A stretch of DNA of 64,000 bases from Hydrogenophilaceae bacterium. GTDB taxonomy: Bacteria; Pseudomonadota; Gammaproteobacteria; Burkholderiales; Thiobacillaceae. Below, one piece after another: positions 1 through 64,000 of the stretch (the first letter of the stretch is position 1; every line of letters starts with the position of its first letter). Both the position numbers and the translations under genes were made by a program. The notes under the pieces are model-generated. The model did not search any database, was not told where the DNA came from, and was given only the letters and a program-made list of their open reading frames with translations. Location of the stretch: contig JANJWO010000065.1 of assembly GCA_024709485.1 (NCBI GenBank), positions 61,670 through 125,669 of the forward strand. Direction: 5' to 3'.

Positions 1-985
1 GGGCGGACAGGAGTTCGCCGAGCGCGGCGCCGTCCAGCGCCTGGTTGACGATGATGCGGGGCGGGATGGGCTTGTCCTGGTAATGCTGCTCGATGAAAGC
101 TTCCAGCACTTCGGCGCCGCTGACTTGCTCGGTGTTCTTGGGAAAGAAATGGCGGTCGCCCAGGTGGCGCCCGCCGCGCACCATGGCCAGCGCCACGCAC
201 CACACCCCCTGTTCCAGGATCGCGGCGATGATGTCGGCGTCGCGTTCGGCGTCGCCCTCGATCACCTGCTGTTCGCGCACCTTGGCGAGATTCTGGATCT
301 GGTTGCGGTAGCTGGCGGCCAGTTCGAATTCAAGTCTGCCTGCCGCCGCCTGCATGCGCGCGGTCAGATCCTGCAGCAGCTCGTCTTCCTTGCCCTCCAG
401 GAACAGCACCGCGCGTCTGACGTCGGCGGCGTAATCCTCGGGGCGGATGGCGTTGACGCAGGGTCCGCTGCAGCGCTTGATCTGGTACAGCAGGCAGGGG
501 CGTGAGCGGTTGGCGAACACGCTGTCCTCGCAGGTGCGCAGGCGGAACACGCGCTGCACCAGATTGATGGTTTCGCGCACCGCCCAGGCGTTGGGATAGG
601 GGCCGAAGTAACGGCTTTTCCTGTCCTGCGCGCCGCGGTAGTAAGCCAGGCGCGGGCTGGCATGGCCGGAGATCATCAGGTAGGGATAGGACTTGTCGTC
701 GCGGAACAGGATGTTGTAGCGCGGCGCGAGCGTCTTGATCAGGTTGTTTTCCAGCAGCAGCGCCTCGGCCTCGGTGCGCGTCACCGTGATGTCGACGCGC
801 GCGATTTTCGCCACCATCAGCTGGATGCGCGGCGACAGCCCGCTTTTGTTGAAATAGCTGGAGACGCGCTTTTTCAGGTCGCGCGCCTTGCCCACGTAGA
901 GCACGCTCTCCTCCGGCCCGATCATGCGGTAGACGCCGGGCAGATTGGGGAGCGAAGCGAGAAAGCCTTTAAGGTCGAAAGACAA
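1..985 (-). CDS. uvrC: Excinuclease ABC subunit C (UvrC), 3' end outside the window; TTG start proposed
   Basis: Manual minus-strand translation: (TTG)[20 protein letters not shown]...[14 protein letters not shown]...[19 protein letters not shown]...[30 protein letters not shown]...; GIY-YIG UvrC N-terminus. Absent from the ORF track because of the non-ATG start and the window edge. Confidence 0.9.
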
Positions 986-1060
986 AATCGGATTTACAAG
1001 GAGGACAAGAGGAAACCGGATTGGCGTTTTACGCTTGTTCGCCTGTCCTCTTTGTTCAAG

Positions 1061-1249
1061 CTAATCGTCTTCGTCGAGCAGCACGCCGGCGATGGCCCAG
1101 TTCTCGTCCGGCAGTTCCTCGAAGGCGATGTAGGTGTAGCGCGCCGGCTTGCCGGCGTGCTTTTCCAGGGTGGCGGTGATTTCCTCGGCGATGGCCTGCT
1201 TCTGCGCGCGCGTGAGCTTGCCGGCGAGTTTGATCGAGACGACGGGCAT
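1061..1249 (-). CDS. 4-oxalocrotonate tautomerase family protein, 62 aa
   Basis: Small protein starting Met-Pro (MPVVSIKLAGKLTRAQKQAIAEEITATLEK), the catalytic Pro1 layout of tautomerases. Confidence 0.75.
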   Translation of the reverse strand: MPVVSIKLAGKLTRAQKQAIAEEITATLEKHAGKPARYTYIAFEELPDENWAIAGVLLDEDD

Positions 1250-1251
1250 GG

Positions 1252-1902
1252 CTACTCCTTGAGATCCTGAACGATACGTGCGAACACGGCGCGAAACATG
1301 TCCGCTGTGAGGCGCCGTGTCTGGGTATTGTAGCGGGAGCAGTGGTAGGAGTCGTACAGGCGCAGGCCCGAGGGCAGCTCATGCGCGGCGCCATGGCCGA
1401 AGGCGTGGGCCTTGGCCTTGAGGCCTTGCGCCATGAGCACCGCGGCATGGGCGATATTGCCGAGCGCAAGCACCGCGGTTCCGGGGGGCAGGGCGGCAAG
1501 CTCGGCCTGGAGATGGCGGTTGCACTGTTTGATCTCGGCGGTTTCCGGCTTGTTCGCGGGCGGCAGGCATTTGACCGCGTTGGTGATGCGGCAGCCGATG
1601 AGTTCCAGACCGTCGTCGGCGGAGACCGAAACCGGCCGGCTGGCGAAGCCGAATTGATGCAGGGTCTCGTACAGCAGGATGCCGGCGTAATCGCCGGTGA
1701 AAGGCCGCCCCGTGCGATTCGCGCCGTTCAGCCCCGGCGCCAGGCCGACGATCAGCAGCCGCGGTCTTGCCGTCCCGAAAGGCAGCACCGGTTTGCAATG
1801 GTAGCCGGGGTGGCCGGCCTTGACCTCATCGAGGAAACCGGCCAGGCGCGGGCAAGCGCGGCATTCAGTGAGCGTGTTCGTCATGTTGCGGGCGCTGCTC
1901 AT
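1252..1902 (-). CDS. Uracil-DNA glycosylase family protein (UDG family 5-like); an internal Met at 1884 is also possible
   Basis: LLIVGLAPGLNGANRTGRPFTGDYAG and ITNAVKCLPPANKP motifs; N-terminal CRACPRL iron-sulfur-type cysteines. Confidence 0.8.
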   Translation of the reverse strand: MSSARNMTNTLTECRACPRLAGFLDEVKAGHPGYHCKPVLPFGTARPRLLIVGLAPGLNGANRTGRPFTGDYAGILLYETLHQFGFASRPVSVSADDGLELIGCRITNAVKCLPPANKPETAEIKQCNRHLQAELAALPPGTAVLALGNIAHAAVLMAQGLKAKAHAFGHGAAHELPSGLRLYDSYHCSRYNTQTRRLTADMFRAVFARIVQDLKE

Positions 1903-2806
1903 GCAGGAGAACGGGCGCGATTGAAACGATTTCCGGCTGCAGGGTGATGTGGCCGATGCCGAAATCCTTCTGCAGCAGGATTTGCGCGCTGGACAGGATC
2001 TGCGGCCAGTGCTCCAGATCCTTCACGTCGATGTGGGCCGACAAGGCGACCTGCCCGCTGGCCAGCGTCCAGATATGCAGATCATGGACCCGCACGACGT
2101 GCTCGAGCTGCGCCATGCTGTTGCCGACGGTATTGAGGTCGATATGGACGGGCACGCCTTCCATCAGGACGTGCAGGGATTTTTTCAGCAGGTTGAGCGT
2201 GGAAACCAGGATCAGCAGCGAGATCACCACCGACAGCAGAGGGTCGATCGGCGACCAGCCGGTGAGCATGATCACCAGGCCCGCCGTCAGCGCGGCGACC
2301 GAGCCCAGCGCATCGCCGGCGACGTGCAGCAGGGCGGCGTTGCGGTTGAGGCTCTCCTCGCCTTTCATCAAGAGCCAGCCGACGGCCAGGTTGACGCCCA
2401 GGCCGATCAGGGCCACCACGAAAACCATCGTGCCCTGGACTTCGCGCGGCGCGCTGAAGCGCTGCCAGGCTTCGTAAACGATGAACGCGACCAGCGCCAG
2501 CATGACCAGGCTGTTGATCAGCGCCGCCACCACTTCGGCGCGCGCCAGGCCGTAGGAATGGCTTGCCGAGGGCGGCCGCCGCGACAGCCAGGCGGCGAAG
2601 GCGGCAAGCCCAAGCGACAGGCTGTCGGTCAGCATGTGTCCGGCATCGGCCACCAGGGCGAGCGAGTTTGCCGCCAGGCCGACGACGGCTTCGACTGCGG
2701 CGAAGCCGAGGGTGAACAGGAGCGCCCAGCCGAACGTGCGATGCCCGCGGCTGTGCGGGTGGTAATGCATGATGTTGTCGCCGGAATGCTCGTGGAAAGG
2801 GTTCAT
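1865..2806 (-). CDS. Cation diffusion facilitator transporter (CzcD/ZitB type)
   Basis: Start trimmed to [69 protein letters not shown]; HxxxD-type TM motif and CDF C-terminal domain. Confidence 0.9.
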   Translation of the reverse strand: MNPFHEHSGDNIMHYHPHSRGHRTFGWALLFTLGFAAVEAVVGLAANSLALVADAGHMLTDSLSLGLAAFAAWLSRRPPSASHSYGLARAEVVAALINSLVMLALVAFIVYEAWQRFSAPREVQGTMVFVVALIGLGVNLAVGWLLMKGEESLNRNAALLHVAGDALGSVAALTAGLVIMLTGWSPIDPLLSVVISLLILVSTLNLLKKSLHVLMEGVPVHIDLNTVGNSMAQLEHVVRVHDLHIWTLASGQVALSAHIDVKDLEHWPQILSSAQILLQKDFGIGHITLQPEIVSIAPVLLHEQRPQHDEHAH

Positions 2807-3885
2807 CAGGCGGTCTTTCCGCAGTAGTCGGTGGGGTCGGCGCCCAGCGCCAGGTCGCCGCTTTCCAGACCGAGCGCGGCGATGGCGTGGCGCGCCCGCG
2901 CATAGGCCGCCTGCTCCCGCAATTGCGTCATCGACAGGGCGTGCGGTTCGCCGTGCAGGCGCGCCAGGCGCGCCCGGCTCGCCGCCGACCACTCGAAATC
3001 GAGCCGTCCCAGCACCTCGTCGGCGAGGTCGGGGCGGTTGCAGATCAGCGCCATGTCGCAGCCGGCCTCGAGCGCGGCAAGCGCGCGGGCGGTGATGTCG
3101 CCCGCCACGGCGGCGCCTTCCATGGTGAGGTCGTCGCTGAAGATCATGCCCTGGAAATTCAGTTCGCCGCGCAGCACCCGCTGCAGCCAGAAGCGCGAGA
3201 ACCCGGCGGGCGCGGCATCGGCTTTCGGATAGATGACGTGCGCCGGCATGACGGCGGCGAGGCCCATGTCGATCAGCGCCCTGAATGGCAGCAGATCGTT
3301 GAGCGCAATGTCCGCATAGTCGCGCTCGTCCACGGGAATGGCGACGTGCGAGTCGGCGGCGATATGGCCGTGTCCGGGAAAATGCTTGCCGCAGGCCGCC
3401 ATGCCCGCATCCTTCATGCCCAGCATGAGGGCATGGGAAAGCTCGATGACGGCCTGTGGTGCGTGGTGAAAGGCGCGGTCGCCGATGACGCTGGAAACGC
3501 CGCAGTCGAGGTCGAGCACCGGCGCGAAGCTGAGATCGACGCCGTGCGCACGCAGCTCCGCGGCCATGACGTAGCCGGCCTCGCGCGCCAGGGTCTTGGC
3601 CTGGTGCGGGCGCGCGTCGTAAATCCGCCCGAGTATCCGCATCGGCGGCAGGCGCGTGAAGCCGTCGCGGAAACGCTGCACCCGTCCGCCCTCCTGGTCG
3701 GCCGCGATCAGCAGCGGCGGCGACTTGAGCGCGCGGATCTCGGCAGTGAGCTGCGCGAGCTGCGCCGGATTTTCGTAATTGCGCGCGAACAGGATGACGC
3801 CGCCCACCAGCGGATGCGCCAGGCGCGTGCGGTCGTCATCAGTGAGCGCGGTGCCGCGCACGTCGAGCATCAACGGGCCGAGCAT
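2806..3885 (-). CDS. nagZ: Beta-N-acetylhexosaminidase NagZ
   Basis: [38 protein letters not shown]...[20 protein letters not shown]3 NagZ signature. Confidence 0.93.
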
Positions 3886-4265
3886 CAGCTTTTCTCCAGC
3901 ACGACATAGGCGATGACGTATTCCTGCTCATCGCTCAGGGAAAGATGGTGCGCGGTGATGCCGCGCTGGCGCAGCCAGGCCGCCAGTTCCGGATGAAAGC
4001 TCAGTCCCGGCTGTCCAAGCGGGGTGTGGGTGACGGCCAGGCTGCGCAGCTGCAGGGGCGGGCGCAGGCCGGTGCCGGCGGCCTTGGCGAAGGCTTCCTT
4101 GGCGGCGAAGCGCTTGGCCAGGAAGCGCGCCGGCTCGGTGGCGGAGAAGAACTCCTGGTGCTCCTCGGGCGCGAGCAGGCGGTCGGCGTAATGCTCGCCG
4201 AAACGCGCCAGGCCGCTTTCCAGCCTTGCCACTTTCACCAGGTCGACGCCGATGCCGTAGATCAT
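3885..4265 (-). CDS. acpS: Holo-[acyl-carrier-protein] synthase
   Basis: [35 protein letters not shown]...[21 protein letters not shown]; AcpS motifs. Confidence 0.93.
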
Positions 4266-5119
4266 GGCGTCAATTTAACGGGTAATCCGGCTTTCCGGAT
4301 AGTCTCCGCCCAGTTTTCCATCCAGGAAACCGGCAGCGGCGACAAACGCGGCGCCTGCGGCTGCAGCGATGGCCGCGCCAGGCCGTAGAGCAGCACGCCC
4401 TGCACGGGGATGCGTTGCTGCCTGATGCGGCGAACCATATCCAGGTAGGCGGCCTGTTCGGCCTCGTCCGGCGGCGCGCCATCGAGGGCGAATACGCAGC
4501 TCTGCAGCCAGGTCGGGCACAGCGTGGCGGCCAGCTTCAGGCGCGCGAAATGCTTTTCCGGTGGGGTGCGGGTCTGGTTGACGCGGCGCAGGCCGGCGGC
4601 GGTGGCGCTGTCGAACTTGAACCAGACTTCGCCGTTTAACGCCGCCATCTTTTTCAGGCCGTCCTGCACGCGCGGGCGGTCGATGAGGCTGCCGTTGGTG
4701 ATCAGCACCAGCTTGATCTGGCCGGTGAGACCGAAGTCCGCCATGACCCGACCGATCAAGTCGATCACCTGCGGGAATTCCTTCGCGCTGGTGGGTTCGC
4801 CGTTGCCCGAGAGCGCGATGTCGTTCAAGCGGCGCGCCCCTTGCGGTACGCGGGTCTGCATGAAATCTCCCCGCACTATATCCTGCAGCATGGCCCGCAG
4901 CTCCGTTTCCAGTTGCGCGAGATCGATGGCCGGCGCCGTGCCGCGCGCCAGACCGGGCACCTGGCAGTAGATGCAGGCCCAGTTGCAGGCATTGTTGGGA
5001 TTGAGGTTGACGCCGACCGACACCCCGCCCGCCCGGCGCGACACCACGGGGTAGACGTAGCGCATGCGCGCGCTGTCGCGGTCGTGGTTGGCAGGGCTCA
5101 GTTTATGGCTGGGTGACAT
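4262..5119 (-). CDS. Radical SAM protein
   Basis: Start trimmed to MSPSHKLSPANHDRDSARMRYVYPVVSRRAGGVSVGVNLNPNNACNWACIYCQVPG; CxxxCxxC cluster (CNWACIYC). Confidence 0.85.
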   Translation of the reverse strand: MSPSHKLSPANHDRDSARMRYVYPVVSRRAGGVSVGVNLNPNNACNWACIYCQVPGLARGTAPAIDLAQLETELRAMLQDIVRGDFMQTRVPQGARRLNDIALSGNGEPTSAKEFPQVIDLIGRVMADFGLTGQIKLVLITNGSLIDRPRVQDGLKKMAALNGEVWFKFDSATAAGLRRVNQTRTPPEKHFARLKLAATLCPTWLQSCVFALDGAPPDEAEQAAYLDMVRRIRQQRIPVQGVLLYGLARPSLQPQAPRLSPLPVSWMENWAETIRKAGLPVKLTP

Positions 5120-5161
5120 GAGTATTGGGCGGGGGCGAGGTTCTCGTGGCGGACTTGAAAT

Positions 5162-5190
5162 TTGGCGGAAGCGGTGAGATTCTCTCACCG
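5162..5190. repeat. Partial copy of the tRNA-Ser 3' end followed by an inverted repeat
   Basis: ttggcggaagcggtgagattc at 5162-5182 is identical to 5264-5284 (tRNA 3' end); cggtgaga-ttc-tctcaccg forms a perfect 8-bp stem. Confidence 0.8.
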
Positions 5191-5264
5191 TAGCCCGCAT
5201 GAACACGGGTTTTGGCTGCGCCGAAACCGGCAAGTTAGCCAAGCAATCCATTGGCGGAATCCAT

Positions 5265-5354
5265 TGGCGGAAGCGGTGAGATTCGAACTCACGAATGACT
5301 TGCGTCATTGCCGGTTTTCAAGACCGGTGCATTCAACCACTCTGCCACGCTTCC
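5265..5354 (-). tRNA. tRNA-Ser (TGA anticodon), CCA encoded
   Basis: Reverse complement reads GGAAGCGTGGCAGAGTGGTTGAATGCACCGGTCTTGAAAACCGGCAATGACGCAAGTCATTCGTGAGTTCGAATCTCACCGCTTCCGCCA; acceptor, anticodon, long variable and T arms all pair. Confidence 0.93.
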
Positions 5355-5697
5355 CAATAATTTAAATTTGCCGGTTTTAGTTCCGGCCGGGCTGTCGCGC
5401 TTAACCTGCTACGCAGATTAGCCTGCACTGGCGCAGTCGCTTCGCGCCTTGGCGCCAAGGCCGGTGCCTTGAGCCGCGCGGCCAGGCTTTCGTTTTGTCC
5501 GCCTCCCGGAAGCATCGGGGCCTCCGGTTTCCGGGGGTGCAGTGCTTTTTCCCAGGCGCTGCGCTTCGTGTCTTGTGGGGTAATATCCAAGCCGAACCCC
5601 GGGTGCGTATTGTACGTTTTGCCGGCAGCGGCGTCGATTGCCCGCCGCACCCGCCAAGATGTTTTTGAACCGGGAACGTGACCCGCTTGCATAAGGA

Positions 5698-7194
5698 ATG
5701 ATGGGCTTACTGGAAAAGATCAGGTCGATTGTCGCAGGAGGGGAGGGGCGGCGCGGCACGCCCTTCGTTTCGGTGAGGGCCACGCAGAGATGGCTGAGCA
5801 ATCTGCCGGGCGCTTCCGATTACGACATTCATCATGTTCTGGTGGAGGGGCTCGAACGCTATAACGGGGATACCCGCGGCGAGGTGCTCAAGCGCATCAG
5901 GATGCTGGGCCTGCTCGAAGAAGCGGGGCTGCCCCTGCAGGCCAGGCTGGTCGATCAGTATCTTCAAAGCCATGCGCGGAGCGAACCCGCCAGGCAGCCC
6001 TTGTGGCGCGAATGCCACTTGTTCTGGGACCAGTTGACCGTTGCCTACCTGCCATTCCTGAATCTGGCGCTGAGAGGGGGCGAGGAGTCGGGAAAGCTTG
6101 CGTCAATGGCCACGCCGATCGCCGTCAAGAGCCTGCGCTATTTTTCCTTGGGCATGCGTTGGGAATATTTGCGCGGGCGACGCCCTGCCGAATCGGCCTG
6201 GCGGCGCCTGCACAAAATCTACCGTGCCGCGGAGAGCGCCGGCATTGCCCTGGACGAGACGGACATTGCGGAGGGCGGCAAGACGAGTTGCGCGCGCGAA
6301 TATGTGATGACGCTGCTGTTCGATCTGGCCAATCCCTACGCATTCTGCCCCACCGAGATCAAATCCGCGCTCGGGCTGCTCGATGGCCTCATGGTCTTGC
6401 CCGTGCCCGAGGCGGGATTGAGGCGCGGGCTGCATACGCACATGGTCGACCTGACCGCGACAGCCGGGCCGGACAGGATCGATGAGCGCTGGGTGCCGGG
6501 CGGGCGACTGCGCTATCTCGATTTCCGTGACGTCATGCGCGAGCTTGAAGAGCATGCGAGGCGGGACCCGGGCAGCCCGCGCGCCGCGGTGGCGAAAAAG
6601 CTCGCGAGCGTGATCGGCCGCGCCGGGGCCAGCCGCCGGGGGCCGCGCAAGCCGCGCATGGGCGAAGTGAGGGCGGTTTTCGGGGCGGAGCGGGTATTCC
6701 GCATATTTTCCCCGCTGCCAGGCGCCGCCCAGGATGCCGAGTACCTCACCCTGCGCGACGAGAGCGGCGCAGGCCTTGGCTTCGTCTTGGGCGAGGCGCG
6801 GGAACTGCAGCCGGGCTGCCTGATGGCGGTCGATCGCGACGACGGCTGCGGCAACTGGCAGTTGCTGGCGGCCCGCTGGCTGAGGGAAGAGGACAGCCAA
6901 TGGCTGCTGGGCACCGAGGTGCTGTCCAGACACCCCAAGCGGGCGGACATCGAATGGGAGGCCGAAGGCGTGGGCAGGGAGGCCGCCGCTGCGCTCTTTC
7001 TGCCCTTGGCCAGCGCAAGCCAGGGGGCGACAAGCAATCTGCTGCTGCCCCGGATGGCCTACCTGGCCGGGCGCGAATTGCTGCTGCGCCAGGATGACGG
7101 CACGCGTTACCGCCTCAGGCTGGGGGACGCCGTCGAACCCCACGAATCCTGGCTGCGGGCGGAGTTCGACGTGCTGGCGCGGGAGGCCGTCTGA
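5698..7194 (+). CDS. Hypothetical protein, 498 aa
   Basis: Long ORF with plausible start; no family recognised. Confidence 0.7.
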   Translation: MMGLLEKIRSIVAGGEGRRGTPFVSVRATQRWLSNLPGASDYDIHHVLVEGLERYNGDTRGEVLKRIRMLGLLEEAGLPLQARLVDQYLQSHARSEPARQPLWRECHLFWDQLTVAYLPFLNLALRGGEESGKLASMATPIAVKSLRYFSLGMRWEYLRGRRPAESAWRRLHKIYRAAESAGIALDETDIAEGGKTSCAREYVMTLLFDLANPYAFCPTEIKSALGLLDGLMVLPVPEAGLRRGLHTHMVDLTATAGPDRIDERWVPGGRLRYLDFRDVMRELEEHARRDPGSPRAAVAKKLASVIGRAGASRRGPRKPRMGEVRAVFGAERVFRIFSPLPGAAQDAEYLTLRDESGAGLGFVLGEARELQPGCLMAVDRDDGCGNWQLLAARWLREEDSQWLLGTEVLSRHPKRADIEWEAEGVGREAAAALFLPLASASQGATSNLLLPRMAYLAGRELLLRQDDGTRYRLRLGDAVEPHESWLRAEFDVLAREAV

Positions 7195-7200
7195 GCCGGA

Positions 7201-7509
7201 TCAGTGCGTGGTGGGGTCGGGCTTTTTGCGGGAAATCTGCACCGTTTTCGCGGTCTGCTCCTGATCCGGATAAACCGGCCGGGACTCGGCCAGCCCCAGG
7301 GCGGCGCCGAGTTCGCGTTCGCGCGTGGCGATCAGTTCGAAGCAGGACTTGATCTGCTCCACGGTGTCGTCGGACAGAAAGCCCGAGGTGCCGGGCTGCG
7401 GCGTGGCGTCGCGCACCACACTGGCCAGCGTCTTGCGCATGGCGCGCAGGATGCGCTGTTCCACGCTCATTTCCTTTGCGGCGAGTTCCTTGATTTTGTC
7501 GTCTGACAT
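7201..7509 (-). CDS. Hypothetical protein, 102 aa
   Basis: MSDDKIKELAAKEMSVEQRILRAMRKTLASVVRDATPQPGTSGFLSDDTVEQIKSCFELIATRERELGAALGL...; tightly spaced behind the FNR-type gene. Confidence 0.7.
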   Translation of the reverse strand: MSDDKIKELAAKEMSVEQRILRAMRKTLASVVRDATPQPGTSGFLSDDTVEQIKSCFELIATRERELGAALGLAESRPVYPDQEQTAKTVQISRKKPDPTTH

Positions 7510-7530
7510 GTCGGTTCCTTCAAGTTTGGT

Positions 7531-9012
7531 TTACACCGCCATGGCGGTGAGTCTGGATTTCTGGAATCCTGCAGCGACGAGTTGCGCCACGGCAGGGGCG
7601 ATAAAGGCTTCGGGGCCGGCCAGGTAGAGGTCGGCCTGGCGCACCCTGGGGAATTCGGCCAGCAGTCTTTCCACCACGCCGGCGACGGCGGCATCCGCCG
7701 AATCGCGGTTGGCCATGGAAACCGGGAGATAGCGGAAGGTCTCCAATGCGTCGCTCCAGGCGCGGCACAGATTGTTCATATAGTGCCCATCCGGCGAGGA
7801 GGCGCCCCAGATCAGCCCCATTTCCTCGTTCGACTCGCGTGCCATGGTGTGCTCGAGCAGGCTTTTGATGGGTGCGAAGCCGCGGTCGAAGGCAATGAAG
7901 ATCAAGCCGCCCTGGGCGTCCTCATCGAGGAGGTAATCCCCCCAGGGGCCGTACACGGTGACACTCTCGCCGGCCTTCATGCCGTTCCACACCCGCTGCC
8001 CGAAGGCGCCGCCCAGTCCGCGCTCGACATGGAACTGCAGGTCGCGATCGTTGCAGGGGCAGCTGGCGATGGGGAATTCCGCCGAGCCGGCGGCGGTATG
8101 ACCCAGCGTGACGCTTTGCCCGGCGAGAAAACGCAGACGATGGCTGCGCGGCGTTTGCAGGTGCAGGAGCATCATGTCGTTGCTCAACTGCGTGACCGCC
8201 TTCACCCGCGCGGTCAGCTGCTGCTTGGGGATGTCGCTCGCCGAGCGGGCTTCCAGCGCTTCCAGCACCACGTCGCTGACGGCGGTGTGGCAGCACATCA
8301 AAGTGTAGCCCTGCTGTTTTTCCGGGTCGGACAGCACGTAGTCGTAGTGCTTGGTCTGCATGACCTGGCCGGAAATGACCCGCGCCTTGCACAGGCCGCA
8401 ATTGCCGCTGCTGCAGCCGTAGTTGAGCGCCAGCCCGGCTTTCAGCGCGGCTTCCAGCAGGGAGTCGTTGCCTTCGACGAAAAAGTCCCGTCCCGAGGGC
8501 TGCAGGGTGACGTGGGCCGACATGACTTTGAGCATAGCATCCATTACCGCAAGGGAATCGGGTTTTTGTTCTTCGCCCAGCACGTGGCGGAGCTCGCGTT
8601 CCAGCCATTGATCCAGCTGTTCGAGGGCGCTTTGCGCGGCGGGCGCAGCCGTCCCGGCGAGCGCCTGGATGCGCGCTTGCAGGCCGACGACGAGGGTGTG
8701 ATAGCGCTGCAGGTGCAGCTTGAGATCGTTGAGCTCCATGCCTTGCTCGAACAGGCGCTCGGCGAGCACTTCCTTGGCGGGAAGCGTGCGATCCATGATG
8801 CGGCGGCGGAAGGCCTCTTCCTTGATCTTGCGGGTCTGCTCGAACAGGCCGCTGTCTTCCAGCTTGAGGTCGGGATAAATCCGCAGCAGCTCTTCGGTCG
8901 AGATGGTGCCGTCGAAGGAGTGCAGCCCGCCGTCCTTGATGCGCTTTTGCAATGCGGCGCGCGAAACGCCGATCAGCTTGGCGGCGCGGGAGAGGGCGAG
9001 CTGCTGGGGCAT
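7531..9012 (-). CDS. HTH/coiled-coil - 2Fe-2S ferredoxin - FAD/NAD(P) ferredoxin-reductase fusion
   Basis: Trimmed start MPQQLALSRAAKLIGVSRAALQKRIKDGGLHSFDGTISTEELLRIYPDL (HTH-like); CSSGNCGLCKARV...CCHT 2Fe-2S motif; FNR-like C-terminal half (FLAGQSVTLG, FIAFDRGFAPIKSLLEH). Confidence 0.85.
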   Translation of the reverse strand: MPQQLALSRAAKLIGVSRAALQKRIKDGGLHSFDGTISTEELLRIYPDLKLEDSGLFEQTRKIKEEAFRRRIMDRTLPAKEVLAERLFEQGMELNDLKLHLQRYHTLVVGLQARIQALAGTAAPAAQSALEQLDQWLERELRHVLGEEQKPDSLAVMDAMLKVMSAHVTLQPSGRDFFVEGNDSLLEAALKAGLALNYGCSSGNCGLCKARVISGQVMQTKHYDYVLSDPEKQQGYTLMCCHTAVSDVVLEALEARSASDIPKQQLTARVKAVTQLSNDMMLLHLQTPRSHRLRFLAGQSVTLGHTAAGSAEFPIASCPCNDRDLQFHVERGLGGAFGQRVWNGMKAGESVTVYGPWGDYLLDEDAQGGLIFIAFDRGFAPIKSLLEHTMARESNEEMGLIWGASSPDGHYMNNLCRAWSDALETFRYLPVSMANRDSADAAVAGVVERLLAEFPRVRQADLYLAGPEAFIAPAVAQLVAAGFQKSRLTAMAV

Positions 9013-9013
9013 G

Positions 9014-9949
9014 TCAGGTCTGCCCGATGCGGTCGTAGTAACGCGCCCGGTACATGATGCGCGTGTGCGCGGGCGTGTCGACGAAGCCGGTGCGGTCATG
9101 CAGCACGTTGTTGCACAAAAGCCCCATGCCGGCTTCCAGCCTGTGCTGGAATTTCCAGGGCAGGTCCTGGTCGAGGAATTTTCCGATGGCGGCGACCGCG
9201 GCCTGGGTGGCGGCGTCCTGCTTCCAGGCGATCGAGCGGGTGCGCGCGGTATAGCGCAGGTGCAGCTGGCCGCCGCGCAGGGTGGAGAACACCGGGCCGG
9301 TTTCCTCGGCGCGCGCGACGCCGTTGTCATCCAGGCGCGCGGGGATGGACATAGCGTCTTCCTGCATCAAGGCGCGGATGTGTCCGGGATTCTCGTCGCG
9401 CAGCAAGAGGTAGAGGATCTCGTGGTCGAGCAGCGCATTGGCGCCGCCCTCATGGGCGGGCGCCACGCAATGCAGCATCATGCCGAGGATCTGGCGCTCG
9501 GGGCGGTTGTAATAGCCGTCGGTATGCCAGCGGATGGGGCGGTCGGTGTAGGGGATGAACTCGCCTTTCTTGCCGCCGCTTTCCGACGCCGTCAGCGTGC
9601 TGATGTCGTCCGCGTCCGACATCAGGTTGGCATCGAGATGCTCGAGCCCGAACTGCCGGCCCAGCAGGCGCGGGATGTCCTTGTCCGCGCCCGCATCCGG
9701 GCCGGCGTAGATCGCCATGTTGGCCTTGCGGCAGCGCGCCAGCAGGGCGGCGTGCTCCGCCGCGCTCAGCGCCCTGGGATCGGCGACTTCCACCACCAGG
9801 TCTTCCACCCGCTGCGGATAATCGCGCAGCTTGGCCTCGCGCCAGGCGCGGTAAGCGGCGTCATTGTCCGGATGGAACGGGCTGTTCGGATGGATCAATT
9901 CAACCTCCCGTGGCAAGCCGCGGAGCCTGCCTCGCGCCTGGGCCCGCAT
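9014..9949 (-). CDS. TauD/TfdA-family dioxygenase
   Basis: RPIRWHTDGYYNRPERQILGMMLHCVAPAHEGGANALLDHE (HxD) and distal H/R (NNVLHDRTGFVDTPAHTRIMYRARYYDR). Confidence 0.8.
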   Translation of the reverse strand: MRAQARGRLRGLPREVELIHPNSPFHPDNDAAYRAWREAKLRDYPQRVEDLVVEVADPRALSAAEHAALLARCRKANMAIYAGPDAGADKDIPRLLGRQFGLEHLDANLMSDADDISTLTASESGGKKGEFIPYTDRPIRWHTDGYYNRPERQILGMMLHCVAPAHEGGANALLDHEILYLLLRDENPGHIRALMQEDAMSIPARLDDNGVARAEETGPVFSTLRGGQLHLRYTARTRSIAWKQDAATQAAVAAIGKFLDQDLPWKFQHRLEAGMGLLCNNVLHDRTGFVDTPAHTRIMYRARYYDRIGQT

Positions 9950-10051
9950 GCCTGCGGAGAGTCGCCTTGATTGCGTGGACGCCTGGCATTTTTCTGCGAA
10001 TCCCGTGTTCTCCGTGGCTGATTGTTTCGGGGCCGCTTGTTTCAGGGCCGT

Positions 10052-10627
10052 TTAAGCTGCGTGCCTCGGGTAGAACGCCTCGACCTGCTTTTTCAGCGGG
10101 GCGATGAAGGCGGGCGCCTCGATTTCGATGATCTGGTCGGCGATCCAAGACTGGTCGCGCGCTTCCATCACTTCGCGGATGCAGTTGGCGAGGTAGCGCT
10201 TGACCACGAAATTGGGGGTTTCCGGATCGAAGTCGAAGCCGGCGTAGTCGGCCCAGCGCTGGTTGAACTTGTTGAGAATGGCTTCGACGTAGGGGTGGCC
10301 GTGGTCGCCGACGACGGTATGGATGTTGTCTTCCAGGATCTCGGCCATTTTCACGCCCAGCGCGCCGATGAGCTCGGCGCGCTCCTCGTCGTCGATGCGC
10401 CCGTGCACCATGCGGTCCACCAGATGCACCATGTAGGCGATGAGTTCGGTCAGCAGGGTGAAGCCGCGCTGCGGCGTGATGATGTCGTATTCGGCTTGGG
10501 ACAGGCTGATCACCGCCTTGTCCGCCAGCTTCCAGATGGTCACGGACAGGGCCGTGGCCTGGTCCTTCGGGCCGTGGCCGTCTTCGCCCTCGCGAAACCA
10601 GGCCGTTTTGACGCGTATGCCGCTCAT
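10052..10627 (-). CDS. Hypothetical protein, about 190 aa
   Basis: Start trimmed to MSGIRVKTAWFREGEDGHGPKDQATALSVTIWKLADKAVISLSQAEYDIITPQRGFTLL; compact spacing in the minus-strand block; start uncertain by a few nt. Confidence 0.7.
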   Translation of the reverse strand: MSGIRVKTAWFREGEDGHGPKDQATALSVTIWKLADKAVISLSQAEYDIITPQRGFTLLTELIAYMVHLVDRMVHGRIDDEERAELIGALGVKMAEILEDNIHTVVGDHGHPYVEAILNKFNQRWADYAGFDFDPETPNFVVKRYLANCIREVMEARDQSWIADQIIEIEAPAFIAPLKKQVEAFYPRHAA

Positions 10628-10628
10628 A

Positions 10629-11480
10629 TCATTCTCCTGTGGCAATCGGGCGGGCGGGATCGGTGATCCACTCGCCCCACGAACCGGGGTAGAGGCGCGA
10701 GCCGGAAAGGCCTGCCGCCTCCATGGCCAGCACATTGAGGCAGGCGGTGACGCCGGAGCCGCACAGGTGGATCACCTCGTGCGGCGCCGCGCCTTTCAGC
10801 AGGGCCTGATACTGTTCACGCAGCGCCTCCGGCGGCAGCATGGTGCCGTCGATGTCGAGGTTTTCCTCGAACGGCCAGTTGAGCGATCCGGGGATGTGTC
10901 CCGGGATCGGGTCGAAGGGCTCGTATTCGCCGGTGAAGCGGCGGTCCGGGCGCGCATCGATCAGGCGGGTCTTGCCGTCGTTCATGGCCTGCACGACTTC
11001 CTCGGCGGAAACCCACTGGCCGCGCTCGGGCAGGCAGGCGCAGGAGGCGCTGCGGATGTCCGTCGGCGCTTCCTTGGCGAGGGGGCGCTTTTCGCGCTGC
11101 CACTTGGGAAAGCCGCCATCCAGCAGGGCGACGTCGGGATGCCCGAGCCAGCGCAGCAGCCACCACATGCGCGCGGCCATGGAGCCGTAGCTGTCGTCGT
11201 AGACGACAACCTGGCGGTTGACGCCGACGCCCCATTTGCAGAGTTTCTCGGTCAGCAGCTTGGGGTCGGGCAGCGGGTGCCGGCCGGTCTTGGCGCCCTT
11301 CGGGCTGGACAGGTCGTTGTCCAGGTGTGCGTAGCGCGCGCCCGGGATGTGGCCTGCGTCATAGGCCCGGCGGCCGCCTTCCGGATCGGTCAGCGTGAAG
11401 CGGCAGTCGAAGATGACCCAGTCGGGATCACCCAAATGCGCGGCCAGTTCCTGCGTGGAAATCAGTGTGGTGTAGCTCAT
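10629..11480 (-). CDS. 3-mercaptopyruvate/thiosulfate sulfurtransferase (two rhodanese domains)
   Basis: VIFDCRFTLTDPEGGRRAYDAGHIPGARY; active-site loop CGSGVT (HLCGSGVTACLN), the MST-type signature. Confidence 0.9.
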   Translation of the reverse strand: MSYTTLISTQELAAHLGDPDWVIFDCRFTLTDPEGGRRAYDAGHIPGARYAHLDNDLSSPKGAKTGRHPLPDPKLLTEKLCKWGVGVNRQVVVYDDSYGSMAARMWWLLRWLGHPDVALLDGGFPKWQREKRPLAKEAPTDIRSASCACLPERGQWVSAEEVVQAMNDGKTRLIDARPDRRFTGEYEPFDPIPGHIPGSLNWPFEENLDIDGTMLPPEALREQYQALLKGAAPHEVIHLCGSGVTACLNVLAMEAAGLSGSRLYPGSWGEWITDPARPIATGE

Positions 11481-11564
11481 CTGCTTTTGTCTGCTTCAGA
11501 AAGAAATCGCCCGCCGCCTGGCACCTGGCGGCGGGCGATTTTCCCGGTCTATCGGCCCGGACGA

Positions 11565-11897
11565 TCAGTAGCCGCCCTTGCCGTAGGGCTTGGGCAGGCC
11601 GGCGATGCGCACGGCCTGGCGAGCGGGCTGGTTGGGGAACAGCGTGTACAGCAGGGTTTTCCAGTCCTTGCTGTCGTCTTCCTCCTTCAGGGCGATGAGC
11701 ATGTTGCGGAAATTGGGGGTCTGGCCGTGCTGCTTGTACTGATCGCGCAGCCAGTTGATGACGAACCAGTGCTCGTCGGTCAAGGTGATTTTTTCCCGCT
11801 CCGCCAGAATCGGGCAGATCTCTTCGTCGTATACAGGCTCCAACAGGAAATCCTCATCGCCGGTTTCCAGTTCTTCGCCGTTATACATGACTCCCAT
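11565..11897 (-). CDS. DsrC/TusE-family protein lacking both C-terminal cysteines (RspA-like)
   Basis: MGVMYNGEELETGDEDFLLEPVYDEEICPILAEREKITLTDEHWFVINWLRDQY...QAVRIAGLPKPYGKGGY aligns with DsrC (17 kb) ending QACKIAGLPKPTGCI. Confidence 0.9.
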   Translation of the reverse strand: MGVMYNGEELETGDEDFLLEPVYDEEICPILAEREKITLTDEHWFVINWLRDQYKQHGQTPNFRNMLIALKEEDDSKDWKTLLYTLFPNQPARQAVRIAGLPKPYGKGGY

Positions 11898-11945
11898 GAT
11901 TGATACTCCTATAAAGTTTGAGTTGAACAAAAAAGCAAATAAAGG

Positions 11946-12545
11946 CTAGACCGCCTCGGCCGCGCCGATGGCGTTGATGGACTTGTGCGGAATGAAGATG
12001 CCGCAGCCCAGTTTGCGATGCAAACCCAGGCCCTGCTGCTGCACACGGATGGCGTGTTCGATGGGCAGGCCGTGCAGCATCAGGCTGTAGCCGGACGCTA
12101 TTTTCTCACCATCGAAGAACATTTGGGGCCTGCCGCAGATGAAACGGGTTTGAATATTCATCGCGTCCAGCTGGCTCAGGATGTCGCGGGTGAAACCCAG
12201 CTCGTCCTGGCTGCCCGTGCACACGAGATGCGCATACAGGGGCGTATGCTGGGTCAGCGCCTTGACCTTGGCCTTGCCCAGGGTGAGGCTATGGCCGGCA
12301 ACCGTGAACGACTGGCCGCTCAACTTTTCCAGGTCGGCGAGCCGGGCTGCCGGGAAGCGGATCACCAGCTTGGCGCGCCGGTTCAGGAGGATCTCGCCCT
12401 TGCCGGTATCGGCCCCCTGAATCGGATGGATGCCCACGTCCGCGTCCGCCATCCAGGGCGCGATCGAAAGCAGGCCCTGGAGCAGCGCCCAGGCGTGGTC
12501 GAGGGGGAGGGTGTGCCCCTTGAGCTCGAATTGGATATCCGACAC
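11946..12545 (-). CDS. Cas6/Cmx6-type (subtype MYXAN) endoribonuclease homologue, stand-alone
   Basis: MSDIQFELKGHTLPLDHAWALLQGLLSIAPWMADADVGIHPIQG...PLYAHLV...and C-terminal Gly-rich loop QQQGLGLHRKLGCGIFIPHKSI, as in Cas6/Cmx6. Confidence 0.8.
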   Translation of the reverse strand: MSDIQFELKGHTLPLDHAWALLQGLLSIAPWMADADVGIHPIQGADTGKGEILLNRRAKLVIRFPAARLADLEKLSGQSFTVAGHSLTLGKAKVKALTQHTPLYAHLVCTGSQDELGFTRDILSQLDAMNIQTRFICGRPQMFFDGEKIASGYSLMLHGLPIEHAIRVQQQGLGLHRKLGCGIFIPHKSINAIGAAEAV

Positions 12546-12595
12546 GGCAGAGATATCGATGTCTTTCGCCTCTGCGTGGTCTTCGTATAGCCAGC

Positions 12596-12844
12596 CTATT
12601 TTGATTCTCCTTCGCTTGCCGCGCCGCCCTCGGCTTCATGGCGCGCCGCCCAGTCCAGCATGGCCTGTCCCCAGATTTTCGCCGTGTGCGGATCGATGTC
12701 GAAAATGGTGAAACGCTTGATTTCACGGATGCGCACCCGCAACGTGACGTAGTCGGCCTGGTGGCTGACGTGCTGGAGCTCGATTTCCTGCCGATACGGG
12801 GTGGCAGTGAATTTCTCCAGGTTTTTGATCTCGATTTCGTCCAT
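12596..12844 (-). CDS. Hypothetical small protein, 82 aa
   Basis: MDEIEIKNLEKFTATPYRQEIELQHVSHQADYVTLRVRIREIKRFTIFDIDPHTAKIWGQAMLDWAARHEAEGG; first gene of the divergent block. Confidence 0.65.
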   Translation of the reverse strand: MDEIEIKNLEKFTATPYRQEIELQHVSHQADYVTLRVRIREIKRFTIFDIDPHTAKIWGQAMLDWAARHEAEGGAASEGESK

Positions 12845-13014
12845 TTTCCTTTGAAAGTCAAGGCGTTAAAAAGTTCTGTGCGACTGGCCGGCTTGTTTAT
12901 ATGGGGCCGGGCATGCAAAATTCAATAATATCAAAAATGCTAATATTCCATACTTTTGCAAGTGTGTCATTGGTGTCGCCGGCTGAACAGCGCCCGAGCG
13001 GGGTGAGGGGCGTA

Positions 13015-13045
13015 TAACCCATTTGGGTAGGTGGGATTAACCCAT
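13015..13045. promoter_or_regulatory. Candidate operator in the divergent dsr intergenic region
   Basis: Two TAACCCAT boxes (13015-13022 and 13038-13045), 23 bp apart, the first inside the palindrome ACCCATTTGGGT (13017-13028). Confidence 0.35.
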
Positions 13046-13229
13046 CCTGATGATGGTGCCAAGGCGAAGCCGGGGGGTAGTATGCCACTCACGGTTTTTA
13101 TGGCGCAAACACGATTCCTTATCGTGCTGCAGTCGGGCGTTGATCCCGTCCGATTCCGCAAGTTTGAGGCGGGCCCGGACCGTAAATTCACATGTGAGTT
13201 TTGACTATTTAACTGAATGGAGAGTAAAC

Positions 13230-14522
13230 ATGGCTAAGAAAATGTATGACACGCCCATGCTCGACCAGCTGGAAGGCGGTCCCTGGCCCAGTTTCGTAAC
13301 CGGTTTGAAGCGGCTGGCCAAAGACAAGGACATGATGGTTGACCTGCTGGGTCAATTGGAGGCGTCCTACCGGGACATCAAGGGCTACTGGAAGGGCGGC
13401 ACCGTCGGCGTGTTCGGTTACGGCGGCGGCGTGATTCCGCGCTTCACCGAGCTGAAGGACGAGAACGAAAAGCCCGTCTACCCCGAAGCGGCTGAATTCC
13501 ACACCCTGCGCATCCAGCCGCCCGCTGGTATGCACTACGACACCAAGACCCTGCGCTGGATGTGCGATGTCTGGGAAAAACATGGCTCCGGCCTGATTGC
13601 TTTCCACGGCCAGTCCGGCGACATTATGTTCCAGGGCATCCGGTCCGATGGCGTGCAGGCTGCTTTTGACGAGCTGAACGAAGGCGGCTTCGACATGGGC
13701 GGCGCCGGCCCCGCGCTGCGCACCTCCATGTCCTGCGTGGGTTCCGCCCGCTGCGAAATGTCCTGCTTCGACGAGGCCCGCGCCCTGCGCACCGTCATCA
13801 ACGCCAACATCGATGACATGCACCGCCCGGCCCTGCCCTACAAGTTCAAGTTCAAGTTCTCCGGCTGCCCGAACGACTGCGTGAACTCCATCCAGCGCGG
13901 CGACATGGCCGTCATCGGCACCTGGCGCGACAACATGCGGGTGAACGAAGAGCTGGTGCAAGCCTGGGTTGCCAAGAACGGCAAGGGCGAGCTGGTCAAC
14001 CAGGTTATCAGCATGTGCCCGACCAAGGCGCTGTCGCTGAAGAAGGTCGGCGCCGAGAGCAAGGCCGACGGCGTGGTTGCGGTCAAGGTTGACGCCGAAG
14101 ACTGCATGGAAATCGACAATCACAACTGCGTGCGCTGCATGCACTGCCTGAACGTCATCCCCGGCGGCCTGCTGCCCGGCAACGACAAGGGCGTGACCAT
14201 CCTGGTCGGCGGCAAGCGCACCCTGAAGATCGGCGACCTGATGGGCACCGTGGTGATTCCGTTCATGAAGCTCGAATCCGACGAGGATTTCGAGAAGCTG
14301 AACGATCTGGGCCGCAACGCCATCGACTTCTTTGCGGAAAACGCACTGGAGCACGAGCGTACCGGCGAGATGATCGACCGTATCGGCCTGGTCAACTTCC
14401 TGGAAGGCATCGGTCTGGAGATTGATCCCAACATGATCTCCCATCCGCGCTCGAACCCCTTCATCCGCATGGATGGCTGGGACGAAGAGGCGGCCAAGTG
14501 GGAAGAGCGCAAGAGCGCTTGA
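13230..14522 (+). CDS. dsrA: Reverse-type dissimilatory sulfite reductase alpha subunit
   Basis: MAKKMYDTPMLDQLEGGPWPSFVTGLKRLAKDKDMMVDLLGQLEASYRDIKGYWKGGTVGVFGYGGGVIPRF; siroheme/4Fe-4S cysteines and ferredoxin insert; first gene of dsr operon. Confidence 0.97.
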   Translation: MAKKMYDTPMLDQLEGGPWPSFVTGLKRLAKDKDMMVDLLGQLEASYRDIKGYWKGGTVGVFGYGGGVIPRFTELKDENEKPVYPEAAEFHTLRIQPPAGMHYDTKTLRWMCDVWEKHGSGLIAFHGQSGDIMFQGIRSDGVQAAFDELNEGGFDMGGAGPALRTSMSCVGSARCEMSCFDEARALRTVINANIDDMHRPALPYKFKFKFSGCPNDCVNSIQRGDMAVIGTWRDNMRVNEELVQAWVAKNGKGELVNQVISMCPTKALSLKKVGAESKADGVVAVKVDAEDCMEIDNHNCVRCMHCLNVIPGGLLPGNDKGVTILVGGKRTLKIGDLMGTVVIPFMKLESDEDFEKLNDLGRNAIDFFAENALEHERTGEMIDRIGLVNFLEGIGLEIDPNMISHPRSNPFIRMDGWDEEAAKWEERKSA

Positions 14523-14534
14523 TCGCTGTCCTAC

Positions 14535-14558
14535 GCCGCGCGGGCAAGCCCGCGCGGC
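14535..14558 (+). promoter_or_regulatory. Intercistronic hairpin between dsrA and dsrB
   Basis: GCCGCGCGGG-CAAG-CCCGCGCGGC, perfect 10-bp stem, 4-nt loop. Confidence 0.8.
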
Positions 14559-14585
14559 TGTGTTTACATACTGGAGGTTATTAAC

Positions 14586-15656
14586 ATGGCTGATTTGCGT
14601 CCCCCGATCGAAAGCGGCGTACCCGACCCGATGCCCCTCATGCATCCGGTCATGAAGAAGAACTACGGCAAGTGGGTGTTCCATTCCCATCCCAAGCCCG
14701 GCGTGCTGTATCACCGCGCCGAAAGCGGCGATGAGGTCTGGACCGTCAAGGCCGGTACCCAGCGCCAGATGGACGTCTACACCATCCGCCTGCTGTCGGA
14801 TATCGCCGACAAGTATGCCGATGGCCACGTGCGCTTCACCACGCGCTCCAACATCGAATACATGGTGGCCGACCAGGCCAAGGTCGAGCCCCTGATCAAG
14901 GCGCTCACCGACGCCGGCTTCCCGGTTGGCGGCACCGCCAACTCCGTGTCCATGATCGCCCACACCCAGGGCTTCCTGCACTGCGACATTCCCGGCACCG
15001 ACGCTTCCGGCGCCGTGAAGGCCCTGATGGACGAGCTGTATGAAGAGTTCATCAAGTGCGAGATGCCCAACCGCGTGAAACTGTCCACCTCCTGCTGCGA
15101 GATCAACTGCGGCGGCCAGGCTGACATCGCGATCATCATGCAGCACACCAAGCCGCCGAAGATCAACCACGATCTGGTGGCCAACGTCTGCGAGCGTCCG
15201 TCGGTCGTGGCGCGTTGCCCGGTGGCGGCGATCCGTCCCGCCCTGGTGAACGGCAAGCCCTCGCTGGAAGTGGACGAGAAGAAATGCATCTGCTGCGGCG
15301 CCTGCTACCCGCCCTGCCCCCCGATGCAGATCAACGATCCCGAGCATTCCAAGTTCGCGATCTGGATCGGCGGCAAGAACTCCAACGCCCGTTCCAAGCC
15401 CACCTTCCACAAGCTGGTGGCCGCTGGCATCCCGAACAATCCGCCGCGTTGGCCCGAGGTGAGCGAGATCGTCAAGAAGATCCTGCGCGTGTACAAGGAA
15501 GACGCCCGTCCCTGGGAGCGTATGAGTGACTGGATCGACCGCATCGGTTGGCCCCGTTTCTTCGAGAAGACCGGCCTGCCGTTCACCAAGTACCACATCG
15601 ACAACTGGCGCGGTTCCCGTGCCAGCCTGAACGCCTCCACGCACATCCGCTTCTAA
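14586..15656 (+). CDS. dsrB: Reverse-type dissimilatory sulfite reductase beta subunit
   Basis: RFTTRSNIEYMV...KLSTSCCEINCGGQADIAII...CICCGACYPPCPPMQI; DsrB signatures. Confidence 0.97.
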   Translation: MADLRPPIESGVPDPMPLMHPVMKKNYGKWVFHSHPKPGVLYHRAESGDEVWTVKAGTQRQMDVYTIRLLSDIADKYADGHVRFTTRSNIEYMVADQAKVEPLIKALTDAGFPVGGTANSVSMIAHTQGFLHCDIPGTDASGAVKALMDELYEEFIKCEMPNRVKLSTSCCEINCGGQADIAIIMQHTKPPKINHDLVANVCERPSVVARCPVAAIRPALVNGKPSLEVDEKKCICCGACYPPCPPMQINDPEHSKFAIWIGGKNSNARSKPTFHKLVAAGIPNNPPRWPEVSEIVKKILRVYKEDARPWERMSDWIDRIGWPRFFEKTGLPFTKYHIDNWRGSRASLNASTHIRF

Positions 15657-15675
15657 GCGGCGCGCTCGGAGGAAA

Positions 15676-15714
15676 TCGTGCCCGCCGGTCTGCCGGCCGG
15701 TGGGCATGATTTTA
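15676..15714 (+). promoter_or_regulatory. Intercistronic hairpin between dsrB and dsrE
   Basis: ATCGTGCCCGCCGG-tctgccgg...CCGGTGGGCATGAT, about 14-bp stem with wobble pairs. Confidence 0.65.
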
Positions 15715-15743
15715 AATAGAACTAGAGATTGCATGGATAAAGC

Positions 15744-16136
15744 ATGAAAATCGCGATTATGGTTAATGAGGGTCCCTACACCCATCAGGCAACCGATTCT
15801 GCTTACCAATTTGCCAAGGCAGCCATTGCCAAAGGCCATGAGATTACCCGGGTGTTTTTCTATCACGACGGCGTCAACAATGGCACCCGTCTGACGGTGC
15901 CCCCCCAGGATGATCGTCATATCGTCAACCGCTGGTCCGAAATGGGCACCCAGCACAATATCGATCTGGTGATCTGCATTGCCGCGGCTCAGCGCCGTGG
16001 CCTGCTCGACGAGAACGAAGCCAAGCGCCAAGGCAAGAATGCCGACAACATTGCGCCCGGCTTCCGTATTTCCGGTCTGGGGCAGCTGGTGGAAGCCGGC
16101 ATTCAGTCCGACCGCCTGGTTGTGTTTGGCGACTGA
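15744..16136 (+). CDS. dsrE: Sulfur transfer protein DsrE
   Basis: MKIAIMVNEGPYTHQATDSAYQFAKAAIAKGHEITRVFFYHDGVNNG...LVICIAAAQRRGLLDE; conserved sulfur-carrier Cys region. Confidence 0.96.
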   Translation: MKIAIMVNEGPYTHQATDSAYQFAKAAIAKGHEITRVFFYHDGVNNGTRLTVPPQDDRHIVNRWSEMGTQHNIDLVICIAAAQRRGLLDENEAKRQGKNADNIAPGFRISGLGQLVEAGIQSDRLVVFGD

Positions 16137-16156
16137 CAGTAACAGGGATTAGGAAA

Positions 16157-16549
16157 ATGTCTGACGAAATGGATTTCGAAGAAGGCGGCACGGTTAAAAA
16201 GTTCATGTTCGTGAACCGCAAGGCCCCCTATGGCACCATCTACGCGCTGGAAGGCCTGGAAGTCGTGCTGATTTCCGCTGCGTTCGATCAGGACGTGAGC
16301 CTTGCCTTCGTGGATGACGGCGTGTTCCAACTGGTCAAGGGCCAGAAGACCGACGGCGTCGAGATGAAGAACTTCTCGCCCACCTATCGTGCGCTGGAAG
16401 GCTACGACATCGAGAAGCTGTACGTGGACCGCGAGTCCCTGGAAGCGCGTGGTTTGACCGAAGATGATCTGCTGGTTGATGTCCAGGTCATGTCCGCCGC
16501 CGAGATGGGCGACATGATGGCCCAGCAGGATGTCTTAATCAGCTTCTAA
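16157..16549 (+). CDS. dsrF: Sulfur relay protein DsrF
   Basis: KKFMFVNRKAPYGTIYALEGLEVVLISAAFDQDVSLAFVDDGVFQL; between dsrE and dsrH. Confidence 0.95.
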   Translation: MSDEMDFEEGGTVKKFMFVNRKAPYGTIYALEGLEVVLISAAFDQDVSLAFVDDGVFQLVKGQKTDGVEMKNFSPTYRALEGYDIEKLYVDRESLEARGLTEDDLLVDVQVMSAAEMGDMMAQQDVLISF

Positions 16550-16562
16550 GGGGAACCTCAAA

Positions 16563-16859
16563 ATGCTGCATATCGTGAACAAATCCCCATTCGACACCGG
16601 CTCCCTTGCCAGCGTGTTGCGTGTGGCCAAGAAAGACGGCGGCGCCGTGTTGCTGATCGAAGACGGCGTCTATGCCGCCGTCAAGAGCAGCGCAACCGAA
16701 GCCAGTCTGAAAGCAGCCGGCATGCCGGTGTATGTACTGCAAGCTGACGCGGACGCCCGTGGCCTCCAGAGCAAGCTCATGGAAGGCGTGAACATGGTCG
16801 ACTACGGCGGGTTTGTGGATTTGGTGGCGGGGCACGACAACGTGCAATCCTGGCTGTAA
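16563..16859 (+). CDS. dsrH: Sulfur relay protein DsrH
   Basis: MLHIVNKSPFDTGSLASVLRVAKKDGGAVLLIEDGVYAAV; DsrH/TusB family. Confidence 0.95.
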   Translation: MLHIVNKSPFDTGSLASVLRVAKKDGGAVLLIEDGVYAAVKSSATEASLKAAGMPVYVLQADADARGLQSKLMEGVNMVDYGGFVDLVAGHDNVQSWL

Positions 16860-16893
16860 GTTTTTTAATGATTCTTTCGAGAGGAGTTGAATC

Positions 16894-17226
16894 ATGGCAA
16901 TGGATGTAAACGGCGTTTCTATCGAGACCGATGAAGAAGGTTTCCTGGTCAACCTGAGCGACTGGAATCCCGATGTCGCATTGGAGCTGGCCAAAGGCGA
17001 AAGCATCGAGCTGACCGAACAGCACTGGGAAGTGATCAACTTCCTGCGCGAGTACTACGACGAGTATCAAATTGCGCCTGCCGTGCGCGTGCTGACCAAG
17101 GCGATCGGCAAGAAGCTCGGTCCGGACAAGGGCAACAGCAAGTACCTGTACGACCTGTTCCCCTACGGCCCCGGCAAGCAGGCGTGCAAGATCGCCGGTC
17201 TGCCCAAGCCCACCGGCTGTATCTAA
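16894..17226 (+). CDS. dsrC: DsrC sulfur carrier
   Basis: MAMDVNGVSIETDEEGFLVNLSDWNP...QACKIAGLPKPTGCI; both C-terminal cysteines present. Confidence 0.97.
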   Translation: MAMDVNGVSIETDEEGFLVNLSDWNPDVALELAKGESIELTEQHWEVINFLREYYDEYQIAPAVRVLTKAIGKKLGPDKGNSKYLYDLFPYGPGKQACKIAGLPKPTGCI

Positions 17227-17291
17227 GCAGGCAATCGCTGTTTGCCTGCCAAGCGGCAATGAAGCGGTGGCCCTCCTGCGGGCTGCCGCTT
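17227..17291 (+). promoter_or_regulatory. Two successive hairpins between dsrC and dsrM
   Basis: GCAGGCAA...TTGCCTGC (17227-17249) and AAGCGGTGGCCC-tcctgc-GGGCTGCCGCTT (17262-17291). Confidence 0.7.
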
Positions 17292-17328
17292 GCTCCGAAT
17301 GTCCATTAAACGGAAGACCGACTGACGC

Positions 17329-18057
17329 ATGTCTACGCTTTCCATCATTTACGTGGTGCTGTTCTACGTCGCGACCTTGCTGCTGGTAGTGGGCCTGGCG
17401 CGAAAAATAGTGCAATACACGCGCAGCCCCGCCCCCCTAAAGATTCCGACCACTCCCGCGCCGACTTCCACGTCGGGGGTGGCCTACCGCATGGCCAAAG
17501 AGGTCGTGCTGTTCGAAAGCCTGTTCAAATCCAGCAAGTGGACCTGGATTTTCGGCTGGATGTTCCATTTCGGCATGCTCCTTGTGCTGGTTCGCCATCT
17601 GCGCTATTTCGTGGCTGACGTTCCCGGCTGGCTCGCCGCCATGCAGCCCTTCGGCAAATATGCCGCCTTCATGATGGTGGCCGGCCTCGCCGGGCTGTGG
17701 GCGCGCCGCTTCCTGGTCGACCGGGTGCGCTACATCTCCACTCTGTCGGACCATCTGATGCTGGCGCTGCTCATGGCCATCGGCATCTCCGGCGCCCTGA
17801 TGACTTTCGTCTCGCACACCGACATCGTGTCGCTCAAGATGTTCGCGCTCGGCCTGGTGCGTCTGTCGCCCCAGCCTGTTCCCGAAACGCCGATCCTGCT
17901 GGTGCACCTGGCCACGGTGGCCGCGCTGATGATCATCTTCCCGATCAGCAAGCTGCTGCATGCGCCGGGCGTGTTCTTCAGCCCCACTCGCAACCAGGTG
18001 GACAACCCCCGCGAGCGCCGCCATTTGGCGGACTGGGCTGCCCAGCTTGAGAAATAA
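17329..18057 (+). CDS. dsrM: Membrane cytochrome b-type subunit DsrM
   Basis: NarI-like TM protein MSTLSIIYVVLFYVATLLLVVGLARKIVQYTRSPAPLKIPTTPAPTS...FHFGMLLVLVRHLRYF. Confidence 0.95.
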   Translation: MSTLSIIYVVLFYVATLLLVVGLARKIVQYTRSPAPLKIPTTPAPTSTSGVAYRMAKEVVLFESLFKSSKWTWIFGWMFHFGMLLVLVRHLRYFVADVPGWLAAMQPFGKYAAFMMVAGLAGLWARRFLVDRVRYISTLSDHLMLALLMAIGISGALMTFVSHTDIVSLKMFALGLVRLSPQPVPETPILLVHLATVAALMIIFPISKLLHAPGVFFSPTRNQVDNPRERRHLADWAAQLEK

Positions 18058-18071
18058 GACAGGAGATTTGC

Positions 18072-19676
18072 GTGGCCGCTGCACCGAATTTTGAAGTCGC
18101 CAAGCTGACCGGCGAAATTACCGTCCCGAAATTGCGCGAAGGCGCGATGGCTGGCATCAAGTCCTACAATGCCAACGATAAAATGCAGGAGGCGCTGGGC
18201 TTCCCCGGCGCGCTGGTCGAGGACTGGCATGACCGCGCCATCGGCAAGATGGGCGAACTGCTCAAGAAATACCGCTCGCTGCAGGTGTTCATGGACGCCT
18301 GTGTGCATTGCGGCGCCTGCACCGACAAGTGCCATTACTATCTCGGCACCTCGGATCCCAAGAACATGCCGGTCGCGCGCCAGGAGCTGATGCGCCAGGT
18401 CTACCGCCGCTACTTCACCTTCGCCGGCAAGTATTTCCCCAAGCTGGTGGGCGCCAAGGATCTGACCAAGGAGATCCTCGACGACTGGTACAGCTACTAC
18501 TACCAGTGCTCGGAGTGCCGCCGCTGCTCGGTCTACTGCCCCTACGGCATCGACACCGCCGAGATCACCATGGCCGGCCGCGAGATCCTCGACAGCATCG
18601 GCGTCGGCCAGAAATACAGCAACGAGATTCTCGGCAAGCTGATTCGCATCGGCAACAACCTCGGCCTGCCCGGACCGGCGATTCTGGACACCCTGCAGGG
18701 CCTGGAAGAGGACGTGCTGGACGAAACCGGCATTCCGGTCAGATTCCCGCTCGACGAGGAAGGCGCCGAAGTGCTGCTGGTGACGCCGTCCGCGGACTTC
18801 TTCTCCGAGCCCCACGTGGAGTCGCTGATCGGCTATGCCAAGGTGTTCCACGCCGCCGGCATCAGCTGGACCATGTCCACCAAGGCTTCCGAGGCCGGCA
18901 ACTTCGGCCTTTTCATCGGCAGCTACGAAAACATGCGCAAGGCCGCGCTGCGCATCCGCGATGCCGCGCTGGAACTGGGCGTGAAGCGCATCGTGGTGGG
19001 CGAGTGCGGCCATGCCTGGCGTGTCGCCTACAGCTTCTGGAATACCCTGACCGGCGTCGGCGACGGCGCGGCCGAGGCCGACGAATTCGCCAAGAAGCTG
19101 CAGGCCCAGCTCGACCACAGCGTCCCGCAGCCCTCGCACATCTGCGAATTCACCCACGATCTCCTGAAGCGCGGCGTGATCAAGGTGGACAAGTCCAAGA
19201 ACGACCACCGCATCATTACCTTCCACGACTCCTGCAACGTGTCGCGCGCCTCGCGCATGGGCGACATGCCCGGCGGGCAGTTCATCATTCCGCGCGAGGT
19301 CATCAAGATGGTGGCCAACCACTACCAGGACATGGCGCCCGGCACCACGCACGAAGCCACGTTCTGCTGCGGCGGCGGCGGCGGTCTGCTGACCGACGAT
19401 CTCATGGAGGTGCGCGTCAAGGGCGCACAGCCGCGCATGGAGGCGTTCAAGGACGTCGTGGACAGCAACAAGGTCAATTTCCTTGCCCTGATCTGCGCCA
19501 TCTGCAAGGCGCAGTTCACCAAGGTTCTGCCGTACTACGGCTACGACATGGGCATGGTGGGTGGCGTCCACCAGCTTGTAGGCACTGCCATTGAATTGCC
19601 TGGCCTGGGTGCAGGCCCGGTCGAAGAGGAGGCTGAGGAAGCCGAATCCGAAGCCGCAGCGGCTGGCGATGAATAA
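18072..19676 (+). CDS. dsrK: DsrK, HdrD-like Fe-S subunit (GTG start)
   Basis: CVHCGACTDKCHYYLGTSDP, CSECRRCSVYCPYGID and CCG motif region HEATFCCGGGGGLLTDDLMEVRV. Confidence 0.96.
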   Translation: MAAAPNFEVAKLTGEITVPKLREGAMAGIKSYNANDKMQEALGFPGALVEDWHDRAIGKMGELLKKYRSLQVFMDACVHCGACTDKCHYYLGTSDPKNMPVARQELMRQVYRRYFTFAGKYFPKLVGAKDLTKEILDDWYSYYYQCSECRRCSVYCPYGIDTAEITMAGREILDSIGVGQKYSNEILGKLIRIGNNLGLPGPAILDTLQGLEEDVLDETGIPVRFPLDEEGAEVLLVTPSADFFSEPHVESLIGYAKVFHAAGISWTMSTKASEAGNFGLFIGSYENMRKAALRIRDAALELGVKRIVVGECGHAWRVAYSFWNTLTGVGDGAAEADEFAKKLQAQLDHSVPQPSHICEFTHDLLKRGVIKVDKSKNDHRIITFHDSCNVSRASRMGDMPGGQFIIPREVIKMVANHYQDMAPGTTHEATFCCGGGGGLLTDDLMEVRVKGAQPRMEAFKDVVDSNKVNFLALICAICKAQFTKVLPYYGYDMGMVGGVHQLVGTAIELPGLGAGPVEEEAEEAESEAAAAGDE

Positions 19677-19716
19677 CTGTTAAGAACACAGACTGGAATT
19701 TTTTAGGAGAGCAGCA

Positions 19717-21678
19717 ATGTCGACCACATCCGATGACATGAAAAAAGGCCTTACCTTCCGCAAGTTCGAGGACGGTGAAACCAGCGAGTACCGCAAGGGC
19801 AGCGAATGGATCTTCGACGCCGACCACAGCCACAAGTGCCCTGAATACATGCTGTCGTCTCCCCCCTGCCAGGCCTCCTGCCCGGCCGGCGAAGACATTC
19901 GCGGCTACCTCAACATCGTGCGCGGCATCGAGAAGCCGCCGGCAGGCATGAACTGGCAGGAGTACGGCTTCCGCCGCCTCACCGAGGCCAACCCGTTCCC
20001 GTCCGTCATGGGCCGCGTGTGCCCGGCGCCCTGCGAATCCGGCTGCAACCGCAACCAGGTTGAGGATCACGTCGGCATCAACTCCGTCGAGCATTTCCTC
20101 GGCGACTACGCCATCGAGAACAAGCTGGCGTTCAAGCGTCCCGACGACGTGCAGCCCTCCGGCAAGAAGGTCGCCATCATCGGCGGCGGCCCCGGCGGCC
20201 TGGCGGCGGCCTATCAGCTGTCGCTGAAGGGCCACAGCTGCACGATTTTCGACGACCACGAACTGCTGGGCGGCATGATGCGCTACGGCATCCCCGGTTT
20301 CCGCACCCCGCGCCACATTCTCGACGGCGAAATCCAGCGCATCCTGGACCTGGGCGTGGAAACCCGCATGAAGACCCGCATCGGCTCCGACGTGAAATTC
20401 GAGGATCTGGAAAAGGAATTCGACGCGATCTTCATGGCCATGGGTGCCCAGAGCGGCCGCGCCCTGCCGGTGCCGGGCGCCGAAGCGCCCAACTGCGTGA
20501 CCGCCATGGCCTTCCTCAAGGCCTTCAACGACGGGCGCCTGCAGCATGTCGGCAACCGCGTGGTCGTGATCGGTGGCGGCGACACCTCCATCGACGTGGC
20601 GACCGTTGCCCGCCGCCTTGGCAACATCAGCAACGTGACCGACCTGGACCGGCCGGAAAACGTGCTGGCCGGCCACGCGGCGCACGACGTCGCCAAGATC
20701 TCCGCCCGTGAGGGCGCGGACGTGGTGCTGGTTTCGCGCGCCAGCATGGACAAGATGAACGCCAACAAGCACGAGATCGAGCACGCCCTGGAAGAGGGCA
20801 TCAAGATCATCGGCGGCGTGACCCCGATTGCCGTCGTGGTCGGTGCCGACGGCCGTGCCACCGCGCTGCGCGTGGCTGAGTTCGAAGTGGTGAAGGGCGA
20901 GACCATCATCAAGGAAGGCACCGAGCAGGATCTGCCCGCCGACCTCGTCGTGTCCGCCATCGGCCAGGCCGTCGATTTCACCGGCCTCGAGCAGTTCAAC
21001 AACAACAAGGGCCTGATCAAGCCGGACGGCAACTACCGCTTCCCCGGCAAGCCGCACATCTTCGTGGGCGGCGACGTGATCAAGCCGCACCTGCTGACCA
21101 CCGCCATCGGCCATGCCTCCATCGCCGCCGACGGCATCGATGCCTACCTGCGCCAGGGCTCGACCGATCTGGGCAAGCGTCCCAAGGTGGATGCGCACCG
21201 CTTCGATCTGATCCGCAAGATGATTGAATCCGGCCAGACGATCGAGGAATACAACCACAAGCAGGACTGGGGCACCGCCAGCTCCAAGTTCGCCGTGCAC
21301 AACTACGAGGATCGCTCCGCCAAGTACGTGATCCCGGCCAACGAGCTGTTCCTCGGCCACTTCATGTACGAAGAGCGCAACAAGCGCGACATGGTGCACC
21401 TGACCGCCGAAGAGGCCCTGGGCAACTTCGAGGAGCGCCTGAAGCTGCTGTCCGAGAAGGAGGTGGTTGCCGAGGCCAAGCGCTGCATGTCCTGCGGCCT
21501 GTGCTTCGAGTGCGACAACTGCGTGGTGTACTGCCCGCAAACCGCCGTGTTCCGCGTGAAGAAGAACGAGCGCGCCACCGGCCGCTACGTCGACACCGAC
21601 TACACCAAGTGCATCGGCTGCCACATCTGCGCGGATGTCTGCCCCACCGGCTACATCCAGATGGGCATGGGCGATTAA
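19717..21678 (+). CDS. dsrL: NAD(P)H:acceptor oxidoreductase DsrL
   Basis: GltD-like flavoprotein (VAIIGGGPGGLAAAYQL) with C-terminal ferredoxin motifs (CMSCGLCFECDNCVVYCP, CIGCHICADVCPTG). Confidence 0.95.
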   Translation: MSTTSDDMKKGLTFRKFEDGETSEYRKGSEWIFDADHSHKCPEYMLSSPPCQASCPAGEDIRGYLNIVRGIEKPPAGMNWQEYGFRRLTEANPFPSVMGRVCPAPCESGCNRNQVEDHVGINSVEHFLGDYAIENKLAFKRPDDVQPSGKKVAIIGGGPGGLAAAYQLSLKGHSCTIFDDHELLGGMMRYGIPGFRTPRHILDGEIQRILDLGVETRMKTRIGSDVKFEDLEKEFDAIFMAMGAQSGRALPVPGAEAPNCVTAMAFLKAFNDGRLQHVGNRVVVIGGGDTSIDVATVARRLGNISNVTDLDRPENVLAGHAAHDVAKISAREGADVVLVSRASMDKMNANKHEIEHALEEGIKIIGGVTPIAVVVGADGRATALRVAEFEVVKGETIIKEGTEQDLPADLVVSAIGQAVDFTGLEQFNNNKGLIKPDGNYRFPGKPHIFVGGDVIKPHLLTTAIGHASIAADGIDAYLRQGSTDLGKRPKVDAHRFDLIRKMIESGQTIEEYNHKQDWGTASSKFAVHNYEDRSAKYVIPANELFLGHFMYEERNKRDMVHLTAEEALGNFEERLKLLSEKEVVAEAKRCMSCGLCFECDNCVVYCPQTAVFRVKKNERATGRYVDTDYTKCIGCHICADVCPTGYIQMGMGD

Positions 21679-21699
21679 ATCAATAATTAAGGGACGAAG

Positions 21700-22218
21700 A
21701 TGCTGGCAAGCTGGCTAAAATCTGCTGCCCTGGGCGCCCTGCTCGCCCTGTCCCCGCTGGCCACAGCGGGCGACAGCGGCGCCGGGGTGCCTGCGCCCGT
21801 TATTCAAAAGGGCACGGGCGACAAATGTGTGGCGGATACCGAATATATGCGCCGCAATCACATGAAGGATCTGAAGCATCAGCGTGATCAGACCATGCAC
21901 CAGGGCATTCGCACCAAGCAGTTCAGTCTGAAGAACTGCATCGAATGCCACGCCACCCCGGATGCTTCCGGGCAGCGCACGGTGCTGGGCAAGGATCACT
22001 TCTGCCAGAGCTGCCACACCTACGCGGCAGTGAAGATCGATTGCTTCCAATGCCATTCCAGCAAGCCCGAAGGCAACGGCGCCATGCATCCGATCGTTTC
22101 CGCCACCGACGGCCCCGGCTCGCGGACTGCCGCGAGCATGCGCCATCATTCCCTGGGCAAGTCGCCGAACCTGGATTCGCCGATTTCGGTCAAGGACTTT
22201 GCGGGGGTGCTGAAATGA
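21700..22218 (+). CDS. dsrJ: Triheme periplasmic cytochrome c DsrJ
   Basis: Signal-like N-terminus; CIECH, CQSCH, CFQCH. Confidence 0.95.
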   Translation: MLASWLKSAALGALLALSPLATAGDSGAGVPAPVIQKGTGDKCVADTEYMRRNHMKDLKHQRDQTMHQGIRTKQFSLKNCIECHATPDASGQRTVLGKDHFCQSCHTYAAVKIDCFQCHSSKPEGNGAMHPIVSATDGPGSRTAASMRHHSLGKSPNLDSPISVKDFAGVLK

Positions 22219-22949
22219 ACAATTTTGAACAGTATCGCCGCCGCTTCCTGGGCGGCGCGCTGGCCACCGCCGGCGCTGCCGTCATGCCGGGCTTGGTGCT
22301 GGTGGAAGTGGCCCACAGCCGCGCGCCGGACGAGCCGGTAAGCAGCAAGAACCGCTGGGGCCTGCTGATCGACACCACCAAGTGCGCCACCGGCTGCAAC
22401 GAGTGCGTGACCGCCTGCAGCAAGGAAAACGGCTGGACGCAAAAGGAAGTCTACAGCCCCCAGGATCCCCAATGGATCCGCAAGGTTGAACTCACCCACA
22501 ACAGCACCGGCGCCAAGCACTCGCTGCCGGTCATGTGCCAGCACTGCGAAGAGCCGCCCTGCGTGGACGTGTGCCCGACCGGCGCCTCGTTCAAGCGCGA
22601 CGACGGCATCGTGCTGGTCGACCGTCACATCTGCATCGGCTGCCGCTACTGCATGATGGCCTGCCCCTACAAGGCGCGCTCGCTGGTGCATGAAGACCTC
22701 AACGACACGCAACTGGCGCGCATGCCGCGCGGCAAGGGCTGTGTCGAATCCTGCACCCTGTGCATGCACAAGATCGACGCCGGCGACAACACCACCGCCT
22801 GCGCGGAGGCCTGCCCTGAGCACGCCATTCTGTTCGGCGACCTGAACGACGCCGGCAGCGAAATCGCGCAGCGCCTGGCCGGCCATGCCAGCAGGGAAAT
22901 TCGCGCCGACCTCGGTTTGAACACCGGCGTGCGCTACACGGGGATCTGA
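22215..22949 (+). CDS. dsrO: Periplasmic ferredoxin-like DsrO
   Basis: Start trimmed to MNNFEQYRRRFLGGALATAGAAVMPG (Tat-like), ATGA overlap with dsrJ; multiple 4Fe-4S motifs. Confidence 0.95.
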   Translation: MNNFEQYRRRFLGGALATAGAAVMPGLVLVEVAHSRAPDEPVSSKNRWGLLIDTTKCATGCNECVTACSKENGWTQKEVYSPQDPQWIRKVELTHNSTGAKHSLPVMCQHCEEPPCVDVCPTGASFKRDDGIVLVDRHICIGCRYCMMACPYKARSLVHEDLNDTQLARMPRGKGCVESCTLCMHKIDAGDNTTACAEACPEHAILFGDLNDAGSEIAQRLAGHASREIRADLGLNTGVRYTGI

Positions 22950-22953
22950 ATCA

Positions 22954-24159
22954 ATGCATATCATCAATCGCGAAATCGAGGGCAAGAGCGCGGGTTACTG
23001 GGCGCTGCTGTGCGGCCTCGGCATCCTGGTGCTTATCGGCCTGTATGCCGCCTACAACATGGAGCATCACGGCCATGTCATCACCGGCATGAACAACCAG
23101 ATCGTCTGGGGCCTGCCGCACGTGTTCGCCGTGTTCCTGGTGGTGGCGGCGTCGGGCGCGCTCAACGTCGCTTCCGTGGCGGGCGTTTTCGGCAAGAAGG
23201 CCTACAAGCCGCTGGCGCCGTTGTCCGCGCTGCTGGCCATCGCCTTGCTGGCGGGCGGCCTGGCGGTGCTGATGCTGGATCTCGGCCGCGCCGACCGCGC
23301 CATCATCACCGCCTGGGAAGTGAACCCCACTTCGGTGTTCTCCTGGAACGTGGTGCTGTACAGCGGCTTCTTCGGCTTTACCGCAGCCTACCTCTGGACC
23401 ATGCTCGACAAGACGGCCAAGCCGTTGTATCTGTTTGCCGGCTACGGCGCCTTTATCTGGCGCCTGATCCTCACCACCGGCACCGGTCTGATTTTCGGCT
23501 TCCTGGTGGCGCGCCAGGCCTACGGCACGGCGCTGCTGGCACCCAAGTTCATCGTCTTCTCGCTGCTCTACGGCACGGCGATCTACGTGCTGGTGCTGAT
23601 GGCCGCCTACGGCTGGGGGCAGCGCGCGCTCGGCGACGAGGTGCTGCGCCGGTTGAAGAACATGCTGCAGATCTTTATCGCCGCCTCGTTCTACATGACC
23701 TTTGTCTACCACCTGACCAACCTTTATTTCGCCAAGGAATGGGATTTCGAACGCTTCATCCTGGCGGACGGCGGTCTGTACACCACCCTGTTCTGGGTGG
23801 GGCAGGTCGTGCTCGGCTACGTCGTGCCCTTCATCCTGATGGCGGCGCCCGCCACCCGCAGCAACCGCGCCGTGATCGCCGTATCGGCCATCCTGATCAT
23901 CCTGGGCGCGCTGGCGCAGATGTACGTCACCATCATCGGCGGCCAGGCCTTCCCGCTGGAACTGTTCCCCGGCTTCAGCGAGAGCAGCAGCTTCTTCGAT
24001 GGCGAGATTCATGCCTATACGCCCAGTCATTGGGAATGGATGCTGGGCATCGGCGGCGTCGGCATCGCGCTGGCCCTGGTGGTGTTCGCGGTGAAAGTCC
24101 TGCGTATCCTGCCGGAAAGCCTGGCGGACGAGGTGGCCGACCCGCACGTCAAGAAGTAA
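22954..24159 (+). CDS. dsrP: NrfD-family membrane protein DsrP
   Basis: MHIINREIEGKSAGYWALLCGLGILVLIGLYAAYNMEHHGHVITGMNNQIVWGLPHVFAVFLVVAASGALN; polytopic. Confidence 0.96.
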   Translation: MHIINREIEGKSAGYWALLCGLGILVLIGLYAAYNMEHHGHVITGMNNQIVWGLPHVFAVFLVVAASGALNVASVAGVFGKKAYKPLAPLSALLAIALLAGGLAVLMLDLGRADRAIITAWEVNPTSVFSWNVVLYSGFFGFTAAYLWTMLDKTAKPLYLFAGYGAFIWRLILTTGTGLIFGFLVARQAYGTALLAPKFIVFSLLYGTAIYVLVLMAAYGWGQRALGDEVLRRLKNMLQIFIAASFYMTFVYHLTNLYFAKEWDFERFILADGGLYTTLFWVGQVVLGYVVPFILMAAPATRSNRAVIAVSAILIILGALAQMYVTIIGGQAFPLELFPGFSESSSFFDGEIHAYTPSHWEWMLGIGGVGIALALVVFAVKVLRILPESLADEVADPHVKK

Positions 24160-24190
24160 GGACACCGGCTGCAAGCGGACGGCAAGGCAT

Positions 24191-24215
24191 AAGGGCGCGC
24201 GAGCGCCCTTGTTTG
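24191..24215 (+). terminator. Probable intrinsic terminator after dsrP
   Basis: AAGGGCGC-gcga-GCGCCCTT followed by gttt. Confidence 0.6.
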
Positions 24216-24255
24216 CCTTTGGAGCTTCGGGTTTTGGATACTTGGGCCAAGGCCT

Positions 24256-24372
24256 GAAAAAACCAGCCACAGAGGACACAGGGAACACCGAGAGCACAGA
24301 GAAACACCCGAGTTCAAAATCTGGCTGGTCACAAGCCTCGCTTTTCCTTTGTGACCTCTGTGCGCTCGGTGG
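24256..24372. repeat. ACAGAGG-type imperfect inverted repeat between dsrP and dsrN
   Basis: gccacagaggacacagggaacaccgagagcacagag ... tgtgacctctgtgcgctcggtggc. Confidence 0.65.
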
Positions 24373-24402
24373 CTTGATTTGGTTTTAAGGTTCAAAGACT
24401 TG

Positions 24403-25815
24403 ATGCAATCGCGCTTTCTGATTTCTGCTGCCCACAAGTCCTCGGGGAAGACCACCCTGAGCATCGGCTTGTGCGCGGCGTTCGCCGAGCGCGGCCTCAA
24501 GGTGCAGCCCTACAAGAAGGGGCCCGATTACATCGACCCGATGTGGCTGACGCGCGCGAGCCGGCGCCCCTGCCACAATCTCGACTTCTACCTGATGGGC
24601 AAGGACGAGGTGGGCGAGGTGTTCGAGACCCAGGCCCGGGATGCCGACGTCGCCCTGGTCGAGGGCAACAAGGGCCTGTATGACGGCCTGGACCTCGACG
24701 GCAGCAACAGCAACGCGGCGCTCGCCAAATTGCTGGATATTCCCGTGGTGCTGGTGATCGATGCGCGCGGCATGACCCGCGGTGTGGCCCCGCTGATCCT
24801 GGGTTACCAGGCTTTCGACAAGGATATCCGCATCGCCGGCGTCATCCTCAACCAGCTGGGCGGCAGCCGCCACGAAAGCAAGTTGCGCGCGGTGATCGAG
24901 CACTACACGGACGTGCCGGTGCTCGGCGCGGTGCAGCGCGAGCCCGGCATGCAGATCCTCGAACGCCATCTCGGCCTCATTCCCAGCAACGAGGCGGGAG
25001 CGGCGAGCGCACAGATCGGCCAGATTGCGCAGCGCGTGGCGGAACAGGTCGACCTCGACCAGTTGCTCGCCCTGACCCAAGGCCGGCAAAAGCTCGAACT
25101 GGCCCTGCCCGCGCCGGCGCCGGCCGCGGGCAGGCTGCGCATCGGCATCCTGCGCGATGCCGCCTTCGGCTTCTATTACGAGGACGACCTGCAGGCGCTG
25201 GTCGAGGGCGGCGCGGAGCTGGTGCCGATCGATGCCCTGCGGGACCGGCATCTGCCGGCGGTCGACGGCCTCATCATCGGCGGCGGCTTTCCCGAGTCCT
25301 TCATGGCCGAGCTGGAGGCCAATGCCAGCCTGCGCGGCGAGATCAAGCAGGCCATCGACAACGGCCTGCCGGCTTACGCGGAATGCGGCGGCCTCATGTA
25401 CCTGGCGCGCTCCCTGAGCTGGAAGGGCAGGACCCATGCCATGGCCGGCGTGATCCCGGGCGACGTGGTCATGCATGAGCGCCCGGTCGGCCGCGGCTAT
25501 GTGCGCCTCAAGGAAACCGGCGCCAGCCCCTGGCAGAGCGGGGCGCCCGAAGACGATATTCATGCGCACGAATTCCACTATTCCAGCATTGAGAATCTGC
25601 CGGATGGCCTCAACTACGCATATGAGGTATTGCGCGGGCACGGCATCGATGGCAAGCACGATGGCCTGGTATACCGCAACCTGCTCGCGTCCTACACCCA
25701 TTTGCGTTCCACCCGGCGTTTTTCCTGGGTGAGGCGCTTCCTGGCGCTGGTGGAGAAATGCAAATCGACAGGGTCGGCCAGCTCCGGCCCTGATACCAAA
25801 GTGGCTGCTGCCTGA
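24403..25815 (+). CDS. dsrN: DsrN, cobyrinate a,c-diamide synthase-like siroheme amidase
   Basis: MQSRFLISAAHKSSGKTTLSIGLCAAFAERGLKVQPYKKGPDYIDPMWL...GLPAYAECGGLMYLARSL; upstream Met at 24379 possible. Confidence 0.93.
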   Translation: MQSRFLISAAHKSSGKTTLSIGLCAAFAERGLKVQPYKKGPDYIDPMWLTRASRRPCHNLDFYLMGKDEVGEVFETQARDADVALVEGNKGLYDGLDLDGSNSNAALAKLLDIPVVLVIDARGMTRGVAPLILGYQAFDKDIRIAGVILNQLGGSRHESKLRAVIEHYTDVPVLGAVQREPGMQILERHLGLIPSNEAGAASAQIGQIAQRVAEQVDLDQLLALTQGRQKLELALPAPAPAAGRLRIGILRDAAFGFYYEDDLQALVEGGAELVPIDALRDRHLPAVDGLIIGGGFPESFMAELEANASLRGEIKQAIDNGLPAYAECGGLMYLARSLSWKGRTHAMAGVIPGDVVMHERPVGRGYVRLKETGASPWQSGAPEDDIHAHEFHYSSIENLPDGLNYAYEVLRGHGIDGKHDGLVYRNLLASYTHLRSTRRFSWVRRFLALVEKCKSTGSASSGPDTKVAAA

Positions 25816-25837
25816 AATTTTTTAACTTGGAGAAACC

Positions 25838-26221
25838 ATGCTTACCCTGACTCCCGCCGCCGTTCACCAGATCCAGTCGGCCATTCCGCCCGAGGCCTCC
25901 GTCGAGGGCCTGGCCCTGCGCATCGCCGCCCGCCGCGCTTTTGACGGCTCCATCGAGTACGCGATGGGCATGGACAACGAGCGCGAAAACGACAAGAGCC
26001 TCATCGTCGACGGCATCACGCTGCTCATCAACGAGCACAGCGCCGATTTGCTCGCCGGCGTGACCGTCGATTTCGTCGAGGAAAACGGCCAGCCCTTGTT
26101 CGTGTTCATGAACCCCAACGACACCGGGCCGATGGCCGGCGGCGGTTGCGGCTCCAGCAGCAGCAGCGGCGGCGGCTGCAGCAGCGGCGGTTGCAGCTCC
26201 GGCGGCTGCGGCAGCCGTTAA
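25838..26221 (+). CDS. dsrR: DsrR, IscA-like protein with Cys/Gly/Ser-rich tail
   Basis: MLTLTPAAVHQIQSAIPPEASVEGLALRIAARRAFDGSIEYAMGMD...; tail GGGCGSSSSSGGGCSSGGCSSGGCGSR. Confidence 0.88.
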   Translation: MLTLTPAAVHQIQSAIPPEASVEGLALRIAARRAFDGSIEYAMGMDNERENDKSLIVDGITLLINEHSADLLAGVTVDFVEENGQPLFVFMNPNDTGPMAGGGCGSSSSSGGGCSSGGCSSGGCGSR

Positions 26222-26228
26222 AGACATC

Positions 26229-26301
26229 AACACAGAGGGAGCAGAGGCAACAGAGGGAACCCCTTTGTCTTCCTCTGGGCCCTCTGTTACCTCTGTGTTT
26301 A
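26229..26301. repeat. ACAGAGG-type imperfect inverted repeat between dsrR and cysG
   Basis: aacacagagggagcagaggcaacagagggaa ... ttcctctgggccctctgttacctctgtgtt. Confidence 0.75.
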
Positions 26302-26322
26302 AACAATCGGTTTGACTCGGGT

Positions 26323-27732
26323 ATGAACTTTCTTCCCATCTTTCTCGACCTGCGCGGCAAGGCCTGCCTCGTGGTCGGCGGCGGTGAAACCGCCGCGCGC
26401 AAGGCCGCCCTGCTGGCGAGCGCCGGCGCCACGGTGCATGTTGCGCACGACGGCGACCTGGCCCCGGCCTTTGCCGACATCAAGGAGCAGGCGCGCATCA
26501 GCCACCAGCGCGCCGCGTTTGGCCCCAGCCTGCTCGACGGCATGGAACTGGTCATCGGCGCGGCCGAGGACGATGCCGTCGACCGTCAGGTATACGAAGC
26601 CGCGCGCGCCCGGCAGCTGCCGGTCAACGTGGTCGACAAGCCCGCGCTGTGCAGTTTCGTGCTGCCGGCGATCCTCGACCGCTCGCCCATGATCGTGGCG
26701 ATCGGCACCGGCGGCGCCTCGCCGGTGCTGGCCCGCCTCCTGCGCGCGCGCCTGGAAACGCTGATCCCGGCCAGCTACGGCCGTCTCGCCCACCTCGCCG
26801 AAAGCTTCCGCGAGAAGGTCAAGGCCAAGTTCTCGCATGCGCCCATGCGCCGCATCTTCTGGGAAAAAATCCTGCAGGGCCCGGTGGCGGAACTGGTGTT
26901 CTCCGGCAAGGAGGAGGACGCGGCCAGGCTGCTGCAGCACACGCTGGACAGCGAGCAGGATGCGCTTCCGCAAGGCGAGGTGTATCTGGTCGGCGCCGGC
27001 CCCGGCAACCCCGATCTGCTGACTTTTCGCGCGCTGCGCCTCATGCAGCAGGCCGACGTCGTGGTGCACGACAATCTGGTGAGCGATCCCATCCTGGAAA
27101 TGTGCCGGCGCGACGCCGAGCGCGTCTATGTGGGCAAGAAGCGCGCAAACCATGCGGTGCCGCAGGAGGACATCAACATGCTGCTGGTGCGGCTGGCCAA
27201 GGAAGGCAAGCGCGTGCTGCGGCTGAAGGGCGGCGACCCCTTCATCTTCGGCCGCGGCGGCGAGGAGATCGAAACTCTGGTCGATCACGGCGTGCCCTTC
27301 CAGGTCGTGCCCGGCATCACCGCGGCGGCGGGTGTGGCTTCCTATGCCGGCATTCCGCTCACCCATCGCGACTATGCGCAGTCGGTCACCTTCGTCACCG
27401 GCCATCTCAAGAGCGACAGCCCCAATCTCGACTGGGACGCCATGGTCAAGCCCAATCAGACCATCGTCATCTACATGGGCCTGCAGGGCCTGCCGCTGCT
27501 GGCGCAGGAACTGGTCAAGCACGGCCTGTCGCCGCAAACCCCCGCCGCCATCGTGCAGCAGGGCACCACGCCGCATCAGCGCGTGGTCACCGGCACCCTG
27601 GAGACCCTGCCGGCGCTGGCGGAAGAGGCCCAACTCAGGCCGCCCACGCTCATCATCGTCGGCAAGGTCGTGAGCCTGCACCACAAACTCAAGTGGTTCG
27701 TCAGCGAGGCCGACCGGCTCGACGCCCAATAA
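26323..27732 (+). CDS. cysG: Siroheme synthase CysG
   Basis: Start trimmed to MNFLPIFLDLRGKACLVVGGGETAARKAALL; C-terminal SUMT domain GEVYLVGAGPGNPDLLTFRALRLMQQADVVVHDNLVS. Confidence 0.95.
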   Translation: MNFLPIFLDLRGKACLVVGGGETAARKAALLASAGATVHVAHDGDLAPAFADIKEQARISHQRAAFGPSLLDGMELVIGAAEDDAVDRQVYEAARARQLPVNVVDKPALCSFVLPAILDRSPMIVAIGTGGASPVLARLLRARLETLIPASYGRLAHLAESFREKVKAKFSHAPMRRIFWEKILQGPVAELVFSGKEEDAARLLQHTLDSEQDALPQGEVYLVGAGPGNPDLLTFRALRLMQQADVVVHDNLVSDPILEMCRRDAERVYVGKKRANHAVPQEDINMLLVRLAKEGKRVLRLKGGDPFIFGRGGEEIETLVDHGVPFQVVPGITAAAGVASYAGIPLTHRDYAQSVTFVTGHLKSDSPNLDWDAMVKPNQTIVIYMGLQGLPLLAQELVKHGLSPQTPAAIVQQGTTPHQRVVTGTLETLPALAEEAQLRPPTLIIVGKVVSLHHKLKWFVSEADRLDAQ

Positions 27733-27822
27733 CAATCCCCTCGCCCTGAACGGGGGAGGGGCAGCCAGCGCCTGAGCCGGCTGAAACGCCCCAGCAGCCA
27801 GACAGGGGGCCGATTCCGGGGG

Positions 27823-28566
27823 TTACTTCGCGTACTTGGCCGGCAGGGGAATGACCGGCGTCTTGCGCGGGCGGGACGCAGGCGCGAGCGCCGGCTCCTG
27901 GATTTCCGCGGGCTCGCTGCGGTCCAGGCGGTAAAGCGCGACGACCAGGCCCATCGCGGACGCCAGCAGGTAATAAGGGCCGAACAGCCAGAACACCAGC
28001 GGGATGGCGAAGAAGAAGGCGCGCATGCCGATCGAGAACATGTTGCCGGCGCGGTGCAGGCGCCGGGCGACCGCCCTGGGCGCGAGGTTGTGGTGCGCGT
28101 CGTGTTCCGGCACGTTCACCATGAACACGACGTGATTGGCGAGGCGCACCGACATCGCGAAGGCAAAAAACGCCACCATGAAATCCACCAGCAGGAACAG
28201 CACCTTGAGCGTCCACAGCTCGGCGGAGTGAGCGCCGGCCGGGCTCAGCGCATGCCAGCTGCCGGCGATGTGCTCGGCCTGGCCCGACAGGGTGAGCGTG
28301 CCGATGATCAGCAGCGCCGCCGTGGAGGCCATCAGCGACGCGCCCATCACGAAATTGCGCAAGGTCTGCACCGCCATCACGTCCTTGGACGGGTTGCGCA
28401 TGATGTTCTCGACCCACAGCCTGCGCGCCAGGGCGTTCACGCCGTGGATGGTGTAGGTGGGATTGCGGCGCAGCTGGCGCAGCAGAAAGTAATAGTAGGC
28501 GACGACGAGGGCGCAGCTGATGCCCAGCGCCGCGGCGTCGGTCTTGAATTCCAGAAACCAATGCAT
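27823..28566 (-). CDS. DUF599-like membrane protein
   Basis: MHWFLEFKTDAAALGISCALVVAYYYFLLRQLRRNPTYTIHGVNALARRLWVENIMRNPSKDVMAVQTLRNFVMGASLMASTAALLIIG; polytopic. Confidence 0.75.
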   Translation of the reverse strand: MHWFLEFKTDAAALGISCALVVAYYYFLLRQLRRNPTYTIHGVNALARRLWVENIMRNPSKDVMAVQTLRNFVMGASLMASTAALLIIGTLTLSGQAEHIAGSWHALSPAGAHSAELWTLKVLFLLVDFMVAFFAFAMSVRLANHVVFMVNVPEHDAHHNLAPRAVARRLHRAGNMFSIGMRAFFFAIPLVFWLFGPYYLLASAMGLVVALYRLDRSEPAEIQEPALAPASRPRKTPVIPLPAKYAK

Positions 28567-29060
28567 CCTTGTCCCTTCCTCGGCTTGATTCTGCGGGGCG
28601 CGGCTTACAGGGCGCGCCGGGCGAGGGCGCGTGCCGCCATTCCCGGACCCGGCGCGGGCCGCGCCTGACGGCCTTGCGCGTGGGCGGCATCCCGGAACCT
28701 GCGCAGCAGCGCCCGGCATGCGCTGTCGTTGCCGGCATTGGCAAAGGCCATGGCGTTGAGGATGGTGGTGCCGGCACGGACGAGTGCGTTCATGGTGAGT
28801 CCTTCAGTGTGTTGGTGTTGCCACAACTGTTGCAGTTTGTGTGCCAGTTCGGCAAGTGCATGAATTCAATGAGATTTATTGAGATTGCGGCTGGCATGGA
28901 AAACAGGCCATGTCGTAATCGGCAACAGCCTGGGCCGGAATTCGTCTTGTAACATCATGAATATGAAAGGTTTACCAAATTCGCGCTGATTGTGTTGTTT
29001 AATGATGCATATGTATCAATACGCAACTATAATGGTCGCGTGTTTAATGATTCAGCGCGG

Positions 29061-30524
29061 ATGATGCGGCACTCCCTGCAGGGAAAAATGACCCTGGGCT
29101 ACTACGCCGTCGCCGGCATCATGCTGGTCGCCTCCGTGTTTTTCGTCGGCGAGCTGCGCACCCTCGAAGCCCGCGTGGTGCTGGGGCAGCGGGCCACCGA
29201 CCTGTACGACAGCGTCCTCGAGATCCGCCGTTTCGAGCGCAATTATTTCCTCTACCACCAGGCCGCCGACCGCGAGGAGAACGCGCGCCACATCGGCCTG
29301 GCACGGCAGCTGCTGAGCGAGAACGAGGCGGACTATCTCGCCATCGTGCCGCGCGCGCGCCTCGGGCAGCTGGAAGCCCGACTCAACGCCTACCAGGAGG
29401 CCATGGCCGGCCTGCCGGCGGCGGAGGCCGCGCCGGCGCAGATGCAGGCGCTCGAGCCGCGCATCCGCAATCTGGGGCAGGAGGTGGTCGGGATCGCCGG
29501 GGAAATCGCGGCCTCCGAGCGCCGGCAGATCCAGGCCACGCTGGCCGGCTTCCAGACCCTGCTGCTGGCCGCCATCCTCTGCATGGCGCTGCTGATCGTC
29601 GCCGTCGGCCGCGCCCTGTCGCAGCGCGTGGTGCGGCCGCTCAAGGCAATGGAGGCGAGCGTCGAGGCCATCATCGCCAATCGCCGCGAGAGCCTGTCGG
29701 CGCCGTCCAACGACCGCGAAATCATTTCCGTCATCGCCGCCTTCAATCACATGCTCAAGGAGCTGGATCTCAGGCAGAAATCGCTGATGCGCTCGGAGCG
29801 GCTGGCATCCTTGGGCACCATGCTTTCCGGCGTGGCGCACGAGCTCAACAACCCGCTGTCCAACATCTCCAGCTCGTGCCAGATCCTGCACGAGGAAATC
29901 GGCGAACACGATCCGGAAACGCAGAAGCGCTACCTGGAACGCATCGATCAGCAGACCGAGCGCGCGCGCCACATCGTGCGTTCGCTGCTGGAGTTTTCGC
30001 GCGAGAAGGAATTCCGCAAGGAGCAGGTGCCGCTGCGCGCCATGGTGGCGCAGACCGTCGGCTTCGTGCGCGGAGCCGTCTCGGCCAAGTCCGTGGTGAA
30101 GCTGTCCATCGACGAAGAGCTGCGCGTGCCGGCGGACGCCCAGCGTTTGCAGCAGGTCATGGTGAACCTGATCAGCAATGCGCTCGAAGGCGTGGGGGCG
30201 GACGGCGAGATCGTGATTGCGGCGCAGCGCCTGCAGGCGGCGGCGCCGCCCGCCGGCATCGCGCTGGGGCCGGGCTGCGACACCCCGGGCGAGGTGGTGG
30301 AGATCAGCGTCGCCGACAACGGCCCCGGCATCGCCCCGGAAATCCTGCCGCGCATATTCGATCCCTTCTTCACCACCAAGCAGGTCGGCCATGGCATGGG
30401 GCTCGGCCTTTTCGTCGTCTACGAAATCGTGGACGAGCACGGCGGCTGCATCGCCGTGCAAAGCGCGCCGGGCCGGGGCACGGTCTTCCGCATCCGCCTG
30501 CCGGCGCAAACGGAGGCGCAATGA
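29061..30524 (+). CDS. Sensor histidine kinase
   Basis: Two TM segments, HAMP-like region, H-box LSGVAHELNNPLSNISSS, N-box and G1/G2 (VADNGPGIAPEI, GHGMGLGLFVVYEIV). Upstream start at 28992 possible. Confidence 0.92.
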   Translation: MMRHSLQGKMTLGYYAVAGIMLVASVFFVGELRTLEARVVLGQRATDLYDSVLEIRRFERNYFLYHQAADREENARHIGLARQLLSENEADYLAIVPRARLGQLEARLNAYQEAMAGLPAAEAAPAQMQALEPRIRNLGQEVVGIAGEIAASERRQIQATLAGFQTLLLAAILCMALLIVAVGRALSQRVVRPLKAMEASVEAIIANRRESLSAPSNDREIISVIAAFNHMLKELDLRQKSLMRSERLASLGTMLSGVAHELNNPLSNISSSCQILHEEIGEHDPETQKRYLERIDQQTERARHIVRSLLEFSREKEFRKEQVPLRAMVAQTVGFVRGAVSAKSVVKLSIDEELRVPADAQRLQQVMVNLISNALEGVGADGEIVIAAQRLQAAAPPAGIALGPGCDTPGEVVEISVADNGPGIAPEILPRIFDPFFTTKQVGHGMGLGLFVVYEIVDEHGGCIAVQSAPGRGTVFRIRLPAQTEAQ

Positions 30525-31891
30525 TGGAAGCGCGGCTGTTGATCATCGACGACGAAGAAATCACCCTCGGCAACCTGCAGCATGTGATGGAGCGGCAGGG
30601 CTACCGCGTGGTCGCCTGCCGGAGCGGCGCGGAGGGCGTGAAATGCCTGGAAACCCAGGCTTTCGACGTGGTGCTGACCGACCTGCGCATGGAAGGCGTG
30701 AACGGCATGGACGTGCTGAACAAAAGCCGCGCATTGCAGCCGGATGCGGAAGTCATTTTCATCACCGCCTACGCCACGGCGGAATCGGCGGTGCAGGCCC
30801 TGAAGCACGGCGCCTTCTACTACATCGCCAAGCCGTTCCGGCTCGACGAGGTGCGCAAGGTCGTGGCCGAGGCGCTGGAGAAGGTCCGCCTGCGCCGGGA
30901 AAACCAGGCGCTGCACCGCGAAATCGCGCGCTACCGCGACAGCGACAGCATCATCACCCAGGATCCCGGGATGCAGCGGCTGCTGGACATGGCGCGGCAG
31001 ATCGCGCCGACCGACTGCAGCGTGCTCATCACCGGCGAGAGCGGGACCGGCAAGGAGCTGTTCGCGAAATTCCTGCACCGGCACAGCGCTCGCCGCGACG
31101 GCCCCTATGTCGCCCTCAACTGCGGCGCCTTCAGCGAGCAGCTGCTGGCGAACGAGCTTTTCGGCCACGAGAAGGGGGCGTTCACCGGCGCCACGGCGCT
31201 GAAGAAAGGGCTGATCGAAGTCAGCGCCGGCGGCACGCTGTTTCTCGACGAGGTCACCGAGATGGAGCCGTCGATGCAGGTCAAGCTGCTGCGCGTCTTG
31301 CAGGAAAAGGAGGTGCTGCGCGTCGGCGGCACGCGGCCGGTGAAGTGCGACGTGCGCGTGATCGCCGCCACCAACCGCGATGTCGAGAAGGCCGTGCGCG
31401 AGGGGCGTTTCCGCGAGGATCTGTATTTCCGGCTGAACGTGGTCAACCTCCACATTCCGCCGCTTGCGCGGCGCCGCGGCGACATCCCGCTGCTGGCGCG
31501 GCATTTCCTGCTCAGGTACGCGGAGCGCATGAAGAAGCCGGTGACGCGGATTTCCGACGAGGTGCTGGCCGCGATGATGCAATATTCCTTTCCCGGCAAT
31601 GTCCGGGAACTGGAGAACCTCATCGAGCGCGGCGTCGCCATGGCCCAGGGCGACGCCATCGAGCCGGGCCAGCTGCCGGACACGATGCGCAAAGGCGATA
31701 ATAAGTTCGGCTATCGCGCGCTTGGCGGTCGCCTGCCGACCCTGGAGGAGCAGGAGCGGGACTACATCCGGCGCGTGCTCGACGAGGTCAAGGGCAACCA
31801 GACCGCGGCCGCCAGGATCCTGGGGATCAACCGCGCGTCGCTGTGGCGGAAGCTGAAGTCACGGCCGGACGCCGAGGCGGACGGCGACTGA
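30521..31891 (+). CDS. Sigma-54-dependent response regulator (NtrC family)
   Basis: REC domain LLIIDDEEITLGNLQHVM...VVLTDLRM; AAA+ GESGTGKELFAKFLHR with GAFTGA; Fis-like HTH. Confidence 0.95.
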   Translation: MMEARLLIIDDEEITLGNLQHVMERQGYRVVACRSGAEGVKCLETQAFDVVLTDLRMEGVNGMDVLNKSRALQPDAEVIFITAYATAESAVQALKHGAFYYIAKPFRLDEVRKVVAEALEKVRLRRENQALHREIARYRDSDSIITQDPGMQRLLDMARQIAPTDCSVLITGESGTGKELFAKFLHRHSARRDGPYVALNCGAFSEQLLANELFGHEKGAFTGATALKKGLIEVSAGGTLFLDEVTEMEPSMQVKLLRVLQEKEVLRVGGTRPVKCDVRVIAATNRDVEKAVREGRFREDLYFRLNVVNLHIPPLARRRGDIPLLARHFLLRYAERMKKPVTRISDEVLAAMMQYSFPGNVRELENLIERGVAMAQGDAIEPGQLPDTMRKGDNKFGYRALGGRLPTLEEQERDYIRRVLDEVKGNQTAAARILGINRASLWRKLKSRPDAEADGD

Positions 31892-31907
31892 AGCGGCCCG
31901 CCGCGCC

Positions 31908-32342
31908 TCATTCACCGTCTTTTGCATTCCAGAAGCGCGCCATCGCGATATAGGCGAAGGACGTGGTCCAGCCGATGAGCAGCAGGCCGTTCAGCGCTTC
32001 CATGCCCGCCACCAGCCGTATCGGCCCGAGCGGGACCACGTCGCCGAAGCCGAGCGACGAATAGGTTTCCGCGGACAGATACATGCAGTTTTCGAGCGTC
32101 GAGCCGCCGGGGCCGCTGAGCGTGCCGACGTTGGCGAAATGGATGCAGGCGAACACCACCAGCCCGTACAGCAGGATTTCCGTGCCGTGCGCGAGGAACG
32201 CGGAAAAAATGACGGCGATCAGCTTGGTTCTGGGCGGCACCCGCAGCCCGGGCAGGCGGGTCGTCAGCTGCCGGAGCACTTCGTAATGAATCAGCGTGGT
32301 CATCACGAGCAGGAAGACGCAAGTCAGGCCGACGATAAGCAT
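31908..32342 (-). CDS. Two-TM ion channel family protein (putative potassium channel)
   Basis: YLSAETYSSLGFGDVVPLGPIRLVAGMEALNGLLLIGWTTSFAY; pore-loop plus two TM segments. Confidence 0.75.
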   Translation of the reverse strand: MLIVGLTCVFLLVMTTLIHYEVLRQLTTRLPGLRVPPRTKLIAVIFSAFLAHGTEILLYGLVVFACIHFANVGTLSGPGGSTLENCMYLSAETYSSLGFGDVVPLGPIRLVAGMEALNGLLLIGWTTSFAYIAMARFWNAKDGE

Positions 32343-32494
32343 GGTCGTTGGAAGCAGTCCGGCAAATTAGGAGGCGGCTCCAGGGCGCGCGGGGCAGGGC
32401 AACGGGCGCGCTGGATGATGCAAAGAGAGCCTGCGGCCGGTTGAAAGTTCCGCCGCCGCCCCGCGGTCGCGCGCCGGGGCGGCCGGCAATCGGA

Positions 32495-32824
32495 TCACGT
32501 CTGCTCCCGGGCCTGCGCCATCATGCGCTCCAGCGGCGCGTGCAGGGCGGCTTCCAGGTTTTGCACCTGATCCTGGGGAATCGTCATGCCGGCCAGCGCA
32601 GCGGCGATGTCCGACGGCATCAGGATCAGGCCGTCTTCGGGCTGCACGGCGACACCGTCCAGCCACAGGCTGGGGAAGCCGTTGCCGTGCGCCGCGCGGG
32701 TTTCGCTGTAGACGGTTTCCGTCTCGGCGCCCAGCTGGCGCGCGAGCGTGTCGGCGTAGTCGGCATATAGCTTGCAGCGTCCGCCGGGCGGCTGCTGCGA
32801 GATGACGCGAATTTTCATGCGCAT
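32495..32824 (-). CDS. Hypothetical small protein, 109 aa
   Basis: MRMKIRVISQQPPGGRCKLYADYADTLARQLGAETETVYSETRAAHGNGFPSLWLDGVAVQPEDGLILMPSDI; possibly thioredoxin-like fold (inference). Confidence 0.65.
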   Translation of the reverse strand: MRMKIRVISQQPPGGRCKLYADYADTLARQLGAETETVYSETRAAHGNGFPSLWLDGVAVQPEDGLILMPSDIAAALAGMTIPQDQVQNLEAALHAPLERMMAQAREQT

Positions 32825-32839
32825 GGCGAGTGTCCTTGT

Positions 32840-33775
32840 TCAGGGTGGGCGTTTCATCAGGTAGGCGGTCAGGTTTTCGATGTCTTCCGCCTGCAGCGGA
32901 AATGCCGGCATGAGGGCGGCATAGCCCGGCACCAGGAAGGCGCTGGGCTCGCGGATCGAACGGCGCAGATAGCCGGGCCAGTGAATGTCGCCGGCGCTGG
33001 CGAGGTCGGGGGCGAGGCCGGCCTGCGGGGCGTGGCAGGCCGCGCAGCCAAGCTTCGCGTAGAGGCGCTCGCCGCGCGCGGCATCGCCGCCGGCGCGCGC
33101 TTCCTCGCGCAGGCTCGCGGGCAGCGCGCCGGTCGGCGCGGCCAGGGCCTGCCAGGCCGACAGGCGCTTGCGCCCGGCGCGGCCGTCCTCGGCGCCGTCC
33201 CAGGCTGCGAAGGCGAGTGCAACGGGCGCGTGTGCGGCGACCCTGCCGCGCAACACCACTTCCCAGCCGCCGGCGCTGCGCCGCGCGTGCGCCTCGATGG
33301 GGGCGGCGCCGCGTTCCAGGCTGCCGAAGCCGTGCGCCGTCAGGCTCTCGGGCGGCCGCCCTGCGCGCCAGAGCCAGAGCGACACCGCGCGGCCCGGCTC
33401 GCCCATGCCGACATAGGGCAGGGTCTTGCCGGGCGGGGCGAACTGCACCGCCACGGCGTCGGCGAAGCGGTCGGTGGCGTGGACATCGTAGGTGTTTTCG
33501 CCGGCATCCGCCCAGGCGAGCCGCAGCGCCAGCCGGGTGCCGCCGCGCAGCGCGCGCGCTTCCAGCATCAGGGGCTCGCCGCCCGGGCCGCCGGCGATGG
33601 TGGCCTGGGGATAAAGCCGCAGCGTGGCGGCGGGCGCTCGCTCCCAGGCGGCGGCGGCGGGGTCGAGCGGCGGCTCGCCGGGGGTCTCGGCGAGCCGGAT
33701 GATGCGTTCGGGCGGCGGCGCCGGCCATGCCGGCAGCGCGCAGCACAGCAGCAGCCCGAACAGCGCCGCCCTCAT
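32840..33775 (-). CDS. Type II DMSO-reductase-family gamma (heme b, ethylbenzene dehydrogenase-like) subunit with C-terminal cytochrome c domain
   Basis: N-terminal signal; EB_dh-like beta domain; C-terminal GERLYAKLGCAACHAPQAGLAPDL (CxxCH). Confidence 0.75.
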   Translation of the reverse strand: MRAALFGLLLCCALPAWPAPPPERIIRLAETPGEPPLDPAAAAWERAPAATLRLYPQATIAGGPGGEPLMLEARALRGGTRLALRLAWADAGENTYDVHATDRFADAVAVQFAPPGKTLPYVGMGEPGRAVSLWLWRAGRPPESLTAHGFGSLERGAAPIEAHARRSAGGWEVVLRGRVAAHAPVALAFAAWDGAEDGRAGRKRLSAWQALAAPTGALPASLREEARAGGDAARGERLYAKLGCAACHAPQAGLAPDLASAGDIHWPGYLRRSIREPSAFLVPGYAALMPAFPLQAEDIENLTAYLMKRPP

Positions 33776-34770
33776 GGCTTCTCCGCCTCGGGCCGGCTCA
33801 GGCGGAACATGTCGCCGTGGCGGTAGGCGATGAGCATGTCCATCAGCGGCGAGGCCTCGCCGCGCGATTTCTTGTCGATTTCCCGCTGCAGGGTGGCGAG
33901 CGCCGCGTCCACGCCGGGGCCGAACAGCTGGCTGAGATAGTCGTCGGGAATGCGCGGCTGGCCGCTCGGCTTGCCGTCGGCGTCAAACGCCGGCGGCGAC
34001 AAGGGTGGCACGTAGTAGACGTTGGGCTGGGTGCCGTATTCGGGGTGCAGCGGCAGCGCCACTTTCCAGACGTTCACCAGTTGATGCAGGGCGCCGCCTT
34101 CGTCGTCAAGGTAGGACACGTGGCGCGCGCGCCCCACGCACTGATAGGCGCAGGCCTGGGGGATGCCTTTTTCCACGCGTGGATAGCAGAAGATGCATTT
34201 CTCGGACGTGCCCGCCAGCGGATTGAAATAGATCTTCTTGTATGGGCAGGCGGCGACGCAGTAGCGGTAGCCGCGGCAGCGCTCCTGGTCGATCAGCACG
34301 ATGCCGTCCTCCTCGCGCTTGTAGATGGCCTGGCGCGGACAGGCGGCGAGGCAGGCCGGCTTGGTGCAGTGGTTGCACAGGCGCGGCAGGTAGAAGAAAT
34401 AGCCGTTGGGGAATTCGCCCGCGCCCTGGTCCTCTTCCCAGTTGGGGCCCCACTGCATGGGTTCCAGGGGGCGCAGGGGCTGGTCGCTGTCGCGGAACAG
34501 CGCCGCCTCGAAGTTGAAGTCGGCGGGGATGCCGTAGTCCTCGGTCAGGCGCGGCAGGCGGCCGGGCTTGAGCCGCGCGCCGTCCCAGCCGCCGCCGGCG
34601 GTTTCCCAGTCGCGCGGATAGCCCTTGCCGGGCTTGGTTTCCACGTGGTTCCAGTACATGAACTCGCGGCCGTCGCGGTCGGTCCATTGCGACTTGCAGG
34701 CGAGCGTGCAGGTCTGGCAGCCGATGCACTTGTTGAGGTCGATGACCATGCCGAGTTGACGTGCGCTCAT
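33772..34770 (-). CDS. Molybdoenzyme beta subunit, four 4Fe-4S type
   Basis: MSARQLGMVIDLNKCIGCQTCTLACKSQWTDRDGREFMYWNHVETKPGKGYPRDWE...LCNHCTKPACLAACP...CRGYRYCVAACPYKKI; NarH/DdhB/ClrB-like. Confidence 0.9.
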   Translation of the reverse strand: MSARQLGMVIDLNKCIGCQTCTLACKSQWTDRDGREFMYWNHVETKPGKGYPRDWETAGGGWDGARLKPGRLPRLTEDYGIPADFNFEAALFRDSDQPLRPLEPMQWGPNWEEDQGAGEFPNGYFFYLPRLCNHCTKPACLAACPRQAIYKREEDGIVLIDQERCRGYRYCVAACPYKKIYFNPLAGTSEKCIFCYPRVEKGIPQACAYQCVGRARHVSYLDDEGGALHQLVNVWKVALPLHPEYGTQPNVYYVPPLSPPAFDADGKPSGQPRIPDDYLSQLFGPGVDAALATLQREIDKKSRGEASPLMDMLIAYRHGDMFRLSRPEAEKP

Positions 34771-37517
34771 GCTGTTTTCTCCACATCCACCGCTGATTCG
34801 AAAGCGATCATGTTGCCGTCCCAGTTGGGGTTGAATTTGAGATGCCCCCAGCCCTCCACCAGCTCCAGCGGCGAAAGCAGCCCCGCCACCACGCTGTTGA
34901 GCCCCAGCCGGCCGCGGAACTGGAAGGGCTCCCAGGCATGGTCCATGACCAAGGCATCGGGCGGGATGGCGGGCATGAGCTTGGCGCGCGCCTGGAAGGC
35001 GCCGACATCGTTGAACACGCGCACCGGATCGCCTTCGGCGATGCCGCGCTGGCGCGCCGTGGCGGGGTTGAGCCAGACATGCGGCTCGCCGCGCTGCAAT
35101 CTGAGCAACTGCGCGTTGGTCCGCCACTGCGAGTGGATGCCGTGGCGCGTGTGCGGCGTCCAGAAGGCGAGCGGATAAGTCTTTGGCCGCAGCGGCCGCA
35201 GCGCGGTGGGCGTTGCGCAGCCCAGCCGCTTGAACAGCGGATGGTCGACATAGAACTGCTGCCGGCCCGAGAGCGTCTTGTAGGGCTGGCGCAGGTAGAC
35301 GTTGTGCTCGAAGGAATGGAACGGCCGGTTGGCATAGAGCGGCGAATTGAAACCGGCCTCGCGATTGAGCGTGACGTAGCCGTGCTGCATGGCCTCTTCC
35401 GGCGTCCACGGCGCGATGGCGGGGACGTTCGCCATCAACCAGCGCACCACGTCCTCGTCGTTCCTGAGCTTGCCGTGGTCGCTGAAGTCGTCGGCAAGAC
35501 GCGCGAGCTCGCGCATCACCGGCGCCGCCTTGTCGCCCTTCGTTTCCAGGAAGTCGGGATCGGGGATGGCGTCGAGGCCGCGCTTCTTCGCCGCCGCCGC
35601 GATGGCCTCGGCGAGCAGCAGGCAGATTTCCCATTCGGATTTGGTTTCGCCGACGGGCTTCAGCCCTTTCGGCGGCACGGTGATGTTGCAGAAGCGGTGG
35701 TAGCCCAGTTCGCCGCGCAGGTCCCACGACTCGTACTGGCTCTTGGCCGGCAGCACGTAATCCGCCCACAGCGCGGTGCTGTCCATGCGGTGGTTGACAT
35801 CGACGAAGAGGTCGAGGCCCTCGATGAAGGCGCGGCGGTAATGCGCCTCCGACTTGTTGCGCCTGAGCATGTTGTCGGCGAACAGCAGCAGCGCGCGCGG
35901 CTTGCCGAACCAGGCGCCGCTGGTCTCGGCGTAGCGCCCGGCCAGCGCGTCGATCTCGCGGTTGTCGAGGCCGAGGCTGTGCTTGAGGTGGGCGTCGGAA
36001 TAGTGGCGTTTCATGGAACTGGCCATGTCGCCGTTCATCCATTCGCTGAAGAAGCCGGAGGCGAAGCGCGCCGGTTTGGGGCTGGAGAGCGGGCCGATGC
36101 CGCCCAGGCTCCAGTTGTTCTCGGTGTCCAGTCCGCCGCGTTCGCCGGCGTGGCCGGTGAGCGCGCAGGCGAGCGCCGCTGCCCAGCAGGTCATGGTGCC
36201 CGATACGTATTTATGCAGCGAGAAGCCGATGTTGACGATGGCCTTTTCCGCCTTCGCCAGATCCTGCGCCATGCGTTCCACCAGCGCCGGATGCACGCCG
36301 GTGCTGGCCTGCGTCTCGCCGGGCGGAAACTTCAGCGCCTCGCGCCTTGCCTGCTCGAACACGGTGGTGACCGGGATCAGGGCGCCGTCCCGGCCCTTGA
36401 CCGTCCAGCTTCCCCGCAGCGCGGGCCTGAGCTTGCCCAGGCGCAGGGACTTCTTGAAGTGGCCCTGCGTGCCGGGCATGGTCTGGACCGCATCGCTGGC
36501 TTCGTCCCAGCAATAGAACACATCGTCCTTGCCCTTGTCGCGCAGATCGCGATGGCGCAGCAGGTCGCCGGTGTCGGTGCGCACCAGGAAGGGCAGATCG
36601 GTCTGCTCGCGCACGAAGGCCTCGTCGATGAGCCCGTCGCGGAACAGAACGTGCAGCAGCGACAGGGCGAGGAAGCTGTCGCTGCCCGGCTTCACCGGCA
36701 GCCAGTCGCTGGCCAGCTTGGCGCTGGCGTTGTACTCCGGCGTGATGCAGTAGATCCGGGCGCCGTTGTAGCGCGCCTCCATCAGGTAGTGGGCGTCGGG
36801 GATGCGGGTCACCGCCGGGTTGATGCCCCAGAGGATGATGGTGTCGGCCTCGAACCAGGCGTCGAGGGTGTGGCCCACGGTGGCGAGGCCATAGGCCAGC
36901 GAGGCGCCGGTGAACATGTCGCCCACGGCGCTGGCCGGGTACAGGCGCTGCGCGCCCAGCAGCGAGCCCAGGCGCAGCGGGCCGGCGCGCCGCCCCAGCG
37001 AGAGGATGCCGGTGCCGCAATGCAGCATCAGCGAGGCCAGGCCGTGGCCTTGCAGATTGTCGAGCACGCGCGCGGCGATGTCGTCCAGCGCCTCGTTCCA
37101 GGATACCCGCTCCCATTTGCCTGCGCCGCGGCGGCCCGCGCGTTTCATGGGGTAAAGCAGGCGGTCGGCCTGGTACATCTGCTTCGAGTGCACGATGCCC
37201 TTGTTGCAGCCGCGCGGGTTGGCGTCCGGGATTTTCGGATTGATCGCGGGATAGGCGGCGGCCTGCTCCTCGCGCGTGACCACGCCGTCCTTGGCGTACA
37301 CCTTCCAGGCGCAGTTGCCCTGGCAGTTGGAGCAGTGGAAGGCGAAACCCTGGGCGTCGCCGCGGGTGTCGAGGAATTCGCGCCGGTATCTGTTCTCCCA
37401 CGCCCGCCGCGCCTTGGGATTTTCGGCCGCGAAGGCGGAGAGCGGCGTGAGCGGCCCGCCGAAGGCCAGCGCCAGCCCGCAGTAAGCGGTGCCTTTGAGG
37501 AAGTCTCTGCGTTCCAT
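34767..37517 (-). CDS. Molybdopterin oxidoreductase alpha subunit, type II DMSO reductase family, Tat-exported
   Basis: MERRDFLKGTAYCGLALAFGG (Tat); HCSNCQGNCAW cluster; GWERVSWNEALDDIA-like and MoPterin-binding C-terminal domain. Confidence 0.9.
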   Translation of the reverse strand: MERRDFLKGTAYCGLALAFGGPLTPLSAFAAENPKARRAWENRYRREFLDTRGDAQGFAFHCSNCQGNCAWKVYAKDGVVTREEQAAAYPAINPKIPDANPRGCNKGIVHSKQMYQADRLLYPMKRAGRRGAGKWERVSWNEALDDIAARVLDNLQGHGLASLMLHCGTGILSLGRRAGPLRLGSLLGAQRLYPASAVGDMFTGASLAYGLATVGHTLDAWFEADTIILWGINPAVTRIPDAHYLMEARYNGARIYCITPEYNASAKLASDWLPVKPGSDSFLALSLLHVLFRDGLIDEAFVREQTDLPFLVRTDTGDLLRHRDLRDKGKDDVFYCWDEASDAVQTMPGTQGHFKKSLRLGKLRPALRGSWTVKGRDGALIPVTTVFEQARREALKFPPGETQASTGVHPALVERMAQDLAKAEKAIVNIGFSLHKYVSGTMTCWAAALACALTGHAGERGGLDTENNWSLGGIGPLSSPKPARFASGFFSEWMNGDMASSMKRHYSDAHLKHSLGLDNREIDALAGRYAETSGAWFGKPRALLLFADNMLRRNKSEAHYRRAFIEGLDLFVDVNHRMDSTALWADYVLPAKSQYESWDLRGELGYHRFCNITVPPKGLKPVGETKSEWEICLLLAEAIAAAAKKRGLDAIPDPDFLETKGDKAAPVMRELARLADDFSDHGKLRNDEDVVRWLMANVPAIAPWTPEEAMQHGYVTLNREAGFNSPLYANRPFHSFEHNVYLRQPYKTLSGRQQFYVDHPLFKRLGCATPTALRPLRPKTYPLAFWTPHTRHGIHSQWRTNAQLLRLQRGEPHVWLNPATARQRGIAEGDPVRVFNDVGAFQARAKLMPAIPPDALVMDHAWEPFQFRGRLGLNSVVAGLLSPLELVEGWGHLKFNPNWDGNMIAFESAVDVEKTA

Positions 37518-37540
37518 GATCGAGCCCGTGTCAGGAAAAA

Positions 37541-37703
37541 ACATGCCCCGCGCCGCCCGCCTGCGGGAGGCGGCGCAAGGCGCGGGGGGCGAAGCCTGAT
37601 CGTTTCGCATGCGCCGTCCGCAGCGCGGCCATGCGCCCGCAGGCAGGCGGCGCGCAGGGCCGCGGTCCTGGGCGGCGGTGCGGTATCGCAGCGCGGGGCA
37701 TGT
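37541..37703. repeat. Inverted repeat bounding a GC-rich intergenic element
   Basis: ACATGCCCCGCGC (37541-37553) and GCGCGGGGCATGT (37691-37703), perfect 13-bp; internal GCGCCGCC/GGCGGCGC hairpin. Confidence 0.7.
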
Positions 37704-37723
37704 CTTCTCCTGGCATCGGCGCC

Positions 37724-38578
37724 TTACCTTTCGATGGGGCGGGCCGGGTCGGACGCCCACTCGATCCACGAGCCGGGGTAGACCTTCACCTTGTCGTAGC
37801 CCAGGTGCTTCAGCGCGGCATAGAGATAGGTGGAACGGCCGAGCCCGCCATTGCAGTAAGTGACGATTTCCTGGTCGGGGGTGAGGCCGGCCGCGGTCAG
37901 CGCGCGGCGCATGGCGGCTTCGTCCTTGAAAGTGGCGAGGTCGCCGGCGAGCCGGCTCCACGCGAAGCTCCTGGCGCCGGGCAGGTGGCCGCCCTGGCGC
38001 GCGCCGCCGCTGTCCTTGCCGCTGTATTCGGCGATGGAGCGCGCATCCACGCGCAGGGCGGAGGACGCGGCCAGGTCCTGCGTCCTGAGCGCCCAGTCGG
38101 TGCGCGGCTGCGGCACATAAGTGGTCTTGGCGGGGTGCGGCACGGCCTGGGTCACGGCGCGGCCTTCCTTCAGCCATTTGCGGTAGCCGCCGTCGAGGAT
38201 GCGCACCTGGTCATGGCCCAGGAAGCCGAGGATGTACCACACCGCCGAAGCGCCGCGGCCGTCGCCGGCGTCGTACACCACCACTTCGCGGCCGCGCGAG
38301 ATGCCGAGCGTTTCCAGCTTGGAGGCCGCCAGGCGCGGGAAAATCGGCAGGCCGGTCTTGGCGTTCTCCTCCGCGTCCTCCAGTTCCAGGTAGGGCAGAT
38401 TCAGCGCGCCGGGCAGATGCGCGCGCGCGTAGTTTTCCGCGTTCTCGGCGTCCACCAGGCTGACGCGCCCCTGCGCCAGCGCGGCGGCAAGCTCGTCGGT
38501 GGAGATCAGCAGCGCAGGCCCGGCCCAGTTCAGCGTCCAGGGCAGCAGCAACAACAGGGCAAGCAATCGCATGGTCAC
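37724..38578 (-). CDS. Exported thiosulfate sulfurtransferase (two rhodanese domains)
   Basis: Signal-like MTMRLLALLLLLPWTLNWAG; DGGYRKWLKEGRAV; active loop TYCNGGLGRST. Confidence 0.9.
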   Translation of the reverse strand: MTMRLLALLLLLPWTLNWAGPALLISTDELAAALAQGRVSLVDAENAENYARAHLPGALNLPYLELEDAEENAKTGLPIFPRLAASKLETLGISRGREVVVYDAGDGRGASAVWYILGFLGHDQVRILDGGYRKWLKEGRAVTQAVPHPAKTTYVPQPRTDWALRTQDLAASSALRVDARSIAEYSGKDSGGARQGGHLPGARSFAWSRLAGDLATFKDEAAMRRALTAAGLTPDQEIVTYCNGGLGRSTYLYAALKHLGYDKVKVYPGSWIEWASDPARPIER

Positions 38579-39120
38579 TCCTCGCGTGAATGTATGGTTT
38601 CCCGGATCAGCCGCTGCATCTGGGGGCTGTCCCAGTGCTGCGCCCCGGTCTTGCCGGCCAAGAGGCGCCCCTCGCGGTCGAGCAGGTAGGTCACCGGCAC
38701 GCCCGCGGCCCGGTAGTCGCCGGCGGTCTGGCGCGCGTCGTCCAGCAGCACGTCGAAGCCCGGCCGCTTGCCCCCCAGAAAGCGCGCCACCGCCGCCTCG
38801 CTATCCGCCACGGCGATGGCGAGCACGGTGAAGTCCTGCCCGCCCAGGGCCTGCTGCAGGCGCTGCAGCGAGGGGAATTCCTCGCGGCAGGGCGGGCACC
38901 AACTGCCCCAGAAATTGAGCAGCACCACCCGCCCGCGGTAGTCGTGCTTGGCGCGCGTCTCGCCGTCGAGGCCGGGCAGCGTGAAGGGCGGGGCTTTCAG
39001 CGGCACGGCATAGGCCTCCATGCCGGCGGCGCGCGCGAGCCCGGCATAGCCGCCCTCGGCCGCCGCCGACCCGCCGGCCAGCAGCAACAGCACGGCGAAA
39101 ATCCTGCCCAATCGGGACAT
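38575..39120 (-). CDS. TlpA/ResA-family thiol-disulfide protein
   Basis: Start trimmed to MSRLGRIFAVLLLLAGGSAAA; VVLLNFWGSWCPPCREEFPSL. Confidence 0.92.
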   Translation of the reverse strand: MSRLGRIFAVLLLLAGGSAAAEGGYAGLARAAGMEAYAVPLKAPPFTLPGLDGETRAKHDYRGRVVLLNFWGSWCPPCREEFPSLQRLQQALGGQDFTVLAIAVADSEAAVARFLGGKRPGFDVLLDDARQTAGDYRAAGVPVTYLLDREGRLLAGKTGAQHWDSPQMQRLIRETIHSREE

Positions 39121-39140
39121 GCGGCGGCGCCCTCCTGAAG

Positions 39141-39488
39141 CTACAGGCAGCCCTTGAAGAACTTGCGCTCGCCGCTGGTTTCCTGCAGATCCAGCTTGTC
39201 CGCATGCAGCACGCCCGCCTTGAGTTCGCCGGTCAGGCGCACCTTTTTGCCGTAGGCCTTGTCGAGCGCGTCGGGCGCGATGCTCCCGCCTTCGCCGTGG
39301 AGGAAGGCGAGCGTGCGGCCGTCTTCCAGCAGCAGCACGGGGCGCTCGATGTGGCGCAGCGGGCAGTCCGCCACCTGGAACGCCGCCGCGCAAGGCTCGC
39401 CGACGATCCAGCCGTCCCAGCTCTGGCCCGCGGCACGGACCGCCGGCGCGGCGAGCAGGGTGAGGCCGAGCAGGGCGATCCGGCGCAT
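39141..39488 (-). CDS. Hypothetical exported protein
   Basis: MRRIALLGLTLLAAPAVRAAGQSWDGWIVGEPCAAAFQVADCPLRHIERPVLLLEDGRTLAFLHG. Confidence 0.65.
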   Translation of the reverse strand: MRRIALLGLTLLAAPAVRAAGQSWDGWIVGEPCAAAFQVADCPLRHIERPVLLLEDGRTLAFLHGEGGSIAPDALDKAYGKKVRLTGELKAGVLHADKLDLQETSGERKFFKGCL

Positions 39489-39489
39489 T

Positions 39490-39930
39490 TCAGTTGCCTC
39501 CCTTGATGGCGGATTTGAGGGCTTCAAGCTCCTTCTTCACCTCGGTGAGGCGGCCGCCGCGATCCTGCTTGGGCACGCCTTCGATCTCGATGATGTCGAC
39601 CATCTGGTCGTAGCCGACCATGCCGTTGAAATCGCCGCCGTCCTCGGCGATGAGCTGATCGCCGTAATACACCGCCGGCGCCTTGGACCAGGGCGCGAGG
39701 CTGGCGGGCAGCACGACGATGGGGAGCTTGTACAGATTGGACAGCTCGGCGGCGATCTGCAGGTTGTTGTTGCAGCGCAGCGCCGGCGGCTCGCGCACCA
39801 CCAGGGTGAGCACCTTCTGCCCCTCGATCATGGTGTTGGCGGGCGGGCCGGCGAGCACGGGCTGCATTGCCGCCAGCAGCAGGGTCAGCAACAGGACATA
39901 CAGGCCGGCGAAGAAAGTACGGACAGGCAT
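39490..39930 (-). CDS. Hypothetical exported protein
   Basis: MPVRTFFAGLYVLLLTLLLAAMQPVLAGPPANTMIEGQKVLTLVVREPPALRCNNNLQIAAELSNLYKLPIVVLP. Confidence 0.7.
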   Translation of the reverse strand: MPVRTFFAGLYVLLLTLLLAAMQPVLAGPPANTMIEGQKVLTLVVREPPALRCNNNLQIAAELSNLYKLPIVVLPASLAPWSKAPAVYYGDQLIAEDGGDFNGMVGYDQMVDIIEIEGVPKQDRGGRLTEVKKELEALKSAIKGGN

Positions 39931-39940
39931 GGAAAACCTC

Positions 39941-40738
39941 CTAGATGACGCTTTTGAACAGGATGTAGGTGGCGACCACCACCAGAAACCAGGCGAACGC
40001 CTTTTTCAGCGCGTCCTGCGAGATGCGCGCGGAGAAGTGCGCGCCGGCAAAGCTGCCGATCACCGTGATGGCCGTGAAGCTGCCCATCAAGGCCCAGTCG
40101 ATCGGCACCCCGCCCATGTAGCCGGCGAAGCCGGCATAGGACTTGGCGGCGACGATGGCGAGCGAGGTGCCCACCGCCGTTTTCATGGGAATGCCGGACA
40201 GCAGCACCAGCGCGGGCACGATGAGGAAGCCGCCGCCGACGCCGACCAGTCCGGTGAGCACGCCGACGCCGATGCCGTGCAGCGCGATGTGGCCCATGCA
40301 GGGCGAGAAAAAGTCGCGGCAGCCGCCGATCACGGCGACGTTGCCGTCAGGCTGCGCGCCGCCGCCGGCGGCCGGCGCGGCCAGCCGCGCCGGGCGCAGC
40401 ATGCGCCAGGCGGCGGCGTACATGACCAGCGCGAACAGGCCGAGCTGGATGGTCACCGGCGTCAGCAGGCCGAGGCGCGCGCCGGCGAAGGTGCCGGCCA
40501 CCCCGAACAGGCCGAAGACCATGGCCACGCGGACATCGACCAGGCCGCGCCGCCAGTTGTCGAGGGCCGATACCGTGGCGGTGACCGCCACCACGCCCAG
40601 GCTCATGGCGATGGCCGACTTCGGCTCGACATGCAAGAGATAGATCAGGGCCGGCAGCGCGATGATGGAGCCGCCTGAGCCGAACAATCCCAGCACCAGG
40701 CCGGTGGCCAGTCCGGCGAGTATTGCGGATATACCCAT
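39941..40738 (-). CDS. TauE/SafE-family sulfite/organosulfonate exporter-like permease
   Basis: [35 protein letters not shown]...[35 protein letters not shown]. Confidence 0.92.
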
Positions 40739-40803
40739 TTGATTCTCCTGGAAAAATTGCCTTGACGCCGCCGGAAAATCATAGTCTAATAATCCAACGT
40801 TCA

Positions 40804-41487
40804 ATGGAATATAAGATGAAGAACTCCGGAAGGCAAGTAAAAGATTTGCTCTACGCCCAGGTCGCCCGCATCGGCAAGGCCGTGTGCAGCCCCAAGCGCC
40901 TGGAGCTGATCGATCTTTTGTGCCAGGGCGAGAAGCCCGTCGAGCGCCTGGCGGCCGAGGCCCAGATATCGCTCAAGCTCGCCAGCGCGCACTTGAAGGA
41001 GCTGCGCCTCGCCCATCTGGTGGAGGCGCGCAAGGAGGGCAAGCACGTCTATTACCGGCTGACCGGCAACGCGGTCGCCGATTTCTGGGTGGCGATCCGC
41101 TCGCTCGCCGAGGACCGGCTGCTCGACCTGCAGGCGGCGCTGGACAAGCTGACCGAGCATCCGAGCCAGCTGCAGCCGCTGAGCGGCAAGGAATTGCTGG
41201 CGCGCGCGCGCAATGGCGAGGTGATGGTGCTGGATGTAAGGCCGACCAGTGAATACGCCGCCGGGCATCTGCCCTATGCCCAGTCCATGCCACTGGACGA
41301 GCTGAAAAAGCGCCTGGCCGAGCTGCCGCGCGACAAGCCCATCGTGGCGTATTGCCGCGGCCCCTTCTGCCTGATGGCGGTGGAGGCGGCCGAATTGCTC
41401 AACCAGAAGGGCTTTCAGGCCATCCGCTTCGAGGAAGGCGTGGCGGAATGGCGCGCGCACGGCCTGCCGGTCGAAGTCGAACAATAA
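40804..41487 (+). CDS. ArsR-type HTH regulator fused to a rhodanese domain
   Basis: SPKRLELIDLLCQGEKPVERLAAEAQISLKLASAHLKELRLAHLVEARKEGKHVYYRL + VMVLDVRPTSEYAAGHLPYAQS...VAYCRGPFCLMA; alternative Met 40816. Confidence 0.92.
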   Translation: MEYKMKNSGRQVKDLLYAQVARIGKAVCSPKRLELIDLLCQGEKPVERLAAEAQISLKLASAHLKELRLAHLVEARKEGKHVYYRLTGNAVADFWVAIRSLAEDRLLDLQAALDKLTEHPSQLQPLSGKELLARARNGEVMVLDVRPTSEYAAGHLPYAQSMPLDELKKRLAELPRDKPIVAYCRGPFCLMAVEAAELLNQKGFQAIRFEEGVAEWRAHGLPVEVEQ

Positions 41488-41523
41488 CGAGCAATAGTTT
41501 TCTTGCATCGAGGAGTGGAGTGA

Positions 41524-42387
41524 ATGGATTTTGAACAGTTCGTGCGGGCCCACGAACCCGCCATCCGGCTCGGCTTTTTTCTGGGCACGTTTGCGGCGGT
41601 CGGGCTGTGGGAAGTGCTTGCGCCCAGGCGCGCGCTGCGCGTGGCGAAGGCCTATCGCTGGGCCAGCAACCTCGGCCTGGTGGTGCTCAATACCGTGATC
41701 GTCCGCCTGCTGTTCCCGCTGGCGGCGGTGGGGATGGCGGCCTTTGCCGCGGAAAACGGCTGGGGCCTCATCAACCATTTCCAGGTGCCGTTCTGGCTCG
41801 CGCTGCCGCTGGCGGTGATCGCCATGGATCTCGTGATCTGGCTGCAGCACGTCATGGTGCATGCGGTGCCGGCGCTGTGGCGCCTGCACCGCGTGCACCA
41901 CGCCGACCTCGACTACGACGTGACCACGGGTGCGCGCTTCCATCCCCTCGAGATCATCCTGTCGATGCTGATCAAGTTCGCCACCATCGTGGTGCTGGGC
42001 CCGTCGGTGGCGGCGGTGGTGATCTTCGAGGTGCTGCTCAATGCCACCGCCATGTTCAACCACGGCAACATCCGCCTGCCGCAAGGCCTGGACCGGCTAT
42101 TGCGCTGGGTGGTCGTCACCCCGGACATGCACCGCGTGCATCACTCGATCGAGGATGATGAAACCAACTCCAATTTCGGCTTCAACCTGAGCTGGTGGGA
42201 TCGCCTGTTCGGCACGTACCGCGAGGCGCCGCGCGCCGGGCACACCGGCATGAGCATCGGCATCCGCGATTTCGCCAATCCGCGCGAGGTGGACCGCCTC
42301 GACGGCATGCTGTGGCTGCCGTTCAGGGGTGAGATCAAGGACTACGTCATCAACCGCCGCAACTATTCCGGCGAGGTATCGAAATGA
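41524..42387 (+). CDS. Fatty acid hydroxylase/sterol desaturase family protein
   Basis: Histidine clusters LWRLHRVHHAD and MHRVHHSIEDDETNSNFGFNLSWWDRLFGTY. Confidence 0.9.
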   Translation: MDFEQFVRAHEPAIRLGFFLGTFAAVGLWEVLAPRRALRVAKAYRWASNLGLVVLNTVIVRLLFPLAAVGMAAFAAENGWGLINHFQVPFWLALPLAVIAMDLVIWLQHVMVHAVPALWRLHRVHHADLDYDVTTGARFHPLEIILSMLIKFATIVVLGPSVAAVVIFEVLLNATAMFNHGNIRLPQGLDRLLRWVVVTPDMHRVHHSIEDDETNSNFGFNLSWWDRLFGTYREAPRAGHTGMSIGIRDFANPREVDRLDGMLWLPFRGEIKDYVINRRNYSGEVSK

Positions 42388-43379
42388 GCAAGACGGTTGT
42401 GCGCGTCATCATCGCCCTGCTGCTGCTCGCAGCGGTCGGCGCGGCCATCATCCACCGCGACCGCCTCGATCCCGCCGCCTTGCAGGCCTGGGTCGCAGGC
42501 GCGGGTGCGGCCGGCCCCGCGCTGTTCATGGCGATTTATGCCCTCGCCACCGTGCTGTTCCTGCCCGGCTCGGTGCTGACCCTGGCCGGCGGCGCGCTGT
42601 TCGGGCCGGTGTGGGGCACGCTGTGGAACCTCGCCGGCGCCACCCTCGGCGCGGCGCTGGCCTTCCTCATCGCGCGCCACCTCGGTGCCGACTGGGTGTC
42701 GCGCCGCGCCGGGCCGCGTCTTTCGCGGCTGAATGAGGGGGTGAGCTCGGAAGGCTGGCGCTTCATCGCCTTCGTGCGCCTGGTGCCGGTGTTCCCCTTC
42801 AGCCTGCTCAACTACGCGCTCGGCCTCACCCGCATCCCCTTCCTCACCTATGTCGTCGCCAGCGGCATCTTCATGCTGCCGGGCGCCATCGCCTACACCT
42901 GGCTCGGCTATGCCGGGCGCGAGGCGCTGGCTGGCGGCGAGGGCCTGATCCGCAACATCGGCATCGCGCTCGCGCTGCTGGCGGCCGTCGCCTTCCTGCC
43001 GCGCCTGCTGCGCAAGCTGCGCGAGAAGCCGATGCTGGCGGTGGAGGCGCTGAAACAGCAGCTCGATGCCGGCGCGGAGGTGCTGATGCTCGACGTGCGC
43101 GCGGCCGCAGAATACCGCGGCGAGATGGGCCACATCCCCGGCGCGCGCAACCTGCCGCTGGAAGAACTGCCGGCGCGGCTGGCGGAGCTGGACGCATACA
43201 AGGCGTGCCCGGTGCGCATCGTCTGCCGCACCGACCGCCGCTCGGCCCGGGCCGCGCGCCTGCTGGACGAGGCGGGCTTTGCCGACGCCCAGGTCGTCGA
43301 GGGCGGCATGACGGCGTGGCGCGCCAAAGGCTGGGCGGTGGAGGACGAGGCAAAGCGGCGGGAGGTCGAACATGCATGA
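42384..43379 (+). CDS. TVP38/TMEM64 (VTT) membrane protein fused to a rhodanese domain
   Basis: VTT domain (LPGSVLTLAGGALFGPVWGTLWNLAGATLGAALAFLIARHLG, FRxxPxxPFxxxNYxxGLT) + VLMLDVRAAAEYRGEMGHIPGARN...CRTDRRSARAA. Confidence 0.9.
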   Translation: MSKTVVRVIIALLLLAAVGAAIIHRDRLDPAALQAWVAGAGAAGPALFMAIYALATVLFLPGSVLTLAGGALFGPVWGTLWNLAGATLGAALAFLIARHLGADWVSRRAGPRLSRLNEGVSSEGWRFIAFVRLVPVFPFSLLNYALGLTRIPFLTYVVASGIFMLPGAIAYTWLGYAGREALAGGEGLIRNIGIALALLAAVAFLPRLLRKLREKPMLAVEALKQQLDAGAEVLMLDVRAAAEYRGEMGHIPGARNLPLEELPARLAELDAYKACPVRIVCRTDRRSARAARLLDEAGFADAQVVEGGMTAWRAKGWAVEDEAKRREVEHA

Positions 43380-44415
43380 GGTGGTGAAGGATTATTACGG
43401 CAAGCAGTTGAAGGGCACGGCGGATCTGCGCACCTCGGCCTGCTGCGACGCGAGCCAGCTGCCGCCGTGGCTGAAACCCTTGCTGGCGCGCATCCATCCC
43501 GAAGTGACGGCGCGCTACTACGGCTGCGGCCTGGTCTGCCCGACCCTGCTCGACGGCTTGAAAGTGCTCGACCTCGGCTGCGGCTCCGGCCGCGACGTCT
43601 ATGCCCTGGCGCAGCTGGTGGGCGAAAACGGCTTGGTCGTGGGCGTGGACATGACCGAGGAACAATTGAATGTGGCCGAGGCGCACCGCGCGCATCACCG
43701 CCAGGCCTTCGGCTACCGCCGCGACAATGTGGAATTTCGCCTCGGCTACATCGAGCGCCTCGACGAACTGGGGCTGGCCGACGCCAGCTTCGACGTCGTG
43801 GTGTCCAATTGCGTGATCAATCTTTCGCCGGACAAGGAAGCCGTGCTGCGCCAGGTGCACCGCCTGCTCAAACCCGGCGGCGAGCTGTATTTTTCCGACA
43901 TCTACGCCGACCGCCGCGTGCCGGCCGAGCTGCGCCACGACCCGGTGCTGTACGGCGAATGCCTGGGCGGCGCGCTGTACTGGAACGACTTCCAGCATCT
44001 GGCGCGGCGCTGCGGCTTCGCCGACCCGCGCCTGGTCGAGGACCGTCCCATCGCCCTCACCGATCCGGCGCTGGCGGCGCGCGTGGGGAATACGAAGTTC
44101 TATTCCGCGACCTACCGCCTGTTCAAGCTCGACGGCCTCGAGCCGGAATGCGAGGACTACGGACAGGCCGTGGTCTACCGCGGCGGCATCGCCGGGCAGG
44201 AAACCAAATTCGTGCTGGACAAGCATCACGCCATCGAGGCCAGCCGCGTGTTTCCGGTGTGCGGCAACACCTGGCGCATGCTCGCCGACACGCGCTTCGC
44301 GCCGTATTTCGATTTCCTCGGCGACTTCTCGCGCCATTACGGCATCTTCCCCGGCTGCGGCGGCGGGCTGCCGTTCGACGACGGCGTGGCGGGTTCGGGC
44401 TCCTCGTGCTGCTGA
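43372..44415 (+). CDS. arsM: Arsenite methyltransferase, AS3MT-like
   Basis: RYYGCGLVCPTLLDGLKVLDLGCGSGRDVYALAQLVGENGLVVGVDMTEEQ...VVSNCVINLSPDKEAVL...GECLGGALYW; the Cys positions match animal AS3MT motifs. Confidence 0.9.
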   Translation: MHEVVKDYYGKQLKGTADLRTSACCDASQLPPWLKPLLARIHPEVTARYYGCGLVCPTLLDGLKVLDLGCGSGRDVYALAQLVGENGLVVGVDMTEEQLNVAEAHRAHHRQAFGYRRDNVEFRLGYIERLDELGLADASFDVVVSNCVINLSPDKEAVLRQVHRLLKPGGELYFSDIYADRRVPAELRHDPVLYGECLGGALYWNDFQHLARRCGFADPRLVEDRPIALTDPALAARVGNTKFYSATYRLFKLDGLEPECEDYGQAVVYRGGIAGQETKFVLDKHHAIEASRVFPVCGNTWRMLADTRFAPYFDFLGDFSRHYGIFPGCGGGLPFDDGVAGSGSSCC

Positions 44416-44423
44416 GCTAGACC

Positions 44424-46481
44424 CTAGAACAGCCAGCCGCCCAGTTCCAGCGGCCAGCGCACGGCGGCGGCAACGACCAGCGCCACGACGACGGAGAGCC
44501 CCACCGAATACAGCGCATCGCGCCGCCCCAGCAGCTTCAGCATCATGGCGAAGGTCGACACGCAGGGCACGTAGAAGATCAGGAAGGCGAGGAAGGTGGC
44601 GATCTGCGTGCTGTCCAGCACGCCGGCCAGTTCCTGCGTGCCCAGCGCCTGGAAAATCATCAGCAGCGACAGCTCCTTGCGCAGCACGCCGAACAGGATC
44701 GGCACGCCCAGCACCACCGGCAGCCCCAGCCACCATGCCGTCATCGGCGTGAGCGCAAGATTGATCCAGGCGTCGGCGCCGTAATAGCTAAGCAGCGCCA
44801 ATACCACGCTGCCCGCCACCAGGAGCGGCAGCACGATGGTGACGATGTCGCGGCTGCGCTCCCAGGTGTTGGCGAGCAGGGCGTGCAGCGTGGGCACCGC
44901 GTAGTCGGGGATCTCCTGGATCATGCCGGGCGTGGTTTCGGGATAGCGGCGCTTCAACAGCTTGCCGACCAGACTGACGACGACGGGTGCGAGCATGAAC
45001 AGCGCGAACACGCCGAGGCCGCCGAGATACTTGCCGCCCACCGCGAGGATGATGGCCGAGCGCGCCGAGCAGGGCAGGAAGGTGATGAGCAGCGCGGCCA
45101 CGGTGCGGTCGCGGCCCTGGGTGACGGCGGCGGTCGCGGCGAGCGCCGGCACGTTGCAGCCCAGGCCCATGAGGAAGGGCAGGGCGACGCCGCCGTGCAG
45201 TCCCAATTTGTGGAAGCCGCGATCCACCACGAAGGCGACGCGGTGCATGATGCCGGACTCCTCCAGCCATACCAGCAGCAGCACCAGCGGAATCATGTAG
45301 GGGATGACGATGCCGGTCAGCCCGATGAAGCCGTCGAGCACGGCGCGCCCGAGCACGCCCATGAGATCGGTCGGCTGCCAGGGCTCGGCCCACGCGATCA
45401 TGCGCGCGACGGTGAGGCTGTCGAGATAGGCGCTGACCTCGAACACGAAGAACAGCACCAGCGCGAACACCGCCAGGCTGCCGGCGAAGCCCCAGCGCGG
45501 GTGCAGGAAGAGGTCGTCGGCCCAGCGCTGCCAGCGCGGCGGCGCGCCTTCGCCGCCGGGGTGGCTCACGCCCTCGTAGCAGAGCGCGGCGCGATGATGG
45601 CGGTCGGCGTGGATTTCCTCGGCCAGCAGGCGCGGCAGCAGCACGTTGGCGGAAGCGCGCGCGGCCAGCAGCGCCGCATGCCGCTCGGGAAAATGGGCGG
45701 CAAGCTCCTGGGTGAAATAGCCGTCGTTTTCGGCCAGCTGCAGGGTGAGCAGCGAGGCGGGCGCGGCGAAGGCGGCGGCCACCTCGGGCGCGCGGGCGAT
45801 GGCTTCGATCGGCGCAAGCTGCTTGAGGATGTGCGCGCTCGGCATGCAGTCCGGCAGATGCCGGCGCACGTAATTGGCCTCGCGCGCCGTGCGCACCGCG
45901 GCGGCGAACAGGTCGGCGAGGCCGATGCCCATGTGCGCCACTGTGGGCACCACCGGCGCGCCGAGCTTGGCCGAGAGCGCGCGCACGTTGATGAAGCGGC
46001 GCCGGGCGCGCGCCTCGTCCATGCGGTTCAGCGCGAAGACCATGGGCTTGCCGAGCTGCATCAATTCCAGCGCCAGTTCCAGGTCGCGCTCCAGCGCGGT
46101 GGCGTCCATCACCATCAGCAGCAGGTCGGGGGCGGCGAAGGCGTTTTCCGGCTGGTGCGCCTCGTGCCGCGCGATCTCCGGCCAGCGGTCGCCCCACAGC
46201 AGGTATTTCAGCGCCACCAGGGTGGTGTCGTCGGGCTGGTGGAAGCTGTCGATGGCGGGCAGCGCCACCAGCGAGATCTGGTCGATGCCGACCTCGACCA
46301 CGCACTCCGCGTAGGCCGGGCCGATGCCGGCGAGGCGCTCGTGATGCACTGCGGTGCTGGAGGCGGCGCGGAAAATGCTGTGCTTGCCGCTGCCGGGGCG
46401 GCCGACGATGGCGACGCGCGGGCGGCGCGATCCGCGCAGTCCGGGGCCGTGGAGCGGAAAGGTCTGCGCGGGGGAGCTCAT
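44424..46481 (-). CDS. FeoB-like ferrous iron transporter with divergent G domain
   Basis: VAIVGRPGSGKHSIF...VFALNRMDEA; membrane domain GVALPFLMGLGCNVPALAATAAV...FLPCSARSAI. Confidence 0.85.
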   Translation of the reverse strand: MSSPAQTFPLHGPGLRGSRRPRVAIVGRPGSGKHSIFRAASSTAVHHERLAGIGPAYAECVVEVGIDQISLVALPAIDSFHQPDDTTLVALKYLLWGDRWPEIARHEAHQPENAFAAPDLLLMVMDATALERDLELALELMQLGKPMVFALNRMDEARARRRFINVRALSAKLGAPVVPTVAHMGIGLADLFAAAVRTAREANYVRRHLPDCMPSAHILKQLAPIEAIARAPEVAAAFAAPASLLTLQLAENDGYFTQELAAHFPERHAALLAARASANVLLPRLLAEEIHADRHHRAALCYEGVSHPGGEGAPPRWQRWADDLFLHPRWGFAGSLAVFALVLFFVFEVSAYLDSLTVARMIAWAEPWQPTDLMGVLGRAVLDGFIGLTGIVIPYMIPLVLLLVWLEESGIMHRVAFVVDRGFHKLGLHGGVALPFLMGLGCNVPALAATAAVTQGRDRTVAALLITFLPCSARSAIILAVGGKYLGGLGVFALFMLAPVVVSLVGKLLKRRYPETTPGMIQEIPDYAVPTLHALLANTWERSRDIVTIVLPLLVAGSVVLALLSYYGADAWINLALTPMTAWWLGLPVVLGVPILFGVLRKELSLLMIFQALGTQELAGVLDSTQIATFLAFLIFYVPCVSTFAMMLKLLGRRDALYSVGLSVVVALVVAAAVRWPLELGGWLF

Positions 46482-46498
46482 GTATCAGCCGGTTTTCA

Positions 46499-46517
46499 TA
46501 TGAGAATGTTTCTCATT
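46499..46517 (-). promoter_or_regulatory. Candidate Fur box upstream of the FeoB-like gene
   Basis: TATGAGAATGTTTCTCATT; palindromic TGAGAA-TGT-TTCTCA just upstream of the start codon. Confidence 0.65.
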
Positions 46518-46540
46518 TAAACGCTTTTCATACCTTCTTG

Positions 46541-47170
46541 TCAACTTTGCGCGCCGGGTCCCTGCGCCAGCGCCCGGGGCAAATGGGCGAGATCGGCGGG
46601 CTCGTCGATGTCGCGCAGCGTCTCGCCGGTCCAGACCCGCCAGTGCAAGCCGGCCATGCGTTCGAGCGTGAGGCGGGCCACCGCGGCGGTGCTCCAGGGC
46701 ATGTCGCAAAACAGGCCGGGGTCGAAGGCGTTGAGGCCCAGCAGCGGATAGCCGCCGTCCAGCGCCGGATACAGCACGGCGTCGTGCGAGTCGAGCTGGC
46801 GCGCGGCTTCGGCAAGGCGCGCGGCGTTGAGCTCGGGGCAGTCGGTGCCGGTGAGCAGCACCGCTTCGCCGCGCCCAATGACGCGGCGCGCGGCGCGCGC
46901 CATGCGCTCGCCGAGGTCGCCCTCGCCCTGGTCGCTGGTTTCGATGCCGGCGGGAAGGGGGATGCCCGCCCAGGCCGGCGCATCCGGCGCCGGGCTCATG
47001 CACAGTTCCACCGGGCCGATGTCGGCGGCCAGGGCCTGCGCCAGCGCGAGCTCCAGCATGCGCTTCGCCAGCGCGGCCGCGCCCTCCGCCCCCAGCGCGG
47101 GCATCAGCCGCGTCTTGACGCGGCCCGGCAGCGGCGCCTTGGCGAAGACGAGGATGCGCACCGGCCTCAT
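46541..47170 (-). CDS. DUF2064/TIGR04282-type arsenosugar-associated glycosyltransferase
   Basis: MRPVRILVFAKAPLPGRVKTRLMPALGAEGAAALAKRML...LTGTDCPELNAARLAEA...DGGYPLLGL. Confidence 0.88.
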   Translation of the reverse strand: MRPVRILVFAKAPLPGRVKTRLMPALGAEGAAALAKRMLELALAQALAADIGPVELCMSPAPDAPAWAGIPLPAGIETSDQGEGDLGERMARAARRVIGRGEAVLLTGTDCPELNAARLAEAARQLDSHDAVLYPALDGGYPLLGLNAFDPGLFCDMPWSTAAVARLTLERMAGLHWRVWTGETLRDIDEPADLAHLPRALAQGPGAQS

Positions 47171-47844
47171 GCGTCAGGGTAATAGCGCGCAACGAGGCGC
47201 GACGCCGGCACCCCGCGCCAGTAGTCGAAGCGCAGCCGCCACATGAGCAGGATGGTGCGCCAGGCGCCGTGGCGGTCCCAACGCCGCCCCGATGTCCTTG
47301 CCCTGGCGCGCAGGCAGGCAGGCTTGCCGATGCGCTTCAGGCGCTTCGACAGCTCGATGTCCTCCATCAGCGGCTGCGCGGGAAATCCGCCGGCGGCGTC
47401 GAATGCCGCGCGCGTGACGAAGAGGGCCTGGTCGCCGGTGCAGATGCCGCTTGCGCGCGAGCGCAGGTTCATCGTCATGGCAATGACCGGCAGCCAGCGC
47501 GAGCGGCCCTCGATTTCCACGTCGAAGCGGCCCCATGCGCGCTGCCGCAAGGCCTGTTCGATCAAGGCTGCGGCATTGGCGGGCAGGCGTGTGTCGGCGT
47601 GCAGGAATAGCAGGACGTCGCCGCCGGCGGCGCGCGCGCCGGCGTTCATCTGTGCCGCGCGCCCGCGCGCGGCGGCGAGGACGCGGTCGGCGAGCGGCGC
47701 CGCCAGCGCAGCGGTGGCGTCCGTGCTGCCGCCGTCGGCGACGATCACTTCGGCGCCGTTTTTTCTCAAGGCTTGCAACGATTGCAGGATGTCGGCGATG
47801 TGCGGCGCCTCGTTCAGCACCGGCATGACGATGGACAGCCTCAC
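47167..47844 (-). CDS. TIGR04283-type arsenosugar-associated glycosyltransferase (GT2)
   Basis: MRLSIVMPVLNEAPHIADILQSLQALRKNGAEVIVADGGSTDATAALA...LLFLHADTRLPANA. Confidence 0.88.
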   Translation of the reverse strand: MRLSIVMPVLNEAPHIADILQSLQALRKNGAEVIVADGGSTDATAALAAPLADRVLAAARGRAAQMNAGARAAGGDVLLFLHADTRLPANAAALIEQALRQRAWGRFDVEIEGRSRWLPVIAMTMNLRSRASGICTGDQALFVTRAAFDAAGGFPAQPLMEDIELSKRLKRIGKPACLRARARTSGRRWDRHGAWRTILLMWRLRFDYWRGVPASRLVARYYPDA

Positions 47845-49307
47845 CCCCGTCTCCAGGCGTGGAAGCGTTCGAGCCAGCGCAGCAGCATTTCAGGCTTGTG
47901 CGCCTGCTTCCAGACCCCGGCGGCGTGCCGGTTGGCTTCGGCGAAGGTCGGATAGGCGTGCAGGGTGCCGAGGATCTTGTTGAGGCCGAGGCCGTGCCGC
48001 ATCGCCAGCGCGTATTCGGCGATGAGCTCGCCGGCCCGCTCGCCGACGAGGGTGACGCCGAGGATCTTGTCCTTGCCCGGCGCGGTCAGCACCTTGACGA
48101 AGCCCTGGGTCGCGCCGTCGACGATGGCGCGGTCGAGCTCGGCCAGGTCGTAGCGGCTCGCCTCATAAGCGATGTTTTGCGCCTGCGCCTCCTCTTCGCT
48201 GAGGCCGACGCGCGCGACTTCGGGATCGGTGAAGCTGACCCAGGGGATGACCGGGCAGCCGGCCTTGAATTTCCACACGGGATCGAACAGGGCGTTGACC
48301 GCCGCATGCCAGCCCTGGTGCGCGGCGCTGTGGGTGAACTGCAGCGGCCCGGCGACATCGCCCACCGCATAGATGTTCGGATAATTGGTCTGCAGGAAGG
48401 CGTTGGTTTCGATGGTGCGCGCGGTCTTCACCCCCAGTTCCTCCAGGCCGTAGCCCGCGAGGTTGGCGGCGCGGCCGACGGCGAGCAGCACGGCGTCGAA
48501 GGGGATTTTCACCTCGCTCCCGGCGTGTGCGGCGCGCAGGGTTTTTTCGCCGTTCTCGACCAGGAAGCTTTTGGCCTCGCACCCGGCCAGCACCTCGATG
48601 CCCTCGGCGCGGAATTGCTCGGTGACGAGTTCGGCAACCTCCGCGTCTTCGCGCGGCAACAGCCGCGGGCCCTGCTGGACCAGCGTCACCTTGGAACCGA
48701 AACGCGCGAAGGCCTGCGCCAGCTCGCAGCCGATGGCGCCGCCGCCCAGTATCAAAAAACGTCCGGGCAGCTCGCCTAGATTCCACACCGTGTCCGAGGT
48801 CAGATAGCCGACTTCATCGAGGCCGGGAATGGCCGGCACGACAGGCCTGGCGCCGGCGGCGACGACGATGCTGCGCGTGGTGAGTGTTTGCCTGGCGCCG
48901 TCCTTGCGCGCGATCTCGACTTCCCAGGGCGTGAGGATTCTCGCCGCGCCCTCGATGACCTCGACGCCGAGCGCGCTGTAGCGCGCGATGGAATCGTGCG
49001 GTTCGATTGCCTGCACCGTGCGCCGCACGCGCTGCATCACCTCGGCGAAGTCGAACTCGGCGCGGGCTTTGCGGATGCCGAACTCCCCGGCGCGCGCCAT
49101 CTGGGCGAGCAGCCTGGCCGAGCGGATCAAGGCTTTCGACGGCACGCAGCCGGTGTTGAGGCAGTCGCCGCCCATCCTGTGCTTCTCGACCAGGGTGACC
49201 TTGGCTTTCAGCGCGGCGGCGAGGTAGGCCGTCACCAGCCCCCCGGCGCCGGCGCCGATCACCACCAGGTTGCGCTCGAAGCGGCGCGGTTTCCGCCACT
49301 TGCCCAA
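47841..49307 (-). CDS. FAD-dependent pyridine nucleotide-disulfide oxidoreductase (mercuric reductase-like); TTG start proposed
   Basis: LVVIGAGAGGLVTAYLAAALKAKVTLVEKHRMGGDCLNTGCVPSKALI; upstream part of ORF 47841-50309 is out-of-frame arsS sequence. Confidence 0.88.
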   Translation of the reverse strand: MGKWRKPRRFERNLVVIGAGAGGLVTAYLAAALKAKVTLVEKHRMGGDCLNTGCVPSKALIRSARLLAQMARAGEFGIRKARAEFDFAEVMQRVRRTVQAIEPHDSIARYSALGVEVIEGAARILTPWEVEIARKDGARQTLTTRSIVVAAGARPVVPAIPGLDEVGYLTSDTVWNLGELPGRFLILGGGAIGCELAQAFARFGSKVTLVQQGPRLLPREDAEVAELVTEQFRAEGIEVLAGCEAKSFLVENGEKTLRAAHAGSEVKIPFDAVLLAVGRAANLAGYGLEELGVKTARTIETNAFLQTNYPNIYAVGDVAGPLQFTHSAAHQGWHAAVNALFDPVWKFKAGCPVIPWVSFTDPEVARVGLSEEEAQAQNIAYEASRYDLAELDRAIVDGATQGFVKVLTAPGKDKILGVTLVGERAGELIAEYALAMRHGLGLNKILGTLHAYPTFAEANRHAAGVWKQAHKPEMLLRWLERFHAWRRG

Positions 49308-49312
49308 GACGC

Positions 49313-50272
49313 TTATGCCGCTTCGTCGAGCGCGCCGCCGCAGCTGCTGCCCTGGCCGGCGGTGCAGCCGTGGCAATGGTCGGCGACGCGGATGGGCTGG
49401 CCGGAGATGTCCTGCGTGAGCAGGCCGGCGAGTGTGGCCGGGCCGGCGGCGGGGATGCCCAGCATCTGGTTGAAATCGCAGTCGTAGAGGCGCCCGCGCC
49501 AGTCCACGCTGACGAGCTCGCGGCACATGACTTGCTCGAGATTGGCCGGGTTGTGGCTGGCGCGCAGCAATTGCATGTAGTCGGCGAACTGGCCTTTGGA
49601 CACCAGGGTGCTGCCGAAGCGCAGGATGGGCATGTTGGCCAGGGTGTAGAGCCGGTTGAAGACGATGCCGTGGCGCGTGTGCAGCTCGCGCTTGTAGGCG
49701 GCCTCCAGGCCGGCCTGCGCCGGCGGCAGGCTGGGCCCCTGCGGGTTGTAGACCAGATGCAGTTCGAGCCCGCTGCCGGCCTGGCCGTAGCCGAGTGCGT
49801 TGAGTTGTTTCAGCCCGGCGAGACTGCGCTCGAACACGCCCTGGCCGCGCTGGCCGTCGACGTTCTGCTCGAGATAGCAGGGCAGCGAGGCGATGATCTC
49901 GACGCGCTGGGCGGCGAGGAACTCGGCCAGGTCTTCCTGGCCCGGCTCGGACAGGATGGTGAGGTTGCAGCGGTCGATCACCTTCGCGCCCGATTTGCGC
50001 GCGGCCTTGACCAGCCAGCGAAAGCGCGAGTGCAGCTCGGGCGCGCCGCCGGTGATGTCGAGCGTGGCGAGCCTGCGCGCGGCCAGCACGCGCGGGATGA
50101 GTTCCAGCGTGGCGTCGTCCATCATTTCGCTGCGATTCGGCCCGGCGTTGACGTGGCAGTGCAGGCAGCTCTGGTTGCAGCGGTAGCCGAGGTTGACTTG
50201 CAGCGTGGTCAGGCGGCCGCGGCAAAGCGGCGGGAAATCCGTGGTCTGGAGCAGGGGCAGGGTGTTGTGCAT
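49313..50272 (-). CDS. arsS: Arsenosugar biosynthesis-type radical SAM protein ArsS
   Basis: TLQVNLGYRCNQSCLHCHVNAGPNRSEMM...LDITGGAPEL; C-terminal DUF3641-like CHGCTAGQGSSCGG. Confidence 0.88.
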   Translation of the reverse strand: MHNTLPLLQTTDFPPLCRGRLTTLQVNLGYRCNQSCLHCHVNAGPNRSEMMDDATLELIPRVLAARRLATLDITGGAPELHSRFRWLVKAARKSGAKVIDRCNLTILSEPGQEDLAEFLAAQRVEIIASLPCYLEQNVDGQRGQGVFERSLAGLKQLNALGYGQAGSGLELHLVYNPQGPSLPPAQAGLEAAYKRELHTRHGIVFNRLYTLANMPILRFGSTLVSKGQFADYMQLLRASHNPANLEQVMCRELVSVDWRGRLYDCDFNQMLGIPAAGPATLAGLLTQDISGQPIRVADHCHGCTAGQGSSCGGALDEAA

Positions 50273-50539
50273 GAAACGAGGGATTCGGGGCGTTGCGCGA
50301 TGCGTACATTTTGCATCAGCCCCGCGTGTTTGGGCGGTTTTCGGCAATAAATTGCCGGCTGCGCTGGTTGGTTCTGGTCATTGCGAAATGACGCGACGGG
50401 CGGGGGCAAAGGCCTGAATTTGAACGGGCGTGGATGTTTTTACTACCGCGCCTGGTAGTTATGGATGCTTGCTGGCCGGATTTCTGGCGACAATACTGGT
50501 TCGAGCCCCTTCCGCTTTTAAAAGAATACCAATCCGATC

Positions 50540-51498
<959 letters not shown>

Positions 51499-51502
<4 letters not shown>

Positions 51503-52500
51503 TTGCCGCGTTCGAGAAAATCCGCAGCCAGGCATGGCAGGCGGGAAGGCGCGTTTTGCGTTCCGGTGCGCGCCATGCGCCAGCGCGCGGCGCGACCCTC
51601 GACGCGCCGCTGCTGTCCGGCGATGACATCGCCCAGCTCGCCATCCAGGCGGCCGGCCTGGCGCAGGCGCCGGCAAAGCGCGAAGTGCACGACCACCATG
51701 CCGGCGACTGGCCTTCGGCCTGGCTCGGGCGCGGCCTCGATTTCGAGGAGGCGCGCCCCTACACCCCCGGCGACGACATCCGCGACATGGATTGGCGCAT
51801 CACCGCGCGCCTTGGCCAGCCCTTCGTCAAGACCTATCGCGAGGAGCGCCAGCCGGTGCTGCATCTCGTGGTGGATCGCGGGCCCGCCATGCGCTTCGGC
51901 ACCCGCCGCCATCTGAAGGCGGCGCAGGCCGCGCGCATCGCCGCGCTGGCAGCCTTCGCCGCCAGCGCGCGCAACGTCGCGGTGGGCGCCAGCCTGTGGG
52001 ACGCGCACGACCTCAGCCTGCCGCCGCGCCACGGCAGGAGCGGCATCATCGAACTGGTGCGGGCCGCCGCCGCGCCGTGTCCGCCGCTGCCGGCGCAAGC
52101 GGCCGAGGCGGTGCACGAAAGCGACCGCCTGCAGCGCCTGGCCGAAGAACTGCCGCGCGGCGCCCGGCTGCTGCTCATCAGCGATTTTGCCTGGCTGGGC
52201 GCCGAACACGAACTGCCGCTCGCGCAGCTCGCCGAACGCACCGACCTCTTGGCGCTGCGCATCAGCGACCCGGCCGAGCGCGAACTGCCCGACGTCGGCC
52301 TGGCGCGCTTCCAGGACCTGAACAGCGGCGCCATCCGCTGGCTGGACACCGGCTTGGCCGCCGCGCGCAAGGCGCATGCCGCCGAATTCGCCAGGCGCCG
52401 CGCGCAAGTCGATGCGCTGTTCGGCCGCGCCGGGGTGCGCTGCCTGGACATCGGCAGCGAAGCGGAGGATCTCGTGCAGGCCCTGCAAGGCCATGCCTGA
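51499..52500 (+). CDS. DUF58 protein (GTG start)
   Basis: HHAGDWPSAWLGRGLDFEEARPYTPGDDIRDMDWRITARLGQPFVKTYREERQPV. Confidence 0.9.
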
Positions 52501-52520
52501 TCCGCGCCATCCCTGACGCC

Positions 52521-52889
52521 ATGCCCGATCCGCAACGTGACATCGCCCCCATCATCGAGCCGGCCGCCCCACCGCTGCCGCCGGCGGGGCCGGACTACAC
52601 CCTGCCGGCGATGCTGGTGCTGGGCGGACTGATTTTGTTTGCCGTGCTGTTCTGGCACTGGCGCCGGCGTGCGCCGCTGCGGACCTTGCGCAAAATCGCG
52701 CAGACGCCCGACGCGGCGGCGGGCGCCGATGCCCTGGCCGCGCTGGTGAAGCGCCAGGGCATCACGCCGCCGCCATTCTGGCAGGAAGAACTGGAACTGC
52801 TGCGCTTCGGCCCGCCCACGCAAGATGCGCCGTCGCTGCTGAAGCACCTGTGCCAGGGCGCGGCAGCCATGCTGCGGGTCAAGCGCTGA
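52521..52889 (+). CDS. DUF4381-like membrane protein
   Basis: Single TM protein in the canonical position between DUF58 and VWA genes. Confidence 0.75.
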   Translation: MPDPQRDIAPIIEPAAPPLPPAGPDYTLPAMLVLGGLILFAVLFWHWRRRAPLRTLRKIAQTPDAAAGADALAALVKRQGITPPPFWQEELELLRFGPPTQDAPSLLKHLCQGAAAMLRVKR

Positions 52890-53848
52890 TGGAACTCGGC
52901 TCTCCGTTTTTCCTGCTGTTGCTGCCGCTGCCGCTGGTGTGGGCCTATCTTGCCCGGAAGCGCGGCGCCCAGGGCGAGGCCGCTGCCTGGCTGCTGCGGC
53001 ATCCGCGCCTCGCCGGCGGCGGCGCGCCGCCGCCCAGCCCCTTATTGCCGCAGGCGCTGCTGACGCTGGCCTTCCTGCTGCTGGTGACGGCGCTGGCGCA
53101 GCCGAGGGAAATCGGCCGCTGGCTCATGCCGCCGCCGCAAGGCCGCGACATCGCGCTGGTCATCGACACCTCGCTCACCATGAGCATCGACGACTTCACG
53201 CTGCAGCACCGCAAAGCCACGCGGCTCGCGGTGCTGAAGGCAGTGCTGGGCGATTTCATCGCACAGCGCACGGCCGACCGTTTCGCCATCCTCGCCTTCG
53301 GCTCCGAAGCGGCGCTGCTCACGCCGCCGACTTTCGACCGCGACCATGTGCTGGCGCAATTGAACCGCCTGCAGGTCGGCATGGCCGGCGACAACACCGC
53401 GCTGGGCGATGCGCTGGGCCTGGCCATCAAGCATCTGCGGCAGCAGAAGCTGAGGCCCGCCATCATCCTGGTGAGCGACGGCGAGCCCTCCAACACCGGC
53501 GACCTGACACCTGCCGAAACCATTGCAGTGGCGCGCCAGCTCGGCATTGCCATCCACACCCTGCAGATCGGCAGCAATCTCTTTGCCGCCGGGCGCGAGG
53601 CCGTGGGGGAAAAGGATCCGCAGCCGGATCTCGCCGACATCGCGCGCCTCACTGGCGGCCAGCACTGGTTCGTGAAAAGCACCGAGGACGCACGCAAGGT
53701 GGTGCAGGACATCGACCGCCTGGAAAAAACCCTGGCGCGGCCGGCGCAGCATCGCGAAGTGCGCGAATGGTACGGGCTGCCGCTGAGCGCGGCGGTGATC
53801 TGCATGCTGTTTGCGCGTGTGCTGCTGATCCGCAGGCAGGGCGCGTGA
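52889..53848 (+). CDS. VWA-domain membrane protein (BatA-like)
   Basis: MELGSPFFLLLLPLPLVWAYLARKRG; MIDAS-like VIDTSLTMSIDDF. Confidence 0.88.
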   Translation: MELGSPFFLLLLPLPLVWAYLARKRGAQGEAAAWLLRHPRLAGGGAPPPSPLLPQALLTLAFLLLVTALAQPREIGRWLMPPPQGRDIALVIDTSLTMSIDDFTLQHRKATRLAVLKAVLGDFIAQRTADRFAILAFGSEAALLTPPTFDRDHVLAQLNRLQVGMAGDNTALGDALGLAIKHLRQQKLRPAIILVSDGEPSNTGDLTPAETIAVARQLGIAIHTLQIGSNLFAAGREAVGEKDPQPDLADIARLTGGQHWFVKSTEDARKVVQDIDRLEKTLARPAQHREVREWYGLPLSAAVICMLFARVLLIRRQGA

Positions 53849-55635
53849 TGGATTATTCGCAACTCGACTGGGCGACGCCGTGGGGCGCGCTGTTTTTGCT
53901 GGTCCCCGTCGCGCTCGCCTGGCTCGCATACCGCCGCCGCGCCCGGCTCGAAGCCTGGGCCGAGCCGCACCTGCAGCCGTGGGCGGTTGCGGCCAAGGGA
54001 ACCGGCGAGGGCCGCAACTGGCGGAGCTATGCTGCCTGGCTGGCGTGGGCGCTGCTTGCAGTGGCCGCGTCCGGGCCGCGCCTGCCGCTGCAGGCGGACG
54101 CGGCCGACACCCGCACGGCGGGCCGCCATGTCGTGAGCGTGCTGGTGGCGCTCGACGTTTCGGCCTCGATGGCGGCAGGCGACCTTGCGCCGGACCGGCT
54201 GGCGCGCGCGCGCCTGGAACTGGCCGATCTCACGAAGCGGCTCCAGGGCGAGCGCCTGGGGCTGCTGCTGTATGCCGGCGAGGCCGGCCTGCTGCTGCCG
54301 CCCACCGACGATGCCGGCCTGTTCGTGCGCGCCCTCGGTCAGGCCGCGCCGGACTTGATCGAGGCGCAAGGTTCGAACCCGGCGGCCGCGCTGGAACTGG
54401 CGGCGCACATCCTGGGCAAGGAAATAATCCGCAGCCGCGCCGTGCTGCTGGTCACCGATGCCGACAACGACAGCCTGGCCGGGCCGCTTGCCGAGGCCGC
54501 GCGCAAGGCGGCGCAAGACCTCAAGGCTGCCGGCATTCCGCTTTTTGTGCTGGTGGCGTCGACCGCGGCTGGTGCAGCGATCCCCTTGGCCGACGGCGGC
54601 TTCGTCGAGCACGATGGCGGCTTCGCCGAGCACGATGGCGGCTTCGCCGAGCGCGAGGGCGTGCCGGTCGCGAGCCGGCCGGCGCTCGCAGCCTATGCCG
54701 GGCTCGCGCGCATGACCGGCGGGGCGCTGGTCGCGGCGAGTGACGGCGATGCCGACTGGCGCCGCCTCTACGACGGCGGCCTCGCCATGCTGCCCGGCGA
54801 GGCGCCGGCGCCAGAAACCGTGCGTGCCTGGCGCAGCCTGCATACGTGGCCGCTGCTGCTCTCGCTGCTGCTGTTCATGCTCGCCTGGCTGCCGCGCACC
54901 GCGCCGCATTCGGCGCTGCTGCTCGCCTTGCTGCTGGCCCCCGGCCATGACAGCTTCGCCAGCGACATGACGCGGCAGGCCTGGCAGGCGTATCGGGCCG
55001 GGCAGTTCAACGACGCGGCCAGGCTGTATGCCGGCATCGGCGGTTACGCGGGCCAGATGGGCGCTGGCGCCGCCAGCTGGAAACTCAAGGACTATGCCGC
55101 GGCGGCACGCCATTTCGGCGCCGCCCTGCTGCTGGCGAGGAATGCCGGCGCGCGCAGCGACGCGCTCTACAACCTGGGCAACGCACACTTCGCGCTGGCG
55201 CGCTGGCAGACCGCCGCCGAGGCTTACCGCACGGTGCTGCAGGCGCGGCCCGGGGATGCGCGCGCGCAGCGCAACCTGGCCGAAGCGGAAAGGCAGCTCG
55301 CCAAGCGCAGGGACGCGCCGATCAGGACCGACCTGCGCGGACGCCGCGGCACGCTGGCCGAAGGCGAGGCCAATGTGGACTGGGCCAAGGAACTCGCCAT
55401 GCCCGAGTTCGAGCCGCCCGAGGACAACGTGCTGGCCGAGCAGGGCGATGCTGCCGGCGCATGCCTGCAAGGTGCGCAGACGAGGGGCGCCTCGGTATCG
55501 CTCGACGCGCGCCGCCTGCAATCCGGGCTGCGCAAGCTGGAGCGGCTGGAGGAACGCCCGCGCACCCTGCTCAAGGGCCTGCTGAAACAGGACAGTTCGC
55601 ACGCGGCGCAGGACCTGGAGCGGTCACCGTGGTGA
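53848..55635 (+). CDS. VWA + TPR membrane protein (BatB/BatC-like fusion)
   Basis: LVALDVSASMAAGDLAPDRL MIDAS; C-terminal TPR (ALYNLGNAHFALARWQTAAEAYRTVLQARPGDARAQRNLAEAE). Confidence 0.88.
   Translation: MDYSQLDWATPWGALFLLVPVALAWLAYRRRARLEAWAEPHLQPWAVAAKGTGEGRNWRSYAAWLAWALLAVAASGPRLPLQADAADTRTAGRHVVSVLVALDVSASMAAGDLAPDRLARARLELADLTKRLQGERLGLLLYAGEAGLLLPPTDDAGLFVRALGQAAPDLIEAQGSNPAAALELAAHILGKEIIRSRAVLLVTDADNDSLAGPLAEAARKAAQDLKAAGIPLFVLVASTAAGAAIPLADGGFVEHDGGFAEHDGGFAEREGVPVASRPALAAYAGLARMTGGALVAASDGDADWRRLYDGGLAMLPGEAPAPETVRAWRSLHTWPLLLSLLLFMLAWLPRTAPHSALLLALLLAPGHDSFASDMTRQAWQAYRAGQFNDAARLYAGIGGYAGQMGAGAASWKLKDYAAAARHFGAALLLARNAGARSDALYNLGNAHFALARWQTAAEAYRTVLQARPGDARAQRNLAEAERQLAKRRDAPIRTDLRGRRGTLAEGEANVDWAKELAMPEFEPPEDNVLAEQGDAAGACLQGAQTRGASVSLDARRLQSGLRKLERLEERPRTLLKGLLKQDSSHAAQDLERSPW
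54592..54654 (+). repeat. Three tandem 21-bp in-frame repeats
   Basis: ga[c/t]ggcggcttcg[t/c]cgagc[a/g]c x3, encoding DGGF[V/A]E[H/R]. Confidence 0.9.
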
Positions 55636-57044
55636 GGGCATTGGCCGCTTTTCTGCTTTTTGCTGCGGCCGTGCCGGCTGCGGCGGCGCCGGCCTATCGC
55701 GTCGTGCCGGCCAGCGTCGCCCTGGGCGAAGCGCTGAGCGTGAGCATCACGGCGCGTGCGGGCCTGCTCGACAAGCTGGACCTCGCGCCGCTGATGCGGG
55801 ACTTCGAAGTGCGCGACCGCAGCCAGGGCGGCGATGGCAGGGAAGCCAGCCTGTCGCTCACGCTCTATCCGCTGCGCACCGGCCGCATCGCGCTGCCGAA
55901 TCTCGGATTGCCCATGCGCGCGCCGAGCGTGACCGTGCTGGAGCAGTCCGACACCGTGCCCAGGGTGCGCTTCAGCGTCGAGACCGCACCGGCGCGAGTC
56001 CACGTGCGTGAGCCCGCGCGATTGACGGTCGAAGCCTGCGATGACGGCAGCCTGATGTGGCAGCGCCCGCAGCTGGCGACGCAGGCAGGCCTGTTGCTGC
56101 GCCCGCTCAACGAAGAGCAGTTCGACGCCGAGCGCGAGGGCGAACGCTGCACCGCGCATCGCTGGCACTGGCAGGCGGTGCCGACCGCGCCAGGGCGGAT
56201 CGTGCTGCCGCTGCCCATGCTGCAGGCGAGCAAGTTCGGCGCGCAGCTGCGCTTTCCGCCGCCGGCTGCGGCGCTGGATGCCTTGCCGCTGCCCAACTGG
56301 CTGCCTGCCGATGCGGCCGTCGGCCAGCCGGAGATTGCCGCCGCGCCGCTGCCGCATGCGTGGCCGCGCGAGCGTCCCCTGGCCTGGCGCATCGAAGTGG
56401 CCGGCGGCTACAGCGCCGAGGCGCTCAGGAACCTGCTGCAACTGCAGCTGGCCGGCCTGCCGGCGTTCGCCGATTACGCGCCGCTAGTAACACCGCTGGA
56501 CGGCGCTGCGCCGCGTTTTGCGGTGACGTTGTATGCGGTGTTGCGCGCGCGCGGCGACGCGCAACTGCCCGAACTGGTCTTTCCCTGGTACGACCCGGCC
56601 GGGGCGCAGCTGCGGCAGGCGACGCTGAAGGGCGCGGCCATCACTGTCGTCGACCCGGCACGGCAGCGCATCTTCGCCTGGCTCCAGGGATTGTCGGCTG
56701 CGCTGGCAGCGTTCGTGCTCGGATATTTTCTCTGGCGTTCGCTGGCCTGGCGCGTGCGCCGCCGGCGCGCGCTGGCGGAATTGAAACGTGCCGCCGACCT
56801 CGCCGGCCTGGTCCGGCGGCTCTGCGCATTCAGCCTGCAATCGAAGGCCTCGCCTGCGGCCACTTTAGGCGAGTGGCTACAGCGCATGCGCCGGGAATTG
56901 CGCAGCGAGGGGCTTGCCGAACTGGTGGCCGCGGTGGAGGCCGCGCACTATGGCCGGGCGGAAACGCAGCTCCCCGTGCTGCGCGAGCGGGCGCTGGCCT
57001 GCCTCGCCGCAGCGCAGCCGCGGCGTTCCGGTCTCAGGCCCTGA
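55629..57044 (+). CDS. BatD-like protein (GTG start)
   Basis: Signal-like VVRALAAFLLFAAAVPAAAAPAYRVVPASVALGEALSVSI; C-terminal TM; end of MoxR/VWA operon. Confidence 0.78.
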   Translation: MVRALAAFLLFAAAVPAAAAPAYRVVPASVALGEALSVSITARAGLLDKLDLAPLMRDFEVRDRSQGGDGREASLSLTLYPLRTGRIALPNLGLPMRAPSVTVLEQSDTVPRVRFSVETAPARVHVREPARLTVEACDDGSLMWQRPQLATQAGLLLRPLNEEQFDAEREGERCTAHRWHWQAVPTAPGRIVLPLPMLQASKFGAQLRFPPPAAALDALPLPNWLPADAAVGQPEIAAAPLPHAWPRERPLAWRIEVAGGYSAEALRNLLQLQLAGLPAFADYAPLVTPLDGAAPRFAVTLYAVLRARGDAQLPELVFPWYDPAGAQLRQATLKGAAITVVDPARQRIFAWLQGLSAALAAFVLGYFLWRSLAWRVRRRRALAELKRAADLAGLVRRLCAFSLQSKASPAATLGEWLQRMRRELRSEGLAELVAAVEAAHYGRAETQLPVLRERALACLAAAQPRRSGLRP

Positions 57045-58998
57045 AGCGGCGCACCTGCGCGGCGAACAGCCTCTGCATTTCCGCCGTGGCATGCGCGCCG
57101 TAGCGCAACGCGATGTAGCGGCGCACGAGTGCGTCGGCGTCATCGGCAAGTTCGGGCCGCAGCACACGGATGCGCTGCGCGAAATCGAGCGGGCCTTCGC
57201 TGGGCAGTCTGGCCAGGCCGGCCTTTTCCAGCTTGCCGCAGAACCTTAGATACAGCGCCTGCACCTTGTCGGGCGCAGCTCGCCTGCCCGGCCACAGGGT
57301 GAAGGCGGCAATCAGGCCAAGCGCCACGCCGAGGCCGATGGCCAGGCCCCAGACCAGCTCGCGCCAGGACACGATGCCGAAGCCGAGGCGGGCGAACAGG
57401 CCGATCTGCTGTTCCTGGTTAAAGCCCAGCACCCACAGGTCCCAGTAGGTGCTGACGGCGTCCCATTGCTGGCGCAGCTGTTTCAGCCATGCCATGTTCG
57501 TGCGCAACAGGAAGGGCAGCGGCTCGCCGGCGGAGAGGGCGGAGGCGATGCCGTTCTGGATGCGGCTCGCGGAAACCGCGGCGGTGGGGTCGACCCGCAC
57601 CCAGCCGCGTCCCTCTAGCCACACCTCGCTCCAGGCGTGCGCGTCGGACTGGCGCACGATGAAGTAGCCGCCGGCCGGGTTGAACTCGCCGCCCTGGTAG
57701 CCGGCGACGATGCGCGCCGGCACGCCGGCCGCGCGCATGAGAAAGGTGAAGGCGCTGGCGTAGTGTTCGCAGAACCCGCTGCGGGTGGCGAAGAGGAATT
57801 CGTCGATGCTGTTCTTGCCGAGCAGCGGCGGGGTCAGCGTGTAGCTGTAGCCCTGTTCGCGGAACAGCGCCAGCGCGCGCGCCACCACTTCGGCATCGCT
57901 GCCGGCCTCGCTGCGCAGGCGCAGCGCCAGCTCCCGCGCCTGCGGGTTGCCCTGCTCCGGCAGCTGCAGCGCATGCTTCAACTGGCTCGGCACGGCATCG
58001 GCGGCCACCCGGTGGTCGAGATAGGCGGAAAGATTCAGGCGCGTGAGCCGCTGCATGGGCTTGTTTGCCAAGAGCTGCAGGTTGCGGGTGAGGAAGGTGT
58101 CGGGCGGCAGCGCCTGCGGGTCGGGCACTTCCAGCGCGAAGATCCAGGGCTTGTCGTGCGGCTCGATGGTGAGGGTGTAGGCAATAGGCTTGCCCGCCGT
58201 TTCCAGCGCCGGCTGAGCTTCCTGCCTGCCGCGCTGCCGGCCCCAGCTGCGGCCATCGAAGTTTTCCAGCACCAGTGCGCGCCAGTACAGGCTGGATGCT
58301 GCGGGCGGCGTGTCTTCGAACTGCGCGCGGAAGGCGACGGCGTCGGATTGCACCAGTTCGCTGATGGAGCCCGGCGATATGGTTTCGGAAAGCCCGCTCT
58401 TCGCGGAGAAGGCGTCGCTGGGCATGCCCCACAGCGGGCCGCCCAGGCGCGGGAACAGCACGAACAGCAGCAGCATGACCGGCACCGCCTGCGCCAGCAT
58501 CAGCGCGGACAGCTTGAGCGGGCGGCGCCAGTGCCGGGCCGAAGCGGGGTGGTTGAGCGCAACCAGCGCCGAGCTGAGCACCAGTACCACGGCGAACAGG
58601 TACACCGCGAGCGGAATGTCCTGGGTGTAGAAGAAATGGGTGATGACGAGAAAGTAGCCGAGGAACACTGTGAGCAAGGCGTCGCGATAGCTGCGCATCT
58701 CCAAGAGCTTGAGCGCGAGCATGAGCGTGAGCATGGCCACGCCGGCGTCGCGGCCGAACAGGGTGCGGTACTGCAACAGGATGCCGGCAGCCGAGCCGGC
58801 GAGCAGCAGCAACAGGATCCATTTGCCGGGCAGCGGCAAGCGGCCGGCGGCGGCCGCCCAACGCCAGGCGATCATGGCAAAGGCAAGCGCGCTGAGCCAC
58901 GGCGGCAGGTGCAGCGCATGCGGCGCGAGCACCAGGACGATGCCGGCGAACAGCCAATGCCCAGCAGGCAGGGGCGGGAAAAATCCGCGGCTAGCCAT
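57034..58998 (-). CDS. TgpA-like transmembrane transglutaminase
   Basis: SGFCEHYASAFTFLMRAAGVPARIVAGYQGGEFNPAGGYFIVRQSDAHAWSEVWLEGRGWVRVDPT. Confidence 0.93.
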   Translation of the reverse strand: MASRGFFPPLPAGHWLFAGIVLVLAPHALHLPPWLSALAFAMIAWRWAAAAGRLPLPGKWILLLLLAGSAAGILLQYRTLFGRDAGVAMLTLMLALKLLEMRSYRDALLTVFLGYFLVITHFFYTQDIPLAVYLFAVVLVLSSALVALNHPASARHWRRPLKLSALMLAQAVPVMLLLFVLFPRLGGPLWGMPSDAFSAKSGLSETISPGSISELVQSDAVAFRAQFEDTPPAASSLYWRALVLENFDGRSWGRQRGRQEAQPALETAGKPIAYTLTIEPHDKPWIFALEVPDPQALPPDTFLTRNLQLLANKPMQRLTRLNLSAYLDHRVAADAVPSQLKHALQLPEQGNPQARELALRLRSEAGSDAEVVARALALFREQGYSYTLTPPLLGKNSIDEFLFATRSGFCEHYASAFTFLMRAAGVPARIVAGYQGGEFNPAGGYFIVRQSDAHAWSEVWLEGRGWVRVDPTAAVSASRIQNGIASALSAGEPLPFLLRTNMAWLKQLRQQWDAVSTYWDLWVLGFNQEQQIGLFARLGFGIVSWRELVWGLAIGLGVALGLIAAFTLWPGRRAAPDKVQALYLRFCGKLEKAGLARLPSEGPLDFAQRIRVLRPELADDADALVRRYIALRYGAHATAEMQRLFAAQVRRFRA

Positions 58999-59967
58999 GC
59001 TCGGACAATCCGTGCAGCGCGAGCGCCTCCAGGCATTGCTGGCGATGCGCGGCGCCATTGCCCGGCGCGATGTCGCGGCCGGGAATGCGCAGGCCATAGC
59101 GCAGGCCCGCCTGTTCCGCATCCAGCACCCAGCGCGTGAGCTGCGACAGGCGCGTCTCGGTGTCGGCGCCGGCCAGCCGCGCCCAATCGAGCAGCACGCT
59201 GCTGCCCTCGACGTCGCTGAAGCGCTTGGTCGCCAGCAGGTCGCTGCGTGCGGCCACCTTCCACGCCACCTGGCGCGGCGAATCGCCCGGCTGCCATGCG
59301 CGCAGGCCGGCGAAATCCTCGCTGCCTTCGCCCGGCCCTGGCCGCGTGTCCGCATCGTCTTCGCCCGCCGCCAGGAAATCCGGCGGCATCTCGCCCGGTT
59401 TCGGGTAGACGATGGCGGCATGATCGAATTCCACGTAGGACCAGGCGCGGAACAGGCCGAGCGGATAGACCGTGGACAAGGTAAAGCGGCCCGGCTTCAG
59501 GCGGCCGCGCTGCGGCGCCGGCACGCGCACGCCGATGCGCTGCGCAGCCTCGATGTCGAATATCACGGACGCCTCGCCGCGCCAGCGCAGGTTGAGGGCC
59601 AGGCGCTCGGCCGGCGCCTCGAACAGAAAATGAAACATTGCGTCCTCGCCGGCGAATGCGGGCGTGGCGCCGGCATCGGCGATGCGCAGGCCCTGCAGGT
59701 TGCGGTAGGTATGCAGGATGCCGACCACCGCCACGCCGCCGAGCAGGAAGGTGAGGATGTAGCCGAGGCTGAGTCCGTAGTTGATCGAGCCGATCAGCAT
59801 GGCCAGCAGGAACAGCGCGAAGATCAGGCCGAGGCGCGTGGGCAGGATGTAGATGCGGCGGCGGTCGAGCACGATGGGGCCGGCCTCGCTGCCGCGCCCG
59901 CGCACGAGCTGGGCAAGCAGGGGGAACAGGCGGCTGGCGAGCGTCGCCACGGCTGCCGCGCTTGCCT
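58991..59967 (-). CDS. DUF58 protein (second copy); start codon not resolved
   Basis: FAGLRAWQPGDSPRQVAWKVAARSDLLATKRFSDVEGSSVLLDW; two TM segments. Confidence 0.85.
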
Positions 59968-60893
59968 TAAGGAATTGCGACGCTGGCCAGCAAGGCCTGC
60001 GCCAGCGCTTCGGCATCGGCTTCGCCCGCGGGGCCGCGCAGGCGGTGGCCGGCGACGGCCGGCAGCACCGCCTGCACGTCCTCGGGCAGCACCTGGCTGC
60101 GGCCAGCGAGGAAGGCCCAGGCGCGGCTGGCATGCACCAGCGCGAGCCCCGCGCGCGGCGACAGGCCGGCGCCGAATTTTCCGCCGCGCGAGCGCGCGAT
60201 CAGCGCCTGCACGTAGTCGAGCAGCGCCTCGGCGATGAACACCTCGGACACCTTGTGCTGCGCCGCGAGCAGGCTGGCCGGGTCGAGCAGCGGCTGCATG
60301 TGCGCGATCATTTCGCGCCGGTCCTCGCCGGCGAGCAGCATGCGCTCGGCCTGGGCATCGGGATAGCCGAGCGCGATGCGCATGAGGAAGCGGTCGAGCT
60401 GGGATTCCGGCAGCGGGAAGGTGCCGACCTGCTGGGTGGGGTTCTGCGTGGCGATGACGAAGAAGGGCGCGGGCAGGGGACGGGTTTCGCCTTCGGTGGT
60501 GACCTGATGCTCTTCCATGGCTTCGAGCAGCGCGCTCTGCGCCTTGGGCGTGGCGCGGTTCACCTCGTCGGCGAGGATCAGGTGCGCGAAGATCGGGCCG
60601 GGATGGAACACGAACTGGCTGCGCTCGCGGTCGAACACCGAGACGCCGAGGATGTCCGCCGGCAGGAGGTCGGCGGTGAACTGGATGCGGTGGAACTGCA
60701 GGCCCAGGGTCTGCGCCAGCGCGTGCGCCAGCGTGGTCTTGCCCATGCCCGGCAGGTCTTCGATCAGCAGGTGGCCGCGCGCCAGCACGCAGGCCAGCGC
60801 CAGGCGGATTTCACGTTCCTTGCCGAGCACGATCTGGCCGACCTGGCGCACGGCGGATTCGAGCATGACGGCGAGGGGGGTGGCGGTGTCCAT
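59967..60893 (-). CDS. MoxR-family AAA+ ATPase (second copy)
   Basis: GHLLIEDLPGMGKTTLAHALAQTLGLQFHRIQFTADLLPADILGVSVFD...LADEVNRATPKAQSALLEAMEEHQVT. Confidence 0.94.
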   Translation of the reverse strand: MDTATPLAVMLESAVRQVGQIVLGKEREIRLALACVLARGHLLIEDLPGMGKTTLAHALAQTLGLQFHRIQFTADLLPADILGVSVFDRERSQFVFHPGPIFAHLILADEVNRATPKAQSALLEAMEEHQVTTEGETRPLPAPFFVIATQNPTQQVGTFPLPESQLDRFLMRIALGYPDAQAERMLLAGEDRREMIAHMQPLLDPASLLAAQHKVSEVFIAEALLDYVQALIARSRGGKFGAGLSPRAGLALVHASRAWAFLAGRSQVLPEDVQAVLPAVAGHRLRGPAGEADAEALAQALLASVAIP

Positions 60894-60957
60894 AAATTAA
60901 AAACGGCGAAAAAGTCTCTGTCTTGACGCGCCCTCGCGCCAATCGTTCCTCAAACGG

Positions 60958-62244
60958 TCATCCGGCTGCGCTTTCTTCCGCGGGGCGCAACGGCAGGGCC
61001 TGCCCCTGCTGGCGGCTGAGAAAAGGCACCAGCAGGTAGCACAGCGCGAGCGAGCCGGCGGCGACCCACAGCAGCGGCGCGAAAGACTGGTGGAAGGTCT
61101 CTTCGTAGAGGCGCGCGCCGATCACGGAAGAGAGCTGGTCGGCGGCGTTGTAGAGCGACATCATGACGGCAAAGGTGAAGCCCTCGGCGCGCGGCGGGCA
61201 GGCGCGCGCCGCCACGGCGAGGATCATCAGCATGCCGATCTGGTTCAGCGTGCCGACGGCGACATGCAGCGGCGCGGCGATGGCCTGTGCGTAGCCGCTG
61301 GGCTGGGCCAGAGCAAGGTAGGCCAGCACTGCCAGGATCGCGGCGCTGATGGCGACATTGGCCTGCACCGCGACCGAGCGCCGCGCCAGCACATGGCCGA
61401 ACAGCCAGGCGCCGATGACGCCACCCGCCGCGGTGAAGGCGGAGAGCTGGCCGATGAACTGCTGGTCGAAGCGCAGCACGTCGCTCATGTGGAAATACAG
61501 CGGCGTGCCGAAGCCGGGGCTGAAGCACCACAGCGTCACGAACAGCGCCGCCAGCTGCAGTTTCGGCGAGCGCACCGCCAGCCACACGCTTTGCGTGGTC
61601 TGCTTCATCGCCGCCAGCTCGATGCGGCTGGGTTGTTCCTGCACCAGGAAATAACTGGCCGTGAGCACGGCGATGGGCGCCAGCATGGTGACGGTGGCGG
61701 CGAGGTGCAGCGCGGTGGCCGGCGCGAAGGTGTTGGCGAGAAAGCCGCCGGCGAGGGCGGTGACGACGGCGGCGAGCTTGAACCAGAGCCACTGCGTGCC
61801 GAGGAAGCGCGCGGTGAGCCCGGTCTCGGCGCCCTTTTCCACCATCAGCGCGTCGATGATGACATCCGAAGCGGCGGTGCCGAAGGCGGTGAGCGTGAGC
61901 GCGACGACCAGCGAGGCGGGCTCGGCGAGCCCGGCCAGCCACATGAAGCCGGCCGCCGCAAAAAGGTTGACGAGCATGAGCCAGGTCTTGCGGCGGTAGC
62001 CGAAAAGCGGCAGGTAATCGCTGACCAGGCCGTAGAGCGGCTTGATCACCCAGGGCATCGAGGCGATGGCGAGGTATTCGGAGACCGCGCTGGCGGAAAG
62101 CCCCAGTTCTTCCTTGAGGTAGAAGTTGAGCGGCTGGCCGATCAGCCCGCCCAGCTGCGCGAAGCTCTGGGCGAAATAGGCCAGGCCGAACAGGAAGAAC
62201 AGGCGCCGGGCGGGGGCGGGATCGCTGGCGGCGGGGGGATTCAT
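60958..62244 (-). CDS. MFS/BT1-type (folate-biopterin transporter-like) protein
   Basis: Start trimmed to MNPPAASDPAPARRLFFLFGLAYFAQSFAQLGGLIGQPLNFYLKEELGLSASAVSEYLAIASMPWVIKPLYGLVSDYLPLFGYRRKTWL. Confidence 0.82.
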   Translation of the reverse strand: MNPPAASDPAPARRLFFLFGLAYFAQSFAQLGGLIGQPLNFYLKEELGLSASAVSEYLAIASMPWVIKPLYGLVSDYLPLFGYRRKTWLMLVNLFAAAGFMWLAGLAEPASLVVALTLTAFGTAASDVIIDALMVEKGAETGLTARFLGTQWLWFKLAAVVTALAGGFLANTFAPATALHLAATVTMLAPIAVLTASYFLVQEQPSRIELAAMKQTTQSVWLAVRSPKLQLAALFVTLWCFSPGFGTPLYFHMSDVLRFDQQFIGQLSAFTAAGGVIGAWLFGHVLARRSVAVQANVAISAAILAVLAYLALAQPSGYAQAIAAPLHVAVGTLNQIGMLMILAVAARACPPRAEGFTFAVMMSLYNAADQLSSVIGARLYEETFHQSFAPLLWVAAGSLALCYLLVPFLSRQQGQALPLRPAEESAAG

Positions 62245-62413
62245 CGGCGATTCTGCGGATTTGCGGAGTGTGCCGCCATCATAGCCGCTTTGGGCGCGGT
62301 TTAGCCGGATAGTCGACATGTACCGTTGCCGCGGGCGAATCGGGGGAACAGAATGAAGCGGGATGGAATAAGACGGGCGGCTGCCGCGTCTTAACGGATA
62401 ACGGAGAAGACAA

Positions 62414-62959
62414 ATGTTCAGGTTCTGCAGAAGCACGCAGCAGGAAATCCTGCGCCATCGCACGCGCCTGTTCCGCCTCGCCTATGCCTGGTGCGGCGAC
62501 CGCGACATGGCCGAGGATCTGGTGCAGGAGGCGCTCGCCCGAGCGCTGGCCACGACTTCTCCGCTGAAGGAGCCGCGCGCGCTCGAAGGCTGGCTCATGG
62601 TCATCCTCAACAACTGCTGGCGCGATTGCCTGCGCAAGAAGATGGCCGGCGTGCTGGAGGACATCGACGACTGGGCCGAGCGCCTGGAGGCCGAGGAGCT
62701 TTCGCCGGAGCAGAACCTGGCCGGCCGCCAGACCGCGCTGAGCGTGCGCAATGCCATCGCCCGTCTGCCGCTGGGCCAGCGTCAGGTGCTGACCCTGGTG
62801 GACATGGAGGACCGCAGCTATGCCGAAGTCGCGGAAATCCTCGGCGTGCCCGCAGGCACGGTGATGAGCCGGCTGGCGCGCGCGCGCGCCGCCCTCAAGG
62901 CAATGTTGACCGAGGTCAGGCCGGCCGCACCGGCAGCCGGCCTCAGGAGAGTGAAATGA
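62414..62959 (+). CDS. ECF-type RNA polymerase sigma factor
   Basis: RLFRLAYAWCGDRDMAEDLVQEALARAL...LPLGQRQVLTLVDMEDRSYAEVAEILGVPAGTVMSRLARARAAL. Confidence 0.94.
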   Translation: MFRFCRSTQQEILRHRTRLFRLAYAWCGDRDMAEDLVQEALARALATTSPLKEPRALEGWLMVILNNCWRDCLRKKMAGVLEDIDDWAERLEAEELSPEQNLAGRQTALSVRNAIARLPLGQRQVLTLVDMEDRSYAEVAEILGVPAGTVMSRLARARAALKAMLTEVRPAAPAAGLRRVK

Positions 62960-63678
62960 GAATGCCGATCACCGACGAAATCCTGAATGCCTTCGTCGAC
63001 CAGCAGCTCACCCCCGGCGAAATGGGCGAAGTGTTCGAGGCGCTCAAGCAGGATCCTGAGCTTGCCAAACGCAGCTGCGAAATCCGCCAGCTCAAATCCC
63101 TGCTCAAGCACGCCTACGAAGGCGTCGAGCCGAGCCGGCCCGTGCAACGGAGCAAGGCACGTTCCCGGAGCATGCAGGTCATGGCCGCCGCGCTGCTGCT
63201 GGGCCTGGGCGGCCTGCTCGGCTGGACCCTGCGCCCGATGGGCGGCGGCATCCTGCCCGCCGCGCTGGCGCAAAAAGGCGAATTCATGCACGTCAGCCAG
63301 CCAGGCGCCACGGCGGGCAACCGCTTCATCCTGCACATCGACAGCGACAAGCCCGAGCGCATGGCCGCGGTGCTGGACTACGCCGACCAGATCCTCGACA
63401 ACGCCAGGCAGGATGGCGTTGCCGCCGAACTGGAAATCGTCGCCAACAACTACGGCCTCAACCTGCTGCGCGAAGACCTCACCCCTTACCGCGCGCGCAT
63501 CGACGCCCTGGCCGCCAAGCACGCCAACCTCAAGTTCATCGCCTGCGGCCAGGCGGTGGCGCGGGTCGAGCGCGAGGGCAAGAAAGTCAGGCTGGTCGAG
63601 GAAGCCAGGGTGGTGCCGTCGGTGATCGGCGAGGTGGTGAGCAAGATGAAGGAGGGCTGGACTTACATCCGGGTGTGA
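62956..63678 (+). CDS. Anti-sigma-like transmembrane protein with C-terminal DsrE-like domain
   Basis: ATGA overlap with sigma gene; N-terminal helical MRMPITDEILNAFVDQQLTPGEMGEVFEAL; TM MQVMAAALLLGLGGLLGWTL; C-terminal RFILHIDSDKPERMAAVLDYADQIL...FIACGQAVAR. Confidence 0.8.
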   Translation: MRMPITDEILNAFVDQQLTPGEMGEVFEALKQDPELAKRSCEIRQLKSLLKHAYEGVEPSRPVQRSKARSRSMQVMAAALLLGLGGLLGWTLRPMGGGILPAALAQKGEFMHVSQPGATAGNRFILHIDSDKPERMAAVLDYADQILDNARQDGVAAELEIVANNYGLNLLREDLTPYRARIDALAAKHANLKFIACGQAVARVEREGKKVRLVEEARVVPSVIGEVVSKMKEGWTYIRV

Positions 63679-63718
63679 GGACGATAATGCCGCTCCCAAT
63701 GCAGGAGACGGCAGGTGT

Positions 63719-63750
63719 AAAAGGGGATTCTTCGGGATTCCCTTTTTGTT
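63719..63750 (+). terminator. Probable intrinsic terminator after the sigma/anti-sigma pair
   Basis: aaaagggg...tcccttttt with T tract. Confidence 0.45.
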
Positions 63751-63769
63751 GCCTGCGGAAGCCTTTGCC

Positions 63770-63918
63770 GTCATTGCGAGGCGTAGCTGAAGCAATCCAG
63801 TTTTTTGTTCGATGAGTGGAGAGCGTTGGTCAGATTGACTATCTCCTGATTGCATGGGGCTCTGGCCGGGGGTTGCCCGGCGGCAAGTTACTTTCTTTGC
63901 TCCGCCAAAGAAAGTAAC
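63770..63918. repeat. Dispersed-type intergenic repeats: tcattgcgaggcgtagctgaagcaatcc and a perfect hairpin
   Basis: GTTACTTTCTTTG-ctccgc-CAAAGAAAGTAAC, 13-bp perfect stem (63887-63918); upstream motif resembles commonly seen extragenic repeats. Confidence 0.6.
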
Positions 63919-64000
63919 CAAAGAAAGGCGGCCCCGCTGTGCTGCCCCGCCGAAAATCGTGGCGGGGTAAACCTCGGTCGGTGACTTGAATTGGGCGGCT

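Follow-up and report, generated by a model that had tools for sequence, protein, structure and literature searches.

A conserved gene block with Cas6-family and DsrC-like members divergent from dsrA: a candidate companion module for Dsr-dependent sulfur oxidation

The oxidative Dsr pathway is a principal route of microbial sulfur oxidation. In the DNA analyzed here (a stretch of 64,000 nucleotides, referred to as the window) the dsr operon faces a compact minus-strand gene block that encodes, among others, a Cas6-family protein and a DsrC paralogue. This raises the question of whether the block belongs to the pathway and, if so, what a relative of CRISPR RNA endonucleases might contribute to sulfur oxidation.

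Gene content and conservation of the divergent block

All eight minus-strand genes between positions 7201 and 12844 were open at the coordinates given in Table 1 and were arranged head-to-head with dsrA (13230), in agreement with the first-pass annotation of this DNA. The plus-strand cluster follows the canonical dsrABEFHCMKLJOPNR order, then cysG, and thus shares gene content and order with the A. vinosum-type oxidative dsr cluster, whereas the divergent companion genes are absent from the named members of that cluster in the papers found. An Rfam scan of positions 5000-27000 returned one tRNA and nothing else. The eight genes had been proposed to form a single module including a redox component. 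Conservation far above chance was observed for DUF6967-Cas6-RspA-MST-orf191-TauD, and this core extended widely beyond close relatives, but the HTH-FNR fusion and the 102-aa gene were nearly confined to them and are lineage-specific additions outside the conserved module. The Fer2, FAD and NAD domains of the fusion were matched, its HTH part was marginal (E=0.03), and the 102-aa protein matched no Pfam/NCBIfam family. Transcription of all eight genes as one unit is not a given, since the 191-aa gene and the TauD gene are 102 bp apart and a strong hairpin separates rspA from the MST gene.

Table 1. Features of the divergent block and of the partner dsr operon in the window
Feature	Position	Strand	Evidence or remark
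102-aa protein, lineage-specific neighbour	7201..7509	-	in 8/80 closest relatives
HTH-2Fe-2S-FNR fusion, lineage-specific neighbour	7531..9012	-	PF00111, PF00970, PF00175; in 10/80 closest relatives
TauD/TfdA-type 2-oxoglutarate dioxygenase	9014..9949	-	PF02668 2.6e-16; start uncertain, may be internal codon
191-aa all-helical protein	10052..10627	-	AlphaFold2 pLDDT 87.1, 6 helices
Two-domain rhodanese/3-mercaptopyruvate sulfurtransferase-like protein (MST), loop CGSGVTA	10629..11480	-	PRK11493 6e-41
GC-rich hairpin between rspA and MST	11502..11543	-	16-bp stem, loop of 8; spacer fold -40.4 kcal/mol
RspA-like DsrC paralogue that lacks the catalytic cysteines and ends in ...GLPKPYGKGGY	11565..11897	-	PF04358 4e-29
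Cas6/Cmx6-family protein, dsr-linked clade	11946..12545	-	199 aa, GTG start; PF09559, TIGR02807
DUF6967 protein, predicted PUR/PC4-like single-strand nucleic-acid-binding fold	12596..12844	-	82 aa; PF22295 E=3.5e-27
Divergent control region shared with dsrA	12845..13229	.	conserved blocks ATATAACCCATTTGGGTAGGT...ATTAACCCATCCTGATGATGGT and AATTCACATGTGAGTT
dsrABEFHC, partner operon	13230..17226	+	continues through dsrMKLJOPNR to ~26221
dsrB-dsrE spacer hairpin	15671..15714	+	19 bp; alifold z -6.7, Thiobacillus-type loci
dsrC-dsrM spacer hairpin	17261..17292	+	12 bp; alifold z -9.7 (Thiobacillus-type), -7.3 (Gamma)

Two of the core proteins had initially been regarded as orphans. The 82-aa protein closest to dsrA is not one, as it belongs to the DUF6967 family, in which R36, E41, R44, T46, D51, A55 and W65 are invariant. 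Its AlphaFold2 model (pLDDT 87.9, four strands and a helix) retrieved PUR-alpha and then the PC4-like SP_0782/EF_3132 as top PDB matches (probability 0.99-0.5; TMq ~0.6 at probability 0.99), with Foldseek E values of at least 0.2 that are not significant, so that what it has in common with PUR-alpha/PC4-like proteins is a predicted beta4-alpha topology, with no sequence similarity shown. PUR/PC4 folds bind single-stranded DNA, and DUF6967 is accordingly a predicted nucleic-acid binder. A relationship between DUF6967 and a gammaproteobacterial 72-aa gene was also considered and found unsupported; the two co-exist at one locus (L012) as well as in presumed alphaproteobacterial loci. The second presumed orphan, which is 191 rather than 190 aa long, indeed matched no Pfam/NCBIfam family and its fold matched no PDB entry at E<=0.001, yet the gene is present in 78/80 relatives.

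The two enzymes of the core have kept their catalytic residues. In the MST-like protein, which scored below the PRK11493 equivalog cut-off, the rhodanese/MST loop C240GSGVTA is retained in 97-99% of relatives (C240 in 99%); it is an intact-looking enzyme, judged by its residues, and a putative 3-mercaptopyruvate sulfurtransferase or rhodanese. The iron-binding HxD...H triad of TauD (H142-x-D144 and H284) is conserved at 96-97%. Taurine catabolism was considered but is an unlikely function for this protein, given that its gene accompanies dsr in many lineages.

The opposite pattern was apparent for RspA, a name that we take to denote this subgroup of the DsrC/TusE family and that the first-pass annotation had also used. 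The protein, most likely of 110 aa starting at the ATG at 11897, has the PF04358 fold and core as well as the KQ/RQxxxxAGLP motif in common with DsrC/TusE, but both functional C-terminal cysteines are missing and the chain ends in KGGY instead. The penultimate cysteine and the second cysteine of the C-terminal arm that mark a DsrC sulfur carrier are thus both absent from the tail of the window protein (QAVRIAGLPKPYGKGGY), and a cysteine within the last three residues was found in 0/145 RspA paralogues versus 118/120 true DsrC proteins.

The Cas6 relative and its linkage to dsr

The Cas6-family protein exceeded the curated cut-offs over the full models of both PF09559 (E=9.8e-58; 195.7 bits, cut-off 26.7) and TIGR02807 (143.8 bits, cut-off 98.9), and its PDB match was a type I-B Cas6 (8fcj_B). 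With the Cas6/Cmx6 proteins of type I-MYXAN and I-B CRISPR systems it shares the fold family, R63, Q169 and the C-terminal Gly-rich loop QxGxGxxRxxGCGxFxP, all of which are retained in dsr-linked Cas6, and this nucleic-acid loop is among the most conserved parts of the protein. It differs from them in its linkage to dsr, its own clade and its variable catalytic-type histidine: at this position of the N-terminal DHA motif 131 of 170 members have a His and 34 an Asn, and cleavage is therefore not assured. W31, R57, E115, G138, H187 and K188 are invariant or nearly so specifically in the dsr-linked proteins.

The family annotation and the likeness to type I-B Cas6 would fit an orphan processor that serves CRISPR arrays elsewhere in the genome and came to lie near dsr by chance or hitch-hiking. 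We rejected this explanation on the basis of Cas1, gene context and phylogeny, and hardly any probability can be given to it. No Cas1 was detected in the genome of the window (83% complete), and Cas6 and Cas1 were not significantly associated across 274 genomes (p=0.064). In the tree a branch with full support (100/99) divides the dsr-linked proteins from CRISPR Cas6. Their neighbours at informative loci are dsr and sulfur genes with no cas genes among them, so the dsr-linked loci are not placed in a CRISPR system by adjoining cas genes or an array. The protein probably carries a mistaken "CRISPR-associated" label in annotations. A search among phages found no homologues, and only seven were found on plasmids, all cyanobacterial and six of them adjoining cas3. 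No cas3 is annotated within the 4-kb flanks of the homologue from Gloeobacter (L242).

Instead, the distribution of Cas6 closely followed that of dsrA. Among the 274 genomes, which are gammaproteobacterial in the GTDB sense and hence include Betaproteobacteria, 87 genomes spanning 56 families carried both PF09559 Cas6 and dsrA, 4 only Cas6, 7 only dsrA and 176 neither (Fisher p=2e-57), and most of the exceptions lay at contig ends. In all 141 loci with both genes, Cas6 was divergent from dsrA in head-to-head orientation, and the best 80 relatives in GTDB all adjoin dsr except where the contig stops. The gene order common to many loci could also reflect passive joint inheritance of a whole island, which we consider very improbable: dsr-positive genomes keep Cas6 even when it is unlinked, 42 kb away in G109 and on other contigs in G226 and G097, with differing neighbour genes, so that linkage drag alone does not suffice as an explanation, and the co-occurrence across families also argues against it. 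Dsr-negative relatives retaining the block in numbers were not seen. Co-occurrence and invariant placement strongly support the functional tie to Dsr-dependent sulfur oxidation that had been suggested from the sequence, and we regard it as almost certain that the core accompanies oxidative Dsr as a module dedicated to this pathway. The open-access literature yielded no earlier description of it, and as far as that literature reaches the module is undescribed, as initially claimed.

Spacer hairpins and the divergent control region

Stem-loops were found 3' of dsrA, dsrB, dsrC and rspA, and spacer folding revealed none 3' of dsrM or dsrK. The rspA-MST spacers of 69 relatives had a median z of -3.6, and some of these hairpins are followed by T-runs and resemble terminators (L184, L176). 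The dsr stems are followed by few T residues and are therefore not typical terminators. A sequence motif common to the hairpins, of the kind expected for a Cas6 recognition repeat in dsr spacers, was not found, as the stems vary, and the hairpins could simply be intercistronic stabilisers of an ordinary kind. The dsrB-dsrE and rspA-MST stems are the only two in the window that partly resemble each other (AAATCG...CCCGCCG).

The region between the DUF6967 gene and dsrA contains GGGTAGGT in 59/78 betaproteobacterial cases, and within the Thiobacillus-type group the distance between the longer TGGGTAGGT and the start of dsrA is nearly constant. Such conserved operator-like blocks, together with the DUF6967 fold match to PUR/PC4 folds that bind single-stranded DNA, would be expected if control were transcriptional rather than post-transcriptional, with RspA and DUF6967 acting at the divergent promoter and Cas6 as an accessory. 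According to a report cited in PMC5944118, A. vinosum DsrC binds DNA upstream of dsr, which points in the same direction. However, the blocks could serve an unlinked response regulator, and the most tightly associated member of the module, from an RNA endonuclease family, would be left unexplained, and we consider transcriptional control improbable.

A possible role for the module

An RNA-related or regulatory role, as envisaged in the first-pass annotation, is indirectly supported by the intact Gly-rich loop of Cas6, the predicted fold of DUF6967 and the conserved dsr/rspA spacer hairpins. Taken alone, the claim that the Cas6-family protein acts on RNA stands at about even odds. We infer a companion module that shares a control region with dsrA and is transcribed away from it. 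Its core would consist of DUF6967, Cas6, RspA and TauD, joined in the betaproteobacterial form by MST and the 191-aa protein. The Cas6-family protein, formerly a CRISPR RNA endonuclease, would now target a cellular RNA. RspA would be a DsrC mimic that is unable to carry sulfur, docks on DsrC partners (DsrEFH, DsrAB or DsrMK) and signals the occupancy of the pathway to Cas6 and DUF6967 as the nucleic-acid-binding pair, and TauD and MST may adjust a substrate or sulfur supply. This combination is the best explanation overall, with a probability of roughly 0.45. The likeliest class of Cas6 substrate would be the conserved stem-loops following dsrA, dsrB, dsrC and rspA, where binding or cutting at the stem base could determine how much DsrAB there is relative to DsrC; this full hairpin-processing scheme is doubtful.

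A different role is suggested by presumed alphaproteobacterial rDsr clusters. The four clusters looked at contain TauD, the 72-aa gene and DUF6967 as divergent genes and showed no Cas6 or RspA match, so the pathway can run without both. A CysG-type siroheme synthase is the next gene in at least three of the four, one of them confirmed. This arrangement, the retained catalytic residues of TauD and MST, as well as the continuation of cas6-rspA into dsrN-dsrR at two loci (L200, L219), are consistent with a module that matures or protects the Dsr enzymes or their cofactor (siroheme/siroamide, persulfide handling) instead of controlling RNA, in which Cas6 and DUF6967 would be protein-binding scaffolds and TauD, MST and CysG would do the chemistry. 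The strong conservation of the nucleic-acid loop of Cas6 and the predicted nucleic-acid binding of DUF6967 speak against such a role, which appears rather unlikely.

The accessory genes of the Dsr pathway are usually considered complete, and a Cas6 relative together with a DsrC look-alike offers a testable missing part. We tentatively suggest that a CRISPR-type RNA endonuclease may have been domesticated in a common ancestor of gammaproteobacterial rDsr sulfur oxidisers and may now work together with a cysteine-less DsrC mimic and a binder of single-stranded nucleic acid as a sulfur-state-responsive RNA-processing system dedicated to the energy pathway. If true, this would stand as a clear example of core metabolism recruiting a CRISPR component, the dsr-linked Cas6 would serve as a warning for automatic CRISPR typing by counts of TIGR02807/PF09559 matches, and domesticated RNA processing that responds to sulfur state would represent a kind of regulation without earlier description.

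Gene content and conservation of the block

All eight minus-strand genes of the first-pass annotation were present. They run divergently from a canonical oxidative dsr cluster (dsrABEFHCMKLJOPNR-cysG), head-to-head with its dsrA. Profile searches identified the expected Cas6 homologue (PF09559 and TIGR02807) and likewise matched the DsrC-family protein (RspA), the two-domain rhodanese (MST) and TauD, as well as the 2Fe-2S/FAD/NAD reductase of the proposed HTH-2Fe-2S-FNR fusion, the HTH portion of which matched only marginally. The 82-aa protein, previously considered an orphan, belongs to Pfam DUF6967; the other two predicted orphans (191 aa, originally given as 190, and 102 aa) matched no family.

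Features in and around the block
Feature	Window position	Strand	Observation
tRNA gene	5268-5354	-	
498-aa ORF	5698-7194	+	Converges on block; adjoins it in close relatives only; no family match in profile search
Eight-gene block	7201-12844	-	Divergent from dsrA
MST	10629-11480	-	3-Mercaptopyruvate sulfurtransferase-like
RspA	11565-11897	-	DsrC paralogue; start most likely at 11897
RspA C-terminus	11565-11580	-	KGGY in place of DsrC TGC[IV] end
Divergent region	12845-13229		Deeply conserved operator-like blocks ACCCATTTGGGTAGGT, AACCCATCCTGATGATGGT, AATTCACATGTGAGTT
dsrA	13230	+	

An alignment of four Cas6 sequences, searched against one genome per species (85,462 species), yielded 514 confirmed relatives. 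The best 80 of these 514 were all located in dsr loci wherever the contig reached far enough, and their neighbours included the 191-aa protein (78/80), dsrA (77/80), RspA (75/80), TauD (73/80), DUF6967 (72/80) and MST (67/80). The order DUF6967-Cas6-RspA-MST-191aa-TauD also adjoins dsr in L256, from a complete genome belonging to the same family. The core of the block is real and strongly conserved, and we regard it as a companion module of dsr with a probability of about 0.95. The suggested eight-gene module holds for this core, but the HTH-FNR and 102-aa genes are lineage extras (10 and 8 of the same best 80, respectively) and leave the module. In the divergent region, GGGTAGGT was found in 59 of 78 betaproteobacterial and CCCATGGGTAGG in three gammaproteobacterial representatives.

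Association of Cas6 with dsrA and CRISPR

Co-occurrence was analyzed in a class-wide draw of 274 genomes. PF09559 was present in 91 and dsrA (complete or clear partial matches below 1e-30) in 94 genomes; the 87 genomes with both span 56 families, and 176 have neither (Fisher p=1.9e-57). Among the seven genomes with dsrA only, four contigs end at or just upstream of dsrA (G207, G110, G070 and G079), one ends within the block past TauD (G123), one genome is 55% complete (G238), and one possesses the region upstream of dsrA without the block (G211). All four Cas6-only genomes carry the gene close to a contig end, and two of them (G067 and G186) contain DsrK over its cut-off. Cas6 was divergent from dsrA in 141/141 stretches holding both (median gap 712 bp), and unlinked copies (e.g. 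42 kb off in G109) are still kept amid unrelated neighbours. At one such locus (L193) Cas6 is followed by a same-strand gene that by eye looks like a YeeE/YedE-type sulfur transporter.

The nearest solved structure to the block Cas6 is a type I-B Cas6 (8fcj_B). In a maximum-likelihood tree, 57 dsr-linked sequences split at 100/99 from a small CRISPR sample of seven cyanobacterial plasmid homologues. Both groups have R63, Q169 and the Gly-rich loop in common, while, against this small sample, R57 and E115 (invariant) and W31, G138, H187 and K188 (near-invariant) were confined to the dsr group; the N-terminal His position holds H in 131/170 and N in 34/170. Cas1 was not significantly linked to PF09559 among the 274 genomes (42/91 with Cas6 vs 62/183 without, p=0.064), and none was detected in the genome of the window. 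On a Gloeobacter morelensis plasmid (L242), the Cas6/Cmx6 homologue has within 4 kb a gene of the PAPS reductase family along with several hypothetical proteins, and no annotated cas3. No paper tying Cas6 to dsr was found in the open-access literature, and CRISPR is absent from the main text of two Dsr-evolution papers (PMC10504309, PMC11406059).

Companion proteins and spacer stems

The terminal DsrC cysteine was found in 0/145 RspA paralogues vs 118/120 DsrC, and the sampled RspA members end in KGGY, whose near-terminal GG is reminiscent of sulfur-carrier tails, homology not being implied. Cysteine-less or extra DsrC homologues have been mentioned for the Solemya symbiont (PMC4287430) and Thiodictyon (PMC5944118). 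TauD retains HxD...H and MST retains CGSGVT. DUF6967 is predicted to form four strands and one helix; a PC4-like fold was guessed ahead of the structure search, in which PUR-alpha and then PC4-like proteins were the best PDB matches of the predicted structure; the probability of these matches was high, but their E-values were not significant. The 191-aa protein is predicted to be all-helical and gave no fold match in the structure search.

Consensus folding scored against column-shuffled alignments gave a strong signal, with z of -9.7 (Thiobacillus-type), -7.3 (Gamma) and -2.3 (near relatives) for the dsrC-dsrM spacer, -6.7 for dsrB-dsrE (Thiobacillus-type) and -3.8 to -6.1 for the divergent region. 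Single-sequence folds agreed, with z below -2 for about 77% of dsrC-dsrM spacers; the same applied to approximately half or more of dsrA-dsrB and to few dsrM-dsrK and dsrK-dsrL spacers. Of the spacer stems of these operons in the window, the 19-bp stem of dsrB-dsrE and the 16-bp stem of rspA-MST are the longest, and 69 rspA-MST spacers had a median z of -3.6 against mononucleotide shuffles. Given the dsrC-dsrM and rspA-MST stems, both operons therefore have a stem after the DsrC-type gene. Such stems may be the Cas6 substrate; since they are unlike one another in sequence, this is a proposal and not a result, and our confidence in an RNA mechanism is moderate to low.

Distribution across dsr lineages

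In a phylum-wide draw, where over 40 genomes from outside the class were dsrA-positive, PF09559 was present in three genomes only, all of this class. Within it, gammaproteobacterial blocks (L157-L241) carry additional unnamed genes around Cas6, including a 72-aa protein immediately upstream (69 loci), a 78-aa protein (39 loci), a TPR-like protein (about 243 aa, 34 loci), one of about 119 aa, and also a second 2OG-Fe(II) oxygenase; except for the oxygenase, none had a Pfam match over cut-off. DUF6967 stands without adjoining Cas6 or dsr in three genomes (L014-L016), in L014 near a gene resembling the DsrE family by eye.

At four of the dsrA loci from other classes, presumed to be alphaproteobacterial (L258-L261), TauD, a 72-aa gene and DUF6967 are divergent from dsrA, with neither Cas6 nor RspA, and a CysG-like siroheme synthase comes next after the divergent genes in at least three. 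On this distribution, TauD together with either DUF6967 or the 72-aa gene appears to be the broader layer and Cas6-RspA the gammaproteobacterial one, both layers being united in L012 (TauD, 72-aa, DUF6967 and Cas6).
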